Below are positions 1 through 64,000 of a stretch of DNA of 64,000 nt, in pieces. Origin of the DNA: Anagrus nilaparvatae (Eukaryota > Arthropoda > Insecta > Hymenoptera > Mymaridae). The stretch covers positions 1,444,501-1,508,500 of the forward strand of contig JAKSXM010000237.1 in NCBI GenBank assembly GCA_022575985.1, in the 5' to 3' direction. The notes under the pieces were generated by a model. That model did not search any database, was not told the DNA's origin, and saw only the letters and a program-made list of their open reading frames with translations. A program made the translations under genes and the position numbers. Each line of letters opens with the position of its first letter. Position 1 is the stretch's first letter.

Positions 1-3000
1 TTAAATATCTTTCGTCGGCCGATTCACTATACAGATCCGGGCATAGCCTTTTTTGCATTTTACCAGAATATTCTCGCATTCATTTTTCAATTAAAAAAAT
101 TTTGGCGTAAACACTATTTTAATTTAATCAAAAATAAGGACATGAGTTGGTAAGAACAACTTTGTGCAAAAGAAAGTTTATTGAAAATTCTTCTGAGAAA
201 CTTATGACATTATTTTTGATTATATTAAAAAATCGTTTGTGCTAAAATTTCCTAAATTGAATAAGGAATGCAGGACTACTCTGATAAGATGCAAAAAAGA
301 TTTTTCAATTTAATTAAAGAATGAAAAAAAAATAAAAAATTCGAAATGAAAATGGCACTGGTGCAGGACTCTAGAGGAGTTTCTTCATTTTTGGAATTAT
401 ACTAAATTAATCAAATAAATTGGAAAATTCTTTTAAATTTCGCTGTTTTAACATAAAAGCGTTTAAAGACATAAAAAGATATATCCTTATGTAAAATTCT
501 CTCTGGAATCCAAAATTTTTGTCAGATTCTGATTGGTCACGTGACGGGACAGGAAATATGAAATTTTTAAGAAATTAACTTTTAAGAGCTGTTATTTTTT
601 TCCTAAATGTTTTAAAAAACAATAATGTCTTTTTTCGCCAATAAAAATGAAGTTCAAAAAAAAATTTAAGCCTAGTTAGATGATTTTTCTTTAAGTAGTT
701 AGTAGTGTTGAACACGTTATCTAAGTCGGTTCCTATAATATCAACATGTACACGTGAATTTGAATTTGTATTAGTTTTATTTCTAGTTATTTTCATAGTT
801 TTTATTAAATTTAATAATTATTGAAGTAGACAAATGTAAAAAAAAAATTGGCAATTTGGAAATTTTAGGTATTTATGCATATTATAAGGTAGGGGGTCAG
901 TTTACCCAATCCGTTTTTTCCAATGATTTTTTTAGCCAAAGTACATTTTTCCCAAAGAAATAAAAAAATCATTTTTTTCCAAAAATATTTTTTATTGCTA
1001 TGAATTTACATTAAAAACGTACATTGTTCCCTATATTTCTCAAGTAAGACATAATATCATTATTTTCAACATAATTGTGATAGTTGTTAGTAATGTTGAA
1101 TAAACGTTCTTCTTTCTGTTTTCTTATGTGATCCTTATTTTTTCTAATTTTTTGGCCTTATTGCAGTTGACGATCGGAATCTGAATCTGCCAGATCTCCA
1201 GCGCCATTTAAAATTCTAATTTTATTCTAAACGTTTTTAATTTTTTTTAAATTTTGTATACCTAAAATTAAGTTAAAATATGTATTTTTAAAAAATTTAA
1301 AAATAAAAAATAATTAATAAAAAAAAATTTATTTTCGGAAAAAAGGACAGTTTTCTACAGAAAAAATAAGAAACATTATCTCTCACTTTTCTCGGTTTTT
1401 TTATAAGAGGCTAAAAAACAAAAATGGCCGCCAAAATTCAAGATTTCGCTCTAGAAGGCTAAAAATTTGGCTGGTGGCCTATTTTTGATAGTAATTTCAG
1501 AAAAAAAACGTTCGAGTCGTTTAGTTATCATTTCTAGACTACAAATGAAAAAAAAAATAAAAAAAAAAAATTTTTTACTATCTTTTAAGGTCATCAGGTC
1601 GTGCATTGTGTCATGCATTAAAAATTAATAAGGTCCAAAAATGTATCCTATTTTTTCTTATAATTTTTTTTAACTTTTTTGATGATAAAAAAGTAGTTTC
1701 TCGTCGAGTATGCTGCTAATGCTATTTATGATAGCAAAAGATACTATATATATGATGACATGAGTCATATCGGAGAAAATTTCCCAGATGATGGCAAAAT
1801 ATACTATAATAGTAAACAATTACCAATTTTATATAGAAAAGGATTTTCGTAATGGTACTCTAACTTATATACGAGATAATAACCGTGGTAAAGGGAATTT
1901 TATAAGGAATGATAATAATAATTTTATACATGGATATTAACATTATGTTAATAGTATAGTAATGATTTAAATAATAAAAGTGAGCATGATAATAAAGAGT
2001 TTATTTATAATAATAATAGAGGTAAATATAAAAGATGAGGAAGTACATCAAACAACAACAAACAAGGAAGGCAACTATGAAATTAATTCTTAAAACGTTA
2101 TATGACTCTAAAAGTAATTTAATTAAATGCGCTAATAAAGATGAGTCAACGAATACTCGGAGGGAGTAGGTATTATAGATACATATAATAAAAATAATAA
2201 TTTGCAGTTGCTTAAGTTCTTTTAGTTAAAATAGTCTTTTGCGTCAAAATTTTCATTTTTGTCCAAACAGTCACAATTGCATAAGATCTAGTACCCAAAG
2301 CCAATTCTCGCAAAACCTCAATGATACAATAACACTATTAATTTAATTATTATAAGTTAATTAAGGTGGCAAAAAAAGTAAAAAAAAAACATTGTAAAGT
2401 ATTGTTATTTAAACAACTTTTGTAAATATTTTTGTTAAATATTATTTTATTAATCTTTTTGTTCTTAAAACTAACCTTATTTTAACCCCCCTATTTTAAT
2501 AAAATTATTCTGTAAAATTTATAAAATATTTTTCTCCGTGTAAAATTCAAATAAAAAAGTATATACTGATATCAAAAAATTGTTAATTAACAATAAAATT
2601 AGTTAGGATTTTAAATCTATATTTATATAATTTACTGTGCATCATTTTATAAATAAAAAAAGTTAATTATATTTAATTCAAATTCTGATTCTTTATTTAT
2701 AAAATAATATTATATTTAAAAATACAAAAATTCCATAAATCTATACGAAATTATGTTAGGACTCTTAGTGTAAAACTTTACAGTACCTCAACTCTACGGC
2801 AGTTTTATATACATAGCATTATTTATGAGATTATTTTGTAAATATTTACTTGATGTAACATTAAACATGAATTTTGGCATAAATTTAAAATTTTGTGATT
2901 CAAAAAAAAAATGACAAATAAAAAATTTTAGCTGAGCTTAAAAAATATTGTAGAAAAAATAACGCTATTAATAATTAAAACTATAAAGCGTATAATATTA

Positions 3001-4390
3001 TACAACTAATCTTTGATAACTAAAAATTTTTTTTTGAAGAAAATATTAGTCACATTTTTTGTACTACAAAAGCAAAGATTTATTGCAAAAGAAAAAAGTT
3101 TCATAATTCTATATTTAGTTAATTATAAAGTTATGAATAAACAGTAATATATACTTATCAACTTTAGCCCTGGAAAATATACGGAGTGATTCATTTAAAT
3201 CAATGCACTCTAATATTTTGAAATTAAAGCAAAATAACAAAAAATTTTTCAAGTCAAAGTTGCTAGGTTTGGAGTTGAACATCTGATGACGGGCATAAAA
3301 TTTGCGCACAGGGAGCGGAGCCTTTTAGTGATTTTTTTATTAATATAAATTAATAAAGTCATCATTTAAAGATACTTTATCCGCTTGCATGTTGCCCTTG
3401 TATATATGAGCATTCATGTTTAAACATTTAATCTATTTCTTTGTTGTAATAGTTTTGTTTATTTATATTATATTACTGTAATACTTTAATTAATTGATAA
3501 TAAATAAGTTGGTAAATAATTTAATTATTGATTTATAATTAAATTCTTATAAATAAAAATTAAGTAAATTACAGTAAATAAATGTCGAAGGTCAGTATTT
3601 GGAGTGTAAAGTTCAGGAGATTGACCCTTTATTGACACCAGAATGGGACTTTCATAAGAATATAGGTAGAAATCTTTATTATTCAGGAAACATTTTTTTA
3701 CGCCCTGATATTTGAGTGAATGTTTATATATTTTCTTATTTGCTTGAAGCTGAATATATTTTTTTTTATATGTGAATCTTGCATTAGCCATGGAGTGTTT
3801 GTGAGCCTTAAAGACCCGAAAATTTCCATGACTGCACAGTTGTGCAAGTACAACTGGAAAACTTTGCCGACGAACCCAGTCGCCAACTTTGTCCCAAATT
3901 CTTACTGGGTAAACCCACTTTCAACCCCCCTTGATTGTTTACCACAAAGTGGAACTTCTTTTTAGGTATAACTTCAGTTTAGTACGTGCAGCCTACGAAA
4001 CTGACCGCTGCCTTCCCTCTTGCCTTAAGACGAGAGACGGAAGAAAGAGACGATAGAAAGCCCTTCTTCTATTTAGACAACAGAGTGGCCCTATTTTATT
4101 TCAGTTGTCAGGATTTCGCGATTTTCGATTTTTGGAACCACTTGCTCTGGCCTCCAAGTCGAGAAGGGTGGGTGCCACTCGAAGTAGCGCACACATCCAA
4201 AGAATGTGTACTGCACGGTATCTAACTCACCCACTTCCTCAACATGTCACAGAAGTACATATGGATAAAAAAACTTTAGAAGATGATAAGGAAGAGAATT
4301 TAGATCACAAGTCATTATTTGCATTTTGAGCAAGAGGAAATAAACATTTCTAATACTAATTCAATGAATGATTGCAGATCATATTTCTTT
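1..4390. other. AT-rich DNA without a recognisable gene
   Basis: Homopolymer-rich AT DNA with no frame I can defend. At about 1,700-1,930 on plus, two adjoining frames read in a coding-like way (motifs GENFPDDGKIYYNSK, then NGTLTYIRDNNRGKGNF) but are separated by a frameshift and match no family I know. At 3,780-4,250 the GC content rises clearly without a recognisable protein, which suggests a buried element fragment. Short open frames here are probably chance. Confidence 0.5.
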
Positions 4391-4396
4391 GAAAAA

Positions 4397-4867
4397 GTTT
4401 AATTGGAAAGTTTTGAATATATATTTGAATGAGATGTCAAAAGACGCATCAAATTTACCTCCATGCAAAGCAGAACTGAAATGCTAAATTTAAAGATTTC
4501 AAATTTGTGGTGTAATGCTGATTTCAAATATCCAACAGATTCAAATCCAACTGATTACAGTTGGAAATTAGTTGATGTTAAATATGATTTTGTCTGGTTT
4601 AAAGGCAATCAGTTACCAATAAATTTCAAAGGCATTTTAATACATGGTGATGATGATTTTTATGTTGATGGTGATGATGATCAACAAGAGGGTGAGTAAT
4701 AATTTATATTGCCTTAATTTACTCTTGCTTTATTTATAAAAATTGATTTATATTTTGTAGAACTAAATGATACTGGTATAGATTTATCTAGTACTGGCGA
4801 TCCATCAATCAACGTTAAGAAAGCAGAAAATAATGAATCATCTGGTATTTATATAATTTCAAATTAA
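4397..4867 (+). pseudogene. Decayed spliced fragment of a mobile-element-type protein
   Basis: The plus strand first reads NLPPCKAELKC. A one-base frameshift then leads into a frame containing LWCNADF, a Trp-Lys-Leu-Val-Asp segment and VWFKGNQLP. This resembles the 'LPPT..AL..H..RA..Q...W ... GW.L.DG ..P' tail of transposon-associated proteins that recur in arthropod genomes. That is a family memory, not a search result. The second frame ends at a good donor (AGG|GTGAGT at 4691/4692). After a 69-base intron with acceptor TTTTGTAG at 4760, the same frame continues with an acidic, Ser/Asn-rich tail to a stop near 4865. The conserved intron suggests an old genomic copy, not a retrocopy. The frameshift makes it non-functional. 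Confidence 0.4.
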
Positions 4868-5410
4868 CCACTCTTATCGGCTTGATAAAAAAATATTAAT
4901 AAATTTTACAAATGAAATAAAAATGAATGAATAAAGATGATGAAAATTACATATAATACGAAAATGATTTGCCAGTTTAAATCACCCGCTGGAATGCGAG
5001 CCGAGCTTCTCTATTGCTGTTACTTGTCAAGCTTGACTTAAATAAGCGATTTATGCACATTTTAAAAGGAGGAAAATGAGAGACCTGAAATACCAGCTGG
5101 CCGCGTAACTAAAAGTATAAAAATGTATACATTATTATTTATTAAAATTAGTTCATATTTTTATGAGTGCAACTAAAACTATTTACTTATTAAGTATGCA
5201 AAACATTTAATTATTATAAAATAAAATTTTAATAAAAAAATTATTTATTATTATAATTGTCTAAATTTTTAGATTATGAAGCATTTTGTTTTAAATGAAT
5301 TACTACATAATTTATTTGCAATAATTATAAAAATATAAAAATGTTGTTATTAATAATCTAAACAATGTGTTACAATTATTAATATTTTTAGATATACTCC
5401 AAGCCACTTT
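4868..5410. other. AT-rich spacer
   Basis: No coding frame, repeat or RNA signal that I can support between the decayed fragment and the Penelope-like element. Confidence 0.5.
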
Positions 5411-5548
5411 AAATAACTTGAACTATATTATAAAAAATAAAACACAACACTTATTTATTTTTTTAAAATTATGATTTATATTATTCTTTATGTTTATATA
5501 ATAACCGTTGTATGTGGACTTAATAAATAAATAAAATTATAATATAAT

Positions 5549-5581
5549 GACGCGTTTCGGTATTTTAAATACCATCCTTAG
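5549..5581 (-). ncRNA. Degenerate hammerhead ribozyme core, left Penelope repeat
   Basis: Read on minus: CTAAGGA, a GGTATT/AATACC stem with a TAA loop, GAAA, ACGCGT, then C. This matches the hammerhead order CUGANGA - stem II - GAAA - short stem III - UH, with one core change (G5 to A). The self-complementary ACGCGT gives the tiny stem III seen in Penelope and retrozyme hammerheads. Bases on either side can form a short stem I (GAAT with ATTA, imperfect). Confidence 0.55.
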
Positions 5582-5741
5582 ATTCTAATTATTAATTATT
5601 AAAAACTTTTTTATAAATTTGCAACATAATTACATCTTTAAAGATTTTTAAGCGTGTACAGGTTTATACTAAATAAATAATGTTATTATTCTAATATTTA
5701 TATAAATTTTATATTATTGTTTATTCTTCCTATACTTTCCA

Positions 5742-6173
5742 TCACTGTTTATCATATATTTCTATCACTGTATCGAATAAACTATTATTTTTGAATTTCA
5801 ATTTTTCTTTCAGCACTTTATTTGGGTCTTTTTTTATTGCACTGTATATTTCAAACTCTTCTATTGCATTCATAACTGCATCTTTATTACATATAAGTAA
5901 CGGGAAGCAACTATTTTCGAAACTTTCTGGATCATGATTTTCACTCATTAGATGTCTAGCAAAAACTGAATCCACCTTCCTTATGTCACTTTTAGGTAGA
6001 TGCTCCGTGTATCTTTTGAATGTTCTATCCGTTTGACCTATATATATCTTTTCACACTTATTGCAATTCATTTTATATATGCCACTTTTTTCTTCGTTTT
6101 TTCTTATTTTATTATGATGTAATAACTTTTTTCCGATTTTATTCGATGTTCTGAAGGCTATAAACAGATCCAT
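5742..6173 (-). pseudogene. Penelope GIY-YIG endonuclease domain
   Basis: A 143-residue frame with GIYKMNCNKCEKIYIGQT, the GIY...YIG core with its two preceding cysteines, followed by a Tyr-Thr-Glu-His segment and the ARHL..NH motif. In Penelope-like elements this domain nicks the target for priming. The usual R..EH arginine appears as RYTEH. The stretch is open by itself but is cut off from its RT by a frame change, so it is part of a dead element. The last 40 or so codons recur inverted at 7,422-7,500. Confidence 0.85.
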
Positions 6174-6187
6174 TTTCTGGTGACATT

Positions 6188-7420
6188 TTACATATATTCT
6201 GGTATGATGTTGGTATAATTCATGGATACATATTTTTGGTTGCTGTCTTTTGTATTATAGTTCAATTTATTCCTTTTCTGTCTCTTTCTAATAAGTATCA
6301 TATTCTCACTGTATCCGTTATTAATTGCTGTGGTTTTTATTACATTTATTTTCCTCTCATAGCTATTATTGTATAATGGTATCTTGGTTGCCCTATATAT
6401 TAAACTGTTGTATGCGGCTATTTTACGTGCATTAGGATAGTTTGAGCTCGCATGTATTATTGTATCAGTATTTGTGGGTTTTCTGTATATATCAAATTTT
6501 AAACTATTGTTGTTTTTGGTAATAGTGATGTCCAGAAAATTTATGCTGTTGTTCTTTTCGTGTTCAATTTCAAATTGTATATTTTTGTGTATACTGTTTA
6601 GATAATTTTTGAAATGATCCGCTTGCCTATTACTTCCGTTAAATATGATAGGTGTCATCTACATATTTTCTATAAAAAATTATTTGCTGAGCCCATTGCG
6701 AGTCCCTTATTCTGCCTGTAATATTTTTTGTTAAATGTAAAATAATTTAGCTGTAATATTGTATATAAAATGTCTATTAGTTGTTGAATTTCTAATTTGC
6801 CCATATTATTTTTTGTTAGATTTTGCTTGATTATTTTTAATGAATCGTCAACCGGGATATTTGTGTACATATTTTTAAAGTCGAAGGAAATCAATTTATA
6901 TGTTAGTAGCATTTTAATATTTTTAACCTATTTCTACGAAATCATATACATTTTTTATACCTTTGTTGTTAGCTAATTTTATATTGCTTGCTAAAATTTG
7001 TTTTAAATTTTTACTCGCATTATAACCTAGGGATGTTTTGTGGTTCATGGCCGGTCTTATAGGGTGTCTTTCTTTATGTAACTTGATTAAACTATTGAAT
7101 GCAGGCGCTGATGCTTTTATTGGTTTTAAGTATCTCCTTGTTCGTCAAATATTCTGTCACTTGAGCTAATTTGTTTGTTTAGATCCTTCAGAAAATTTTC
7201 TAAAGATCTTTCTCAAAATTCACTAATGTCGCTGTTTTCTATAAATGTATCTACTTTTTTGTTGTATGAATTTTCTTTTATTATTACCGCCGTTTTACCT
7301 TTGCCAGCCTTTATTATAATTCACTTATTTTTTAACAAGTTATTCTTAAGATTTTTTAGTGTTTTATTCTCTTCTGTGTATAGATTCTCATTATTATTTA
7401 TGCGCTTATTGTTTTTCTTT
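6188..7420 (-). pseudogene. Penelope reverse transcriptase (N-terminal and RT parts)
   Basis: Copies element RNA into DNA. From about 7,420 down to 6,920 broken frames show HKERHPIRPA and LGYNASKNLKQIL, the Penelope N-terminal to finger region. From 6,912 an 80-residue frame shows FDFKNMYTNIP (catalytic motif A, normally FDVKNLYTNIP) and GLAMGS (motif B). A deletion and frame change follow. YRKYVDDT (motif C, catalytic Asp pair present) lies at about 6,635-6,660. The frame starting at 6,658 then carries NFLDITITK and the DIYRKPTNTD thumb motif. The catalytic aspartates survive, but the reading frame is broken at least twice. Confidence 0.85.
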
Positions 7421-7729
7421 GAAATATACAGTGCAGTAAGAAAAGACCCTAATAAAGTGCTAAATGAATAATTGAAATTCAAAAATAATAGTTTATTCGA
7501 TACAGTGATATGATAAACAGTGATGGAAAAGAATAAACAATAATATAAAATTTATATAAATATTAGAATAATAACATTATTTATTTAGTATAAACGTGTA
7601 CACGCTTATAGAAAGACCAAACTTTTATTATGTTTTATTTTTATATACACATTTTTAAATTAAAAATGTTTAACGATGTTATTATGTTACAAATTTATAA
7701 AAAAGTTTTTAATAATTAATAATTAGAAT

Positions 7730-7762
7730 CAGAGGATGGTATTTAAAATACCGAAACGCGTC
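7730..7762 (+). ncRNA. Degenerate hammerhead ribozyme core, right Penelope repeat
   Basis: Inverted copy of the previous motif: CAGAGGA, the same GGTATT/AATACC stem II, GAAACGCGTC. Its single core change (U4 to A) differs from that of the left copy. The inferred common ancestor therefore had an exact CUGANGA core with N = G. Hammerheads in Penelope pLTRs are established; activity of either copy here is unlikely. Confidence 0.55.
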
Positions 7763-7899
7763 ATTAAATTTAAATTATATTTATTTATTAAGTCCACATA
7801 TGACGGTTATTATATAAACATAAAGAATAAAATAAATCATAAGTTAAAAAAAATAAATAAGTGTTGTGTTTTATTTTCTATAATATTGTTTAAGTTATA

Positions 7900-9290
7900 A
7901 AAATATAAGTTTAACGTTAAAAATTTAATTTGAAATCTAAACTTTATAATAAATTATACTTATTCAATTCTTTTACTTACATTGCAATTAATAATTTATT
8001 AAGATAATGAATCGTAGTTTGTAAACAAAAAATAATAATTTCCCGTTTACTTTTATTGATTTTTTTTGCATCAATGTCGCTTCTCTTCGATAATTCCCTG
8101 AGATTTTATTACCAAAAAATACTTTTTCCTATTCTTAATCTTTTCTTTGAAAATTTTCAGACATTATTTCTGCAAAATGTAAAGAAATAAAATAATACAT
8201 AAACAAGGTTTTAAATTTAGTATTTTTTTGTTAACGAATTTCTTACAACAATAATTTTCATTAGCTCTATGTCATTCATCTTAAATGTATTATTTTCAGT
8301 TTTCTGACCAGTCCAACTATACTTGTAAGCCATTTTAAACGTGATTAAACTTGCTAAAATTTTGTCTAATACATCCTTTTCAGTTTGTATATACTAAATG
8401 CATGGCAACCTAACGATTACATAAAAAGCATGCAAATAACATGATAAATCTAACTTTTAAAGTATTTGGACTAAGAGGCACAGCTAGGCTTTTTTGAGAC
8501 AAAGGTTGAAGCTTTAAAAATAATGAATTTAAAGTCTTTGCAGGGATTGAACTTAAAACCTTATTTATCGTAGAGCAATGATTACTGTATAAATTGAATT
8601 TAAAAGTTTGTTTCTACTCGATTAAGGCAACGGTTAAGACGTATTTATTGAAAATAAAAATTAAAAGATACTTTAGTATAATTTAAACTTTAAATCAGTT
8701 TTATTTGAAAGTAAAAATTATAATTAAATAAAAATATTAGAGTTCCACGATATTTGGATACTTTATCGATATCTTATGATGATGTCTTATTTTCGATACG
8801 ATATCGATATCAAAGGGCTCGATATTTCGATAATATCGATATCGGTTTTTATCAATGAAAGGGATAGTGATTCCTTAGTACGATTGACCATTTCTAGCAG
8901 TCCACCCGTCCACCGCAAAAAAAAATTTGGCCTGATTGTTGTTTAGTATAGTTAATAAATTATTGTGCATTTTTGAAAATTCAATTGTTAATTTTTCTGA
9001 TGGTGCGTTATTTATTGGCATTTTAATATCTGGATTTAATAAATTATCTTTTCGATATTTTTAGTTTTTCATAAATTGCAAATTTGTAAAAATATTTAAT
9101 TAAATACAAAAGTTAACAAATGTAAAGGTAAAAATCAAAAATATTTTAATAATAAACAAATGTGAAAATAAAAATTTTAAAATATTGTATATGCAAGCTA
9201 TATTTCTAGAATTATTTGAATGGTTAAAATAATATTTTAAAACGATAATGAGTGTGTGAAATAAAAAAAAGAAACGTTTGTAAGAGCACC
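7900..9290. other. AT-rich spacer with a TATCGATA-type cluster
   Basis: No gene seen. At about 8,750-8,855 there is a dense run of overlapping ATCGATAT/GATATCGAT words (at least six). Such clusters resemble subterminal binding sites of DNA transposons and the DREF-type TATCGATA motif. I cannot say which, if either, applies. Confidence 0.4.
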
Positions 9291-9296
9291 TTAGAA

Positions 9297-9885
9297 AGAG
9301 CACCATGTGGCTTAAAAATTAGCCCTAAAAGTTGGAATGAGCGATTTGCTGAAGTAGCTTCAAAAATTAGGTTAAATATATTGTTGCTATACATAGACAA
9401 TATGTTGATCGGGCTATGATTGAAAGAGTATTTCGATATCTTAAAGGAACTATAGACTTGAAATTATCATACACGGGTTTAAAGAATAAACTGGAAGGCT
9501 ATTCTGAATCTAGTTATTCTGATTTTAAGAAATCATAAACAACTAGTGGATATTTTATCAGATTGTTTGTTAATTCAATAGTATGGAAAACCCGGAAACT
9601 GTCTTACGTAAATTTATCTACCTGTGAGGCTGAACACGTTACGATGAGTAATGCGACTCAAGAAATGATTTCAATTTTTAATTCACTAAAATTAATGTTA
9701 AACATTCCTTTAAGACACATAATAGTCTCTAAGGTTGACTGTTTTAAAGATTGTCTCAAAAAGGGTTATATCAAAGTTAGATGGGTACCTTCTAAAGAAC
9801 AAATAGCCTATATTTTTACTAAACGTTTGGCTTTAGATTTACACAGACAACTGACTAATTCAATCTTAAACTTGGAGAGTTAGAT
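9297..9885 (+). pseudogene. Copia-type pol relic (RT end and RNase H)
   Basis: Copia-group polyprotein fragment. In order: CGLKISPKSWNERF (matches the LYGLKQSPRSWN region of copia RT), LLLYIDNMLIG (catalytic YVDD motif with the second Asp changed to Asn), RVFRYLKGTIDLKLSY, then TSGYFI...WKTRKLSYVNLSTCEAEHV (RNase H) and VPSKEQIAYIFTKRLA (C-terminal IADIFTK motif). A deletion joins the RT active site to the RYLKGT region, and a stop (TAA near 9,537) splits the RNase H. The last 106 codons, from about 9,563, are open. This is a dead copy. Confidence 0.8.
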
Positions 9886-9977
9886 GATTTAATTTTATAT
9901 GATGTGCATCCAATAAGTTATAATTGATTTGATTTGTTTCAGATGGATAGATAAGAAAGTGCTTGAGATAGGAAGGA

Positions 9978-10252
9978 TAGTTGGAATGTGGCGTCTCCGC
10001 GCACTTCCTTTGTATACAATGCAGTAAAGAAGAGGGAGACGCTTCCAGTTCAGTTCTACACCGATCGTCGTTGAGGCTATATCGCCACCACCTGCTAAAT
10101 ATTGAATATTGGTAATAAAATTAAACAATAATTTTTGTAATAGACGTGACAAAGCTAAAGTTGAGAGTAGATGAGTTTTGATAAATAAACAATATTAATA
10201 TTAAATTACAATACAATGTTTTATTTATTTGCTTTAAACATAAAACCCGACA
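9978..10252 (+). repeat. Candidate Copia 3' LTR
   Basis: It begins about 95 bases after the pol stop with GTTGGAATGTGGCG, is preceded by a purine-rich stretch (GAGATAGGAAGGAT), and ends ...ACCCGACA. It holds a GC-richer segment with TATA-like and AATAAA-like words. Position and ends fit a copia LTR, but no second copy lies in the window to prove it. Confidence 0.4.
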
Positions 10253-11375
10253 ATTATGCTAATAAAATTTAATTCACTTCCCGCGCCTCTGTGTAGTTAC
10301 AAATTCACATCTTTAAATTATACATTTACTAAAACTCTGTTAAAAGTATGAATCAATGTTTGCTCCGCGTGATTGCATGGCCTTTTTAATATTGATATTT
10401 TGTAAATTTAAAAATTAACTGTACATTCTATGCATATACGTTAAATATAGACTTTTGGAAATCTGAATTTTATGTTAACTACTTTTAAAGTGTAGAAAAA
10501 AAATGTTTACCTTAAAGTTATATAGCGTAAAATTTAATGTAAAAAAAGTCATTTAATTTTCCTTTCCTTTTGAATATAGTAATAATAAAAAAAAATTAAA
10601 AAAAAAAGTATTTTCTCTATCGTGCATTAGACTAAAAAGCTTTAATAAAATTTTATACAATATTAATCGCGCATGCACGGCTTACACTCTTGTTGTTACC
10701 CATAAAACGCTGCATAATTTTGGGAATATTTTTGCACTTATTCGGGAGGTCATCCCCAGAATTTAATTTAAAATTCGTTAACTACTTAGATGAAGCTTTT
10801 CTGGTAGATATTTTTAGTGGCGTTGAATTTCTTAGTTATCCTCATGTTATTTTGCATAGTATATATTAATTATTAGTTATTTTTTGTTTCGCATTCTCAG
10901 CATATATTTTATTTTTTAAATATTAAATTTTAGTTTGATAAACTGCTGTTGATGTTTGGTGAAATTGTTTTATAATTCACTATTGATAATACTTTTTCGT
11001 TAAATTTTGATAAAGTAGTGATATCATAATTTGATTTAGTTTCTTAATTGTTTAATGTTGATTCATTTAGTGAAATATTATATTTTATTTATACTTGCAC
11101 TTTGTTATAAATTTTTGTTATCAAAGTGTTTATTTGTTCTTCTTTTTACCAGTATTCTCTTCAAGGAGCCAATTTAGGTCGGGTCTTCTGAGGAAATAAG
11201 TAAAAATTAATATTTACAAATATACCCAGGATAGAAGCGTCTCAGTTATTTAGCATGTTTAGCACTTTGGGTCCTTAACTGATGATTCACCAAGTCGTAG
11301 TTTAACTCTATATTTATTAATTATAAAGAATTAATATAAGTGTCTAAGCAGAATAGGTATGTTTCGTTTGAAATC
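10253..11375. other. AT-rich DNA, nothing recognised
   Basis: No coding frame, repeat structure or RNA gene that I can support. Confidence 0.5.
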
Positions 11376-11870
11376 CAGCACGAACGAAAGCCTTCTGGCG
11401 AGGCACATAGGTCGAAACCAAGAGGTTGGAACCTCTATAAGCTGAATAAAGAACGATTTATACAAGTTTTATCGATGGGACAAGGGGCAATTCTAGCGAA
11501 TCCCCGCAGAGTAGGAAGTAAGGAAGACGCGGAGAAACTAGTATCCGAAGGAATGACGCTGCTTAAGAAAGTCTGTGATGCTTTCATGCCTCGAAAAAGG
11601 TTCAATGGAAAGAACCCACCTGTGTACTGGTGGAACCCATAAATTGCAGAGCTCCACAGACAAAGCCAGAAGACGCGAAGAAGAGCGACTAGAGCAAAGT
11701 CCCGCGGAGAAGCAAGTGAACTCATGAACTTTCACAAAGAAGTTAAGCGATCCCTAAGGCAGGCGATCAACGCCAGCAAAATTCGCTGTGAAAGGAAGCT
11801 ATGTACTAAGTTGACAACGACCCCTGGGGACTTGGCTTCAAGATAGTTACGAAGAAGATAAGGGGCTTCG
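11376..11870 (+). pseudogene. R1-clade LINE ORF2 relic (endonuclease-RT linker)
   Basis: A 100-residue open frame plus a continuation after a stop at 11,640 aligns by eye with the endonuclease-RT linker of the fuller LINE at 51.7-57.8 kb. RGWNLYKLNKERF matches its LGWNVSMMDEDRF. CDAFMPRKR...PPVYWWNP matches CDASMPRER...RSVYWWNE. The basic ATRAKSRGEASEL and NASKIRCERKL stretches and PGDLASR follow (the last for DPWGLGYK). Only this linker survives; no catalytic motif is present. The orientation is opposite to the fuller copy. Confidence 0.75.
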
Positions 11871-11883
11871 CGGCCAGCTCGCT

Positions 11884-11945
11884 AATGGACGAACCCTAAG
11901 GTTCGAACCCTCCTGGGGACAAAATGATGGACATTTTTTTTTTCT
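11884..11945 (+). repeat. tRNA-like B box followed by a T run
   Basis: AAGGTTCGAACCCTCC contains an exact pol III B box (GGTTCGANNCC) and is followed 35 bases later by nine or more T, a pol III terminator. No A box or cloverleaf is seen upstream, so this is at most the tail of a SINE or a tRNA-half insertion at the edge of the LINE relic. Confidence 0.3.
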
Positions 11946-12980
11946 TCAAGAATTAGCTTCTTTAAGCTTTAATTAGCTTAAAAAAGTTTATAAAAATTAT
12001 TTACAAAAAGATCTAATATTTTTAAAAAATTATTAAAAACTGCTCCTACATAGTATGAAAATACATTGTATTTCATATGTAAATAGTTAAAAGCAGTATA
12101 ATGTTGATTAAAAGTATATAAAATCTTCATTCGAAAAAAGTCGTTAAAATTGCAAATAATATTAATTTACTATCGAATGTATAAAAAATATTTTTAATTT
12201 TTGACTATATTTCTCTTCATTTAGATATTTATTAGCAAAAAAAAAAGTTTGCTTCGAAAGCTTAGAAATTTTGATAAAAAACAATTTATTGTTTATAGAA
12301 CATAAAGTTATTACAATAAAATAACTTTTTCTCAAAAAAAACATTTCGCTTTGATTATTTTTTATATTAAAAAAGAATTATTTGATTTAGAAAGAAATAG
12401 AAGCCTATAAATTAAATCTAAACTTTCTCTTTCTCTTTCTCTTTCTTTTAAATCTAATCCAAAAGTCTAACATTTTGTATACCTGTGAACGTCAAATAAT
12501 ATGAAAAAGGTATGATTATAAAAATTTTTTACTTGCGAAATATGAAAATAATTAACAATAATTTTTTTTGTTAAAGAAAACACAAATTTAATAGTTCTAT
12601 TGGTTGTCTGAACACACAAACCAGTTACAGGTTTATTTGGACCCAATCTAAAATATGCAGGACCCTTTATTTGACATACGTAAGAAATTAATTTTTCTGC
12701 GTTTCTTAATTTTCTTAGTTTAATTGGACGTCAATTAATTTATTAATGACAAAAAATTTCTCTTCAATATTTACTTTTATGTTTTTGCTTAATTATTTGA
12801 TAACCCTCTATCATCTTGGAAAATTGTAAAATCAAAAAACATAAATAAGCTCATAAAATAACGAATTATAATTTTTAATTGAATATAAATTTAATACTTA
12901 TTGTTTAATAAGCATTAATAATTATGAATGAAATTATAAATAAAATTATTTAATTATTAAAATATATAAACATAACCTAA
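11946..12980. other. AT-rich DNA with a CTTTCT microsatellite
   Basis: No gene seen. Around 12,424-12,448 there is a short (TCTTTC)n tract. Confidence 0.5.
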
Positions 12981-14830
12981 AATGATTATGATTATATATA
13001 CCGCGTAGGCGACAATAAGTTCAGATGCCTTGAAAAATCGAATTTACCGAACATTAAAGGTTATAAAGCGACTTATTACTTTGATAAAGTACTGTGGCTT
13101 GGTAAACGTACTCTTTTAAATTGTCAAAATACTAGTTTGACATTTGACAAAACATTTGACTTTATTAAGCTTTTCACGTGTGATACAGCTGTGAAATGAA
13201 TAGAGAATCCAGGCCCTGGGTGGCAAACCAAAATTTCTACTTTTGGAGTATCTTGTTAAACTTTAAGAGAAGCAACTGTAACTTTTATTGTTTAAAGTAT
13301 TCCACCTTTTTCAAATTATAAAGAAATAAACGAAAATATCAAGCACGAATTTTTGATATGCAAAACCAAGTTATAATCTTTATTACAACCAGGAATCATA
13401 ATTGTCCAGTAATACAAGTTTTATAATAAATTTTGCACATAGTAAAGAATATTTAAAAATACTTGTTATCTTCAAAGATAAAAATGGAAGACAATATGGT
13501 ACTATAAAGAGTTAAAATATCAAATAGTCTTTATATCCAATATTCAGAAGCCACGTTAGCAATCTTAGTAGGTACTTGAAAACACAATTTTTATGATTAA
13601 AATACTCCATTATTTAAAAATTAGTTAAATTATTCAAAATGATATTTAGTAACATTAAATTTAAAATCCACAGCAATCAAAAAAGTTTTCCAAATAGTTT
13701 TAAAAAAATTCCTCAATGACCAACTTTTCCTGTTGAAAATGACAATGAAATTTTAATGACGTCATTAATGGAAATAAATATAAATATTCATTTTGTAAAT
13801 GATAAAATTATAACGTCAAAGTAAAAATTTTAAATGATCCAAATACCAAATAATATCTTTAAGTCAGTCAAAGTTCTGGATTTTATAATCTTATTCTAAG
13901 TTCTGATGAAATTGACAATATTTATTACATGAAAGCAACAAGTACAATAAGTATTACAACCAGAAAATTAGGTGTTTTAAAACTGGCGTTGGTAGATTTT
14001 TCGAATATTAAAATGAAATCAATGTGAAGCGCTTAATCCTAGTAATGTAGCCATAACTAAACCACAGTATAACTTGGTGGTTGTAGAATTCAACTAAGTC
14101 TTACATCAAGTAACAAAATGGATAATTTGGAAGAATTTCATTTAATAAATAAAGATACTAACCATGGATCATATTTTGTTTTCATTGTATCAAAATCATT
14201 ATTAAAATTAAAAACAAATAGAAATAAATTTAGTGTAATTGTAATTAATTACAAAATTTTAAATTCTGGTTATAATTTAAAGATACTACAGATACAAATG
14301 TATTATAATCAGTAACAAATATAATTACGTTGATAAGAATGGAGTTTTGAAATGGGGAGAGAATTAAGGTAATGAAAGTACAAAAATTATTTATTAAACA
14401 TTATTCACATTCTATGGATTAAAATAAATACTTCTTATATTATTTGTACGATAATTTAATTCATATTCTTAAGTTATTTTATTAATTTTGTCAGATAAAT
14501 ATCATTAGTATTATTGATTTATAAATACTTGAATATTATGTATCATGTAAAGAAAGTTATCGAATCAACTTAAAAAACAACAAAATGTTGTGCTCTGTAT
14601 TCAAATTTTAATAAATTTTTAAAATAAAATTATTTTATAATAAATTTAAAGAAAATTATTTTTTAATTGCAGCCATAGCTGTAACTCAAAAAAGACCAAA
14701 CAAAACAAATTTTGTATGTGCATGATGCAAAATAAAGGAAAAAAATTTTAGTTTTGCAACCCATGTAATCTATAGACATTATTTAGCAAACTATTTGGCA
14801 TATTCATTATTTTTCTGAAATTAGATCAAT
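12981..14830 (+). pseudogene. Scattered coding-like remnants, unknown gene
   Basis: Several separated plus-strand pieces read like protein. A 73-codon frame ends at 13,199 (contains YRVGDNKFRCLEKSNL and YYFDKVLWLGKRTLL). EYLKILVIFKDKNGRQYG lies near 13,450. KIHSNQKSFPNSFKKIPQ and NEILMTSLMEININIHF lie near 13,660-13,800. NPSNVAITKPQYNLVVVEFN lies near 14,040-14,095. After a good acceptor (TTAATTGCAG at 14,672) comes FVCA-stop-CKIKEKNFSFATHVIYRH, a C2H2-zinc-finger spacing with an in-frame stop. I do not recognise the protein. The pieces may be a rotted multi-exon gene or transposon ORF, or partly chance. Confidence 0.25.
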
Positions 14831-14899
14831 TATTACAGAAACGAAATCGAATTACTCAAAATTATAACCATTTAGTTTTTATTTGCATAATTCATTTAC

Positions 14900-15960
14900 A
14901 CATCATCTTGAGTTTGTAGCAGGTTAACACATCACCCCCTGGAGAAATTCATATCCACTCATATTTTAAGTTCGTAAAGTTAGGGCGGTATGTTTCCATA
15001 AAAATATTTTGTTAACTATAGCTCCGCTTTTGGGTACAAAAGATGGAAATTTTTAAGTTTTTAAATTTGCATAAAATAAGCGAGATAAATATTAAATTTT
15101 TATAAAAGCTTCAGCCTTATGAAGCAAACATAATTTTTTTTTCGGCTTTCATTAAATGATAAAAATTGAGATAAAAATTTGTGGTTTCTATAAATGATTG
15201 ATTGTCTGCCCTATGAAGCAGACATAAATTTTTTTTTCGGCTTTCATTAAAAGTTGAAAATGATTGCAAGATCTAATGATGATCAAAACGACAATTTAAG
15301 TATGAAATACTGAATCACTAAATTCACCTTTGATTGATGGAAGAAGTTATAAATATATATGTACTTTTCATTTTATTTTCAATACTGATTTCGTGATTCA
15401 CATAAAAATTTAAAAAATAGATGTTATTATTATATACTGTATAGAAATAAAAAGCTTATTTTTATAAAACTTCTTCTTTAATGAATAATAAATTTAACGG
15501 TTCAATATTTCTATTTTCTATTCTCATTTTGGTATTAAAATTTTACAGTCATTTTTAAATTTGGATAAAGTAAACGAGATAAAATTTGTATTTTTATAAA
15601 CGCTTGATTGTTAGCCATATGAAGCAGACATTAATTTTTTTTCGTCTTTCATTAAATTTGAAAATTATTACAAGTTCTAATGATGATCAAGTCAACAATT
15701 TAAATGTGAAATATCGAATCACTAAGTTCATTTTTGATTAAAGAAGAAGTTATAAATACATATGTATTTTTCATTTTTATAGTATTTTCAATAATACCTT
15801 AGTGATTCTGATAAAAATTCAAAAAATGGATGTTCTTATTATATATACTCTAGAAATAAAAAGCTTATCTTTATACAACTTCTTCTTTAATGAATAATAA
15901 ATTTAGCGGTTCAATATTTCTATTTTGTATTGTCATTTCGATAATTAAAATTTTGCAGTT
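14900..15960. repeat. Tandem repeat, unit about 416 bp, two copies plus a partial
   Basis: The word ATGAAGCAGACAT followed by a T run and TTTCATTAAA occurs at about 15,120, 15,202 and 15,618. The segment from 15,190 to 15,605 recurs at 15,606-15,960 with moderate divergence (shared GATTGT...CC.TATGAAGCAGACA, CTAATGATGATCAA, GAAATAAAAAGCTTAT and TTCTTCTTTAATGAATAAT). No ORF. It is an old local duplication or a small satellite seed. Confidence 0.7.
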
Positions 15961-17130
15961 CATATTAGTTTTATTATGTATTCAATGATTTGAGCAAGTA
16001 GTGTAACTTTGAAGCAGTTGACATAAGTGATAATATTGAATATCCTTTATATGTTTTTTATGGTCCATAATGAAAATGCATTGGCTAAATCTTAATTCAA
16101 CGTTATAGCAAATAAATATTTGTAATTGATAAATATTATAAATTAATATATCTTTAATCTGATACTTTAATTTCTAGGATTTAATGATATTTATAAATAA
16201 AATACCTGTTATCAACTTCCATTAGTTTTTATTAAAATCAAAGTTTTTATGACTACAGGGTATTAAAAAGCATTATCTGCTTTAATGAAAAATGACAAAC
16301 TGGTATACTTTTTCAGGAACACAAAGAAGAACATTTTCTTTGTTTTAATACAGTACCTAATAAATTTTGTTTTATTTACAAAAAAATTCTTATAAAATGA
16401 TACATACAGCTTACTTTTTCTTTATTTTTTTTTTGTCTGTTTTAAAATTACAATGATCACAATAAAATTCATATAACAAACTTTTAATAATATCTCCTTA
16501 TTTTTATAAGAATTATTATTTTCAATAGTCTGAATAACTCCAAAATTCTTATATTTCATTTTAGAATTACAGCTGATTATGTATAAACAATGAATGATAA
16601 AATCCGAAAATTGAAAAAATTTAAACAATTTAAAATTAAGAACTTGACATATAAATATTGTTTAACTTAAAATTAATATTATAACCTTAATTAAATATGA
16701 TAACAAATTGATAAGTTATGCGAAGAGGTTATAAGCCAATATAACAAAATTAATTTTTATTTTCAAATTTTTGCTGCGTTACCGAGTTTAAAACCTCTAA
16801 AACAAAAAGTAACTAGAAAACTATCATTTCTTGATTCTGATAAGAATTAAGCAATTTATAATTAACAGCGAAAAATTTACTCAAGACAAAATAGTCTCAA
16901 GTTCTTCACAAAGGATTAATCTAATTAATTAAAAAAATAATGCGTTAATTTTGCAATTCCTGCCTGTAAGTTTGGATGAAAGATTGAAATCCTATTACTA
17001 CGTTCCGAATTTCCAAACAATCTCCTAGGATTTATAAAATTTTCGTGTATTATTTGTTTCAGCTTCTTAATTAGGATAATATTGAGGGAATGAGACTATT
17101 TTTTTTTAATTGGATCAAAAATTCGCGAAA
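15961..17130. other. AT-rich DNA, nothing recognised
   Basis: No coding frame or repeat that I can support. Confidence 0.5.
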
Positions 17131-17149
17131 AAGATAGAAAAAACCAAAT

Positions 17150-17950
17150 TTGTCGACGAGGTAGTTTCACCACCTTTCCAAGGCCCCTTAAGGATAGCTA
17201 TCAAGGACGTCAAAGGGCTCTCCAACTAATAGCACGGAAATCGTGAAAGGCATTCCACTATAGGTACCATTAGGCGGGTCGTGGATAAAGTAATAGACGA
17301 GAGTGAAAAAGGGCAAAAGAATCGCATGGATGTGCTACAGGTAACGTTGGACATCAAAAACGCATTTAACTCGCCCTAGTGGGATGTCATGCTTCGATCC
17401 CTTGAACAAAAACCTTAAATACTAAGGTATTAAATACTAAGGTACCTCCTGAAAGATTACCTGTGGGACATTAAGTTCGAGTATTGCCCAAGGGTCGGTT
17501 CTTAGATCTGATACGTGAATTCCCTTTTACGACGATTTACTGCGCGTTCACCTGCCAGAAGGAGTCTACCCGGTCGAGTTTGCAAACGACATGGCCTTGT
17601 CAGGGCTTAGAAAACAGTAACGACCCAGAGATTGAATTGACATGAAACAGATATACCTCCATGGTATGCAGCATGGCCTCTAGCTTGCGATTCCAAAAAC
17701 GAAGATAGTACTGCTGACTCGTCGAAGAGATGGCGATGATGGCGGTAATCTTCAATCGTCCAAAACTAGAATATCGTGAAGTATCTGAAAACCCTGCTGG
17801 ACAACAAGCTGAGTTTCTGGGTACAATTTCATAAAATGGTCGCATCAATTTCATATTCCCAATCAAGGCTTTAGGCCAGTATAGGTGGACGTAGATCGAG
17901 AAAAAGAATCAGTTCTATACAAGAATAGAATTAGTTCTATTGGAACAGAT
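17150..17950 (+). pseudogene. R1-clade LINE ORF2 relic (RT domain)
   Basis: Broken frames follow the RT of the LINE at 51.7-57.8 kb in order. STIGTIRRVVDKVIDESEK matches its STIGAIEQVV region. VTLDIKNAFNSP matches VTLDVKNAFNSA (motif A with catalytic Asp). Then come traces of the motif B and motif C regions, IPKTKIVLLTRRR (VPKTEIVLLTRRR), LDNKLS (LDNKLT) and IGGRRSRKR (IGGPRSEKR). Several stops and frameshifts, and loss of a clear YADD, make it non-functional. Same strand as the relic at 11.4 kb, so the two could be pieces of one old insertion. Confidence 0.8.
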
Positions 17951-18464
17951 TGGCACCCATCCTTCCCAAATTGTTAGTCCCGGAAATTCTGTGAAGCCCT
18001 AAAAACTGAGATAAAGTAGCAGAGTACTCCAGAGCTACCTTCGCGATGAAAGAGAAGGATGGTTTGGTATTGTAGGGAGCTCTCCTATCCCTATGCAGAG
18101 GAAAAGCAGTAGCTAGTTGCCTACGCTGCGCGTCCTAAATCGAATTTATACCTGAAGAAGGAGTTCTGGTTTGGAATATAAAGCGCAGAAGGGTTAAAAG
18201 TATGTTTCGTCAGTAAGAATCTGGCACAAAACCAGTGTCTGTGCAGGTCAGCGAAGTCTCTTGGGTATGCTGTGTACAAATAGACCATGAGAATTCGTGG
18301 TTCTTTACGGCCTGCAGACACTTCATTGCTAACTCAAGATTTATATATTTTCCTTAGAAAAAGAAAAAAAATCAAACATTGAAATCTTGAATTTATTTGG
18401 CACAAAATCGAAAAAGTTGCCTTGTATAAGAAAAATTTTTTATTGCCTCAGGAACTCATCCGCT

Positions 18465-18530
18465 CTAATAGCTTAGTTGGTAGAACAGTCGCAAGCTTGT
18501 ATCCTGCTTGGAGCAAAAAATATTGCTGAA
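18465..18530 (+). repeat. tRNA-like A-box fragment
   Basis: TAGCTTAGTTGGTAGAAC matches a tRNA D-arm/pol III A box. The downstream half does not fold as a tRNA and lacks a clear B box, so it is a SINE or tRNA-pseudogene fragment. Confidence 0.3.
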
Positions 18531-18765
18531 TAAAAGAGTAATGAACTTTCTAGAAAATTATATAAAAAAATCTTATGCAGTATATAAAATTTTAAAAATC
18601 ATTCTAAATTATCGTAAAGAAAACTTAAAAACATCCAATAGTACACCAATTGATGAAGAAAAATTATTTATATATTAGGTATAAAAATGTAAAAGATAAT
18701 GTAAATTCGTAAAAAAATAGTATTATAAATAAATAAAAAATATAAAATGAAATTCAAAATCTTAC

Positions 18766-18992
18766 AGAATTGTTCGCCTTTGAAAAATTTTTATACATAT
18801 AGTGTGATGACGAAGATAAAAATTTTTGTTTTTTTGCTGGTTGAGAAATAGTTTTCATGATCTGAGTTTCTACTTGTTTTGCATCTTGCAATAGCTGAGG
18901 ATTATTTTTTGTTTGCCGAATTTTCGAACTAATAGTGTCACAAGTATTTAAATTTAATGGTTTATAACAAGAAATATTCTGGTTCGATGATT
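18766..18992 (-). CDS. Candidate internal exon, unknown protein
   Basis: On minus, a 227-base stretch is open for 75 codons between a strong acceptor (TTTGTTTTACAG, ending at 18,993) and a strong donor (GTAAGA, from 18,765). It enters in phase 1 and leaves in phase 0. The product is polar: Ser/Asn/Lys/Gln-rich, with CYKPLNLNTCDT early and SQPAKKQKFLSSSS late, and no membrane segment. That length without a stop in such AT-rich DNA, with both splice signals at the ends, argues for a real exon of a host or transposon gene. I could not join it to a neighbour: the nearest upstream candidate is out of phase and none was found downstream. Confidence 0.35.
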
Positions 18993-19255
18993 CTGTAAAA
19001 CAAATAGAACATTAAATAATAAATATATTATAATAATAATTATGTGTGTTTTGAGACATAAGTGGTAAAAGAGTGCTTAACATATTAAAAATAACTATTG
19101 GAGTGAATTCGACATAAAAGTAACTAAGTATATGATTTCACATGTGAGCTACGCAGTGAATGCAATTATGGTTACTGCTAATACGTGCCTGCTCTATAGA
19201 AAAAGATGCTAAGAATCTATACTGTCATTGGGCATACATAGCAATCGATACATTA

Positions 19256-19298
19256 ATGCATTTAATGTGGCTATTTCCGGCTTTGCGGAAATAGACAC
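19256..19298. repeat. 42-bp near-perfect palindrome
   Basis: AATGTG-G-CTATTTCCG, a six-base loop region, CGGAAATAG-A-CACATT: fifteen pairs with one opposed mismatch. It stands alone in AT-rich DNA and is neither part of a tRNA nor followed by a terminator-like run. Confidence 0.7.
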
Positions 19299-19299
19299 A

Positions 19300-21230
19300 T
19301 TATTGTAATTGTCTGATTTTTATCATTTTATAACTTCGCGTGTTCGCGGGACTTACCAATCTATATCATACATATAAGCTGAAAAGAGAAAGAGAGTAAT
19401 ATACTTAATAATCGGGGTCGGGGGAATATTATAGAGAAAAAGAGAGAGAGATATATGATTTAGACACAAGGGAAAATAAAGCCTATTTTTTTCAATTTCA
19501 AACACAAATCATAATTTTTATTACTTAAATTTTACAATATAAACTTAAAACTATCATCGCCTTTTCTTATACAAAAATACTGATTTCACTGTCTTTATAA
19601 TTCAAATATCACTGTCCTTATCATAATCATAAATTCACTGTTTTTAAATTAATCATTAAATTCACTGTCTTTTATTAATAACTTTTAATAACTTTCAACG
19701 CTCGCGACACACACACATTTTTAAACACGCGAGGAGTTTCGGGGTTACCTTTTGTCGTCAAAAATCAAGGTGCTAAAGATATTATCATTGGCTGCCATTT
19801 TCGATGATATTAGGTACTGCTCAAAATTCTTCTTATATTTCCTAATCACTTAATTTCTTTCTTTTTGAAATTGGATTCCAAAGATACCTATCTTTCCTAG
19901 GATATCCAACTTCACTATTCAAAATCAAATGTTCACTTATTCAATTCAAAAATACAAAATTAATGAAAACTGTCGCGACGATAATCATATTTAAAATTAT
20001 ATAAGAAAACACGTGGGAACATAATCTAAAATTGTCTTGTCCCTCGTTCATGTTTTCTAATAATCGTTAGTTTTCACTATAATCACCAATCACTGTCATA
20101 TACTAAAATTATTAATCACTACAAACAACTTCAAAACTTAATCAAAACTACTTAAATGTATGATAAAAATAAACTGTTAATTAATGGCCGGCGACACGTA
20201 ATTATATTATCAATACAAAAACGTGACCTATTTTTAGAAGTGGTCACTTGAACCCGCGTTGTCGATCGGCTTCTCTCCCTTCTCCTTTTCTTATCTAGTT
20301 CTTCACGGCTTTTATTAATTATCTATGTGTGCGTATGTCGCTAATATCACCTATATTCTTAATTGAACTATTACTTAATTTACAAAAATCTCGCGCTTTT
20401 TTCTAAAATTTAAACATTTTATTAAATTTAAAATAAACTTAATTTTAGCGTTTGTAACCACGTTACATGCAGAATCCTTAAGAATAATAATCAGATTCTA
20501 TTAAATTCTTTTTATGCACCCTCTAGGTCTTCTGCATGGCATAAAGTCATCTCAAGCTTTCCGAAATAGAGAAGTTATTTTTTTTACATAATTTTGTCCC
20601 CTAGCGGTCTACTAGGTCCTTTATTCTATGCTGGGATAGACAAATACTCAATGTGAAGATATTCATTAAATTTTTTTCCATCCATGTTTAGTTGTGAAAA
20701 CGTCATTAACTAAATCGTTTCCAAATCTTGACGTATGCTGAAATTGGCTGTAATATGAGTAATTTTTTTAGTTATGGTATTGATAAGCTTTGATTTTTAA
20801 GTATTTTGGGAATCTCCATAACATTATTTTGTCTCCGTATTTTCTGTAATTGTTTGCGTAAAACTTTATAAAATTTATTTAAGCTGAATGAAGATTATAG
20901 AAGGTCATGTTACTATTTCTGAATTGTTTTTTTTTTCGTTTAGTTTGATGGATAATTTATGAGACTTTCGTATATTTTTAAGAAATATCAATTCATTTCT
21001 GAAACTTTACTTGACACATTATAGCGCTGACGATGCTAAGGATAACGACATTATACATGTCCTGAATTTATTAATCAATATGAAAACTTATTTTAAAACT
21101 TACTTTATCTAATAATAATAAGATAATCTCTTTATTTCTTTAATTTTCATTTCTTTTATTGTTAATTCAATCATTTAAAATTAAAAATTTCCAAGAAAAC
21201 TTTAATACAAATTATATACTTAAATTTATT
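19300..21230. other. Non-coding, possible solo LTR or DNA-element remnant
   Basis: No ORF. From about 19,380 to 20,480 composition changes: GA-rich runs at 19,384-19,455, repeated TTCACTGTC/ATCACTGTC words, and pockets of higher GC such as GGTTACCTTTTGTCGTC and GGCCGGCGACACG. This suggests a transposon-derived block such as a solo LTR, but I see no matching copy to define its ends. Confidence 0.35.
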
Positions 21231-21235
21231 AAAGA

Positions 21236-21310
21236 GCGTTAATAGCTCAGTTGCTAGCGCGTCAACTTTATGATCTGAACGTTAAAGCTTCGCGTACCGA
21301 CTCAGACAAA
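21236..21310 (+). repeat. tRNA-like fragment / SINE head
   Basis: TAGCTCAGTTGCTAGCGC is a good A box/D-arm. The B-box region (GCTTCGCGTACC) is poor and the acceptor arm does not close. It is followed by a T run. I read it as a tRNA-derived pseudogene or SINE head, not a gene. Confidence 0.35.
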
Positions 21311-21499
21311 AGAATTTCCATTTTTTTTCTAAAAAGATTAAATTCTTCAATTATTTCTCTCATTGCTCTAGGACTGAGACATCAGCATAATGTTATAAAA
21401 AAAAAACTTATTTTAAAATTATTTATAGTAAAAAAATTATTTTTTTTTAACGGATCAAAGTAAATTTCAGCGATAATGTGAATTCGTCTAATATCTATC

Positions 21500-22630
21500 A
21501 CGGAATTGTAGGCATTTACCTACCAACCTAGCTACTTAAATTAATTATAATTTTTTAAATTGCCTATGTTTATATAACCACACTGTGGAGAAGATGACAA
21601 CTAAACTATAAAAATAAAGGGGGGTTAACACACACGAATTCATACTATTTATACTATATGCAATATATACATAAAACATTTAACACGACATAGCTGGAAT
21701 CCAAAGATTGAAAAATTCAACTTTAGAGTAGCTGTTTCACAAAATTATGCATAAAGAAGTGTGATTTACAAGTGAATGAAATGATTTGAATTTTTTCATA
21801 TCGAAGATGAAGGAATTGAGGAAAATGATTTGGATGAAATTTTTTTAATTTACTGATATTTAGGACACTTGACATGAATTTTACTTAAGAGTAAATTTTT
21901 TGAGTTTTTTCATATAAAGACAGTAATCATGAATTTTATTATTAAAATGAATTGAATTTTAATACTAAAAGTTGGGCTTAATTGCTAAATTTAAAACTAA
22001 TATTTCAATGCTAAAATTGCATAAGAACAATTGAAATTTTAACTTCTAATATTTCAATGCTATCGTTAGATTAAAACAATTTAAATTGGATCTTTTCTAT
22101 AAAACAGGGCACTATTGGAAGAAAATATATAATGGGGTATATTTTGTGACATTAAATACAAAAACGGTATACTATTCAAATAAAATTTATACTGGGGTTA
22201 TATCCTGCTACATTCAATTCTAATATATGAATGATATCATTGCATAAATATAATGAAATTGTAAGTATTCTATCACATAGGACACTATTTGAAGAATATT
22301 TTTAATGATGTATATCCTTTAACATTTAATACGAACGATTGCTATAAATACTTCATTTAATTAATGATATTTGTTGCTTTTGTTATCTCAAATGCTATTT
22401 TTTTAAACCAAGATGACCTCTGTATTCTTCATAACATTCTTTTAGCACTTGTTCTTGATTTTCTCTTCGGGCTACTAGTTTACAGTCAGTCTCTTCTTCT
22501 TTGATGACTACTATTTGGGGGTTAGACCTGTAATAATAAATTAGACATTCATTTTATTGTAGTCCTTGAACTTTTCGGGTTTCGCTGTACGTCATTACGC
22601 ACTGGAGAGATCAATCGTATTTTTAAGTAG
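21500..22630. other. Degenerate short repeats
   Basis: About three diverged copies of a ~60-170 bp unit sharing CACTATT.GAAGAA.AT followed by GGGGTATAT..T..GACATT(A/C)AAT lie near 22,105, 22,163 and 22,281. 'AATTTCAATGCTA' words recur just before them. No ORF. Confidence 0.4.
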
Positions 22631-22639
22631 ATAATATTA

Positions 22640-23650
22640 ATAAATCTTAGTGGGCTCTTGAAAGAGCATCTGGTTCGTAATAGGTTCCTTTTCTGTATTT
22701 AACGTCAAAGCCGTATCTTTGGATATCTAAAGACCACCCGGCTAATCGTACATTTGAATTTTTGATATTGATTATTTATTTTAATGCTTTCTGATCTGTG
22801 ATAACTTTCAAATTTCTGCCTTCTACATAGTACTGATATTTCTTGGTAACTGACCAAAAAATAGCGAAACAATTTTTTCTGAAGATCTTTATTTAATGTT
22901 CGTTTATCACGCGGCTAACGTAGGCTGTAACTTTTTCCTTACTTTTTATCTTTTGCAGCAGTACAGCGCCTAAACCTACAATACTTGCATCTGTTTAGAT
23001 AATGAAATGTTCAGTAAAATGTAGAATAGTTGCTGAAGCTAACTTTACTTTAAGAGTTTAAAAAGTTGAGTGGCACTCTTCCACCCAAATATAGGATACA
23101 TTTTTTGTAAGAAAAGTTAAGGGTTCTGCTATTGTAGCGTAGGTGGAATAAACTTTCCATACCATTACGTAATTCCTGAAAATCTTCGCAATAGCTTCAA
23201 ATTCTATGATTTTGCAATTTAAATAACTTTTAGATCTGTTTATTGCGAACTCGGCTTCTGGTACCCTCTTAATCACCAATTCTAGCTACTTCAAATGACT
23301 GCATCACGTCGGCATGGCAATAATAATTTCGTCTATATAATCTATAACATAAGGCGACAAATTGGGTGCTCTGATCTTTCTGATTGTTTGCACGAACATT
23401 GATGGCGCACCTTTTAAACCAAATGTCATTCTAACGTATTCAAAAATATTTTTGCCTTGTACAAAAAATGCCGTGATATGCCATTGAAAGGTCCAAAATA
23501 CTAACAAAGCATGCTTTCAGGAGCCTATTGAACATTTGGTCTATATTTGGTATTGGAAATTTGGCACCTTTTGACACTATTTTCAACTTCCTGTAGTCTT
23601 TGCACATTCTTTATTTAAATTCTAGCTTGTTCATTTTAATGATGACTTTC
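22640..23650 (-). pseudogene. Old Ty3/Gypsy pol relic (RT and RNase H)
   Basis: Read on minus from 23,640: RMCKDYRKL and PIPNIDQMFNRLL (RT fingers), ILDLSMAYH (motif A, catalytic Asp), YVRMTFGLKGAPSMF (motif B), YVIDYIDEIIIA (motif C, second Asp of YIDD changed to Glu). Then come AEPLTFLTKNVSYIWVEEC, TDAS.VGLGAVLLQK (RNase H) and ITDQKALK, ending in KYRKGTYYEPDALSR. The order is correct for Gypsy pol, but stops and frame changes are frequent. It is much older than, and clearly different from, the Gypsy element at 30.5-37.2 kb. Confidence 0.85.
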
Positions 23651-23659
23651 CGTTTTACA

Positions 23660-24817
23660 TCTATATCTATATCTATAGAGAATCTCTATACCGATAGAGA
23701 ATTTTTTTAGTTTGATAATCACGCCTAGACGATAATAGCTAGAAAAACGCGGTTTGCGGCAAAAAACGCGGAAAAATTGCAGGAGTGTCATAAGCTATAC
23801 AGGATTTGGATTAATGCGAAAGAAAGTTTTTGTCGCCAAAAAAACGTTTTTTCAAAAAAGTGATCGTTTTTGATATTTTCGTAAATTTTCAAAAAAATCG
23901 TAATTAACTTAAAAACTTGGAATTTTTTTGTAATCAGAAAAGTTTTTTTATGATTAAGAATTGTTTTTTACGTGTCTACCTAAATTTTCAAGCAAATCGG
24001 TTAGATGTTTCCAGAGTTACAAATATTTTTTAGCATAAAATTTGGATTTCAAATTTACATCCTATATAAATAAATCTTTAATTATGTATGTCGGAACGTG
24101 ATACACGAGAATACAATAAAAGCTACAGAAATTTAGTTTATCGAAAAAGACGGCAAAAATTGGCAAAACATTGCATTGACGGCAAAACATAGGCTAGGTT
24201 TTATTTCGATGGATTACGGCAAAAAAATTTTATTTTGAAAAAACTGGATTTCCAAAAAAAAAAATTTTTATCAAATTTAAAAAAAAAAAACAAAAAAACA
24301 GAAAACCAAGGAAAAATTTTTTTATCAAAAAGAATTTCATTCGATTCAGGTATATTTTTTACGTATCAATCTGAATTTTCAAGATAATCGGTTCGATCTT
24401 TTAAAAGTTACAATAGTTTTTCGATAATTATAAAAGTTTAGGACTTATATTATATATATTTCTAATTTTTATCAGCCACTGATGTAGTAACTGAATATAG
24501 TAACTAAAAAAAGCTTGAACAGCTATTATCAGACAGAACCCTAGAATTCGAGGGAAGCAACGACTACTTGTGGATCCTATGGAAGGGTAGCTAAGCTTTG
24601 TATTGCTGATCACTAATTATCTGTCTGGGTTCATAAGCCAGTAATTTTTATGATTTTGTAAATTTTAGATAATACTTCGGATAAAATAAGGTAATTTTAC
24701 AAAATATTGAGTAACGTAAAACAACATATTTTTGGAAAAATAAATCGGCAGGGGTCCAGGGGGGCGCAGCCCCCATGGTGGCTGCCGGGGCGAGCGAAGC
24801 GAGCCGGAGGCAGCTAG
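23660..24817 (+). mobile_element. Helitron-like non-autonomous element, 3' end recognised
   Basis: The right end shows a GC-rich hairpin (24,756-24,778: CCA, GGGGGC/GCCCCC stem, GCA loop, TGG), a second GC-rich inverted stretch (GGCTGCCGGGG...CCGGAGGCAGC), and then CTAG with T outside (24,814-24,818). A hairpin before CTRR|T is the Helitron 3' signature. The body is non-coding and AT-rich. The 5' end is not identified, so the left limit is a guess. Confidence 0.4.
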
Positions 24818-25459
24818 TCCTAATATATATGTAATTATAATTTAAGAAATATTTTGAAAAGAACCCCGATCCAGGGGTAGAAACGTCAATAAATAAATAA
24901 ATTAAATTTTACTCGATAAAAGGTCAAATTATTATTATTTTTCCGTTTGAACGGTACTACTGGACATTTCTACTTTAACTAGATAGATTAATTACTCTTT
25001 TTTGGAGTAAATCATCAATTTGACAATAAATTTCCTGTATAATTGGCTTTAAGACAGAATAACAATTCTGTTTTATCGATTGAGCGTCTCTATAACATGT
25101 ATTAAATGGTCAGTATATCATAATGTGCCCTTTTCTTAAGGTAATAAGTTGTAAAGTATTTCGCTTAACTGGTCTATTTTTTCCTTCGTAAATATTGCAA
25201 GACCTTGTGACTATGCTGCTACGTTGACTGATGCAATATCTACTGGAATTTTTAACTGTAGCTCATTATCCTCAATTTGTCCCTCTTTTGTAGTTAGTAC
25301 TAAGAAAAATAATCTACGCCTAAGATGCAATAGGAGATCAAATTGATGGCCCTTTTTTTGCCAGTTCAAAAGCTATTCATCCCATGTTATTCCTGGTTGA
25401 GAGCTTGTATTCTTGTTTTCTATTTACCTCTGGTACTCCATATAGAATATAGAAGAAGT

Positions 25460-26108
25460 ATATTTATACTAGAGTGGACCTATTTTTGGACTTTGTGGAA
25501 AAACTTTGCTCCCCGGGTTTTTTTGTTAAGTTTTGGTCATAAAAAGTTCCCAGTTCCAAGGATTTTGCTTTCGCCTTGCAAAAACACGTGCCTGTAACCA
25601 ACTCAATTTTCCCATTTAAATAAAACGGGAATTTCGAGTTTTTAGATAAAAATATATAGCTTACGTCGTTTGAAAAGTGACACTTACACAAAAAAAAGTA
25701 GACCAAACAAAAGTGGTTTGATTTATTTTTCAGGTTGTAGCGTTTTATTGAAAATTACCGAAAAATACTATTTTAGCCAACACGTAAATTAGCGTTTCTA
25801 GGCCCAGAATTCCCATTAGAATGAATAAGGGGCTGTTTGGATGTCTTTACAATATATAAAAGTATGTTTTTCAGTAAGAATTAGCATTTTTAAACGCTTT
25901 TTGGCATTTATGAAAATTTGTATGGCTAGAAACTCGAAATTCCCATGTTTAATTGGGAAAATTGAGGTGGTTACAGGCACGTGTTTTTGCAAGGCGAAAG
26001 CAAAATCCTTGGAACTGGGAATTTTTTATGACCAAAACTTCACAAAAAAACCCGGGGAGCAAAGTTTTTCCACAAAGTCTAAAAATAGGTCCACTATAAT
26101 GTATACAT
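25460..26108. mobile_element. MITE with ~190-bp terminal inverted repeats
   Basis: 25,460-25,650 and 25,918-26,108 are inverted copies. They share GAGTGGACCTATTTTTGGAC (right copy: TAGTGGACC...), CCCGGG, CAAGGATTTTGCTTTCGCC, GGCACGTGTTTTTGC and the complement AACTCGAAATTCCC. The ~270-bp middle is unique and non-coding. Ends begin TACTAGAGTGGACC and TACATTATAGTGGACC, and TA may be the target duplication. Apparent ORFs across the arms are by-products of the repeat. Probably mobilised by a Tc1/mariner-type transposase encoded elsewhere. Confidence 0.7.
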
Positions 26109-26149
26109 TGGACCCAGGATAGTTCCAAGGGATTATTTTAGTAAAATTA

Positions 26150-26183
26150 ATATCTTAATACTATATATATTTGAAAATTTATT

Positions 26184-26223
<40 letters not shown>

Positions 26224-27104
26224 CACTCATCACGCAAGAACCGCCGAACCAATTGGCATGAAACCGGTGTCAAAATAAAGATAAAAAGTCTGCGGGTGAC
26301 ATAGGCCCTATATTTTCTGAATAGCTGTCGTAGTTTTTGAGATATTTAATTTTTAGTATTTTTGAACTTGATAAGATTTTTTAAAAATTTTAACAAAAAT
26401 TGAAATATCTCGAGACTATCGAAAAATTTAGCTATCGCACTTCATAGTATTCGATTCAGCACTAATTTTTACGTATTCTCTGAAATTTTTATTCAAAACG
26501 GAGGTATCTTTAAAATTTTATAAAATATTTTTAAAGCTGGTAAAAAAATTTTTTTCATTTTTTTATTTTTATGGTATTTCTAATCATTTATTTGTGGGTC
26601 TGTGTATATTATAATGTAATTTATATTCTATATTAAAATGTAATTTATGCGTACTTAATTAAATTTTTATTAAAAACGTACGTTTCTTTAAAATTAAAAA
26701 AAAAAAAAAAAATAAAATTTTTTACTATATATTATATATATTCAACTCAAATTATAGGGTATAGTTTGGAGTGATAAAAAAGTCCCTCAGCCAAAGTTTT
26801 AGTCCTCTAGCACCTCATGGGCCCGAAATATGTCTGTTCAAAGGTCCAAAAATAGCCTGATGTGGCCCATTTTTTAAATTACACCATTCCTTTGAATTTA
26901 CTACAAATTTTATCTTATTGGTCACATTTGTACTGGTAAAAGGTCTACATTAAGAAAAAAATTTTAGCTTATTTCAAGGCGTTAATTTTTTTTGACATTG
27001 ATATATATTTTGGACAATAACAACATGATAATAATAAAAAATCAATAACAACAACACCGGGAATAGATCAGGGGGGGCGGAGCCCCCCCTCACACCTATG
27101 CTAG
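26150..27104 (+). mobile_element. Helitron-like non-autonomous element
   Basis: The left part, ATCTTAATACTATATATATT then TTGAAAATTTATTTG and a (GTCT)n tract at 26,186-26,222, is followed by CGCAAGAACCGCCGAACC. It is repeated at 27,840, which fixes the 5' end of a family. The right end has an 8-bp hairpin (GGGGGGGC-GGA-GCCCCCCC, 27,071-27,089), ten bases, then CTAG|T (27,101-27,105), as in Helitrons. Non-coding, about 955 bp. The tract plus 'aaccgccgaacc' combination is familiar from insect Helitron/Helentron non-autonomous copies (memory, not searched). Confidence 0.5.
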
Positions 27105-27839
27105 TTAGTTATAAAACAATTCTTGATATTTAAAATATTCTTGATATTTAATTACTTTCGTCTTATTACCTTAACTAACTTCTGGATGAATCTTGATTTT
27201 CTTATATTTCTTTTTAACCCTAATTCTATTCTGATAAACATATAAGTTAAGGCCCAGGACGAGATCGCAATAAATATTAATAAGACCTATCCATAGTTAT
27301 TTTAAAAGTATTATATTATACATATATATCTTGACATATTATTTACATGTCTTAAAAATTCTCGATTTCTTGTATTTCCTTCAGTCTTGGAAAAAATAAT
27401 TAAAATGTTCAAAGAGAGCGAAATATTTCCCTTTATTTGCTGTGGGTCAATTTTGGCCCTGGGTATTCTCAAAAAATTATAAGCAGCCTTGTATTCAAAA
27501 TGGCGCAAGTTAGATCCACTTTGCATTAATTAGGTTCATTGATTTCTCAGGTTAGAGCCTAAAAATTCTTTAGCTTTAAAAAAAAATTTAATAATATACA
27601 AAATTTATTCTAACTTAACGCAACCTATCCGTTTTTATACAAATCTTTAAAAATTTTTTATTATTTACACATAAACGTACTTATAATTTTCTGGTTTGCC
27701 AAAAAAAGTTTTTACAGTTTTTGGGGAATCGCCCACACATAATTGTAAAAATTTTTAAATTCTTTGAGCAAAATTATATTATTATGTTATGGAATGATCC
27801 CTATATATATATATATTTTAAATCAATTAATGAAATATA

Positions 27840-27982
27840 TATCTTAATACTACATATATTTGAAAATTTATTTTTTTGTTTGTTTGTTTGTGTGTTTGTT
27901 TGTACCCTAATGACGCAAGAACAGCCAAACCGATTGGCATCAAACCGGTGTCAAAATAAAGAAAAAAAGTCTGCAGGTGACA
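27840..27982 (+). repeat. 5' fragment of the same Helitron-like family
   Basis: Matches 26,150-26,305: ATCTTAATACTACATATATT, a (GTTT)n tract in place of (GTCT)n, GACGCAAGAACAGCCAAACC, GGCATCAAACCGGTGTC, ending at GTGACATAA. It stops abruptly, so this is a truncated or 5'-only copy in the same orientation. Confidence 0.65.
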
Positions 27983-28451
27983 TAAACAGAACGTGTCAAT
28001 AATAATCAATAATAATAATAGTATATAATATATACTATTGTATAGTATTCTCCACAGGTGATTTTTTAAAAAATACTATAATAATAGTAACGAAGCATGT
28101 CAAATGGAATTTGTATTATATTGAATAAGATTTTTTTTTAAATTGCTTGAAATATTTTTACTATGTGCTTGGCTATTTCATCAATGAATTTTTCATAATA
28201 TAGTAGGCGCGGAAAGTACGTATAAAAAGAAATAATGGTTTTCTAATGTTTTTTATTTATTCAAAATTTATAAAAGCATTTTATTACATAAAAAAGTATA
28301 TAATCTTACAATAGCGAGTACTAGAATAATAGATATTAGTTTATAATAGTTACGCAAATATACTGCGTTTTTTATAAATATTTTTAGAAGAGTATACGTC
28401 TTCTTTTTATAATGGGACTCTTTTCGACATCCTCTTCCCCGAATAAACGGT

Positions 28452-29024
28452 TTAAACAGAGCGGCCAAATCGAACCATCGTAGTTGAGTCGGTTGCTTTA
28501 TTCCTGATGCAATGTTCGCAGGATTTTATCCATGGACAGCATATGGCACTTAAATGCACAAAATCAAAAATTTTTTATAATTTTCATGACATAAAATTCG
28601 TTATCAAATAATAAAGTATTTAAAGAGCATGCATATCGAATAGTAAATTTTTTTTTAATTTATTAAATTTTGTTTTTTAATTTTATTAGATTTCTAAAAA
28701 CAAAAAAAATTTTTCACTTACGAAATTTCTAGTCCTGCGGCTGCATCAAGCCAACGGATGATTTTCATCATTGTCGTCCCCGTTGAAATCAATAACCCGC
28801 TTGACCTTTAACAAAAAAAAAAAGCATATCACTTTGCTAATTGTAAACGTGATTTTTTTTTTCAAATAAATATTTTATTCTTACCAAGTCCAAATAAAAT
28901 TTTCTGTCCAGATGAAAATAGTAAAAATTAGAGAAATTAATGTACGCCATCGAGTACAATTTTTTTCCAATCGTTTTTTAGCCTTTCTTTCTTTTTTCAG
29001 CATTTTCATTTCAAGTTGAGTCAT
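28452..29024 (-). CDS. Candidate three-exon gene, 106-residue unknown protein
   Basis: Exons on minus: 29,024-28,885 (140 nt, ATG start), 28,805-28,722 (84 nt), 28,548-28,452 (97 nt with TAA). Introns of 79 and 173 nt are GT-AG with GTAAG donors and T-rich acceptors. The joins are in phase and sum to 107 codons. The protein starts with a basic, charged segment (about residues 5-24, KMLKKERKAKKRLEKN). A hydrophobic stretch rich in Ile/Phe/Trp follows (about 27-47), suggesting one membrane segment. The rest is a short linker with IIRWLDAAAGLEIS and a tail with four Cys in an ICC-x5-C-x2-C spacing. No family is recognised. It could be chance assembly. Confidence 0.33.
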
Positions 29025-29177
29025 TTTTAAAAAAAAACTAGTAAGCGAGCCCTTCACAATTCAAGAAATCAGACTTAACATGCTTTCAAGATATCGCATG
29101 CTTTTATGCTTCAAAACCCCCCTTAAATTAGACCCCACACTCCTTAATTTTTTCAAAAATATTACTTAGAAAAATCT

Positions 29178-29485
29178 ACTATAGGCGAATTTGAATAGCC
29201 ACACATGGAATCTCATTTATAAAATTTTTATCATATTGGCTTGACATTTAAGCTTAAATCACGCGTAAGACGCTTTAATGAATTTTATCTTTTTTAAAAA
29301 AGCAATATGATTTCCTTATTCATTTTGCTAAAAACTTTCCCACATGTAAATTTTCGATGTTATTTTTTAGCAGACCGATCGTATTTTTTAATTTACCCTA
29401 AAAAAATTTAAACCCACATGAGAATATTTTTTAAACTATATAATGTTTTAAACTATAATGTTTTTTAAACTATAATGTTTTATAA
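29178..29485. repeat. ~300-bp dispersed repeat, copy 1
   Basis: It matches 37,750-38,033 in the same orientation. Shared words are AATCTCATTTATAAAATTTT, GCATTTAAGCTTAAATCACG (left copy ACATTTAAGC), TTGAATTTTATC (left ATGAATTTTATC), CACATGTAAATTTTCGATG and a 3' run of TTTTTTAAACTATAATG minirepeats. Non-coding. The two copies bracket the Gypsy element 1.0 kb and 0.5 kb away. Confidence 0.75.
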
Positions 29486-30506
29486 TGCGGGGTCTAATAT
29501 ACAAATTTACTCATTATTTCATTAAGTAATAAACGATCTGGCTCCTTACCTGACTATCTTGTTGTCGCTGAAATAAAGATTATGATAATGATTCTGGATA
29601 AGGCGGGGAGGGTAGCTAAGCCAATAAAAGATTTTAATTTTAATTATAAAAATGTTTAATGAAAATAATAAATAATAATAGAAAACTAAAAGTTATAATA
29701 TAATATAAATGACTTTAATCTTATTTGGCCATTATAAAGAAAATAATAAAATAATAAGTTTATGGACTATTAGATTTTAATTCAATGATGGGCACGGCCA
29801 TCTTGTGATCACTTTATAAAAAAACTAAACACTAATAATTTTATAACGAATATTTAATAATTATAATTTATTTATTTAATAAGGTACCTCTGTTGTGAAG
29901 CATTCCCCAATGGGGTGTACTTACCCTAATAAATATTTATTAATAAATTAAAATTTTATAATATCAAGGATATGACTTGTTGGAGGGGATGTTTGAAATA
30001 AAACTCACACTGTTTAATTATAAGAAAATATAATGATATTTATTTTATTGTATGAAAACTTACTAATTTTTAAATGAATTATAAACAAATTATAATTATT
30101 TTAATTAACTGATTGTTCTTCTTTTTCTGTCATATTAATTATTATCTTTATTTTAGAGAAATGATTATACATGAAAAATAATAAACAAAAAAAAAGTAAT
30201 TATATAAAACGTTGTTTCCTTATACTTATGGATTTGTATTTTTATAATTGTTTAATAGGTTATATGTTTAATCATATTAATAATCATAATGATAAAGAAT
30301 TTATATATTTTTTATTTATTTAATTTAACTACGTTGTGTTTTAATCTTAATTTTAAATCTTAATCATTTTAATTTTATATCGTATTGATTTTATTATTTA
30401 CAAAATTTTTTCTATTTATTTTATATTAAATATTCACTATATTTTAATCAGACATTTGTTAATATTAAATCTTAATTAATTTAATTATTACTAATAAAGC
30501 TTTAAA
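29486..30506. other. AT-rich spacer beside the Gypsy element
   Basis: No gene. At 29,896 TGAAGCATT followed by CCCC resembles the first bases of the nearby Gypsy LTR (minus-strand reading), but the match does not continue. Confidence 0.5.
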
Positions 30507-31038
30507 TGTTCCATTCAATATTTTAAAAAATATAAGAAATAATAAGAAAATAGGAGTGATTGGATTTTATGGAATGTCATTATTTTGTATAAGCAGACGA
30601 TAAATATACAAGGGGGAACACGCACACACTTTAACATTCATGTACACTTACAGACCTGTGGATGACCGACAGGTTAAAGCCTCCGGGGATTTCCACCGGG
30701 GATATTATACCTGGGGATAACCACCAGGTTTGCGTGACACTTATATTAAACCGGGGATGTCCACCGGGTATATTCACCACTAAAACTACTCACCACCTGG
30801 GGATAACCACCACGTAGAGAGAGAGTCTTGCTCTGGGGATCGCCACCAGAAGAATGAATAAATTTGTATATGCGATTAGGTAATAATGTGAGCGCGGACC
30901 ACGTAGAGAACTGACCCGCGTGTCCGTCTAACATTATAACAGCGCTCTAGCGGAGCGCGCGGAAATTATTGAATTCGAATAATTTTATTTTATATGTATC
31001 TTTCATAATAAAATTTATACCCGGGGTATAATGCTTCA
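30507..31038 (-). repeat. Gypsy 3' LTR
   Basis: 532 bp, ends TGTTCC...CTTCA on plus. It contains a tract of six small hairpins at 30,654-30,850 (see the separate entry). Flanked inward by the polypurine tract. Confidence 0.95.
30654..30850. repeat. Tract of six hairpins with a shared loop in the LTR
   Basis: Six short inverted repeats: ACCTG/CAGGT (30,654), CCGG/CCGG (30,683), ACCTGG/CCAGGT (30,709), ACCGG/CCGG-G-T (30,750), ACCTGG/CCACGT (30,795, one mismatch) and TCTGG/CCAGA (30,832). Five enclose the same nine bases GGATNNCCA, which themselves add a GG/CC pair, a bulged A and an ATNN tetraloop. Stem sequences differ but stay paired, which points to selection for structure. The same tract is in the 5' LTR. 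Confidence 0.7.
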
Positions 31039-31057
31039 TTACCCCTCCTATTTTTTA
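31039..31057 (-). promoter_or_regulatory. Polypurine tract of the Gypsy element
   Basis: On minus the bases just before the 3' LTR read AAAAAATAGGAGGGGTAA, a typical plus-strand primer with three bases before the LTR's TG. Confidence 0.8.
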
Positions 31058-31299
31058 TTAGAAAATGGAACATTTTTACATAAAAAATATAGCTAAAAAA
31101 AAAAAATTTAGTAACGATAAAAATAAAATACATTACATATTAATTAATGATTATTTTAATGACAGCCTTGATCACGAAGTCTTCTTGTTTTTTCTTAAAT
31201 TATAGGAATTAGTCTGCCTTATCCTATTATTGACTAATTAAATCACAGATTATTTCACTTTTTGTACTTGATTAATACTTAAAGGATATGAAAATATTA

Positions 31300-31875
31300 T
31301 TATGAAGATATTTCATCGTCTTCATAAATAGTTGCATCAATTATGTCTTCAATTTCTGACCCTTTAGGTCTGGTTGTTATTAACACTGGTTTTGTTGGTT
31401 GACGTTCAAATGGATTTTTTTCTAGTCCAGGAAAACTATTTATTGTTTCAACTCTTTTCATATAATCTTCTTCAATACTTTTTATTTTTGGTGGTGTTCC
31501 TGGAGGTGTATATGGTGGTGTAGCGTTCACTTTTGTACAATAAACGCGAAATTTTTCAAACTCTTGTTCAATGTATTCTGGTGTTGATGGAGATCTTGGA
31601 CGAGATGGCGATTTATTAGAGACAGTAATTTAATTTATTGTTTCATGTTCGTGTTGTTGTTCTTTACATAGCCATTCCTTTTCCAATTGTTGTTGGTAAT
31701 TTATTATTTTACGCTCATCTTCGTTTTGTTTTTTTTTTAAAAGCATTTCTTCGTTTCTAGCTCTTTTTTCGGCCTCTCTTTTTTCTTGGAGCAGACGTTC
31801 GCGTCTGTTTTTGTTCTGGTTCTGCATCTTTTGTTTGTGTTCTATTGCTCTTTTGATTGACCTGGCCTTGCCCAT
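31300..31875 (-). CDS. Third ORF of the Gypsy element, coiled-coil and Pro-rich, with an in-frame stop
   Basis: One frame runs from 31,875 to 31,300 on minus (about 192 codons), broken once by a TAA at about 31,630. The first 81 residues are highly charged (Arg/Lys/Glu/Gln) and should form a long helix or coiled coil. The rest is Ser/Pro-rich (SPSRPRSPSTPE, PPYTPPGTPP) with an acidic C-terminus. There is no signal peptide, transmembrane segment or furin-type site, so it is not an errantivirus env. Its first 119 bases overlap the 3' end of pol. It is present downstream of an otherwise intact pol in a young element, so it may be a genuine accessory protein. Whether the TAA is a defect or is read through is open. 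Confidence 0.55.
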
Positions 31876-34800
31876 TGTTGTAATAGGGCCTAAAAAGAGA
31901 TGAATGAAAGTTTCCCCTTTCTACACAATTTTCAGGATTAATTAAGGTAAATGTGGAACTACTAATTTTTTTTGAAAGGATATAAGGACCTTCGTATAAG
32001 GACATAAATTTTGCAATTAATTTAGCATTCGAATCTGAAACATTTAAAGCTTTAAGTAAGACGAAATCACCTATTTTATATTTAAGAATATTACGATTTT
32101 TGTTTATTGTGTTTTTTCTTCGTTCTGCTTTATTTCTAATCCTTTTTTCTGCTAAAAATATTTTTTGTTCGCGGGCCATTTTGTCAGCTTTATGAACATC
32201 AATATATTTTTCCCAAAATCTTTCCGCTTTTTGCCCTAAATGTAATTCATAAGGTACAAATTCAGTTGTGTCATGATGTGTATGATTCATACAATTTTGA
32301 ACTATTGGTACCCATTTAGCCCATTCAGTGTGTTTTTTCATATTAAACGATCTAAAGAACCTATTTATTTCTCTATGAATTCTTTCGACTATGTTTCCTT
32401 GAGGATGTCTTATGGACGAAAAAATGGGTTGAATACCATGTTCTTTGATGCTTTTTAAGAACTTATCTGATGTGAACTGGGTTCCATGGTCCATTTGTAT
32501 TCTTTTTGGCTTACCATACTTAATAAAATAATCGTCTACTAATTTTTTTAGAACAATTGGTCCGTTTTGTTTTTTTATAGGATAGAGCACTACAAATTTG
32601 GTAAAAGCATCTACTGTTGTTAGGATATACTTAACCCCTCCTATTGATGAGACAAATGGACCAATAAAGTCTATAGAAAGTAAATCGTTAGGTGCTTTTG
32701 GTATGATTGCTTCTGCTAATGGTTGTGTATTTAAATTAAAGATTTTATTTCTTTGGCAAGAATCACAACATTGTATAATATTAGAAATTTTACGCCTAAC
32801 CTTATGATAATAAAAACTTTCATTAAAAATTCGTAAACATTTTAAAGTGCCAATGTGGCCGTAAATTTCATGGATTTCTTTAATGAATAAGTTAATCATG
32901 ATTTTAGGTATTACTATTTTATCACTTTTATATAATATATTATTTTTTAAATTATAACCTCTTGAATTTTTAATATTATTGGTTATTAATTTTTTGAAAA
33001 CCAGTAAATTTGGGTCTTGATTTTGAAACTGTGAAATGTTTTTTATGTAATTAATTAATTCATTAGATGGTTCTTTCACTAAAATTGCAGCTATTAAGGT
33101 TTGTAATTCATCTTCTGGGTTAATTAGGGGTTTCTCGAAAATTGTTCGACTGAACAAATCAGCTATTTGATTTTGAGACCCTTTTATATAGTCTATGTGA
33201 ACATCGTAATCTTGTATCAAAAGACACCATCTAATTAATCTGGAATTTAAAAACCTACATTTATTTATGAATGAAAGTGCCCTATGGTCAGTTTTTACTT
33301 TTATTTCAGCTCCCAGTAAATACAGACGAAACTTATTCAGCGCGTATACGATTCCAAGGAGTTCTTTTTCGGTTGTAAAATAATTTAATTCTGGTCCTTT
33401 TAAAGTTCTACTTGCACATGATATTATTTTTGGCAAGCCATTTTCATCTTCTTGCATTAACACTGCGCCTAAAGAATGGTCACTTGCATCTGTCATTAAT
33501 GTATATGGTTTATTAGGTATGGGATGATGTAATACTACTGTATTTAAAAATAATTGTTTAACTTTTTCAAAAGTTTCTTGGTGATGTTGTTCCCATTTAT
33601 ATTTTGTATCTTTTTTTAATAATGACAGAAGTGGAACGACTTCATTTGAAAGTTCGGGTGTAAAACGAGCGTAGAAATTTATTAAACCTAGAAAGCCCCT
33701 TAATTTTTTTATGTTATTGGGTGCTGGAAAAGATTCTATCTTTTTTAATTTTTCTGGGTCTGTTGCCAGACCACTTGGAGTTAAGATATACCCTAAAAAT
33801 TTTATTTCTTGGCGACATAAGTTGGCTTTATCAAAATTTAATGTGAGGTTATAGTCTCTACAAGCATCAAATAACTTTTTTAAATGTTTTAGATGGATAT
33901 CGAAGTTTTCAGATATGCATAAGTGATCATCAATAAAACTTAATAAAAATTTTTCTAATTTTTTAAAAGCAATTCTTGAACCTCGGCAGAGAGCCGCTCC
34001 ACTAACCTTGGTCCCAAATGGAACTACCCGAAATTGATATACTTTTCCTTCATATATAAATGCGGTGTATTTTCTTGATTCAGGGTGGAGTTCAATTTGC
34101 CAAAATGACATATTCATGTCAAAGGAACTCATAAATTTGATACCACTACATTTTGTCAATATCTCATCAATTGATTCTGCTCCTTCATAATCCATTTTAA
34201 GAATATTATTTAATTCTCTTGCATCTAGGCAGAGTCTCACTTCCAAATTTCTTTTTAATACAACTACAAGGGGGTTTATAAATTCACTGTCTGAAATTTC
34301 AATTATTCCATGATTTAACATTTTTTCTATCTCCATATCCACTTTATCTCTATATTGGATAGGAGTTGGATATGTTTTGTAGAAATAAGGATCACTTGAT
34401 TTAATATTAAATTTATATTGAAAGTTCTTTAATTTACCAGTGCGTTTGGAGAAAATATCTCGATAATTTACCAGTAATGCCTTTAATTTTTCACGGTCAT
34501 TCTGGTTGAGACCGACTGTTTTTTCCAATTTAGCGTCAATTTCTTCATCTTTGAGCTCTGTTGATATTGGATTAGTCGTTATCTCAGCAATTAACGGCTC
34601 CTCGTCACTGTAGAAAGAAACAAATATTTCATTTATTATTGAAACCGTATTTTGATCCTCTACACAAAAATCATCAAATTTAACAACTTCATCAGGAAAA
34701 TTTTTGAATGATATTGTTTTATCAGCAGTGTCTATTATTAATTTTAATTTTTCAAGTGAGTCTATTCCTAAAATGCAATCTCGTACTAGGTGCGGTACTA

Positions 34801-35190
34801 CAAGAAAAATAAGTTCTTCTTTATGACCGTGAAATTCTATATTGGATAATATCTGTAATTTTAATTTATTTGATTTTGATCCGTTAAAGCCAATAGCTTG
34901 TAATCCTACTAATGGAAATTTAGGGCATTTTTTAAAAATATTCTTGTGTTTATTATAAAAATCTTCAGAAAGACAAGTTACAAGACTGCCTGTATCAACT
35001 AAACCTATTATTTTAATATTTTCTATTTTTAATTGAATATGTGGGCATTTTATTTTTTTACGTTTGATAAGTTTGCCATCTTGTTCATTCAAAAAATCTC
35101 TAGGATCTTCAAATATTGCATTTATCGTTGCATTAGACTGCTCAGGGCTTAATATTGAAGTGCCTAATGCAACGCCAATGAGTTTTTTTG
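31757..35190 (-). CDS. pol: Gypsy pol polyprotein (protease, RT, RNase H, integrase)
   Basis: The open frame begins near 35,190 and overlaps the end of gag in another frame, so it is probably made by ribosomal frameshifting. The 1,111 residues counted from a TTG at 35,092 are uninterrupted. Protease: LVDTGSLVT at about residue 31. RT: LCLDARELN, FMSSFDMNMSFWQIELHPES, then FIDDH at about 385-390. RNase H: LMTDASDHSLGAVLMQ, TEKELLGIVYAL, KTDHRALSF. Integrase: an HHCC finger (HEIYGHIGTLKC...CCDSCQ), then catalytic Asp in SIDFIGPF (~807), Asp in QMDHGTQF (~867) and Glu in NIVERIHRE (~902). The C-terminal GDFVLLKALN...YEGPYIL is the Gypsy integrase tail. All catalytic residues are present, so the copy may be active. 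Confidence 0.93.
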
Positions 35191-36555
35191 TTCATTTGGA
35201 GATGAAGTACTTAATGCTATTGCATCATTTACAACAGTAATGTCAGGTTCACAATATTCTTGAATCATGTTTATATCGACTTTATCTCGATTTCCATTAT
35301 TTTGGTTTCGTTGATTTCCACGAGCGTTGTTATTATTTGTGTTGTTTGAGTTGTTACTTCGGTTAACAAAATTACTTCTATTATTTTGACTTTGATTCCG
35401 CCCGTTATTTTGGTTTGTTTTTTTATTTTGTTGACCTTGATTATCAGTGTTAGTTTTCTCAGTATTAGTTTCATTATTTTGATTCTTATTTTTAGCTCTG
35501 TTTTTTTTGTCATCTATATCAAAATTAGCTAAGATTTGCATCATTTCTTGACTTGTTCTGTTATACAAATGGGGTCTAACGTGCCTTTCGAAATGATGGG
35601 GAAGGTAACACAACACAGAATTCGTTGGTATTCCCAAATCATGGGCTGAATTCAAAATTTGGGTAGCATATTGCACCCGAGTTATCTTTCCGTTAGTATA
35701 AAATGTTCCATTAGTTACTTTCCATTGAATATCATGTTGAATTATATCATTCCAGTACTGATTTTTGAAGAATTTTTCAAAATCCTGAAAATCATTTACT
35801 TTGTCTTGGACTAAGTACCACCAATTTTTACTTTCGCCTTCTAGGCATTTATTAATAGCATTAATTAAATCTGCTCTATTTTTAGGTTTTATATGTTCAA
35901 TATAAATTTTAATATCTTTTAAGAAACGCATTGGCTTATCAGTTGGAATATCACTAAAAGTAGGTGGTTTTTCGTTAGTGTGTACTTGTATTTGACTAAT
36001 GTTAGACAATCCCGTGGAGGTGCTTACAAGTTGTTGACCGTTACTAATCAAATTTTGTATTTGTTGCAACAGAGTTTTATTATTATCAATTTGCTTGTTT
36101 ATAGAATCTCTCATCTCTTCGAAGTCTAAGAAGTCTTCAGTCATGTCTGTCTCGACTTTTCTTAGTCTCTCTATGATTAAATCAAATCTCGAAGAGTAAT
36201 CCTTATGGTACAAAGCCGTACGAGTTTGTTCGATTTTAATTACTGCTTGAATTTGCATATCAACATCATTATCAGTAGGTAACTGGGTCATACGTTCATT
36301 GAGTTTATTTATATAAATTAAAATTTTATCAAACGTGTCACCAACTTGTTGTCTCCATTTTAAAATTAATTTTTCATTAATATAAGTGGGGTCGGTATCG
36401 TCGACATCAGTCAAATTTGGATATTTATTATTATGAGCTTCGTTAAGCTCAGTAAATGAAGCTTTCACGCTTGTTATTTTGTCAATAATATTTAAGACTT
36501 CTTGCTGTGCAGAGAAACTGATTTCTCGGGAAGTCAGGGCAGTATCATCCATCAT
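35164..36555 (-). CDS. gag: Gypsy gag
   Basis: 463 residues, ATG start at 36,555, directly after the leader. The N-terminal half is helical and acidic. The centre has the retrotransposon-gag core, with KPMRFLKDIKIYIEHIKP and a C-LEGESKNWWYLV-type segment. The last third is extremely Asn/Gln-rich with scattered Arg (NRSNNSNNTNNNNARGNQ). No CCHC zinc knuckle is present, so RNA binding probably relies on the basic Asn-rich tail. Forms the particle that packages element RNA. Its end overlaps the start of the pol frame by about 30 bases. Confidence 0.88.
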   Translation of the reverse strand: MMDDTALTSREISFSAQQEVLNIIDKITSVKASFTELNEAHNNKYPNLTDVDDTDPTYINEKLILKWRQQVGDTFDKILIYINKLNERMTQLPTDNDVDMQIQAVIKIEQTRTALYHKDYSSRFDLIIERLRKVETDMTEDFLDFEEMRDSINKQIDNNKTLLQQIQNLISNGQQLVSTSTGLSNISQIQVHTNEKPPTFSDIPTDKPMRFLKDIKIYIEHIKPKNRADLINAINKCLEGESKNWWYLVQDKVNDFQDFEKFFKNQYWNDIIQHDIQWKVTNGTFYTNGKITRVQYATQILNSAHDLGIPTNSVLCYLPHHFERHVRPHLYNRTSQEMMQILANFDIDDKKNRAKNKNQNNETNTEKTNTDNQGQQNKKTNQNNGRNQSQNNRSNFVNRSNNSNNTNNNNARGNQRNQNNGNRDKVDINMIQEYCEPDITVVNDAIALSTSSPNEQKNSLALH

Positions 36556-36688
36556 GATTAATTTTTAAAAAAAAATTTCTTCTTTTTACTAGTAATTTAT
36601 TTGCTCAAAAAAAAATTTTAAGCTTTTATTCCCGTATGTGTAAGAAATCCGGGAGCAAGACTCAGCACTCAAGACACTCAATATTAAA

Positions 36689-37220
36689 TGTTCCATTCAA
36701 TATTTTAAAAAATATAAGAAATAATAAGAAAATAGGAGTGATTGGATTTTATGGAATGTCATTATTTTGTATAAGCAGACGATAAATATACAAGGGGGAA
36801 CACGCACACACTTTAACATTCATGTACACTTACAGACCTGTGGATGACCGACAGGTTAAAGCCTCCGGGGATTTCCACCGGGGATATTATACCTGGGGAT
36901 AACCACCAGGTTTGCGTGACACTTATATTAAACCGGGGATGTCCACCGGGTATATTCACCACTAAAACTACTCACCACCTGGGGATAACCACCACGTAGA
37001 GAGAGAGTCTTGCTCTGGGGATCGCCACCAGAAGAATGAATAAATTTGTATATGCGATTAGGTAATAATGTGAGCGCGGACCACGTAGAGAACTGACCCG
37101 CGTGTCCGTCTAACATTATAACAGCGCTCTAGCGGAGCGCGCGGAAATTATTGAATTTGAATAATTTTATTTTATATGTATCTTTCATAATAAAATTTAT
37201 ACCCGGGGTATAATGCTTCA
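36689..37220 (-). repeat. Gypsy 5' LTR
   Basis: 532 bp, same sequence as the 3' LTR apart from one visible substitution near 37,157. It should hold promoter and transcription start for the element. The hairpin tract lies at 36,836-37,032. Confidence 0.95.
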
Positions 37221-37749
37221 GTTGATTTATTGATATACGTTCTTAATAATTTATAATACTTTTTATACTTGATTTACTTGGTCACTTGATAGATTTCCAT
37301 GTAATTTTTAATACACAAACTTATTCTTAAACTTTTAACTTTGGTATTAGAAAATTAAGTAAAACAAAAAGAATTAATAATGAACAAAATTAATCTGATT
37401 AATAAAACTTTGGCCTTTAACTGACTGAAAATTACTTTAATAATTTTTGTCAAGACTTTTGACATATACTTATATTTTTTACGTCTGTGCTTGCAAAGGC
37501 CTGGCGCGAGAACGAGTATTTTGACGTCTTTCTTATTGTTTCAACGGTCCAGCCGTTCCGCGAACTGTTCCAGCCGTCGTGTGTCTTATTTAATATTTTA
37601 TGGCGGCGGTAATTCAAAATCGTGAATAATGAAAGATAAACTTTCATTACAGTTTTTTTAAATAATACGTGTCTTTTAAATTAAATTATTAGAATTAAAG
37701 CATTTTTTTCTTGAGCGATTTTTATTTTAATAAATAATCTTAAAAAGCC
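37221..37749. other. Spacer right of the Gypsy element
   Basis: AT-rich with a GC-richer patch at 37,480-37,610 (GGCCTGGCGCGAG, CGGTCCAGCCGTTCC). No supported gene. Confidence 0.45.
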
Positions 37750-38033
37750 ACCATAGACAAGATTCTTAACACACGATGAATCTCATTTATAAAATTTTTA
37801 TCATATTGGTTTGGCATTTAAGCTTAAATCACGCGCAAGACACTTTATTGAATTTTATCTTTTTTCAAAAAGCAATAATATGATTTCTTTGTTTATCATT
37901 TTGTTAAAAACTTTCTCACATGTAAATTTTCGATGCTATTTTTTAGCAGACGGATCGTATTTTTTTAAACTTTATAATGTTTTTTAAACTATAATGTTTT
38001 TTAAAGTATAATGATTTTAAAACTATAATGTTT
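37750..38033. repeat. ~300-bp dispersed repeat, copy 2
   Basis: Direct-orientation copy of 29,178-29,485, with the TTTTTTAAACTATAATG minirepeat tail in a slightly different arrangement. Confidence 0.75.
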
Positions 38034-38559
38034 TTGAATTAAAATATTATTAAATTTTTAGTTATAAAAAAAAATAAAATAAAAAATAAAAACGATAAAA
38101 ACAAAAAATAATAATGTATATAAAATATTATTGCTAGAGTATTTTACTCAAGTAATTTTTTTATTAGACGTTCATTTTTATTATATGTATGGCTTCTTAA
38201 ATAATATTATGGTTTTTGAATTTAATAAAAAAATATACTTAGTTGCAACCTTTTTGTCAAAAAAATGTAAGGGTGGCGACATTTATATAAACAAGTACTT
38301 TGAGGTCTGCTTGCGTCAGTCCAAAATTTATCTTTGAATCTTGATATTTCTTTATCATGAATCGTATAAACTATACACTTGAAAATAGTCCTTTAAAAAA
38401 GTCCGAAAAACCAACAGGAAGTTCAATATACGCGTGAAAAAGTTTTTTAATTTTTTAATAATGGTTATTGGTAGTTTTGCAGCATGAAAACCCTCGCTAT
38501 ATTGGTCTGTAAACCAATACAAAAGAGAAATTATTCACAAGAATTTCAAAGATCTCGAT

Positions 38560-38847
38560 GTGTGCAAAACTTTTAAGAAAAAAATGATTTATTGCAAATG
38601 TAAAAATTTGTGGATGAATTTAATCACAAATTGGAAAAATTGTGAATGTGAAATTGATAACGAGTATGGTCAATATATATATAATTTGGAAAATAGTATT
38701 TCTGCATGTTTTCGCGATAACTATCGAAATTTACAAGAAATAAATTATAACAATTCACACCAGAAAGCTCTACACACATTTTACCATTACATTATTCAAC
38801 TAATGCAAGATAAGAAAAACGATTCAAAAAGTCATTTATTTAATTAG
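38560..38847 (+). CDS. Unknown ORF upstream of the first Polinton polymerase
   Basis: 95 residues, open, Cys- and aromatic-rich near the N-terminus (YCKCKNLW, NCECEID), then a helical stretch to the end. Not recognised. Its position 0.9 kb upstream and on the strand of the PolB relic suggests a cargo gene of the same Polinton-type element, or an N-terminal fragment of something larger. Could be chance. Confidence 0.3.
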   Translation: MCKTFKKKMIYCKCKNLWMNLITNWKNCECEIDNEYGQYIYNLENSISACFRDNYRNLQEINYNNSHQKALHTFYHYIIQLMQDKKNDSKSHLFN

Positions 38848-39008
38848 TCAGATAATGTTCAAGGAATTTCCATTTTATAGTTATTACTTTTTACTCTTGC
38901 CCTATGATGTACAGGTTCCTGTTTTTGGATCAGAATCGGCTTTTGTGATATGTATTCCGCACTACAATAGCACATGTTTTTTAAAATTTCTATTGCTGAC
39001 AATTATTT

Positions 39009-39347
39009 TTGACGAACCGAGACCAAAAAATATTGCGCTCGATGATTGACTTCTCATTAAAAGACGTTATTCATCATATATTCAAAAATATGGCTTCTCT
39101 AATCAACTTTTTAATAAATGGGCAAGTCACAAATTCGCAAGCATTATTTGAAGAATATGAAATAGCAAATCCTGAAAAGCGTTTTTTTTTTAACAAATTT
39201 GAAAATTTTAGTGAGAAACCATCAATTGCAACCATCAAACCATCAACCATCAAGACCTTGCGAAAAAGAAAATACGATCTATTGCTGGATAAAGAAATTA
39301 AAGAACAGATTGAAATGGCAAAATTATGCATTTGGGATAAATTTTGA
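39009..39347 (+). CDS. Unknown ORF upstream of the first Polinton polymerase
   Basis: 112 residues, open. Helical N-terminal half, then a short repeat (ATIKPS-TIKT) and a Lys/Arg/Glu-rich C-terminus (RKRKYDLLLDKEIKEQIEMA). No family is recognised. It lies between the previous ORF and the PolB relic on the same strand. Composition is less degraded than the PolB next to it. Confidence 0.35.
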   Translation: MTNRDQKILRSMIDFSLKDVIHHIFKNMASLINFLINGQVTNSQALFEEYEIANPEKRFFFNKFENFSEKPSIATIKPSTIKTLRKRKYDLLLDKEIKEQIEMAKLCIWDKF

Positions 39348-39727
39348 ATAATTCGTTTTATATACTGTACCCACATAAAATTTTGTAACTATACAATTAA
39401 ATAAAAATGTATTTAAAAAAAAATGTATTTAAAATTTAAAAAAAATATTATCTCATATTAATAAAGTCTAATAAATTAAACTTTTTTCCCTTTTTTGTAT
39501 TATTCCATTCCCCTGCTTCTTATACCTAACCCTGAATAAAAAAAAAATGCATTGTATTTTTTATTTTAAAAAACGTTAAAAAAAAATCATTATTTTTTAT
39601 AGTCTATATCTTTTTTCAAAAATTTATGTATACAAGAAACCATAGTTTAAAAAATTTTTTGCTTTGTTTTTTTTTAAATACTAAAGTTTACCTTCAAAAA
39701 TACTGTTAAAAAAACATTAAGATCTGA

Positions 39728-40347
39728 ATTTCCCAAAAAAACAGATTACGATTTATTATCATTAAAAAGTATATGCCCTTACGAGTATGTAGACTCGAGA
39801 GAAAAGTTAAATGAGTGCAAGCTACCCGAAAAAAAGCATTTTTATTCTTCATTGACAGATTCGTACATAACTGACCAGGAATATTTTAGAGCTCAACATA
39901 TTTGGAATAAATTTAACTGTAGAACGATAAATTTAATTTTCCAAAACTTTCGTGATGATATGATGAAATAAATTAATTTAGACCCAACGTGTTACATCTC
40001 TTTAAAAGGCTTTACATTTGACGCTGCACTTAAGTATACTGGCGTATCTTTGGAACTTTTAACTGACATTGATCATTTAATGTTTTTTGAACGCGCTATA
40101 CGCGGGGGTTTATGTACATCAAATATTAATTATGTGAAAGCAAATAATACTTATATGCTCGAATATAATTCAGAGCTTCCAGACGTTTGCCTGACTTATT
40201 TTGACATTAACGCGTTATATTCTACATCTATGACGGATTTTTTACCAGTAGGAGAATTTATTTTTTTAGAAAACTTTGAAAATTTTGAGGTACAAAACGT
40301 CTCATATACATCACCTGTAGGCTATGCAGACTTGCCAATGTGTCCTA
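39728..40347 (+). pseudogene. Polinton-type protein-primed DNA polymerase B, first lineage, middle part
   Basis: Family B, protein-primed polymerase (DNA_pol_B_2 type) of Polinton/Maverick or adintovirus-like elements; it would replicate the element. Visible: PYEYVDSREKLNE, LPEKKHFYSSLTD, FDAALKYTGVSLELLTDIDH, RAIRGGLC, VKANNTYML and YFDINALYSTSM (palm motif A with its catalytic Asp). One in-frame TAA lies at about 39,969. The gene stops exactly at 40,347, where a TIR-bounded insertion begins, and resumes at 47,463. The exonuclease N-terminus is not seen upstream. Dead copy. Confidence 0.85.
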
Positions 40348-40979
40348 CCCGGGTGAGAATTTACGAAGGTCTACGGAGATTTTTTTAAAAACGGAGATGA
40401 AAAAATACTCTTTAAATACTCCCGTTCGAGTGTACTCCGAACAAAACTCCTTTTCATGTCCGAAAGAATATTATAATGATATTAAAATGCAAGCGCCGTA
40501 AAGTTAATAAAAGCATATTTAAACATATCGGAATTTGCTCTGTATCAGATGTATTTACGTCAGATTTACTGTGTTTTCGGTGCTTAAAAAAACATATATC
40601 CTCCGTTACGAAGATTGAATAAATACTCCTCAGATATTTTAACAAGTAAAAATTCTGGTCTAAATTTTTCATAGTATGTTAGCGTATTCTTTCTCTATTC
40701 TTTCATAGATGGAATCTAATACTTTCGTATTATTTTAGACTTCGAAACGCTTCGAAAGCAAAGTCAGTAAAAACACTAAATAAATACTTTTACAGTCAAA
40801 AATATAAACGTAAAAATGAATAAAACCAGCGCATATTTATAAAAAAAAACCCAAAATAGTCCTTATAACTACTACGAAAATCTATCATTATAGTCCTTAG
40901 GAAATATTTTAAATCTGAATAATATACATCAGCGCGGAGCTGAATGCGAGTGTTAAAAAGTTGATCCGAAATAGTATTG

Positions 40980-43172
40980 ATTGAAGCATTTTACGACTGT
41001 GTCTTAATCGACACAAAATTTTAAAAATAATAAATTTTAGCTAAAATCATATAAATTTCTAATAATTTTAAGCAACGTTACAATGTTGTTCTGATATTCA
41101 AAAAATAGTTAAATCACCTTATATCATCGTTACATAAACGTGACAAATCGATAGCCCGTCCACCCTCGAAAGAGTATTATTTAGGTACTCTTTTAAACAC
41201 GTTCTCAATATAAAAAAATATAGAAATCATCGCATCGATGCAAAATAGAGTCTGGTAACGCCTCAAAAGAATCACTGAAAAAGTGATTTTTGAATACTAA
41301 AAGAATATTAAATCTGATTTGAAACGGATGAGAGTATATAATTCATAACATAGTAAAATCATCTTCGAAAGGCTATTTTTTGAAGCTTTTAAAGACTGGG
41401 TTATTACTGAAAAAAACTTGCAAAATTGATAAATCTCGGCTGAATTAATTTCAGTATTGAATTATTTTAATCACCGTTTTAATATCCTTAGAGTATTAAA
41501 AACATAGTTAAGTAAGGTTGAATTAACATTATCTACACGTGACAAATCGTTAGCCCGTCCACCCTCGAAAGAGTATTATTTAGGTACACTTTTAAACAAG
41601 TTCTCAGTATAAAAAAATATAAAAATCATAACATCGGTGCGAAGTAGGATAGGTATACGCATCAAAAGAATCACTGAAAACATGATTTTTGAATACTAAA
41701 AGAATATTAAATCTGCTTTGAAACGGATATGAGTTTATAATTCGCTAAATAGTAAAATCATCTTCGAAACGATATTTTTTGAAGCTTTTTAAGTCTGTGT
41801 TATTAATGACAAAAACTTGCAGAATTAAAAAATATCTGCCGAATTTATTTTAGTTTCTGCTCCTTTTGATCGCCGTTTTAATATCATTAGAATATTGTAA
41901 ACATATTAAGGGGAGGTTATTTTATTGTCGTTTACGTTTCACGTTTTTGCAGCCAGCCGACCCTCGAAAAACTATTGTTTAAGTATTTTTTCCAACGATT
42001 ACTGAGCAAGAAAAAATTTAAAAATCATCGCATCGATGCGAAGTAGGATCGGTATTCGCGTCAATAGAATCACTGAAAACATGATTTTTGAATACTAAAA
42101 GAATATTAAATCTGCTTTGAAACGGATATGAGTTTATAATTCGTTAAATAGTAAAATCATCTTCGAAACGATATTTTTTTAAACATTTTAAGACTGGGTT
42201 ATTACTGACAAAAACTTGCAAAATTAATAAATCTCTGCCGAATTTATTTTAGTTTCTACTGCTTTTGATCGCCGTTTTAATATCATCAAGATATTGCAAA
42301 CATAGTAACTCAAGGCTATTTCATTATTCTTTACGATTGTCGTCTTTGCAGCCAACGGTCCCTCGAAAAAGTATTGTTTAAGTATTTTTTCGAACGACTA
42401 CTGAGCAACAAAAAATTTAAAAATCATCGCATCGATACGAAGGAGGATCGATATTCGCATCAACAGAATCACTGAAAACATGATTTTTAAATACTAAAAG
42501 AATACTACATCTGCTTTGAAACGGATATGAGTTTATAATTCGTTAAATAGTAAAATCATCTTCGAAACGATATTTTTTGAAGCTTTTTAAGACTGTGTTA
42601 TTAATGACAAAAACTTGCAGAATTAAAAAATATCTGCCGAATTTATTTTAGTTTCTGCTCCTTTTGATCGCCGTTTTAATATCATTAGAATATTGTAAAC
42701 ATATTAAGGGGAGGTTATTTTATTGTCGTTTACGTTTCACGTTTTTGCAGCCAGCCGACCCTCGAAAAACTATTGTTTAAGTATTTTTTCCAACGATTAC
42801 TGAGCAAGAAAAAATTTAAAAATCATCGCATCGATGCGAAGTAGGATCGGTATTCGCGTCAATAGAATCACTGAAAACATGATTTTTGAATACTAAAAGA
42901 ATATTAAATCTGCTTTGAAACGGATATGAGTTTATAATTCGTTAAATAGTAAAATCATCTCCGAAACGATATTTTTTGAAGCTTTTTAAGACTGTGTGAT
43001 TAATGACAAAAACTTGCAAACTTAAAAAATATCTGCCGAATTTATTTTAGTTTCTGCTCCTTTTGATCGCTGTTTTATTATCATTAGAATATTGTAGACA
43101 TATTAAGGGGAGGTTATTTTATTGTCGTTTACGTTTCACGTTTTTGCAGCCAGCTGACCCTCGAAAAACTAT
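40980..43172 (+). repeat. 399-bp satellite array, left block
   Basis: The word CATCGATG (or a one-base variant) recurs at 41,233, 41,632, 42,031, 42,430 and 42,829, exactly 399 bases apart each time. The units share GAAACGGATATGAGTTTATA, GTAAAATCATCTTCGAAACG, TTTTGATCGCCGTTTTAATA and CCCTCGAAAAA.TATTGTTTA. The left-most units are more diverged. No ORF. Confidence 0.9.
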
Positions 43173-43430
43173 TGTTGGATGCGCTGAGACCGAATCTGGC
43201 ATCCAGATTTCAAAATTCAATATGGCGGGCTTAATATTGGCTAATTTTCAAAATAATTCCCTAGATTTTTGAAATAATAAAAAAAATACTTTTAGGCGTC
43301 TATTAAGGAATTATCGGGTGCGGTGAGACTGAATCTGGAATCCTAATTTCAAAATTCAATATGGCGCCCTCAAAATTTTCCAATTTTTGAAAAATATGAC
43401 AAATTTAATGCCTACATGCTTTATACACCC
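43173..43430 (+). repeat. Two ~139-bp repeats at the array edge
   Basis: GCGCTGAGACCGAATCTGGC at 43,181 and CGGTGAGACTGAATCTGGAA at 43,320 start two copies that both continue through TTTCAAAATTCAATATGGCG. They separate the satellite from the inverted array and have no counterpart on its right side. Confidence 0.75.
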
Positions 43431-45783
43431 ACATGACCTTTAGTTGAGGTTTACAAAATAAACTCAATACGAAAAGCCTTACATTAAAATAACCTAAGGA
43501 AATGGTATAAAAAAAAACGACACGTCAAGCCTTACACAAACATAACCTAAGGTTGTGGTCTATACTAAAAAAACGACAAGTCAAGCCTTACACTAAAATA
43601 ACCTACGGAAATGGTCTATACAAAAAAACAACACGTCAAGCCTTACACTTAAAGACACGTCAAGCATTACACTAGCGCAAGCACTAGCATAACCTTTGGA
43701 AATAGGCTGCATTAAAAAAAACGACACGTCAAGCCTTACCTAGCGTAATCTAAGGAAGTTGTCCATTATAAAAAATGACACGTCAAGCCTTACATTAACA
43801 TAACCTAAGGAAGCTGTCTATTATAAAAAATGACACGTCAAGCCTTACACAAGCGTAATCTAAGGAAGTTGTCTATTATAAAAAATGACACGTCATGCCT
43901 GACACTAGCGTAACCTTAGAAAGTGGTCTATTATAAATAATGACACGTCAAGACTTACACTAACGTAACCTAAGTAAATTGTCTATAATAAAAAACGACA
44001 TAATAAGCATAACACTAACATAACCTAAGGAAGTAGGCTATAATAAAAATACGCCACATCAAGTCTTACACTAACATAACCTAAATATTGTCTATAACCA
44101 AAAACGACACGACCAGCATAACACTAACATAACCTAAGGAACTTGTCTATTATAAAAAACGACACGTCAAGCCTTACACTAGCGTAATCTAAGGAAGTTG
44201 TCTATAATAAAAAACGACACGACAAGCCTTACACTAGCGTAACCTAAGGAAGTGGTCTATAGTAAAAAATGATACATTAAGCCTTACACTAGCGTAATCT
44301 AAGGAAGTGGTCTATAATAAAAAAATGACAAGTCAAGCCTGACACTAGCGTAACCTTAGGAAGTGGTCTATTATAAAAAACGACACGTCAACCCTTACAC
44401 TAGCGTAACCTAAGGAAGTAGGTTATGATAAAAAACGACATGAAAAGCATTACACTAGCGTAACCTAAGGAAATATGCTTTAATAAAAAAATGAAAATGT
44501 AATTTTTTATAATAGACTACTTCCTTAGGTTTCGCTAGTATAAGGCTTGACGTGTTATTTTTTATAATAAAAAACTTCCTTAGGTTACGTTAGTTTAAGA
44601 CTTGAAGTGTCGTTTTTTTAATATATCCTACTTGCTTAGGTTATGCTATCGTAAGGCTTGCTGTGTCATTTTTTATTCTAATCAGCTTCCTTAGGTTATG
44701 TTAGTGGAAGGCTTGACGTGTCGTTTTTTTAATATAGCCTACTTCCTTAGGTTACGCTAGTGTAAGGGTTGTCCTGTCGTTTTGTATTTTAGACAACTTT
44801 TTTAGGTTACGCTAGCGTAAGGTTTATCGTGTCATTTTTTATGATAGAAAAAATCCTTAGGTTATGCTAGTGTAAGACTTGTCGTGTCGTTTTTTGTTAT
44901 AGCCTACTTCCTTAGGTTACGCTAGTGTAAGGGTTGAGGTGTTACTCTTTATTATAGACAACTTCCTTAAGTTACGCAAGTGTAAGACTTTCGTGTCGTT
45001 TTTTATTATAGCCTACTTCCTTAGGTTTCTCTAGTGTAAGGCTTGACGTATCATTTTTTATAATAGACAAATTCTTTAGGTTACGCTAGTGTAAGGCTTG
45101 TCGTGTCGTTTTTTATGATAGAAAAAATCCTTAGCTTACGCTAGTGTAAGGCTTGTCGTGTCGTTTTTTGTTATAGCCTACTTCCTTAGGTTACGCTAGT
45201 GTAAGGTTTGAGGTGTTACTCTTTATTATAGGCAACTTCCTTAGGTTACGTTAGTGTAAGACTTTCGTGTCGTTTATTATTATAGCCTACTTCCTTAGGT
45301 TTCTCTAGTGTAAGGCTTGACGTATCATTTTTTATAATAGACAACTTCTTTAGGTTACGCTAGTGCAAGGCTTGTCGTGTCGTTTTTTATGATAGAAAAG
45401 TTCCTTAGGTTACGCTAGTGTAAGGCTTGTTGTGTCGTTTTTTATTATAAACAACTTCCTTAGGTTACGCTAGTGTAAGGCTTGTCGTGTCGTACTTTAC
45501 AATAGCCTACTTCCTTAGGTTACTCTAGTGTAAGGCTTTACGTATCATTTTTATAATAGACAAATTCCTTAGATTAGGCTTGTGTAAGGCTTGACGTGTC
45601 ATTTTTTTAATATAGCCTACTTCCTTAGGTTACGCTAGTGTGAGGCTTGTCCTGTCGTTTTTATTTTAGACAACTTCCTTAGGTTACGCTAGTGTAAGGA
45701 TTGACGTGTCGTTTCTTATTATAAACAAATTCCTTAGGTTACTCTAGTGAAAGGCTTGACGTGTCACTTTTTATAATGGACAA
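43431..45783. repeat. Head-to-head array of ~56-bp repeats (foldback structure)
   Basis: About 18 direct units of a ~56-bp repeat (GACACGTCAAGCCTTACACT, AGCGTAACCTAAGGAAGTTG, TCTATTATAAAAAA) run to about 44,495. About 22 units follow in the opposite orientation to 45,783. The turn-round is only 10-20 bases (AAAATG). A single strand could fold on itself over more than 1 kb. No ORF, no spacer-repeat pattern of a CRISPR. Confidence 0.9.
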
Positions 45784-46450
45784 ACATTGTAAGTCAAGGC
45801 TATTTCATTATTATTTACGTTTGTCGTCTTTGCAGCCAGCCGACCCTCGAAAAACTATTGTTTAGGTATTTTTTCGAACGATTACTGAACAAGAAAAAAT
45901 TTAAAAATCATCGCATCGATGCGAAGTAGGATCGGTATTCGCGTCAAGAGAATCACTGAAAACATGATTTTTGAATACTAAAAGAATATTAAATCTGCTT
46001 TGAAACGGATATGAGTTTATAATTCGTTAAATAGTAAAATCATCTTCGAAACGATATTTTTTGAAGCTTTTTAAGACTGTGTTATTAATGACAAAAACTT
46101 GCAGAATTAAAAAATATCTGCCGAATTTATTTTAGTTTTTGCTCCTTTTGATCGCCGTTTTAATATCATTAGGATATTGTTAACATAGTAAGGGAAGGTT
46201 ATTTTATTGTCGTTTACGTTTCACATTTATGCAGCCAGCCGACCCTCGAAAAACTATTGTTTAAGTATTTTTTCGTCGATTACTGAGCAAGGAAAAATTT
46301 AAAAATCTTCGCATCGATGTGAAGTAGGATCGGTATTCGCGTCAACAGAATCACTGAAAACATGATTTTTGAATACTATATCTGCTTTGAAACGGATATG
46401 AGTTTGCCGACCCTCGAAAAAGTATTGTTTAATTATTTTTTCGAACGAGT
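45784..46450 (+). repeat. 399-bp satellite array, right block
   Basis: CATCGATG words at 45,914 and 46,312 with the same flanking words as the left block. The second copy has a ~150-bp internal deletion after CTTTGAAACGGATATGAGTTT, where it joins CCGACCCTCGAAAAAGTATTG. Resumption is out of register with the left block by about 70 bases. Confidence 0.85.
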
Positions 46451-46607
46451 ACTAAGCAACGAAAAATTACGAAGCTTAATGTTTGCTTAGAATAAATGTT
46501 GTTATAATAATTTTACTGCTCTGATTTTTCGTCTAAATCAAAAAATTTATAAGTTCATTTATAACTCTTGCTCTTTTATATATCAAATTTTTATTATTTT
46601 GCATGCA

Positions 46608-46695
46608 GTCATAATGGAGCAGTGGATAAAGTGTTGGACTATCAAGCGGTGGACTCGGGTTCAAATCCTCATCAAATCATTAAAAAAAAAAAAAA
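46608..46695 (+). repeat. tRNA-like SINE head with A-rich tail
   Basis: TGGAGCAGTGGATAAAG (A-box-like) and an exact B box GGTTCAAATCC 45 bases later, then TCATCAAATCATT and a run of A. The T-stem has a mismatch and the anticodon stem does not pair, so this is a tRNA-derived SINE or pseudogene inside the 7.1-kb insertion, not a functional tRNA. Confidence 0.45.
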
Positions 46696-47462
46696 ATAAA
46701 AAAATATTTAATATATTATTATATCATGGCTATAAAAATTAAAATTTTTTTTTTTTAAATATTTTTTACTTATTAAAAAAATATTTTTATAACGTTTACA
46801 TTATTATTACAATACTTTTTCGTAGCTGTTTAATTATCGGCACGCTGTTTTTTATTAAATAAAATCATATCGTAACGATGATTATACAACCTCCGAATCA
46901 GTGCTTTTCGAATATATATACGCAGCTTAATTTTATGATGAGTCAAAATATAGAGAATAAGAAAAAATATCATTTCAGTGCTCTTACGATGCTAATATTT
47001 GAGCTTCGAAAAAGTATTTTTTAAGTATATATTCGCAGGTGGTTTGAATAAGTTTACTAACAAGTAAATTATTTTTTCAATGTTTAGGCGGTACAGAAAA
47101 CAAGGATTGAAAAAGTATTCTTTTAATATTTTTAAGCACTTTTTTTACGCCAAGCTATGAATAAATAAAATTAATCACGGGCAAATATATAAGAATAAAT
47201 ACTTTTTCCATATTAGAACGATGCCGTTTACCAATGTTTAAATTACTACCTTAAAAATATTCTTTCTCACTTTTCTTTTTACTACTATGAAGTAAGAAAA
47301 AATATTATTTTTATATGTTAACTATCATCGTATCTTAGACTATTTGTTCCAGGGAATATTAAAAACATACTTTTTCGAGCAAAATTCTTAGATTTTTCGA
47401 CCCTCGATCATTGTACGGAAGTACTCTTAACATATTCTTTCCAAGGTCCATTCTCACCCGGG

Positions 47463-48503
47463 TATGCGAGCTAAACCCCAGGAAGTAAAACTGAGAAGCT
47501 TTTGGCCGACTTGAACGATAAATTCAACTATAATATTCATTATAAAAATTTAAAACAAGCGATTACGCATGGAATTCAAGTTAAAAAAATTCATAAAGTA
47601 ATAAAATACGCTACAAAACCATGGCTACGACCGTATATTAAATTTTGCATATTAATGAGGAAAAATGCGCCTAACGAATTCGAGAAAAACTTTTGAAAAA
47701 ATCTGTTAAATGGGCTATTCGGAAAATTTTGTGAACAAATACGTAAATAAAGTAAAATTTATTTATCCGGAAAATGGTCTGGTCGATGCGGCCTTGAAAG
47801 TTTGATTTCCCGACCAAATTTTAAAAGAATCGAGCTTTTTGACGATGATTTTGCAGCTATCGAGTTAAATAAGCTATTAATCAATTTTAATAGGCCGATT
47901 TACTTAGGTTTTTGTATTTTAGATTTGCCAAATATATATTAAATAAATTCCACTATGATTTTATTTGAGCCCTGTGCGGGCAAAGTGCTGAAATGGTGTA
48001 TTTAGATACAGATTCACTGATATACTGATTTAGGGAGATAGACCCATATAGAATTATACGCGAAAATACAGAAAAATTTGACGAAAGTAATTTTTCACCA
48101 AAAAATAAGTTTAAAATTCCGATTTTAAATAAAGGCGCACTTGGATTAATGAAATGCGAAACATCTGATCGTATAATTTGGGAAATCGTCACGATTTGTG
48201 CAAAAATGTATGCGGTTTCAACAGAGGACGATTTGGAAATGAAAAGAGCTAAGGGTGTAAAAAAATATAACTGAAAATAAATTAAGATTTGAAAATTATA
48301 AAAAATGTATTTTTGAAAATGAAATTACTACATGTGAACAGTCTAGCATTAGATAAAAAAATCATAATATTTATACAATTTTTGAAAAGAAAGTTGCATT
48401 GCGATTTAAAAATGATAAAAGACGGCATTTTCCAGATTCTGTGGAAACTCTGCCCTGGGGTCATTACAAAATAAAGGAAATTGAGGGTGGGGAAATTCAA
48501 TGA
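47463..48503 (+). pseudogene. Polinton-type DNA polymerase B, first lineage, C-terminal part
   Basis: Continues the gene cut at 40,347. After a frameshift: LLADLNDKFNYNIHYKNLKQ, a KIHKVIKYA-type segment and the W-LRPYI motif. Then SGRCGLESLISRPNF, an LNKLLINFNRPIYLGFCILD-type stretch (motif B region) and VYLDTDSLIY at about 48,000, the catalytic motif C with both Asp intact. GALGLMK, AKMYAV, KRAKGVK and the terminal LPWGHYKI follow. At least three frameshifts or stops. Convergent with the integrase on minus. Confidence 0.88.
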
Positions 48504-48600
48504 ATAAAAACATTTTTTTTTTTAAATATAATTTTTGTTTTATTTATTTTAATAATTCTGATTTTTTTATCCAGCTATTATGTGAACTGTCAAATCCAAG

Positions 48601-49470
48601 CTATTTCACAAAATAGCTATCGGATTTTGTTTTTAAAATTTTCTCAACAAGATAAGTATCATCATATTTTGTTTTTAAAATCTCATATTCGTAAAAAGCC
48701 CCGGATATTAAATTATCTTGATAGTCTTTTAAGATATATGTCACTGGATTCGTTGTTTGAAATTTTGCGATTGTAAAAAGCTCTGTACTCCAAGAAGGCA
48801 GATATCCCTTTTCAAAAATCGCCTTGTATCGAGAGATGCTTACTTTGTCCCCTACTCGATATTTAGGTTTCTTAATACGTTTAAAGTCGTAATTACAAAC
48901 TGTACTTAACAATATTTTTTCGTGTTTTTTCTTCACGTCCTTTGGCTTCATATTTATCGTGCGATTTTTTCTTGCATTATATTTTGAAACAATTTCTTGT
49001 AGAAAATTTATGTATTTGTAACTTCCATTGAGACTAAATCTCTTCCATATTATTCCTTTGAGAGTTTTAATTGCGCGTTCCGCCATAGAGGCTATTAAAT
49101 GCGTAAGACTTGAAAACATGTTTATATTATACTTTTTTATTAATTCTTTAATTTCCTTATTATAAAATTCAGTACCTTGGTCAACCTGCAGATTTTTTAC
49201 ACGCGTTTTCGATTCTTTTAAAATTTTTTAAAAAGCCCTGGTTACATCTTTTGCATTTTTTGATTTCAAAGGTTCGGCCCATAAATATTTCGAAAATTCT
49301 TTTATTACTACTAAAACATAATTATATCCTGAATTGAATCTACTGTACAACTGTAAATCCATCAAATCTGCCATTCAAAGATCGTCCAAACCAAGAACAA
49401 CAACATGTCTTCGTGGAAAATTTTTTCTGGCAGGTTTGTGAATTTCGTACATGACCGCAGCTTTTAACAT
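48601..49470 (-). pseudogene. Polinton integrase, first lineage
   Basis: Retroviral-type DDE integrase used by Polintons to insert their DNA. From ATG at 49,470: KPARKNFPRRHVVVLGLDDL, then TGA where the family has Trp-Gln, then ADLMDLQLYSRFN (first catalytic Asp), KEFSKYLWAEPLKSKNAKDV, a second stop, LQVDQGTEFYNKEIKELIKK (second Asp) and SMAERAIKTLKG (Glu). The open 172-codon end has KYRVGDKVSISRYKAIFEKG, TYILKDYQDNLI and TYLVEKILKTK, the Polinton C-terminal domain. The catalytic triad is intact; two stops disable it. Tail-to-tail with PolB, 98 bases apart. Confidence 0.9.
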
Positions 49471-49476
49471 TTTTTT

Positions 49477-49686
49477 TTAGTAATAGTAAATTAATGTAAA
49501 AATTTCTATAACCAGTATCAATACGTGTATTAAAAATGATGTAGTAATGTTTCGGCACGTCATTTTATAATAATCTTGGCAAAATTCACATTTTTCCAAG
49601 TGTTCTCTGCACTCCACACAAGCTAAAATATCGCTTGATGGCTTGCACGAAGTTTCGTTCAAATAGATTCCACAAACGTCGTTCAT
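49477..49686 (-). CDS. Small Cys-rich ORF upstream of the integrase
   Basis: 69 residues, open. The first 47 hold eight Cys (CGIYLNETSCKPSS, CVECREHLEKCEFC), spaced like a zinc-binding module; a hydrophobic tail follows. It ends a few bases before the integrase start on the same strand. Could be a zinc-finger cargo protein of the Polinton or a detached N-terminal extension of the integrase. Unrecognised. Confidence 0.35.
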   Translation of the reverse strand: MNDVCGIYLNETSCKPSSDILACVECREHLEKCEFCQDYYKMTCRNITTSFLIHVLILVIEIFTLIYYY

Positions 49687-49739
49687 TGCTGCTGTTTGTA
49701 AACTGAAATTTTTTATTTTATAAACACGAAATATATATA

Positions 49740-50353
49740 CGATGTCTTATGCTTGCTTAAGGGTCTAAAACCAATAAGGGTTGAAAATAAATTATGTGCC
49801 CTTTTTTCTACGATATTTTCAGATTAATAGCTCAACACAGTGCGGAATAACAAAAAAAAAAACCGAAAATCGGAAAACATGTTGGGTTGAAAAATTAAAT
49901 ATTTTCCATGTAAAATTCATTTTTCTCGCCCTAAAAAATCTCCTTCTAATGTGAAAAGTTGATTTTTTCAAGTTTTTCAATCCACCAATTTGGAAAATGG
50001 AAAATATGTTTGGTTAAAAAATTAAAAATTGTATTAATAAAAATGTTTTTTTCAATCTCGAATACCCCTAGGTAATGTGAAAAGTTCTTTTTTATTCGTA
50101 AGGATCGAAACTCTCAATATGTAAATTTTATAAAATGTAATTTTTTGATGAGGAGTTAGATTTTTCGCTATTATTTTTAAATGTGCGTACCAAATGGGCT
50201 ATAAATTTAATCATTTTGTCATTGTCTCATTTAAAACCATCTGTGAAATTTTGAAGCCAATCGGCAATATCATTAAAGAGTTATCGTGCACACAAACTCG
50301 ACATTCTGTCGCGGGAATAGACTGAGCTTAGCTTAGAGCTTCGCTCAGTCTAA
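49740..50353. mobile_element. Non-coding block ending in a hairpin and CTAAT
   Basis: No ORF. It ends with TAGACTGAGC ... GCTCAGTCTA, a perfect 10-bp palindrome with a 15-base loop (50,318-50,352), running into CTAA|T, which resembles a Helitron-type 3' end. Just upstream, GTTATCGTGCACACAAACTC and ATTCTGTCGCGGGAATAG give the impression of a conserved transposon tail, but I cannot place the family or the left end. Confidence 0.3.
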
Positions 50354-50453
50354 TTAGTAGTAATTAATAAGTGCATTTATTCTATTACACCTTCACCAAT
50401 TATATTATCCATTTATCCTTTTAACCCAATCCAAAAATATCAAAATTTTAAAG

Positions 50454-50870
50454 ATGGCGTGGAAAATGGTACATGTAGATGTCAAGGATATTTACAAATT
50501 AAAATTATTAAAAATATTGGAATCCGGGAGAAAGGTTCCAGTCTATTTCAGGAGCTGGGACTATTTGGAATACCCAAATATTCCGTTGTCCGATAAAGTG
50601 AATTGGAAAGTTACTTGTGCGTCACCTGCTGATTGGCCTCTGTTTGTAATAGTAGGATGCCAGCAAGATAGACGAGAAAATGTAAAAAAAGACACTAGCA
50701 TTTATGATCATGCTATCCTTCAAAATATTCAGTTATTTTTAATTCTCAAAGATATCCAGCTGAAAACTCGGATCTTGATTTTGCAAGAAATAAGTTTTCA
50801 ACAGCCTACAATCTGTTTTTTACAGCGCCGTGCGGCTGATACTGTAAATCATTAACAGCCGATTTGGAAA
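50454..50870 (+). pseudogene. Polinton capsid-like protein fragment
   Basis: The open frame starts MAWKMVHVDVKD and contains VPVYFRSWDYLEYP and WPLFVIVGCQQDRRENV. After a frameshift near 50,745 it continues as FLNSQRYP and LDFARNKFSTAYNLFF. These motifs (FRSWD.YEYP, LNSQ.YP..NLNLD) mark a conserved protein that recurs with Polinton genes in arthropods. I believe it belongs to the jelly-roll capsid group, but that function is from memory and not certain. Only the central part survives. It may belong to either neighbouring Polinton. Confidence 0.6.
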
Positions 50871-50879
50871 TCTATAACT

Positions 50880-51240
50880 TTTATTTATAAGTGCTGCTTT
50901 TTATTAATCATCTATTAGAATATTTTAAAACTAAAAATAATATATTTTAAATTTGATTGTTTCTAGGCGGTAATATTTTTCTTGAAGACTTGAGGCGCGC
51001 GAATATGTGTGTATTGCGTGAATAAGGGCAAAAATGCCTAATAACAGAACAGAATTTGCGTGGTCTTTTTGAAAAACATTCTTTTTTGCTTAATTTGGTG
51101 GTTGAACAGGATGAGGAGATAAAGAGTGGAGTTAGTGACAAAAATATTGATGTACTAGGTATAAAAAAAATAAAATTTAATTTTCTTTATGTAAAAAGTA
51201 ATTACTTTTAATAGACCCTGGCCCTCACTTGCCCTCATTT
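50880..51240 (+). other. Short coding-like relic, unassigned
   Basis: Between the capsid-like fragment and PolB a broken plus-strand frame reads IFLEDLRRANMCVLRE and then LRGLFEKHSFLLNLVVEQDE. Not recognised; probably decayed Polinton DNA. Confidence 0.25.
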
Positions 51241-51244
51241 ACGC

Positions 51245-51732
51245 TCACTTGTTTAATATACCGGAGAATATAAAGTACAGAGGGTCCATACCTGATAAAA
51301 AATATTATTCTCCGAATAGAGTGTATTGCAATGCGAGAGAAAAATTTTTAAATTGGCCCGACACCTTTGCGGTATGTTTCTAATTTTGAAGAAGAGATTG
51401 TACTGTAGAGAAGATTTAAAAATATTGAATCTGACATGCATAGCTTTTAAGAAATCATTTTTGGAAAACGGAAAAATTTCTCCGTTCACAGAGGGAACGA
51501 CTATCGTGAGTACTTGTATGTGAGTGTACAGAAAGAATTTTTTTAAGCCATATTTTATAGGAATTTTGCCGAAACGCGTTTACAGGTTTAACGACAGTCA
51601 GTCAGCTGTTGCACTGAAATGGCTTGTGAAAATGGAAAGCAAATTGAATCGTTACATTTACCATGCAGGTGGATGTAGGGAAATCAAATTAACGATTAAT
51701 TTAAATGTTAATGGTTTTTCAGACCCTAAACC

Positions 51733-51735
<3 letters not shown>
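51245..51735 (+). pseudogene. Polinton DNA polymerase B, second lineage, exonuclease part
   Basis: N-terminal (3'-5' exonuclease side) part of a protein-primed PolB: HLFNIPENIKYRGSIPD, YCREDLKILNLTCIAFKKSF, PFTEGTTIVSTCM, VYRKNFFKPYFIGILPKRVY, NDSQSAVALKWLVKME. The YCREDV-like motif carries an exonuclease Asp. Frameshifts occur near 51,360 and 51,522. The gene is cut at 51,735 by the R1-type LINE and resumes at 57,799 in the matching frame. Different in sequence from the PolB at 39.7-48.5 kb. Confidence 0.88.
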
Positions 51736-51763
<28 letters not shown>

Positions 51764-51824
51764 GGGCCTTTTTCGTAGGACGAGGAGAATGCATTTACGC
51801 ATACCATACACGCGTACTGTATGG

Positions 51825-54800
51825 TTATGTGGGACTCTTTTCGGGACAGATTTTCCTATGAGAGGAAACCTTCCTCATCAGTGTCGCCCGTACGTACTCT
51901 GCCACACTGTACCAGTTAGCGGCACTGCGCAGCATTTCCGGGACGACTACTTCCGGCCTCCATTCATCGAAGGGCGGTCGCCCTTCAGCGAAGCGAGGAC
52001 ACCCAAAAAAGGTGTGCTCATCGGTATCCAGCTCGGGCAATGCAAGCATTCCGGAGATGTCACCTTGCTCCACTTGAAAAGCATATCGCGGAAATAACCG
52101 TGACCAGTTAGGAACTGTGTGAGGTAGAAGTCTACCTCTCCATGATCACGGTTCATCCAGCTTTCCAAATCGATGATAAGGCGGTGCGTCCAACGTCCCC
52201 TCGGGTCACCATTCCGCCTATACTGCCAACATTCCATTGTGCGGGAGCGAGCGCGAACGGAAGCTACGTCGCGCTCTTCTTCCCCACGGTTATAGATCGC
52301 CTTCCTTTCCAAGGCAAGCAGGTCGATGGGAATCACCCGAGCCACCACCTGGATCGCTGGCTCTGATACTGTCTTGTACGAGCAAGCGATTCGAAGTGCC
52401 CCCTGCCTCTGTACTGCCTTTAGTTTCTTGCAGTACTTTTTTATGCGGACATTGTCCGCCCACACCTCTGCACCGTAGAGCAAGATGGAGTTAACTGTCG
52501 TCATCAACAGCCTCCTCTTCTCAGATCTGGGACCGCCGATGTTCGTCATTAGCCACGAGAGGGACTTTGTCACCCGGCCAGCCTTTTCACAGGCCTGCTG
52601 GAATTGTCTATTGTAGGTCAACTTGTTATCCAAGAAGACCCCCAAATATTTGACCGATGGTTTGGTCTGGATCATAAGGGGAATACCTCCGTCATCAAAG
52701 CTGATGCCGAATATGGTATCAACCCTTCTCCGGGTCAGAAGGACAATCTCCGTTTTCGGGACTGCCAGTCTTAGTCCATGATCCGACATCCAGCTATTGA
52801 TAAGGCGCATGGCCTCATCCAAGGTATTCTGCTGGTCCTCTGGCTCTCGAGCTGTTATGGTTAGAGCAACGTCATCCGCGTATCCGATCATGGAGCATCC
52901 ATCCGGGAGCTCAATCTTTAGCAAGCCGTCGTAGAAGGCATTCCACAGATCAGGACCCAGAACTGAACCCTGCGCTATGCCTGCGCTTAATACTTTACCT
53001 CTTGTGCCATCGAGCGTGTCCCAGCGCAGGTATCGGTCCCGGAGGTAATCTCTGAGTATATTTCTCAGATAATCCGGAACTCTGAATACCTGCTCGAGGG
53101 AGTGCAACATATCGTCCCACTTAGCCGAGTTGAATGCGTTTTTCACATCCAACGTGACAAACAGGACGTCCGGTTTAATATCCGGCCGCACTTGTCTGGC
53201 CCTCATAACCACCTTCACGACCTGCTCGATGGCACCGATCGTGGAACGCCCCTCACGAAAGCCGTGTTGGTCGTCGCTAAGGTCACCCGCTTCCCTAATT
53301 GCTTGCCGCAATCTTCCTCTGACCATGCTCTCCATCACCTTGCCAATGGTATTTAACATACACAATGGTCTGTAAGATGATGGAGATCCTGGTTCACCCT
53401 TTCCCTTGCTTATCAGAGCCAGTCGGGCCACTTTCCAGTCCCTTGGAAAGGCGCCTGCAACGAGGCACGCGTTAAACATGCCAAGCAGGAGACCAGGGAT
53501 TACCTTTGCAGCCGCCTTAAGGGCTTCCGCGGGTATTCCGTCTGGTCCTGGCGCTTTCCCATTTTTCATTGACCTAATTGCCTGAAGCATCTCCACCTCG
53601 ATAAATAGCGGAACTTGCTCCCTCGGGACATCCAAAGCAGGGTGTTGTTGGTTTGGATGATACGGGAAGAGAGCGTCCACTATTCTTTTGGTCGTTGCTT
53701 CATCCATCGTGTTGTCACATCCGGACTTAAGTTTGCCCATGACAACCTTATATCCCAGGCCCCACGGGTCGCTGTTGACATCATCTCTTAGGGACCGAAG
53801 ACAGCGCGCCTTGCTGAGGCGGATAGCTTTCGCCAGCCTATGCTTGGCTCCCTTGTACTCTTCAGAGCGCGTAGCCAGCTCTGGGCGGCCATGCGCTCTT
53901 TGCCGTCTTCTGCGTGCGCCGTGACAGACCCTTCTTAGCTCCGCAATTTCTTCATTCCACCAGTACACGCTTCTTTTACCCTTCCAGGGCCGTTCACGCG
54001 GCATAGAGGCATCGCAGGCTCCCCTCAGAAGAGCAGTTACTCTCTTGACAAGGGTCTCTGCCTCTCGCGGGGTGGTTGGTCCTCCATGCCAGGCTGGGAT
54101 AGACGAGAACTCTTCGCGAAGATAATCCACAAATCTGTCCTCGTCCATCATTGACACATTCCAGCCTAGTGGGCACTTTTTGTACGGGGGCCGATTAGCA
54201 ACCCTATCACGCACTTTGAAGGTGATGTAATTATGATCGCTGCCATTGGCTCCATCCATCACCCTCCAGCCACCCACTCTTCCTGCCAGCCCGGCCGAGG
54301 CAAAAGTGACATCAGGGATCGATTCGCCAAAGCCTGGCCTTACGTAGGTTGGATTGTTCCCAGAGTTCATGACCACCAGATCAGTTCTAGCAGCCATCTC
54401 TAGGATCAACGTTCCCCTACGGTTCGTGGTTGGCATTCCCCATTCCACGGCCCTGGCATTTAAGTCCCCAGCAAATATGATATTGCCAGAGACTTCCCTT
54501 ATCGTTTCCTCCAATGAGGCCAGCTTTGCGGTGAACACCCCAATAGTGTCATTCGGTGACAAATAACAACTAATGAAAGTTGTATCACCGCACTTTGCCC
54601 AGACGTGGCAATTGCCTTTTCCATGTCGTGACATAAACGTCTGAGCACGACCTCGTAGCCATATAGCGCACCGGCCTGTGTCATCGGTTAACCAGAATTG
54701 CTGGTTCCTATTGCGAAGCGGCTCGGATAGCAAGACGACGCTAGAGTCTGTCTCGCCTGCGAGCTGATCGAGCAAAAGGTCCACAAGAATGGTTTTGTTC

Positions 54801-54874
54801 ATATTCCCTTGCAGGACTCCGAACATTACCGATGACACTTTATCTTCCTTGCAGTAAGTGCCTCCCGATAACAC
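51825..54874 (-). pseudogene. R1-clade ORF2 (endonuclease and reverse transcriptase)
   Basis: The main frame runs 54,874-51,947 (975 residues). AP endonuclease: LLSEPLRNRNQQFWL, GDLNARAVEWGMPTTNRRG, SIPDVTFAS, GSDHNYITF (catalytic Asp/His present). RT: PLCMLNTIGKVMESMV, HGFREGRSTIGAIEQVV, VTLDVKNAFNSAKWDDML (motif A), GIAQGSVLGPDLWN (B), GYADDVAL (C), VPKTEIVLLTRRR, VKYLGVFLDNKLT. Just inside the C-terminal zinc finger, after PECLHCP, a frameshift at about 52,045 throws the end out of frame. The original frame continues as ELDTDEHTFFGCPRF to 51,825. It starts inside the end of ORF1 (overlap 49 bases). All catalytic residues are present; only the C-terminal finger is broken. Confidence 0.92.
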
Positions 54875-56736
54875 TTACATGCTCCGCATCCTGGAAGGTG
54901 GTCGGTCTTGGCCTTGTCAGCTCTTTCCCTGCAGAGGAAGCATTCTGTTTTTTCCACAGGACAATTTTCTGACTTGTGGCCTTGAACGCCACATTTAAAA
55001 CACGCAAATTTTCGGTCCATGCCCTTTCATGACCACTGGTTGTGGCCGAAACCAAGACACTTAAAGCACCGTGTAACCTCGGCTCTTAAGCGCACTTGCC
55101 AATTAGACCAGCCATTATTTAGCCGGCCTTTATTGGTCAATTTTAGTGCGGCGGTCTTTGGTAGCTCTACGACCACGATATCCGCCTTAGTGCCCTTAGC
55201 CTTGAAGATAGCGACTTTTATGTCGTCATCGTTCTGCAGCTTGGTTGCCTCCTTTACTACCTGCCTCACTTCGTCGCTACCAGTAGTACCATCTAGGCTT
55301 CTGATCTCCACGGTTAGGTGGGGAATCAGTTCCTTGACTGTACTTTCTGGGCCTGCGACCGTCTTGACAGCGTCTAATAGTTTTTGCCGGTCTTTCGACG
55401 AGCTCAGCTCTCTTAGGACGCTCCCATCCTGGGTTTTCTGGATTCGGTGAACCTCAGTCCCTGAATCTTTTAGTTGGACACCTCTTTTGATCTCCAGCAG
55501 GGCTGTTGCATAAGACTTCCCTTCAGGAGGCTTTATTATTAGAGCCTCCTTACGCTTAGAGATCCTTATGCGCCGGTTCTGGCGCTTCTTTCTCCTGCCT
55601 TTTTCCTTCGCCTCGGAAGGAGGAGATACGCCATCTCCTTCCTTCTTCTGCGGCTTTTTCTTTTTGCTTCTTTTATTTTCTGCCCCCTGCCGCAGGTTTG
55701 CTGCCGCTGCAGTTATTTTTGGCTGTTCCTTCTCCTGCTGCTTCTTCTGTTCCTCCTCTTGGTTTTTACGAGCCTCTGCCTCCTTTCTTTCAAACTCTTT
55801 TTTCTTTTTCTTCTTTTCCTTTTTTCTTTGACCTTTGCTTTTAACAGCGACGAAATCATCCTCGTCTGGAGGGGAGGTATCTGTAGCTACATCTTTTGGC
55901 TGCGTTTGCTGGCCAGAAGCTAACTGATTTACCTCCTGAACCATATCTTTCGGAGGAGACATCACTGCATTAGCGAAGGTCTTCCTTAGAGGGAGTTCCG
56001 GGGAAGTTTTCTGAGCCGGTCTCTTTTTTGTATTCTCCTTTCCGGTTGAGCTTCGGGACGCAGTCGGAGCCCTCTTCTTTCCTTTTCCAGTCATAACCCC
56101 TGATGCTTCCTCTATAGGAATATCGGGTTTTTGTTTTCCATTTAAAAGCTCCTGCTGCAGTTTAAAAATTGTCTTAAGCCTGGCTAAATATTTTTCAAAC
56201 TCAGCTATGCCTTTTTTGACTGTCATATTACAGTTCTTCTGTACTTTGACTGAGTCTCTCATCTGAGTAATATCTATCTCCATGTTTGAGTGGATTTCAA
56301 TGCACGCCTTGTTATAGTCCTTTGATATTCGGAGATATCTTTCTATATTTTCTTCCCTCTTACATTCGTCATCAGGCCCAACTTCGCTAACATTAGGCAA
56401 CGAATATGACCTCTGGTCCTTCAGAATAGAAGGCCGTATCAAGCTTTTGCTTGAACCTTTTTGGGCGCCACATTTTGCGCATATATCACCTTCCATTGAG
56501 GATTTGCGGGAGGAATCCTCGACCTCTAGCCTAGTTAAGACTACCTTTGCCGTCTTTTTTTCAGCATTAATTAGAGCTAGATGTTGTTGCTGCTGAGAAA
56601 TGCTAAATTTGATACCCCCAGAATCCGTGTCTCCGGCTCTGATCATCAAGGCTTTCACTTGATCGGAATCAGAGGTTGAATTATCCTCTGTAAGAGGGGT
56701 ATCAACCTGGGGTAATTCACTGTATTTATTTAGCAT
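54826..56736 (-). pseudogene. R1-clade ORF1 (gag-like, zinc knuckles)
   Basis: RNA-binding partner of ORF2. The frame starts at 56,736 and stays open for 569 codons to a TGA at 55,027. It continues without shift for 65 more codons to 54,826. N-terminal: CAKCGAQKGSS and a helical region. Middle: a very Lys/Glu-rich tract. C-terminal: an RRM-like gag domain (VEIRSLDGTTGSDEVRQVV), then CCHC knuckles. In knuckle 1 (CFKCLGFGHNQWS) the TGA sits exactly where the last Cys belongs, so one base change made the stop. Knuckles 2 and 3 (CFKCGVQGHKSENC, CFLCRERADKAKTDHLPGC) are intact. Confidence 0.88.
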
Positions 56737-57783
56737 TGTACATAAAATAAGCCTGTGTCCCTGGACAAAGGGCCCTTAGTTGGGTAAGAGTACCCTTCAG
56801 AGTATTATTAAATGATTTATGTTAGTCGCTGACAGAGAGTATCTATCAGCTTCCAGCGTCTATCTAGTAATAATAGTCCTACAGATCGGGGGGTTTTCAC
56901 TACCATGTCTGATGACATCACATACGATTATTAATCCGGCATGTAACAGACTTCGATTGAGAGGCGGTGACGCGAGGGAACACCAATCCTCAATCTAACA
57001 GGCGAAGTGTTTTCACCTCTATGTTTGCTACCATTCCACAATGTTTTATACCTGTCATGGAACAGGTCAGGCATCTACCAGTGGAGTCATGAGGGCTGAT
57101 GTCAGATTTTACTCTGGAACCAGGCGGCATTGATTCCATAGATAGATCCCCTACAGAATGGAGGATTGCTCCTCCTTGTCTGATGACAATGCCACTTCCC
57201 AATAACCCAATAATCCATCACCTTCACACATTACTAAACCAGAAAATACAACCTGCAGTCATGATTTAGCGGGACTCGCGACTACCTTTAATCGGCTACG
57301 TCGCTGTGCTCGAGGTAGAATTCTCCCATGCTAAGAGCCAATACGTCAGGTCTAAGGCAACCCTGTATGTGGCTTATAACGCACTTAGGTTGGAGAAAAC
57401 CTTGGAGCCCCTTTAATATGCCTCTTCCTCAAGAATAGTTTAGGATAGCAGTCTGCGGCTGCATGCTTGTCAAGAATGCTCGAGGGAAAGACAAGGCATA
57501 AGACCCGGTTTATAGGGCAGCCTCAGTTATTCCAGAACCACTTATAGACTAACTATGAGCAGTCTTCGGCATTCCTTACATGCACACATGGGATAAAGCA
57601 TAGAGCATGTCCCCGGAGAAATGCAAGGCATGAGACCCGATTTATAGGGCAGCCTCAGTTGTTCCAGAGAGCTATATCCTATATCTTTGATTCTAGTTCA
57701 ACCTTGAAAAAAGGCGGCCTGAACCACCCTCCTCCTTTCTCAGCCTTATGAGGCTCCGGGCTTGGGACCGGTACAGCGGAGTT
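56737..57783 (-). promoter_or_regulatory. R1-clade 5' UTR with an internal duplication
   Basis: About 1.05 kb, GC-richer than the flanks. A ~45-base segment (CAAGGCAT(A/G)AGACCCG, TTTATAGGGCAGCCTCAGTT) occurs at 57,492 and 57,624, 132 bases apart. Probably carries the internal promoter. The 5' end borders the target duplication directly, so the copy is not truncated. Confidence 0.6.
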
Positions 57784-57798
57784 AGACCCTAGACCGTA

Positions 57799-59235
57799 TA
57801 CAGAGACCGTATACAGACAAGCATACAGAGGCAACTGTTTGCAATTTTACGGGTGCTACTGGCACGGTTGCTATAAATGTTACCGAGAATTCACCGAGAC
57901 GAAGCCGTAAGCGAAAATTGCACAGATGTATTGGAAGATCGATATAATCGCACGTTAGTAATCGCCAATCGAATTCGCGCTAATAATTACATGCTTTACG
58001 AAAAATTGGAGTGTGATTTTAATTGAGAGTTCAAAGAAGATGAGAGAATACGTTTTGTGACATATTTTTACGAAATACGAACCTCTGAAAGTGAGAGATG
58101 TATTTTAAAGGAGAAGGACCGAAAATTTCGTAAAAATATACGAGACGAGAGGGGGCGAAAAAATCAAATACGTAGACGTGACCTAAATCTTTCCATTTAT
58201 ATGTAAAATAGGTGAACTTCCGGTTGGGCATCCGAAACTGTACGTGGGCTTGGCAGAATGCAAGGATTTTCTTGGCGAGAATCATAAAAATTTTTCGGCA
58301 AAAGTCGATAGTATAGGTTTTTGCAAAGTACTACCACCTAGAAAATTGTTAAACCCAGCTTTTCCCGTTTAAATGCACAATAAATTATTGTTTGCTTTGT
58401 GCAGAACCTGTTGCGAGGAGATGAGCCAATAGGCGTGTACTCACAAGAACGAAAATTTTCGATGTTTTACAGGGACTTGGGTTTCTCTGGAGATTAAGAA
58501 AGCGATTGAAAAGGGCTATGTCAGCCAGGAAATTTACGAAATTTTGCACTACGGAAAAATGACCAAGTATAATCAGATCACAAAGACTGGCGGTTTCTTC
58601 GCCGAGTGTATTGAAACTTTTTACAAGTTTAAAACCGAGGACAGTGGCTTTCCGTCCGAGTGCATCGACGAGACGACGATTGACGCATACATCATAAACG
58701 TCAAGGTGAGCGAAGGCATAGAGTTCGAGAGAGAGAGAGAGGAATTTCAAAAGAACATGGCTCTAAGAGGTGTAGCGAAGCTTTCTTTGAACTCACTTTA
58801 GGGATTTTATAGTCATCAGGAAAACAAATTGCAGACAAAGATAATTCAGGATCCTGCAGAGTTAAAAGCTTTTTTGGCTTGTCCAATGACCAAAGTGGCT
58901 CTCCTTTTACCCGTAAACGACAACGTGCCATACCTGAGTATGAGGACCAAAAAAGGTTTTTACGAGCCTTTTAATACAGCAACCGTAGTTTTGGCTGCTT
59001 ACATAACTGCTCAAGCGAGACTGAAATTTTACAGTTATCAGGAATACCTTGGCTCTTCCAGCTTGTATTATGACACGGGTTCGGTTTTATACATCACGAA
59101 CGAATAGGAGGGTTCTACTGATTAAACGACGGGACCATTCCTAGGAGATGTCACGAACTAACTCGAGGCGTACGGTCAAAACGAGTACATATCGTGTTTT
59201 GTCTCAAGCGGGCCGAAATTATACGCCTAAATTCT
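57799..59235 (+). pseudogene. Polinton DNA polymerase B, second lineage, main part
   Basis: Resumes after the LINE. LQFYGCYWHGCYKCY (exonuclease region), NYMLYEKLECDF, then KIKYVDVT-stop-FPF: motif A, with a TAG/TAA-type stop after the catalytic Asp region. ELPVGHPKLYV, KVLPPRKLLNPAF, FALCRTCCEE, GTWVSLEIKKAIEKGY, GGFFAECIETFYKFK, NMALRGVAKLSLNSL (motif B) and KIIQDPAELKAFLACPMTKV follow. RLKFYSYQEYLG and LYYDTGSVLY come next: motif C with the second catalytic Asp changed to Gly. The end reads GPFLGDVTN, then a stop, and YISCFVSSGPK. Many frameshifts plus a destroyed active site: long dead. Confidence 0.9.
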
Positions 59236-59399
59236 ACTATTCTCTCTATGATTAGTGGATCTTCAGGTTTGTTTTTTTCTTTTTTTTTCTTTTAATCTTA
59301 TTACAGCCTAACTTTGATTTTTTTTCTTCATTTATGCATATCGTCACGACCGTTAAAATACGTTTATGTAAAAAAAAAAAACAAAAAGACGCTGGAATA

Positions 59400-59830
59400 A
59401 CTATTTTCATTAAAAATTAACTCGACTATAGCGACCAGCTAAACGATCGGCCATTCAATCAAATTTTACTGTACTATTCCATGTGGCACGATACTTATAA
59501 AAAATTAGTCGAAAACATCGAGTTTCGTGAACATTAAGTTTCGTGAACATCTACCAGATTTTGTAGAATACTTGCGCTACTGACAAGGCGAAACTTTTGA
59601 TTATCGACAATTTTTTGATCGAATCTTCGGATCGCGATAAGATTTTAAATTCATTTACCAAAGGTAGTCATCACGGTAACCTGAGCGTATTTTTCACCAC
59701 CCAAAATTTGTTTCACAAGGGCAAAAATCATTGAGATAATACTTTAAACTCGAATCATTTGGTGTTACTTAAAAATCCGAGATACAAGTCACAGATCAAA
59801 TATTTTAGCAAATATTTTTTCGCACGAAAG
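59400..59830 (+). pseudogene. Polinton A32-type packaging ATPase relic
   Basis: FtsK/HerA-superfamily ATPase that packages DNA into capsids. Recognised by YYSMWHDTYKKLVENIEF and FREHLPDF, LLIIDNFLIE (Walker B; Asp-Asp has become Asp-Asn), FTKGSHHGNLSVFFTTQNLF (the very conserved KGSHHRNLSVIYI.QNLF segment) and LNSNHLVLLKNPRYKSQI. No Walker A P-loop can be read upstream, where 59,240-59,390 is low-complexity, so the N-terminus is lost. Frameshifts and stops throughout. Confidence 0.82.
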
Positions 59831-59923
59831 TGTCTTCCAGACGGTTTACGTGTCAATAAATGCTTATACATCCGGGGCAAAGAAAAGGAAAAAAATTGCT
59901 TCCATGTCCTCAGTCATGTACGT

Positions 59924-60343
59924 ATGATGGCGACGAAAAGACGCAGTCATAGCAGCTTCTCCAGCAAAAAGTGCCCTATATCCAAAAAGCACGCAAATAT
60001 TATGAGAGTATTGAATAACCTAGAGAGCAGACACAGGGTAGTTTTGCTCAATACTGCGGATCGCGATCTCATCAAGTGTATATGCCAATGCACGTTAAAT
60101 ATTTTGAGAGGTAACATACCGTTTAAATCTGCTGAAAAAAATCGCCTCAAAAGACACGACCAATTACTTACAGTACTGAATGCCGAGTGAAAAGGTGACA
60201 AAGGTAAAAAACAGTTACTGGTGCAAGACGGCGGTGGCATCTTTGTGATGATGCGATGATGATGCATCTTGCCTGCTCTTTTAACGCCAATTATTTCAGC
60301 AGTACTGGATAAGTTTCTTCTGACTAGACTGAGTAATAAGTAG
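59924..60343 (+). pseudogene. Polinton pX-like small basic virion protein
   Basis: From ATG 59,924: a basic start (ATKRRSHSSFSSKK), KHANIMRVLNNL, LLNTADRDLIKCICQCTLNI with LRGNIPF, LKRHDQLLTVLNAE, a stop at 60,187, then KKQLLVQDGGGIFV and, in the same region, LLTPIISAVLDKFL. The pattern LI..IC.C..N.L.GN ... KK.L..Q.GG ... hydrophobic end is that of a small Polinton/adintovirus protein thought to resemble adenovirus pX. It probably binds DNA in the particle. The QDGGG site resembles a Gly-Gly protease cleavage region. Disabled by stops. Confidence 0.65.
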
Positions 60344-60439
60344 AAAAAAAATGAATCACGCTGCTAAATTGTCATCCCAGCCAATACGGCTATCGGTACG
60401 TCAGCAATGACTGCTAGTAATATCGAAAAATCGTTACCT

Positions 60440-60960
60440 TGTGACGGTGACATGTGTAAAGAAAAAAAAAACTGTACAGACTCCTGGCACGTTTGAAAGC
60501 AGGCTTGATGCTGAAATATCTAGTATTTACAGTCCAATAAGAAGGAATTTGAAAAGAGCATCTTGTACAAGCAGATTTTTCATCGTTTTTGCAACACAGA
60601 GCAAGTACGAGCGTGGAACGAAACTCAAAAGTCGAAAAGTTACAGCACAAGGTCAAAGAGATGGAGGCGACGCCAAATTTTGACGATAATATCATCGAAA
60701 CGATATCCAAGAAATTTCAAGAAAAAGTCCTTTTTTGCACGAAAAGTCTCTTCTGTTGAGTGGGATTCGAAAGGTAAAGCACGCTTGCCCGGTATACCAC
60801 TTCCTGGCTCAAGTATAGTGGATTCTGTAAATGACGTTATGTGATCTAAAAAAAGATTCAGCGTAGCGGGACAGGGTCAGTTTTGCGCTGCACTTTCAGT
60901 TGCAGGTCTACCCGAAAATTTTGTTAGAAACCAAGAATTTTTGTGAGAAGGAGTTGTAGT
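60440..60960 (+). pseudogene. Conserved Polinton protein (GSSIVDSVNDV family)
   Basis: Broken frames show LDAEISSIYS, LYKQIFHRFCN, DDNIIETISKKFQEKVLF and then, best preserved, VEWDSKGKARLPGIPLPGSS running into IVDSVNDVM, a stop, and LPENFVRNQEFL. I know this block (W..KGE...G..IPGS.I.DLVNDV.R.RK ... LPE.L..N) from a conserved protein next to Polinton structural genes; its role is unsettled. At least three frame changes. Confidence 0.6.
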
Positions 60961-61559
60961 TGCACCTAATTCTTCTTCTTCAGCATTGCATTCGATTTTA
61001 GCGTCTCACGTACTCAGCGAGTATACCTCTGCGCAAAAATAAAATGGTTGCATCGGTAACGACGTTCGTAGTTTTGTTCACCAGCTAATTCACCGCTAAA
61101 ACAATGAAGTCGTATCAGGTAAAAAAACATCAGTGTACAAAACTTGGAATCGTGGGTTCAAATCCCTGCCAGGGCCCATTTTTTTATCTCAAATAAAAAA
61201 ATTTTTCTACTTTTTTTAGGATTAGCAGTTCAATCTAACATCTTTCTATAAATTAAAAATTTAATTTCTCGTAAGTTAAGAATTTTTTTAAAATTTATAT
61301 TTGAAATAATGATTTAAATAAATCGTTTAACTAAATACTACATGTTAGGCTTAATAAAAAAAGAGATGAAGAGTTCGTAAGCCTTGCAGTGTTGAGTTAT
61401 ATAAATCAAAAATTGATTTCTCGGTTCGATTAATCATCAATAAATTCTTAAAAAATATAAAAAAAAATCAAGAAGAAGAAGAAGTTGGCACGCCTTGCGT
61501 ATTTCAGCAAGCAATGGAAAATCCAATTAAGATTGTAGTTATACCTATAGGCGCGGGTA
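60961..61559. other. Decayed Polinton DNA, no gene assigned
   Basis: Mixed short frames. A B-box-like GGGTTCAAATCCC lies at 61,149-61,161, followed by CTGCCAGGGCCCA and T7, without A box or cloverleaf. An adenain-type protease might be expected near here in a Polinton but I cannot read one. Confidence 0.4.
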
Positions 61560-61599
61560 AAATTGATTCTTCCGACAAGCATTCTTGACGGACTTATAT

Positions 61600-61800
61600 T
61601 TCCATTTTAAATGCATTTAAAGGGGTACGCATTTTGCGGAGTTGAAACAAATCTTGATGCACGTTTCCAACAAAATAACCACGGCATAAACCTGTTTGAC
61701 AAAGCGTGTTTACAACATGAATAAGATTACTCGAAAAACAAAGACCGACGTAAAGTCGATGGAGTTTTAGCCGAAAAAAATTAAATTTCAAGAAATTTTT
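61600..61800 (+). pseudogene. Polinton PLA2-like protein relic
   Basis: Plus strand reads YAFCGVETNLDARF, NNHGINLFDKACLQHE, then a stop (family: Asp-Ile-Ala), YSKNKD and DGVLAEK. This is the phospholipase-A2-like core (CGPGT.L..R ... GIN.LD.ACK.HDIAYS) carried by Polintons, also known from parvovirus capsids, where it helps membrane passage. Here the Gly-Pro-Gly loop has become Gly-Val-Glu and the catalytic HD is followed by a stop, so it is inactive. Confidence 0.72.
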
Positions 61801-62021
61801 TGATCAAATTCAAAAAACTATTATTTTTAATAAGAAAAAAACGAAAAATACAAAGAATAAAAAAGTGATAAAAGATTAAAAGTAGAATTCGAAGATGAAT
61901 CAAAAGTTTATTGTTAACGAAAAACAAAAAAAGGAAAATATTACGTTAATTAGTAAAAATAATAATAATAAGAAGATGAAAAATATTAATAATAAGGTAA
62001 AGATTGGAAGTTTCATTGAAC

Positions 62022-63112
62022 AAATTGTATTACGATACAGAGCACCCTCTGTCGTTCGTTGGAACTCGGTATTTATTTCAGAAAACAAATTACAAATTTG
62101 GCAGATATAAAACAAAAAGTAAAAAATTGGTTGAGCGAAGAGGACGTATAAACATTGCATAAATCGGTTAGAAAAAATTTTCCTCGACGTACGTACAACG
62201 TATCGAATATTTATGTCATAAGACTGTTTTGAAGCTGAGTTGGCAGATTTTCGATCGATAAAATCTTTCAACGACAATTATTTTATATTTTTTTGTTTTA
62301 TTCGTCAATGATGCTTTGAGTAAATTTTTATGGGTAGAGCCGCTAAAAGACAAGTCTGGTTCTTCCACAGCTGGCGCTCTAAGCAAAATTTTCACCGAAA
62401 ACCCCGATAAACTGCCGGTGGTTACCCAAACAGATAAAGGCCGTGAGTTTACAGCTAAGGTGGTACAAAATGTTCTTAACGAGTTTAATATCGAGTTTCG
62501 TTTGAATCGGAATCCTAACGCTAGTGGAATAGCAGAACGTGTCATTCAAACTATAATAAATCATTTGTGGCGTTATTTTACGCGTAAAAATACACGCAGA
62601 TACATTTATGTTTTACAATCTATCATACATTCTTACAACCATACCGTACATTCAGGTACAAAGATGACTCCTGCTAGTGTGAAATTATATAACGCTTACG
62701 TTGCCCGCTCCAATATCGCAAAAAGCTATACATGGTGCAATAAAAAAAATTCAAAAAAACACCAAAATACAGCGTTGATTAAGTAGTACGCATCAGTCCT
62801 GCTCCAGACGTTCTTCAAAAAGGATACGAAAGTAGGTATACTTTAGAATTATTTAAAATTGCACAAGTTTCTACTGCAAGGCAACTACTAGTGTATACTT
62901 GGAAGATTTGGATGGTGTAATTCTAGACGGAATTTACTACGAGGAAGAACTTTGTCATGTCAGGAATAACTTGAACGAATCTGCATTTGAAATTGACGAA
63001 ATTTTACAAAAATAGGGTCACGGTAAATCTAAGAAATACCTCGTTAATAGGCACGGTTATCCTGCTAAATTCAACTCTTGGATTCGGGCTAATGATTTAA
63101 TTTATATCTAAA
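62022..63112 (+). pseudogene. Polinton integrase, second lineage, with chromodomain-like tail
   Basis: Start of the family's N-terminal domain: LYYDTEHPLSFVGTRYLFQ; then VKNWLSEEDV, TLHKSVRKNFPRR, ELADFRSIKSFNDNY (first catalytic Asp). FLWVEPLKDKSGSS, VVTQTDKGREFTAKVVQ (second Asp), ASGIAERVIQTIINHLWRYF (Glu), YVLQSIIHSYNHTVHSG. The 156 codons from 62,316 are open. Further on: QKGYESRYTLELFKIAQV, and last FEIDEILQK, stop, KKYLVNRHGYPAKFNSWI, a chromodomain-like end as in Polinton/Gypsy integrases. The DDE triad is preserved, but several frameshifts and stops lie around it. Distinct from the integrase at 48.6-49.5 kb. Confidence 0.9.
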
Positions 63113-63835
63113 CATGGAAAATAATCAATTTCCAATTGTACTACCGATCAATAGCAGTATGCAAATTTATACGAACAATATGACTACTCATTTCATCACT
63201 TATCTACCAAAACAGGTTGATTTAGCTGATGAGTGGAGCGTGGCTTTAACATAAAATCAAATTCCAATGACTATGCATCACGTCAAAAATAATTTAGAAG
63301 ACACGATGACCGCAAGCGAGATATTACATTTCTCCGGAAACAAAAAACAATTTATAGAGGATAATGCGATTGTAAATTAAGATCGATCTCGGAAAGCAGA
63401 CCCGAAAATTATGTCGTATATTTGCCCGGTTTATTCGCAAACATTCAGGTACTTTTAGACGAGCTAAACTTTCTCAGATCTGTTCTAGGACATTTTGGCT
63501 TTACGAGTAATTTTGGAGGTTATGTCGTTTTAAAATTGATTTGTAACGAAAGTTGCAAAAGTAACGCTTTGCATAGCTTTCTGAAAAAATTCGAAACATT
63601 GTAGGTCTCAAGAAAAGTACGTAGGAGCTTCGGGCTTGAGGAAAAGTACAGCTAAAAGACAGCCTGATTTACTCGCTAATATACCTAACATGCTGATAAT
63701 ATATTCAGATATCCTGCAGCCATGGGTTACGGGAGACGTGTATACACCTGTCTTGAAGAGCATGTCCTCAACTTTGAGAAGTACATTTACGGCTCTGTAA
63801 TAGTAAAAAATTTTTCACCGCCATCTTATATACGC
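63113..63835 (+). pseudogene. Polinton penton/minor-capsid-like protein relic
   Basis: ATG directly after the integrase stop: LPINSSMQIYTNNMTTHFIT, LPKQVDLADEWSVALT, then a stop where Glu or similar is usual, NQIPMTMHHV, and later LLANIPNMLIIYSDILQPW and VTGDVYTPVLK. The layout (short N-terminal strand block, L...I.L.GEWEV.L..I..P, then N...IY.D...P..VGD...PLL) matches the Polinton minor capsid protein, a penton-type single jelly roll. Several stops and frameshifts in the middle. Confidence 0.7.
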
Positions 63836-63892
63836 TTGTTGTATAATTCATTTAGGTCAAATTAAATTGATTAACGTGACCAGACTAGAAGA

Positions 63893-64000
63893 TGGCTCAT
63901 TACATCGATTATTTTAAAAGCCTAAGTACAGACAGGTATAAATCGCGTTTATATCGGTTCACCGTATCCGCGAGGAAGTGTAATAGGCTCTTTTCTCGGT
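63893..64000 (+). pseudogene. Start of a Polinton pVI-like protein, cut by the window edge
   Basis: MAHYIDYFKSL is followed, after a frameshift, by VYIGSPYPRGSVIGSFL at the very end of the window. This matches the N-terminus of a small Polinton virion protein (M..Y...Q.G.G...V..G.PYQRGHGIGSFLGGLFR) that usually precedes the capsid gene. The rest lies outside. Confidence 0.6.

Follow-up and report, generated by a model that had tools for sequence, protein, structure and literature searches.

The question raised by this locus is what the stretch at 40348-47462 represents, bounded as it is by two short inverted sequences inside a decayed DNA polymerase gene. The window, meaning the whole 64,000 nucleotides analysed, lies in contig C337 of a 488.7-Mb assembly of 393 contigs, which was used for a census of related sequences. 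We place the probability at roughly 0.9 that it is a single inserted copy of a non-autonomous DNA transposon bounded by terminal inverted repeats (TIRs). As the preliminary description had it, its ends form a perfect pair of the 13-bp sequence CCCGGGTGAGAAT, at 40348-40360 (+) and 47450-47462 (-), with a TA on the outer side of each (40346-40347 and 47463-47464), these being the left and right copies of the target duplication. The window contains 2 matches to the TIR at up to 2 mismatches, compared with a mean of 0.31 in shuffled sequence, and 4 of 100 shuffles also reach 2. The pair taken alone is thus only moderately unlikely, and the strong evidence is that of the genome census.

The host sequence offers less help. 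Upstream of the insertion, a protein match identifies a decayed DNA polymerase B (PF03175) at 39708-40346 (+), of which 39708-40106 matches P0001, a protein of 206 aa that carries PF03175, at 72% over 148 aligned positions. The last ORF before the insertion matches PF03175 weakly (E 0.003, 17 bits, less than the curated 25.8). The next PolB part was placed by eye at 47475-47693 (+); Pfam gave no match for this stretch, and neither did P0001, which ends before it. Of the split polymerase gene first proposed, then, the upstream part is borne out by the PF03175 match, while its downstream part and its assignment to the Polinton kind were made by eye alone. It had also been claimed that the reading frame is maintained from one side of the gap to the other if a single TA is counted. 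With that count the two frames are out of phase, and stop codons follow just downstream, so the PolB frame is no evidence for the insertion.

Genome-wide, the end sequence occurs at 273 places at up to 1 mismatch, compared with 89 for a reversed control. When the first arm bases are added to the ends (up to 3 mismatches), there are 99 left-type and 46 right-type matches and 0 + 0 in the reversed controls. These give 40 pairs with ends no more than 25 kb apart, 35 of them spaced by 2.7-12.3 kb and the other five by 0.6, 17, 19, 20.5, and 20.8 kb. The detailed comparison covers 20 fetched paired copies and the window copy, 21 copies of 2.67-9.39 kb. The order of arm, satellite, and arm is the same in 20 of these, the exception being L019 with its reduced right side. 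In 19 of the 21 copies the left arm differs from its consensus by 0-0.5% (L018, 0.88%; L012, 4.76%), and in 19 the right arm differs by 0.1-0.72%, the two others being L015 at 3.9%, which has a nested insertion, and L019 at 50%, the right part of which is deleted or rearranged. The element therefore belongs to a young family of nearly identical copies that has spread recently. Finding no other copy with these inverted ends had been named beforehand as one result that would speak against the element; dozens were found. The insertion in L015 is about 1.4 kb long (element positions about 2333-3732), has long inverted ends, and sits in the right arm. Two pairs of census places share identical 11-base flanks: at C196:18639562 and 18652426 the ends face apart, as in an inverted duplication or an assembly artefact, and C113:17720382 and C273:974605 are 99.8% alike over 447 bp, as in a haplotig or a duplication.

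The flanks of the paired copies describe how the family inserts. A perfect 2-bp duplication is present in 32 of the 40 pairs, compared with 369 of 1560 (24%) in a control of mismatched pairs, and the duplicated dinucleotides are TA (14), AT (9), TG, GA, and AA (2 each), and TT, AC, and CA (1 each). Among the remaining eight pairs, three match over 3 bp (CGA at C342:16305794, TAT at C26 and at C195) and five mismatch; three of these five, with ends 19-21 kb apart, may be wrong pairings. In 91 unique flanks (of 99), the left end adjoins TA in 32 cases and AT in 22, each more often than the window background would give (p 9e-11 and 2e-4), and a C precedes the dinucleotide in 39. On insertion 2 bp are duplicated, and occasionally perhaps 3, with TA and AT favoured. 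As the perfect duplications are TA in 14 pairs, AT in 9, and others in 9, insertion is not TA-specific, and from the TA-targeting element first envisaged the 2-bp duplication and the preference for TA survive, but the strict use of TA does not. A Tc1/mariner-type element with strict TA targeting would account for TA being both the commonest duplication and enriched at the left end. Mariner is strict for its TA target, however, and with 18 of the 32 perfect duplications being something other than TA, we consider this reading very unlikely. An ISL2EU element, of the PHIS superfamily, would fit the nine AT duplications and is just as improbable, as TA is commoner than AT here and the frequent preceding C departs from the A|AT|T that extracts of PMC4482050 give as the setting of the AT duplication in ISL2EU.

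Direct evidence for insertion with a 2-bp duplication comes from two other copies, L019 and a copy ending near C218:1903.8 kb, both of which are inserted at the same TA of one abundant repeat. The corresponding unoccupied site, with a single TA, was found at 7260 + 7468 = 14,728 places (up to 3 mismatches), compared with 0 + 5 for the reversed control. One unoccupied copy lies where L062, a 5-kb stretch beyond L058, begins. On it, the left-hand flank of L019 can be aligned up to base 591 (83% over 113) and the right-hand one from base 590 (81% over 281), while the flanks of the C218 copy align to 591 (78% over 276) and from 590 (90%, 20 bases only). In both cases the flanks overlap by exactly TA, and both copies were thus inserted with duplication of these 2 bp. 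The search for empty sites that had been proposed at the outset has therefore succeeded at paralogous sites of two other copies; the insertion of the window copy rests on its TA flanks and its membership of the family. Neighbouring sites of the abundant repeat (e.g., L062 45-59) are often about 465 bp apart. A Helitron was also considered. Helitrons have neither TIRs nor a target duplication, and the element was rejected as one because the census and the unoccupied sites show that it has both.

The interior of the window copy, all of it given on the + strand, is made up of a left arm of 813 bp (40348-41160), the left part of a 399-bp satellite array with about five monomers (41161-43170), an M block of two copies of a repeat spaced about 139 bp (43171-43474), an F block of 55-bp units (43475-45783), the right part of the array with a truncated monomer among its units (45784-46466), and a right arm of 992 bp (46471-47462), both arms being non-coding. 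Tandem Repeats Finder (TRF) places 399-bp tandem repeats at 41162-43176, and both the satellite and the foldback array are where they had been described. Within the F block the array turns round, with direct units at 43711-44472 and inverted units at 44503-45783. The inner left arm (element 620-762) is 67% like the satellite monomer and may be read as a decayed edge monomer. A motif of the monomers, TCGAAAAAGTATT, occurs in the window element 11 times forward and 3 times reversed (up to 1 mismatch), in the monomers and, as direct and inverted copies, in the right arm. The right arm also holds a tRNA-like stretch followed by A-runs (46596-46715), SINE-like by eye, in which ARAGORN found no tRNA.

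It might be argued that the interval is a free satellite array hit by unrelated elements, with inverted ends that match by coincidence, given that the array is tandem and does contain other elements. The arms, the array order, and the fold-back junctions are nevertheless repeated at separate places flanked by matching 2-bp sequences, and there are sites without an insertion, so this explanation is barely credible. A second proposal is that the element seeds genomic satellite, arrays growing inside its copies and then escaping as long arrays. Monomer number does differ from copy to copy, and in L023 and L027 a pair of monomer types is repeated on the right-hand side of the fold-back block. Against seeding, the monomer matches listed (40 of 149 candidates scored) form short runs, most of them in census copies, and monomers keep their positional identity: among 94 full monomers, those of one copy are on average 7.9% apart, whereas the nearest monomer in another copy lies at a median of 0.5%, and monomer clusters follow rank in the array from copy to copy. 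We regard seeding as unlikely. Monomers that match by position across copies show instead that the array arose in a progenitor and has since been carried along as a whole, with later changes such as those in L023 and L027, so that the satellite travels as cargo of the transposon. One stretch with F, M, and family satellite (L064 about 1-4681, C317:4.12M) has no census end near it, and its satellite stops in mid-monomer.

The fold-back block seems to have a different history. The preliminary description counted the fold-back array as cargo of the element's own, yet it resembles a piece of L063, a free-standing foldback element. The inverted termini of L063, 98.2% alike, extend over at least 896 bp, up to the limit of the fetched stretch, and hold M-type repeats of 137 bp; enclosed by them is an F-type array of 55-bp units. 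L063 thus has the long inverted termini of tandem repeats by which foldback elements are recognised. In the carrier itself, the block contains the inverted 55-bp array, but M lies on one side only. Scoring 40 out of 203 candidates put the M block at 29 places at 98-100%, the window included, and at one more at 92%, and all 30 except C317:4121479 are within reach of a census end. At 69-87%, at least 17 further M-like matches lie elsewhere, several of them as inverted pairs (same 40 of 203 candidates). Both blocks are missing in 4 of the 21 copies (L012, L015, L017, and L018), L028 has F without M, and the length of the F block differs between copies. Searches with exact words recovered the junction on the left of M in 14 copies and that on the right of F in 12. 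The junctions recovered interrupt the monomer at one and the same position and differ by few substitutions, apart from L025, which has a small deletion beside the left one. Like junctions at the same monomer point argue for a single capture, and the block looks like a captured piece of another element.

Older relatives indicate which part of this plan came first. Two copies whose TIR is CCCGGATAAGAAT share the plan but lack the fold-back block; their arms are 84-91% and their satellite 73-88% alike, and their duplications are TA and TT. When 20 interior sites of other left-arm ends were probed, 12 ran into satellite (76-89%), 2 showed the arm only, and 6 showed neither; three of these six, read further, continue the left arm for about 770, 118, and 220 bases. 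At only one place, L031, does A or C follow the exact end, and this is an older copy whose interior has been deleted. Because the relatives and most of the probes carry the satellite and the CCCGGATAAGAAT pair has no fold-back block, the arm-satellite-arm plan seems, on these comparisons, to be older than the fold-back block. In L058, likewise read further, no right end like that of the family was found, and six of its ORFs gave no Pfam match. An ORF of 396 codons is among those of L059 and L060.

The cargo had been described as something other than a transposase, and the window copy indeed has no long ORF, the longest being 83 codons from stop to stop (among ORFs of at least 80 codons). A longer copy with a transposase was to be looked for as well, and this was without success. 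No transposase ORF was found in the 21 copies (where the longest stop-to-stop ORF has 145 codons), in the copy at C317:7.35M (L061), or in the two older CCCGGATAAGAAT copies, where an ORF of 966 codons in L032 lies outside the element; the copy at C317:9.07M, taken as two pieces with the middle left out, has no ORF of 100 codons. Nor did the copies and interior probes examined reveal an autonomous partner bearing these ends. The family thus has what defines a non-autonomous TIR transposon, namely ends common to dispersed copies, a 2-bp duplication, and no transposase seen in its copies. The satellite of the C317:7.35M copy contains a nested insertion (L061 5033-5638) with a 202-aa ORF that, by eye, is like the GIY-YIG endonuclease of a Penelope-like element.

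CMC transposons (CACTA/Mirage/Chapaev, CACTA-like) have CACTA ends, short TIRs, and repeated subterminal motifs. It is possible, if doubtful, that the family is a non-autonomous member of this group, which would combine a short TIR, duplications of 2-4 bp, and subterminal repeats. The 13-bp TIR, the 2-bp duplications together with the three pairs matching over 3 bp, and the motif in both orientations in the right arm are all in keeping with this, and duplications of 2-4 bp are given for CMC in the extracts of PMC4482050. Unlike CACTA, the ends begin with CCCGGG, and no transposase was seen in the copies examined that could connect the family to the group.

How such an element might move can be outlined tentatively. 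A transposase supplied from elsewhere, probably of the DDE kind, would bind the ends in trans and move the element by cut and paste, and array length would change through unequal exchange or slippage. The fold-back block would derive from a foldback element through one capture event, in a progenitor that subsequently gave rise to the spreading lineage. The motif common to the monomers and the right arm may bind the transposase or host proteins. A more speculative proposal, which we hold as a little less probable than the CMC assignment, joins two ideas: that the ends CCCGG(G/A)T(G/A)AGAAT and the A+T-preferring duplications of 2 bp, perhaps 2-3 bp, belong to an undescribed transposase lineage or to a CMC lineage that lost its CACTA ends, and that the satellite is kept for a transposase-binding motif, TCGAAAAAGTATT, in each monomer and in both orientations in the right arm. 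If this were true, the tandem array would be a selected binding platform, through which a multi-kb gene-less element, even one with a foldback piece, competes with shorter ones.

The best reading of the element is that of an elaborate variant of known satellite-carrying TIR elements. Tandem-repeat-containing MITEs have reportedly been seen in a clam (Donax) and in termites. Non-autonomous elements that carry satellites are well described, according to excerpts of PMC9659126, PMC12628747, and PMC4079207. In the excerpts of PMC12628747 and PMC9659126, tandem-repeat MITEs such as miDNA4 of Xenopus are likewise non-autonomous TIR elements with an internal satellite of variable monomer number. The carrier differs from these in its long arms, its different TIR, duplications that are not restricted to TA, the foldback piece nested inside it, and its size, since 2.7-12.3 kb in 35 of 40 pairs is far from the roughly 400 bp quoted for MITEs in an excerpt of PMC9659126. 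Tetris, a foldback element of Drosophila virilis, also has internal tandem repeats linked to satellite DNA and in this is like L063; passages of PMC4079207 give it TIRs of up to 1,735 bp and duplications of 8-10 bp, in contrast to the 13-bp TIRs and 2-bp duplications of the carrier, in which the foldback is nested cargo. Helitrons and Helentrons such as DINE-1 and CgHINE share the non-autonomous state and central satellite-like arrays (PMC9659126, in part). In a text search of the literature for the end sequences, no transposon-titled paper was among the matches listed; the 13-mer occurs in one of these, a paper on human DNA2 (PMC5030094).

The family offers a clean and recent example of a transposon spreading satellite DNA as its cargo. 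Its arrays allow comparison of individual monomers between many insertion sites, so changes in satellite copy number after transposition can be traced on a known scaffold. The nesting of transposon, satellite, and foldback piece shows that large gene-less DNA is still able to spread, and the duplication pattern together with these ends is a sign of a transposase that has yet to be assigned.

A few further observations concern the ends and the rest of the window. In the window there is a second tandem repeat at 15168-15959 (period 409 bp, 1.9 copies) and, by eye, two integrase-like ORFs at 48601-49227 (-), for which a Pfam search gave no match, and at 62262-62786 (+). Ends with other following bases occur at 16 places, compared with 6 in the reversed control, and 6 of the 16 are arm variants. 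Four of the other ten, with a TTCATCA-like continuation, were fetched. One of them, L066, does not fit the repeat shared by the others, and its flanks do not match; the remaining three (L065, L067, and L068) lie in a different repeat, where CCCRGAYAAGAAT-like ends face outward 91-103 bp apart.
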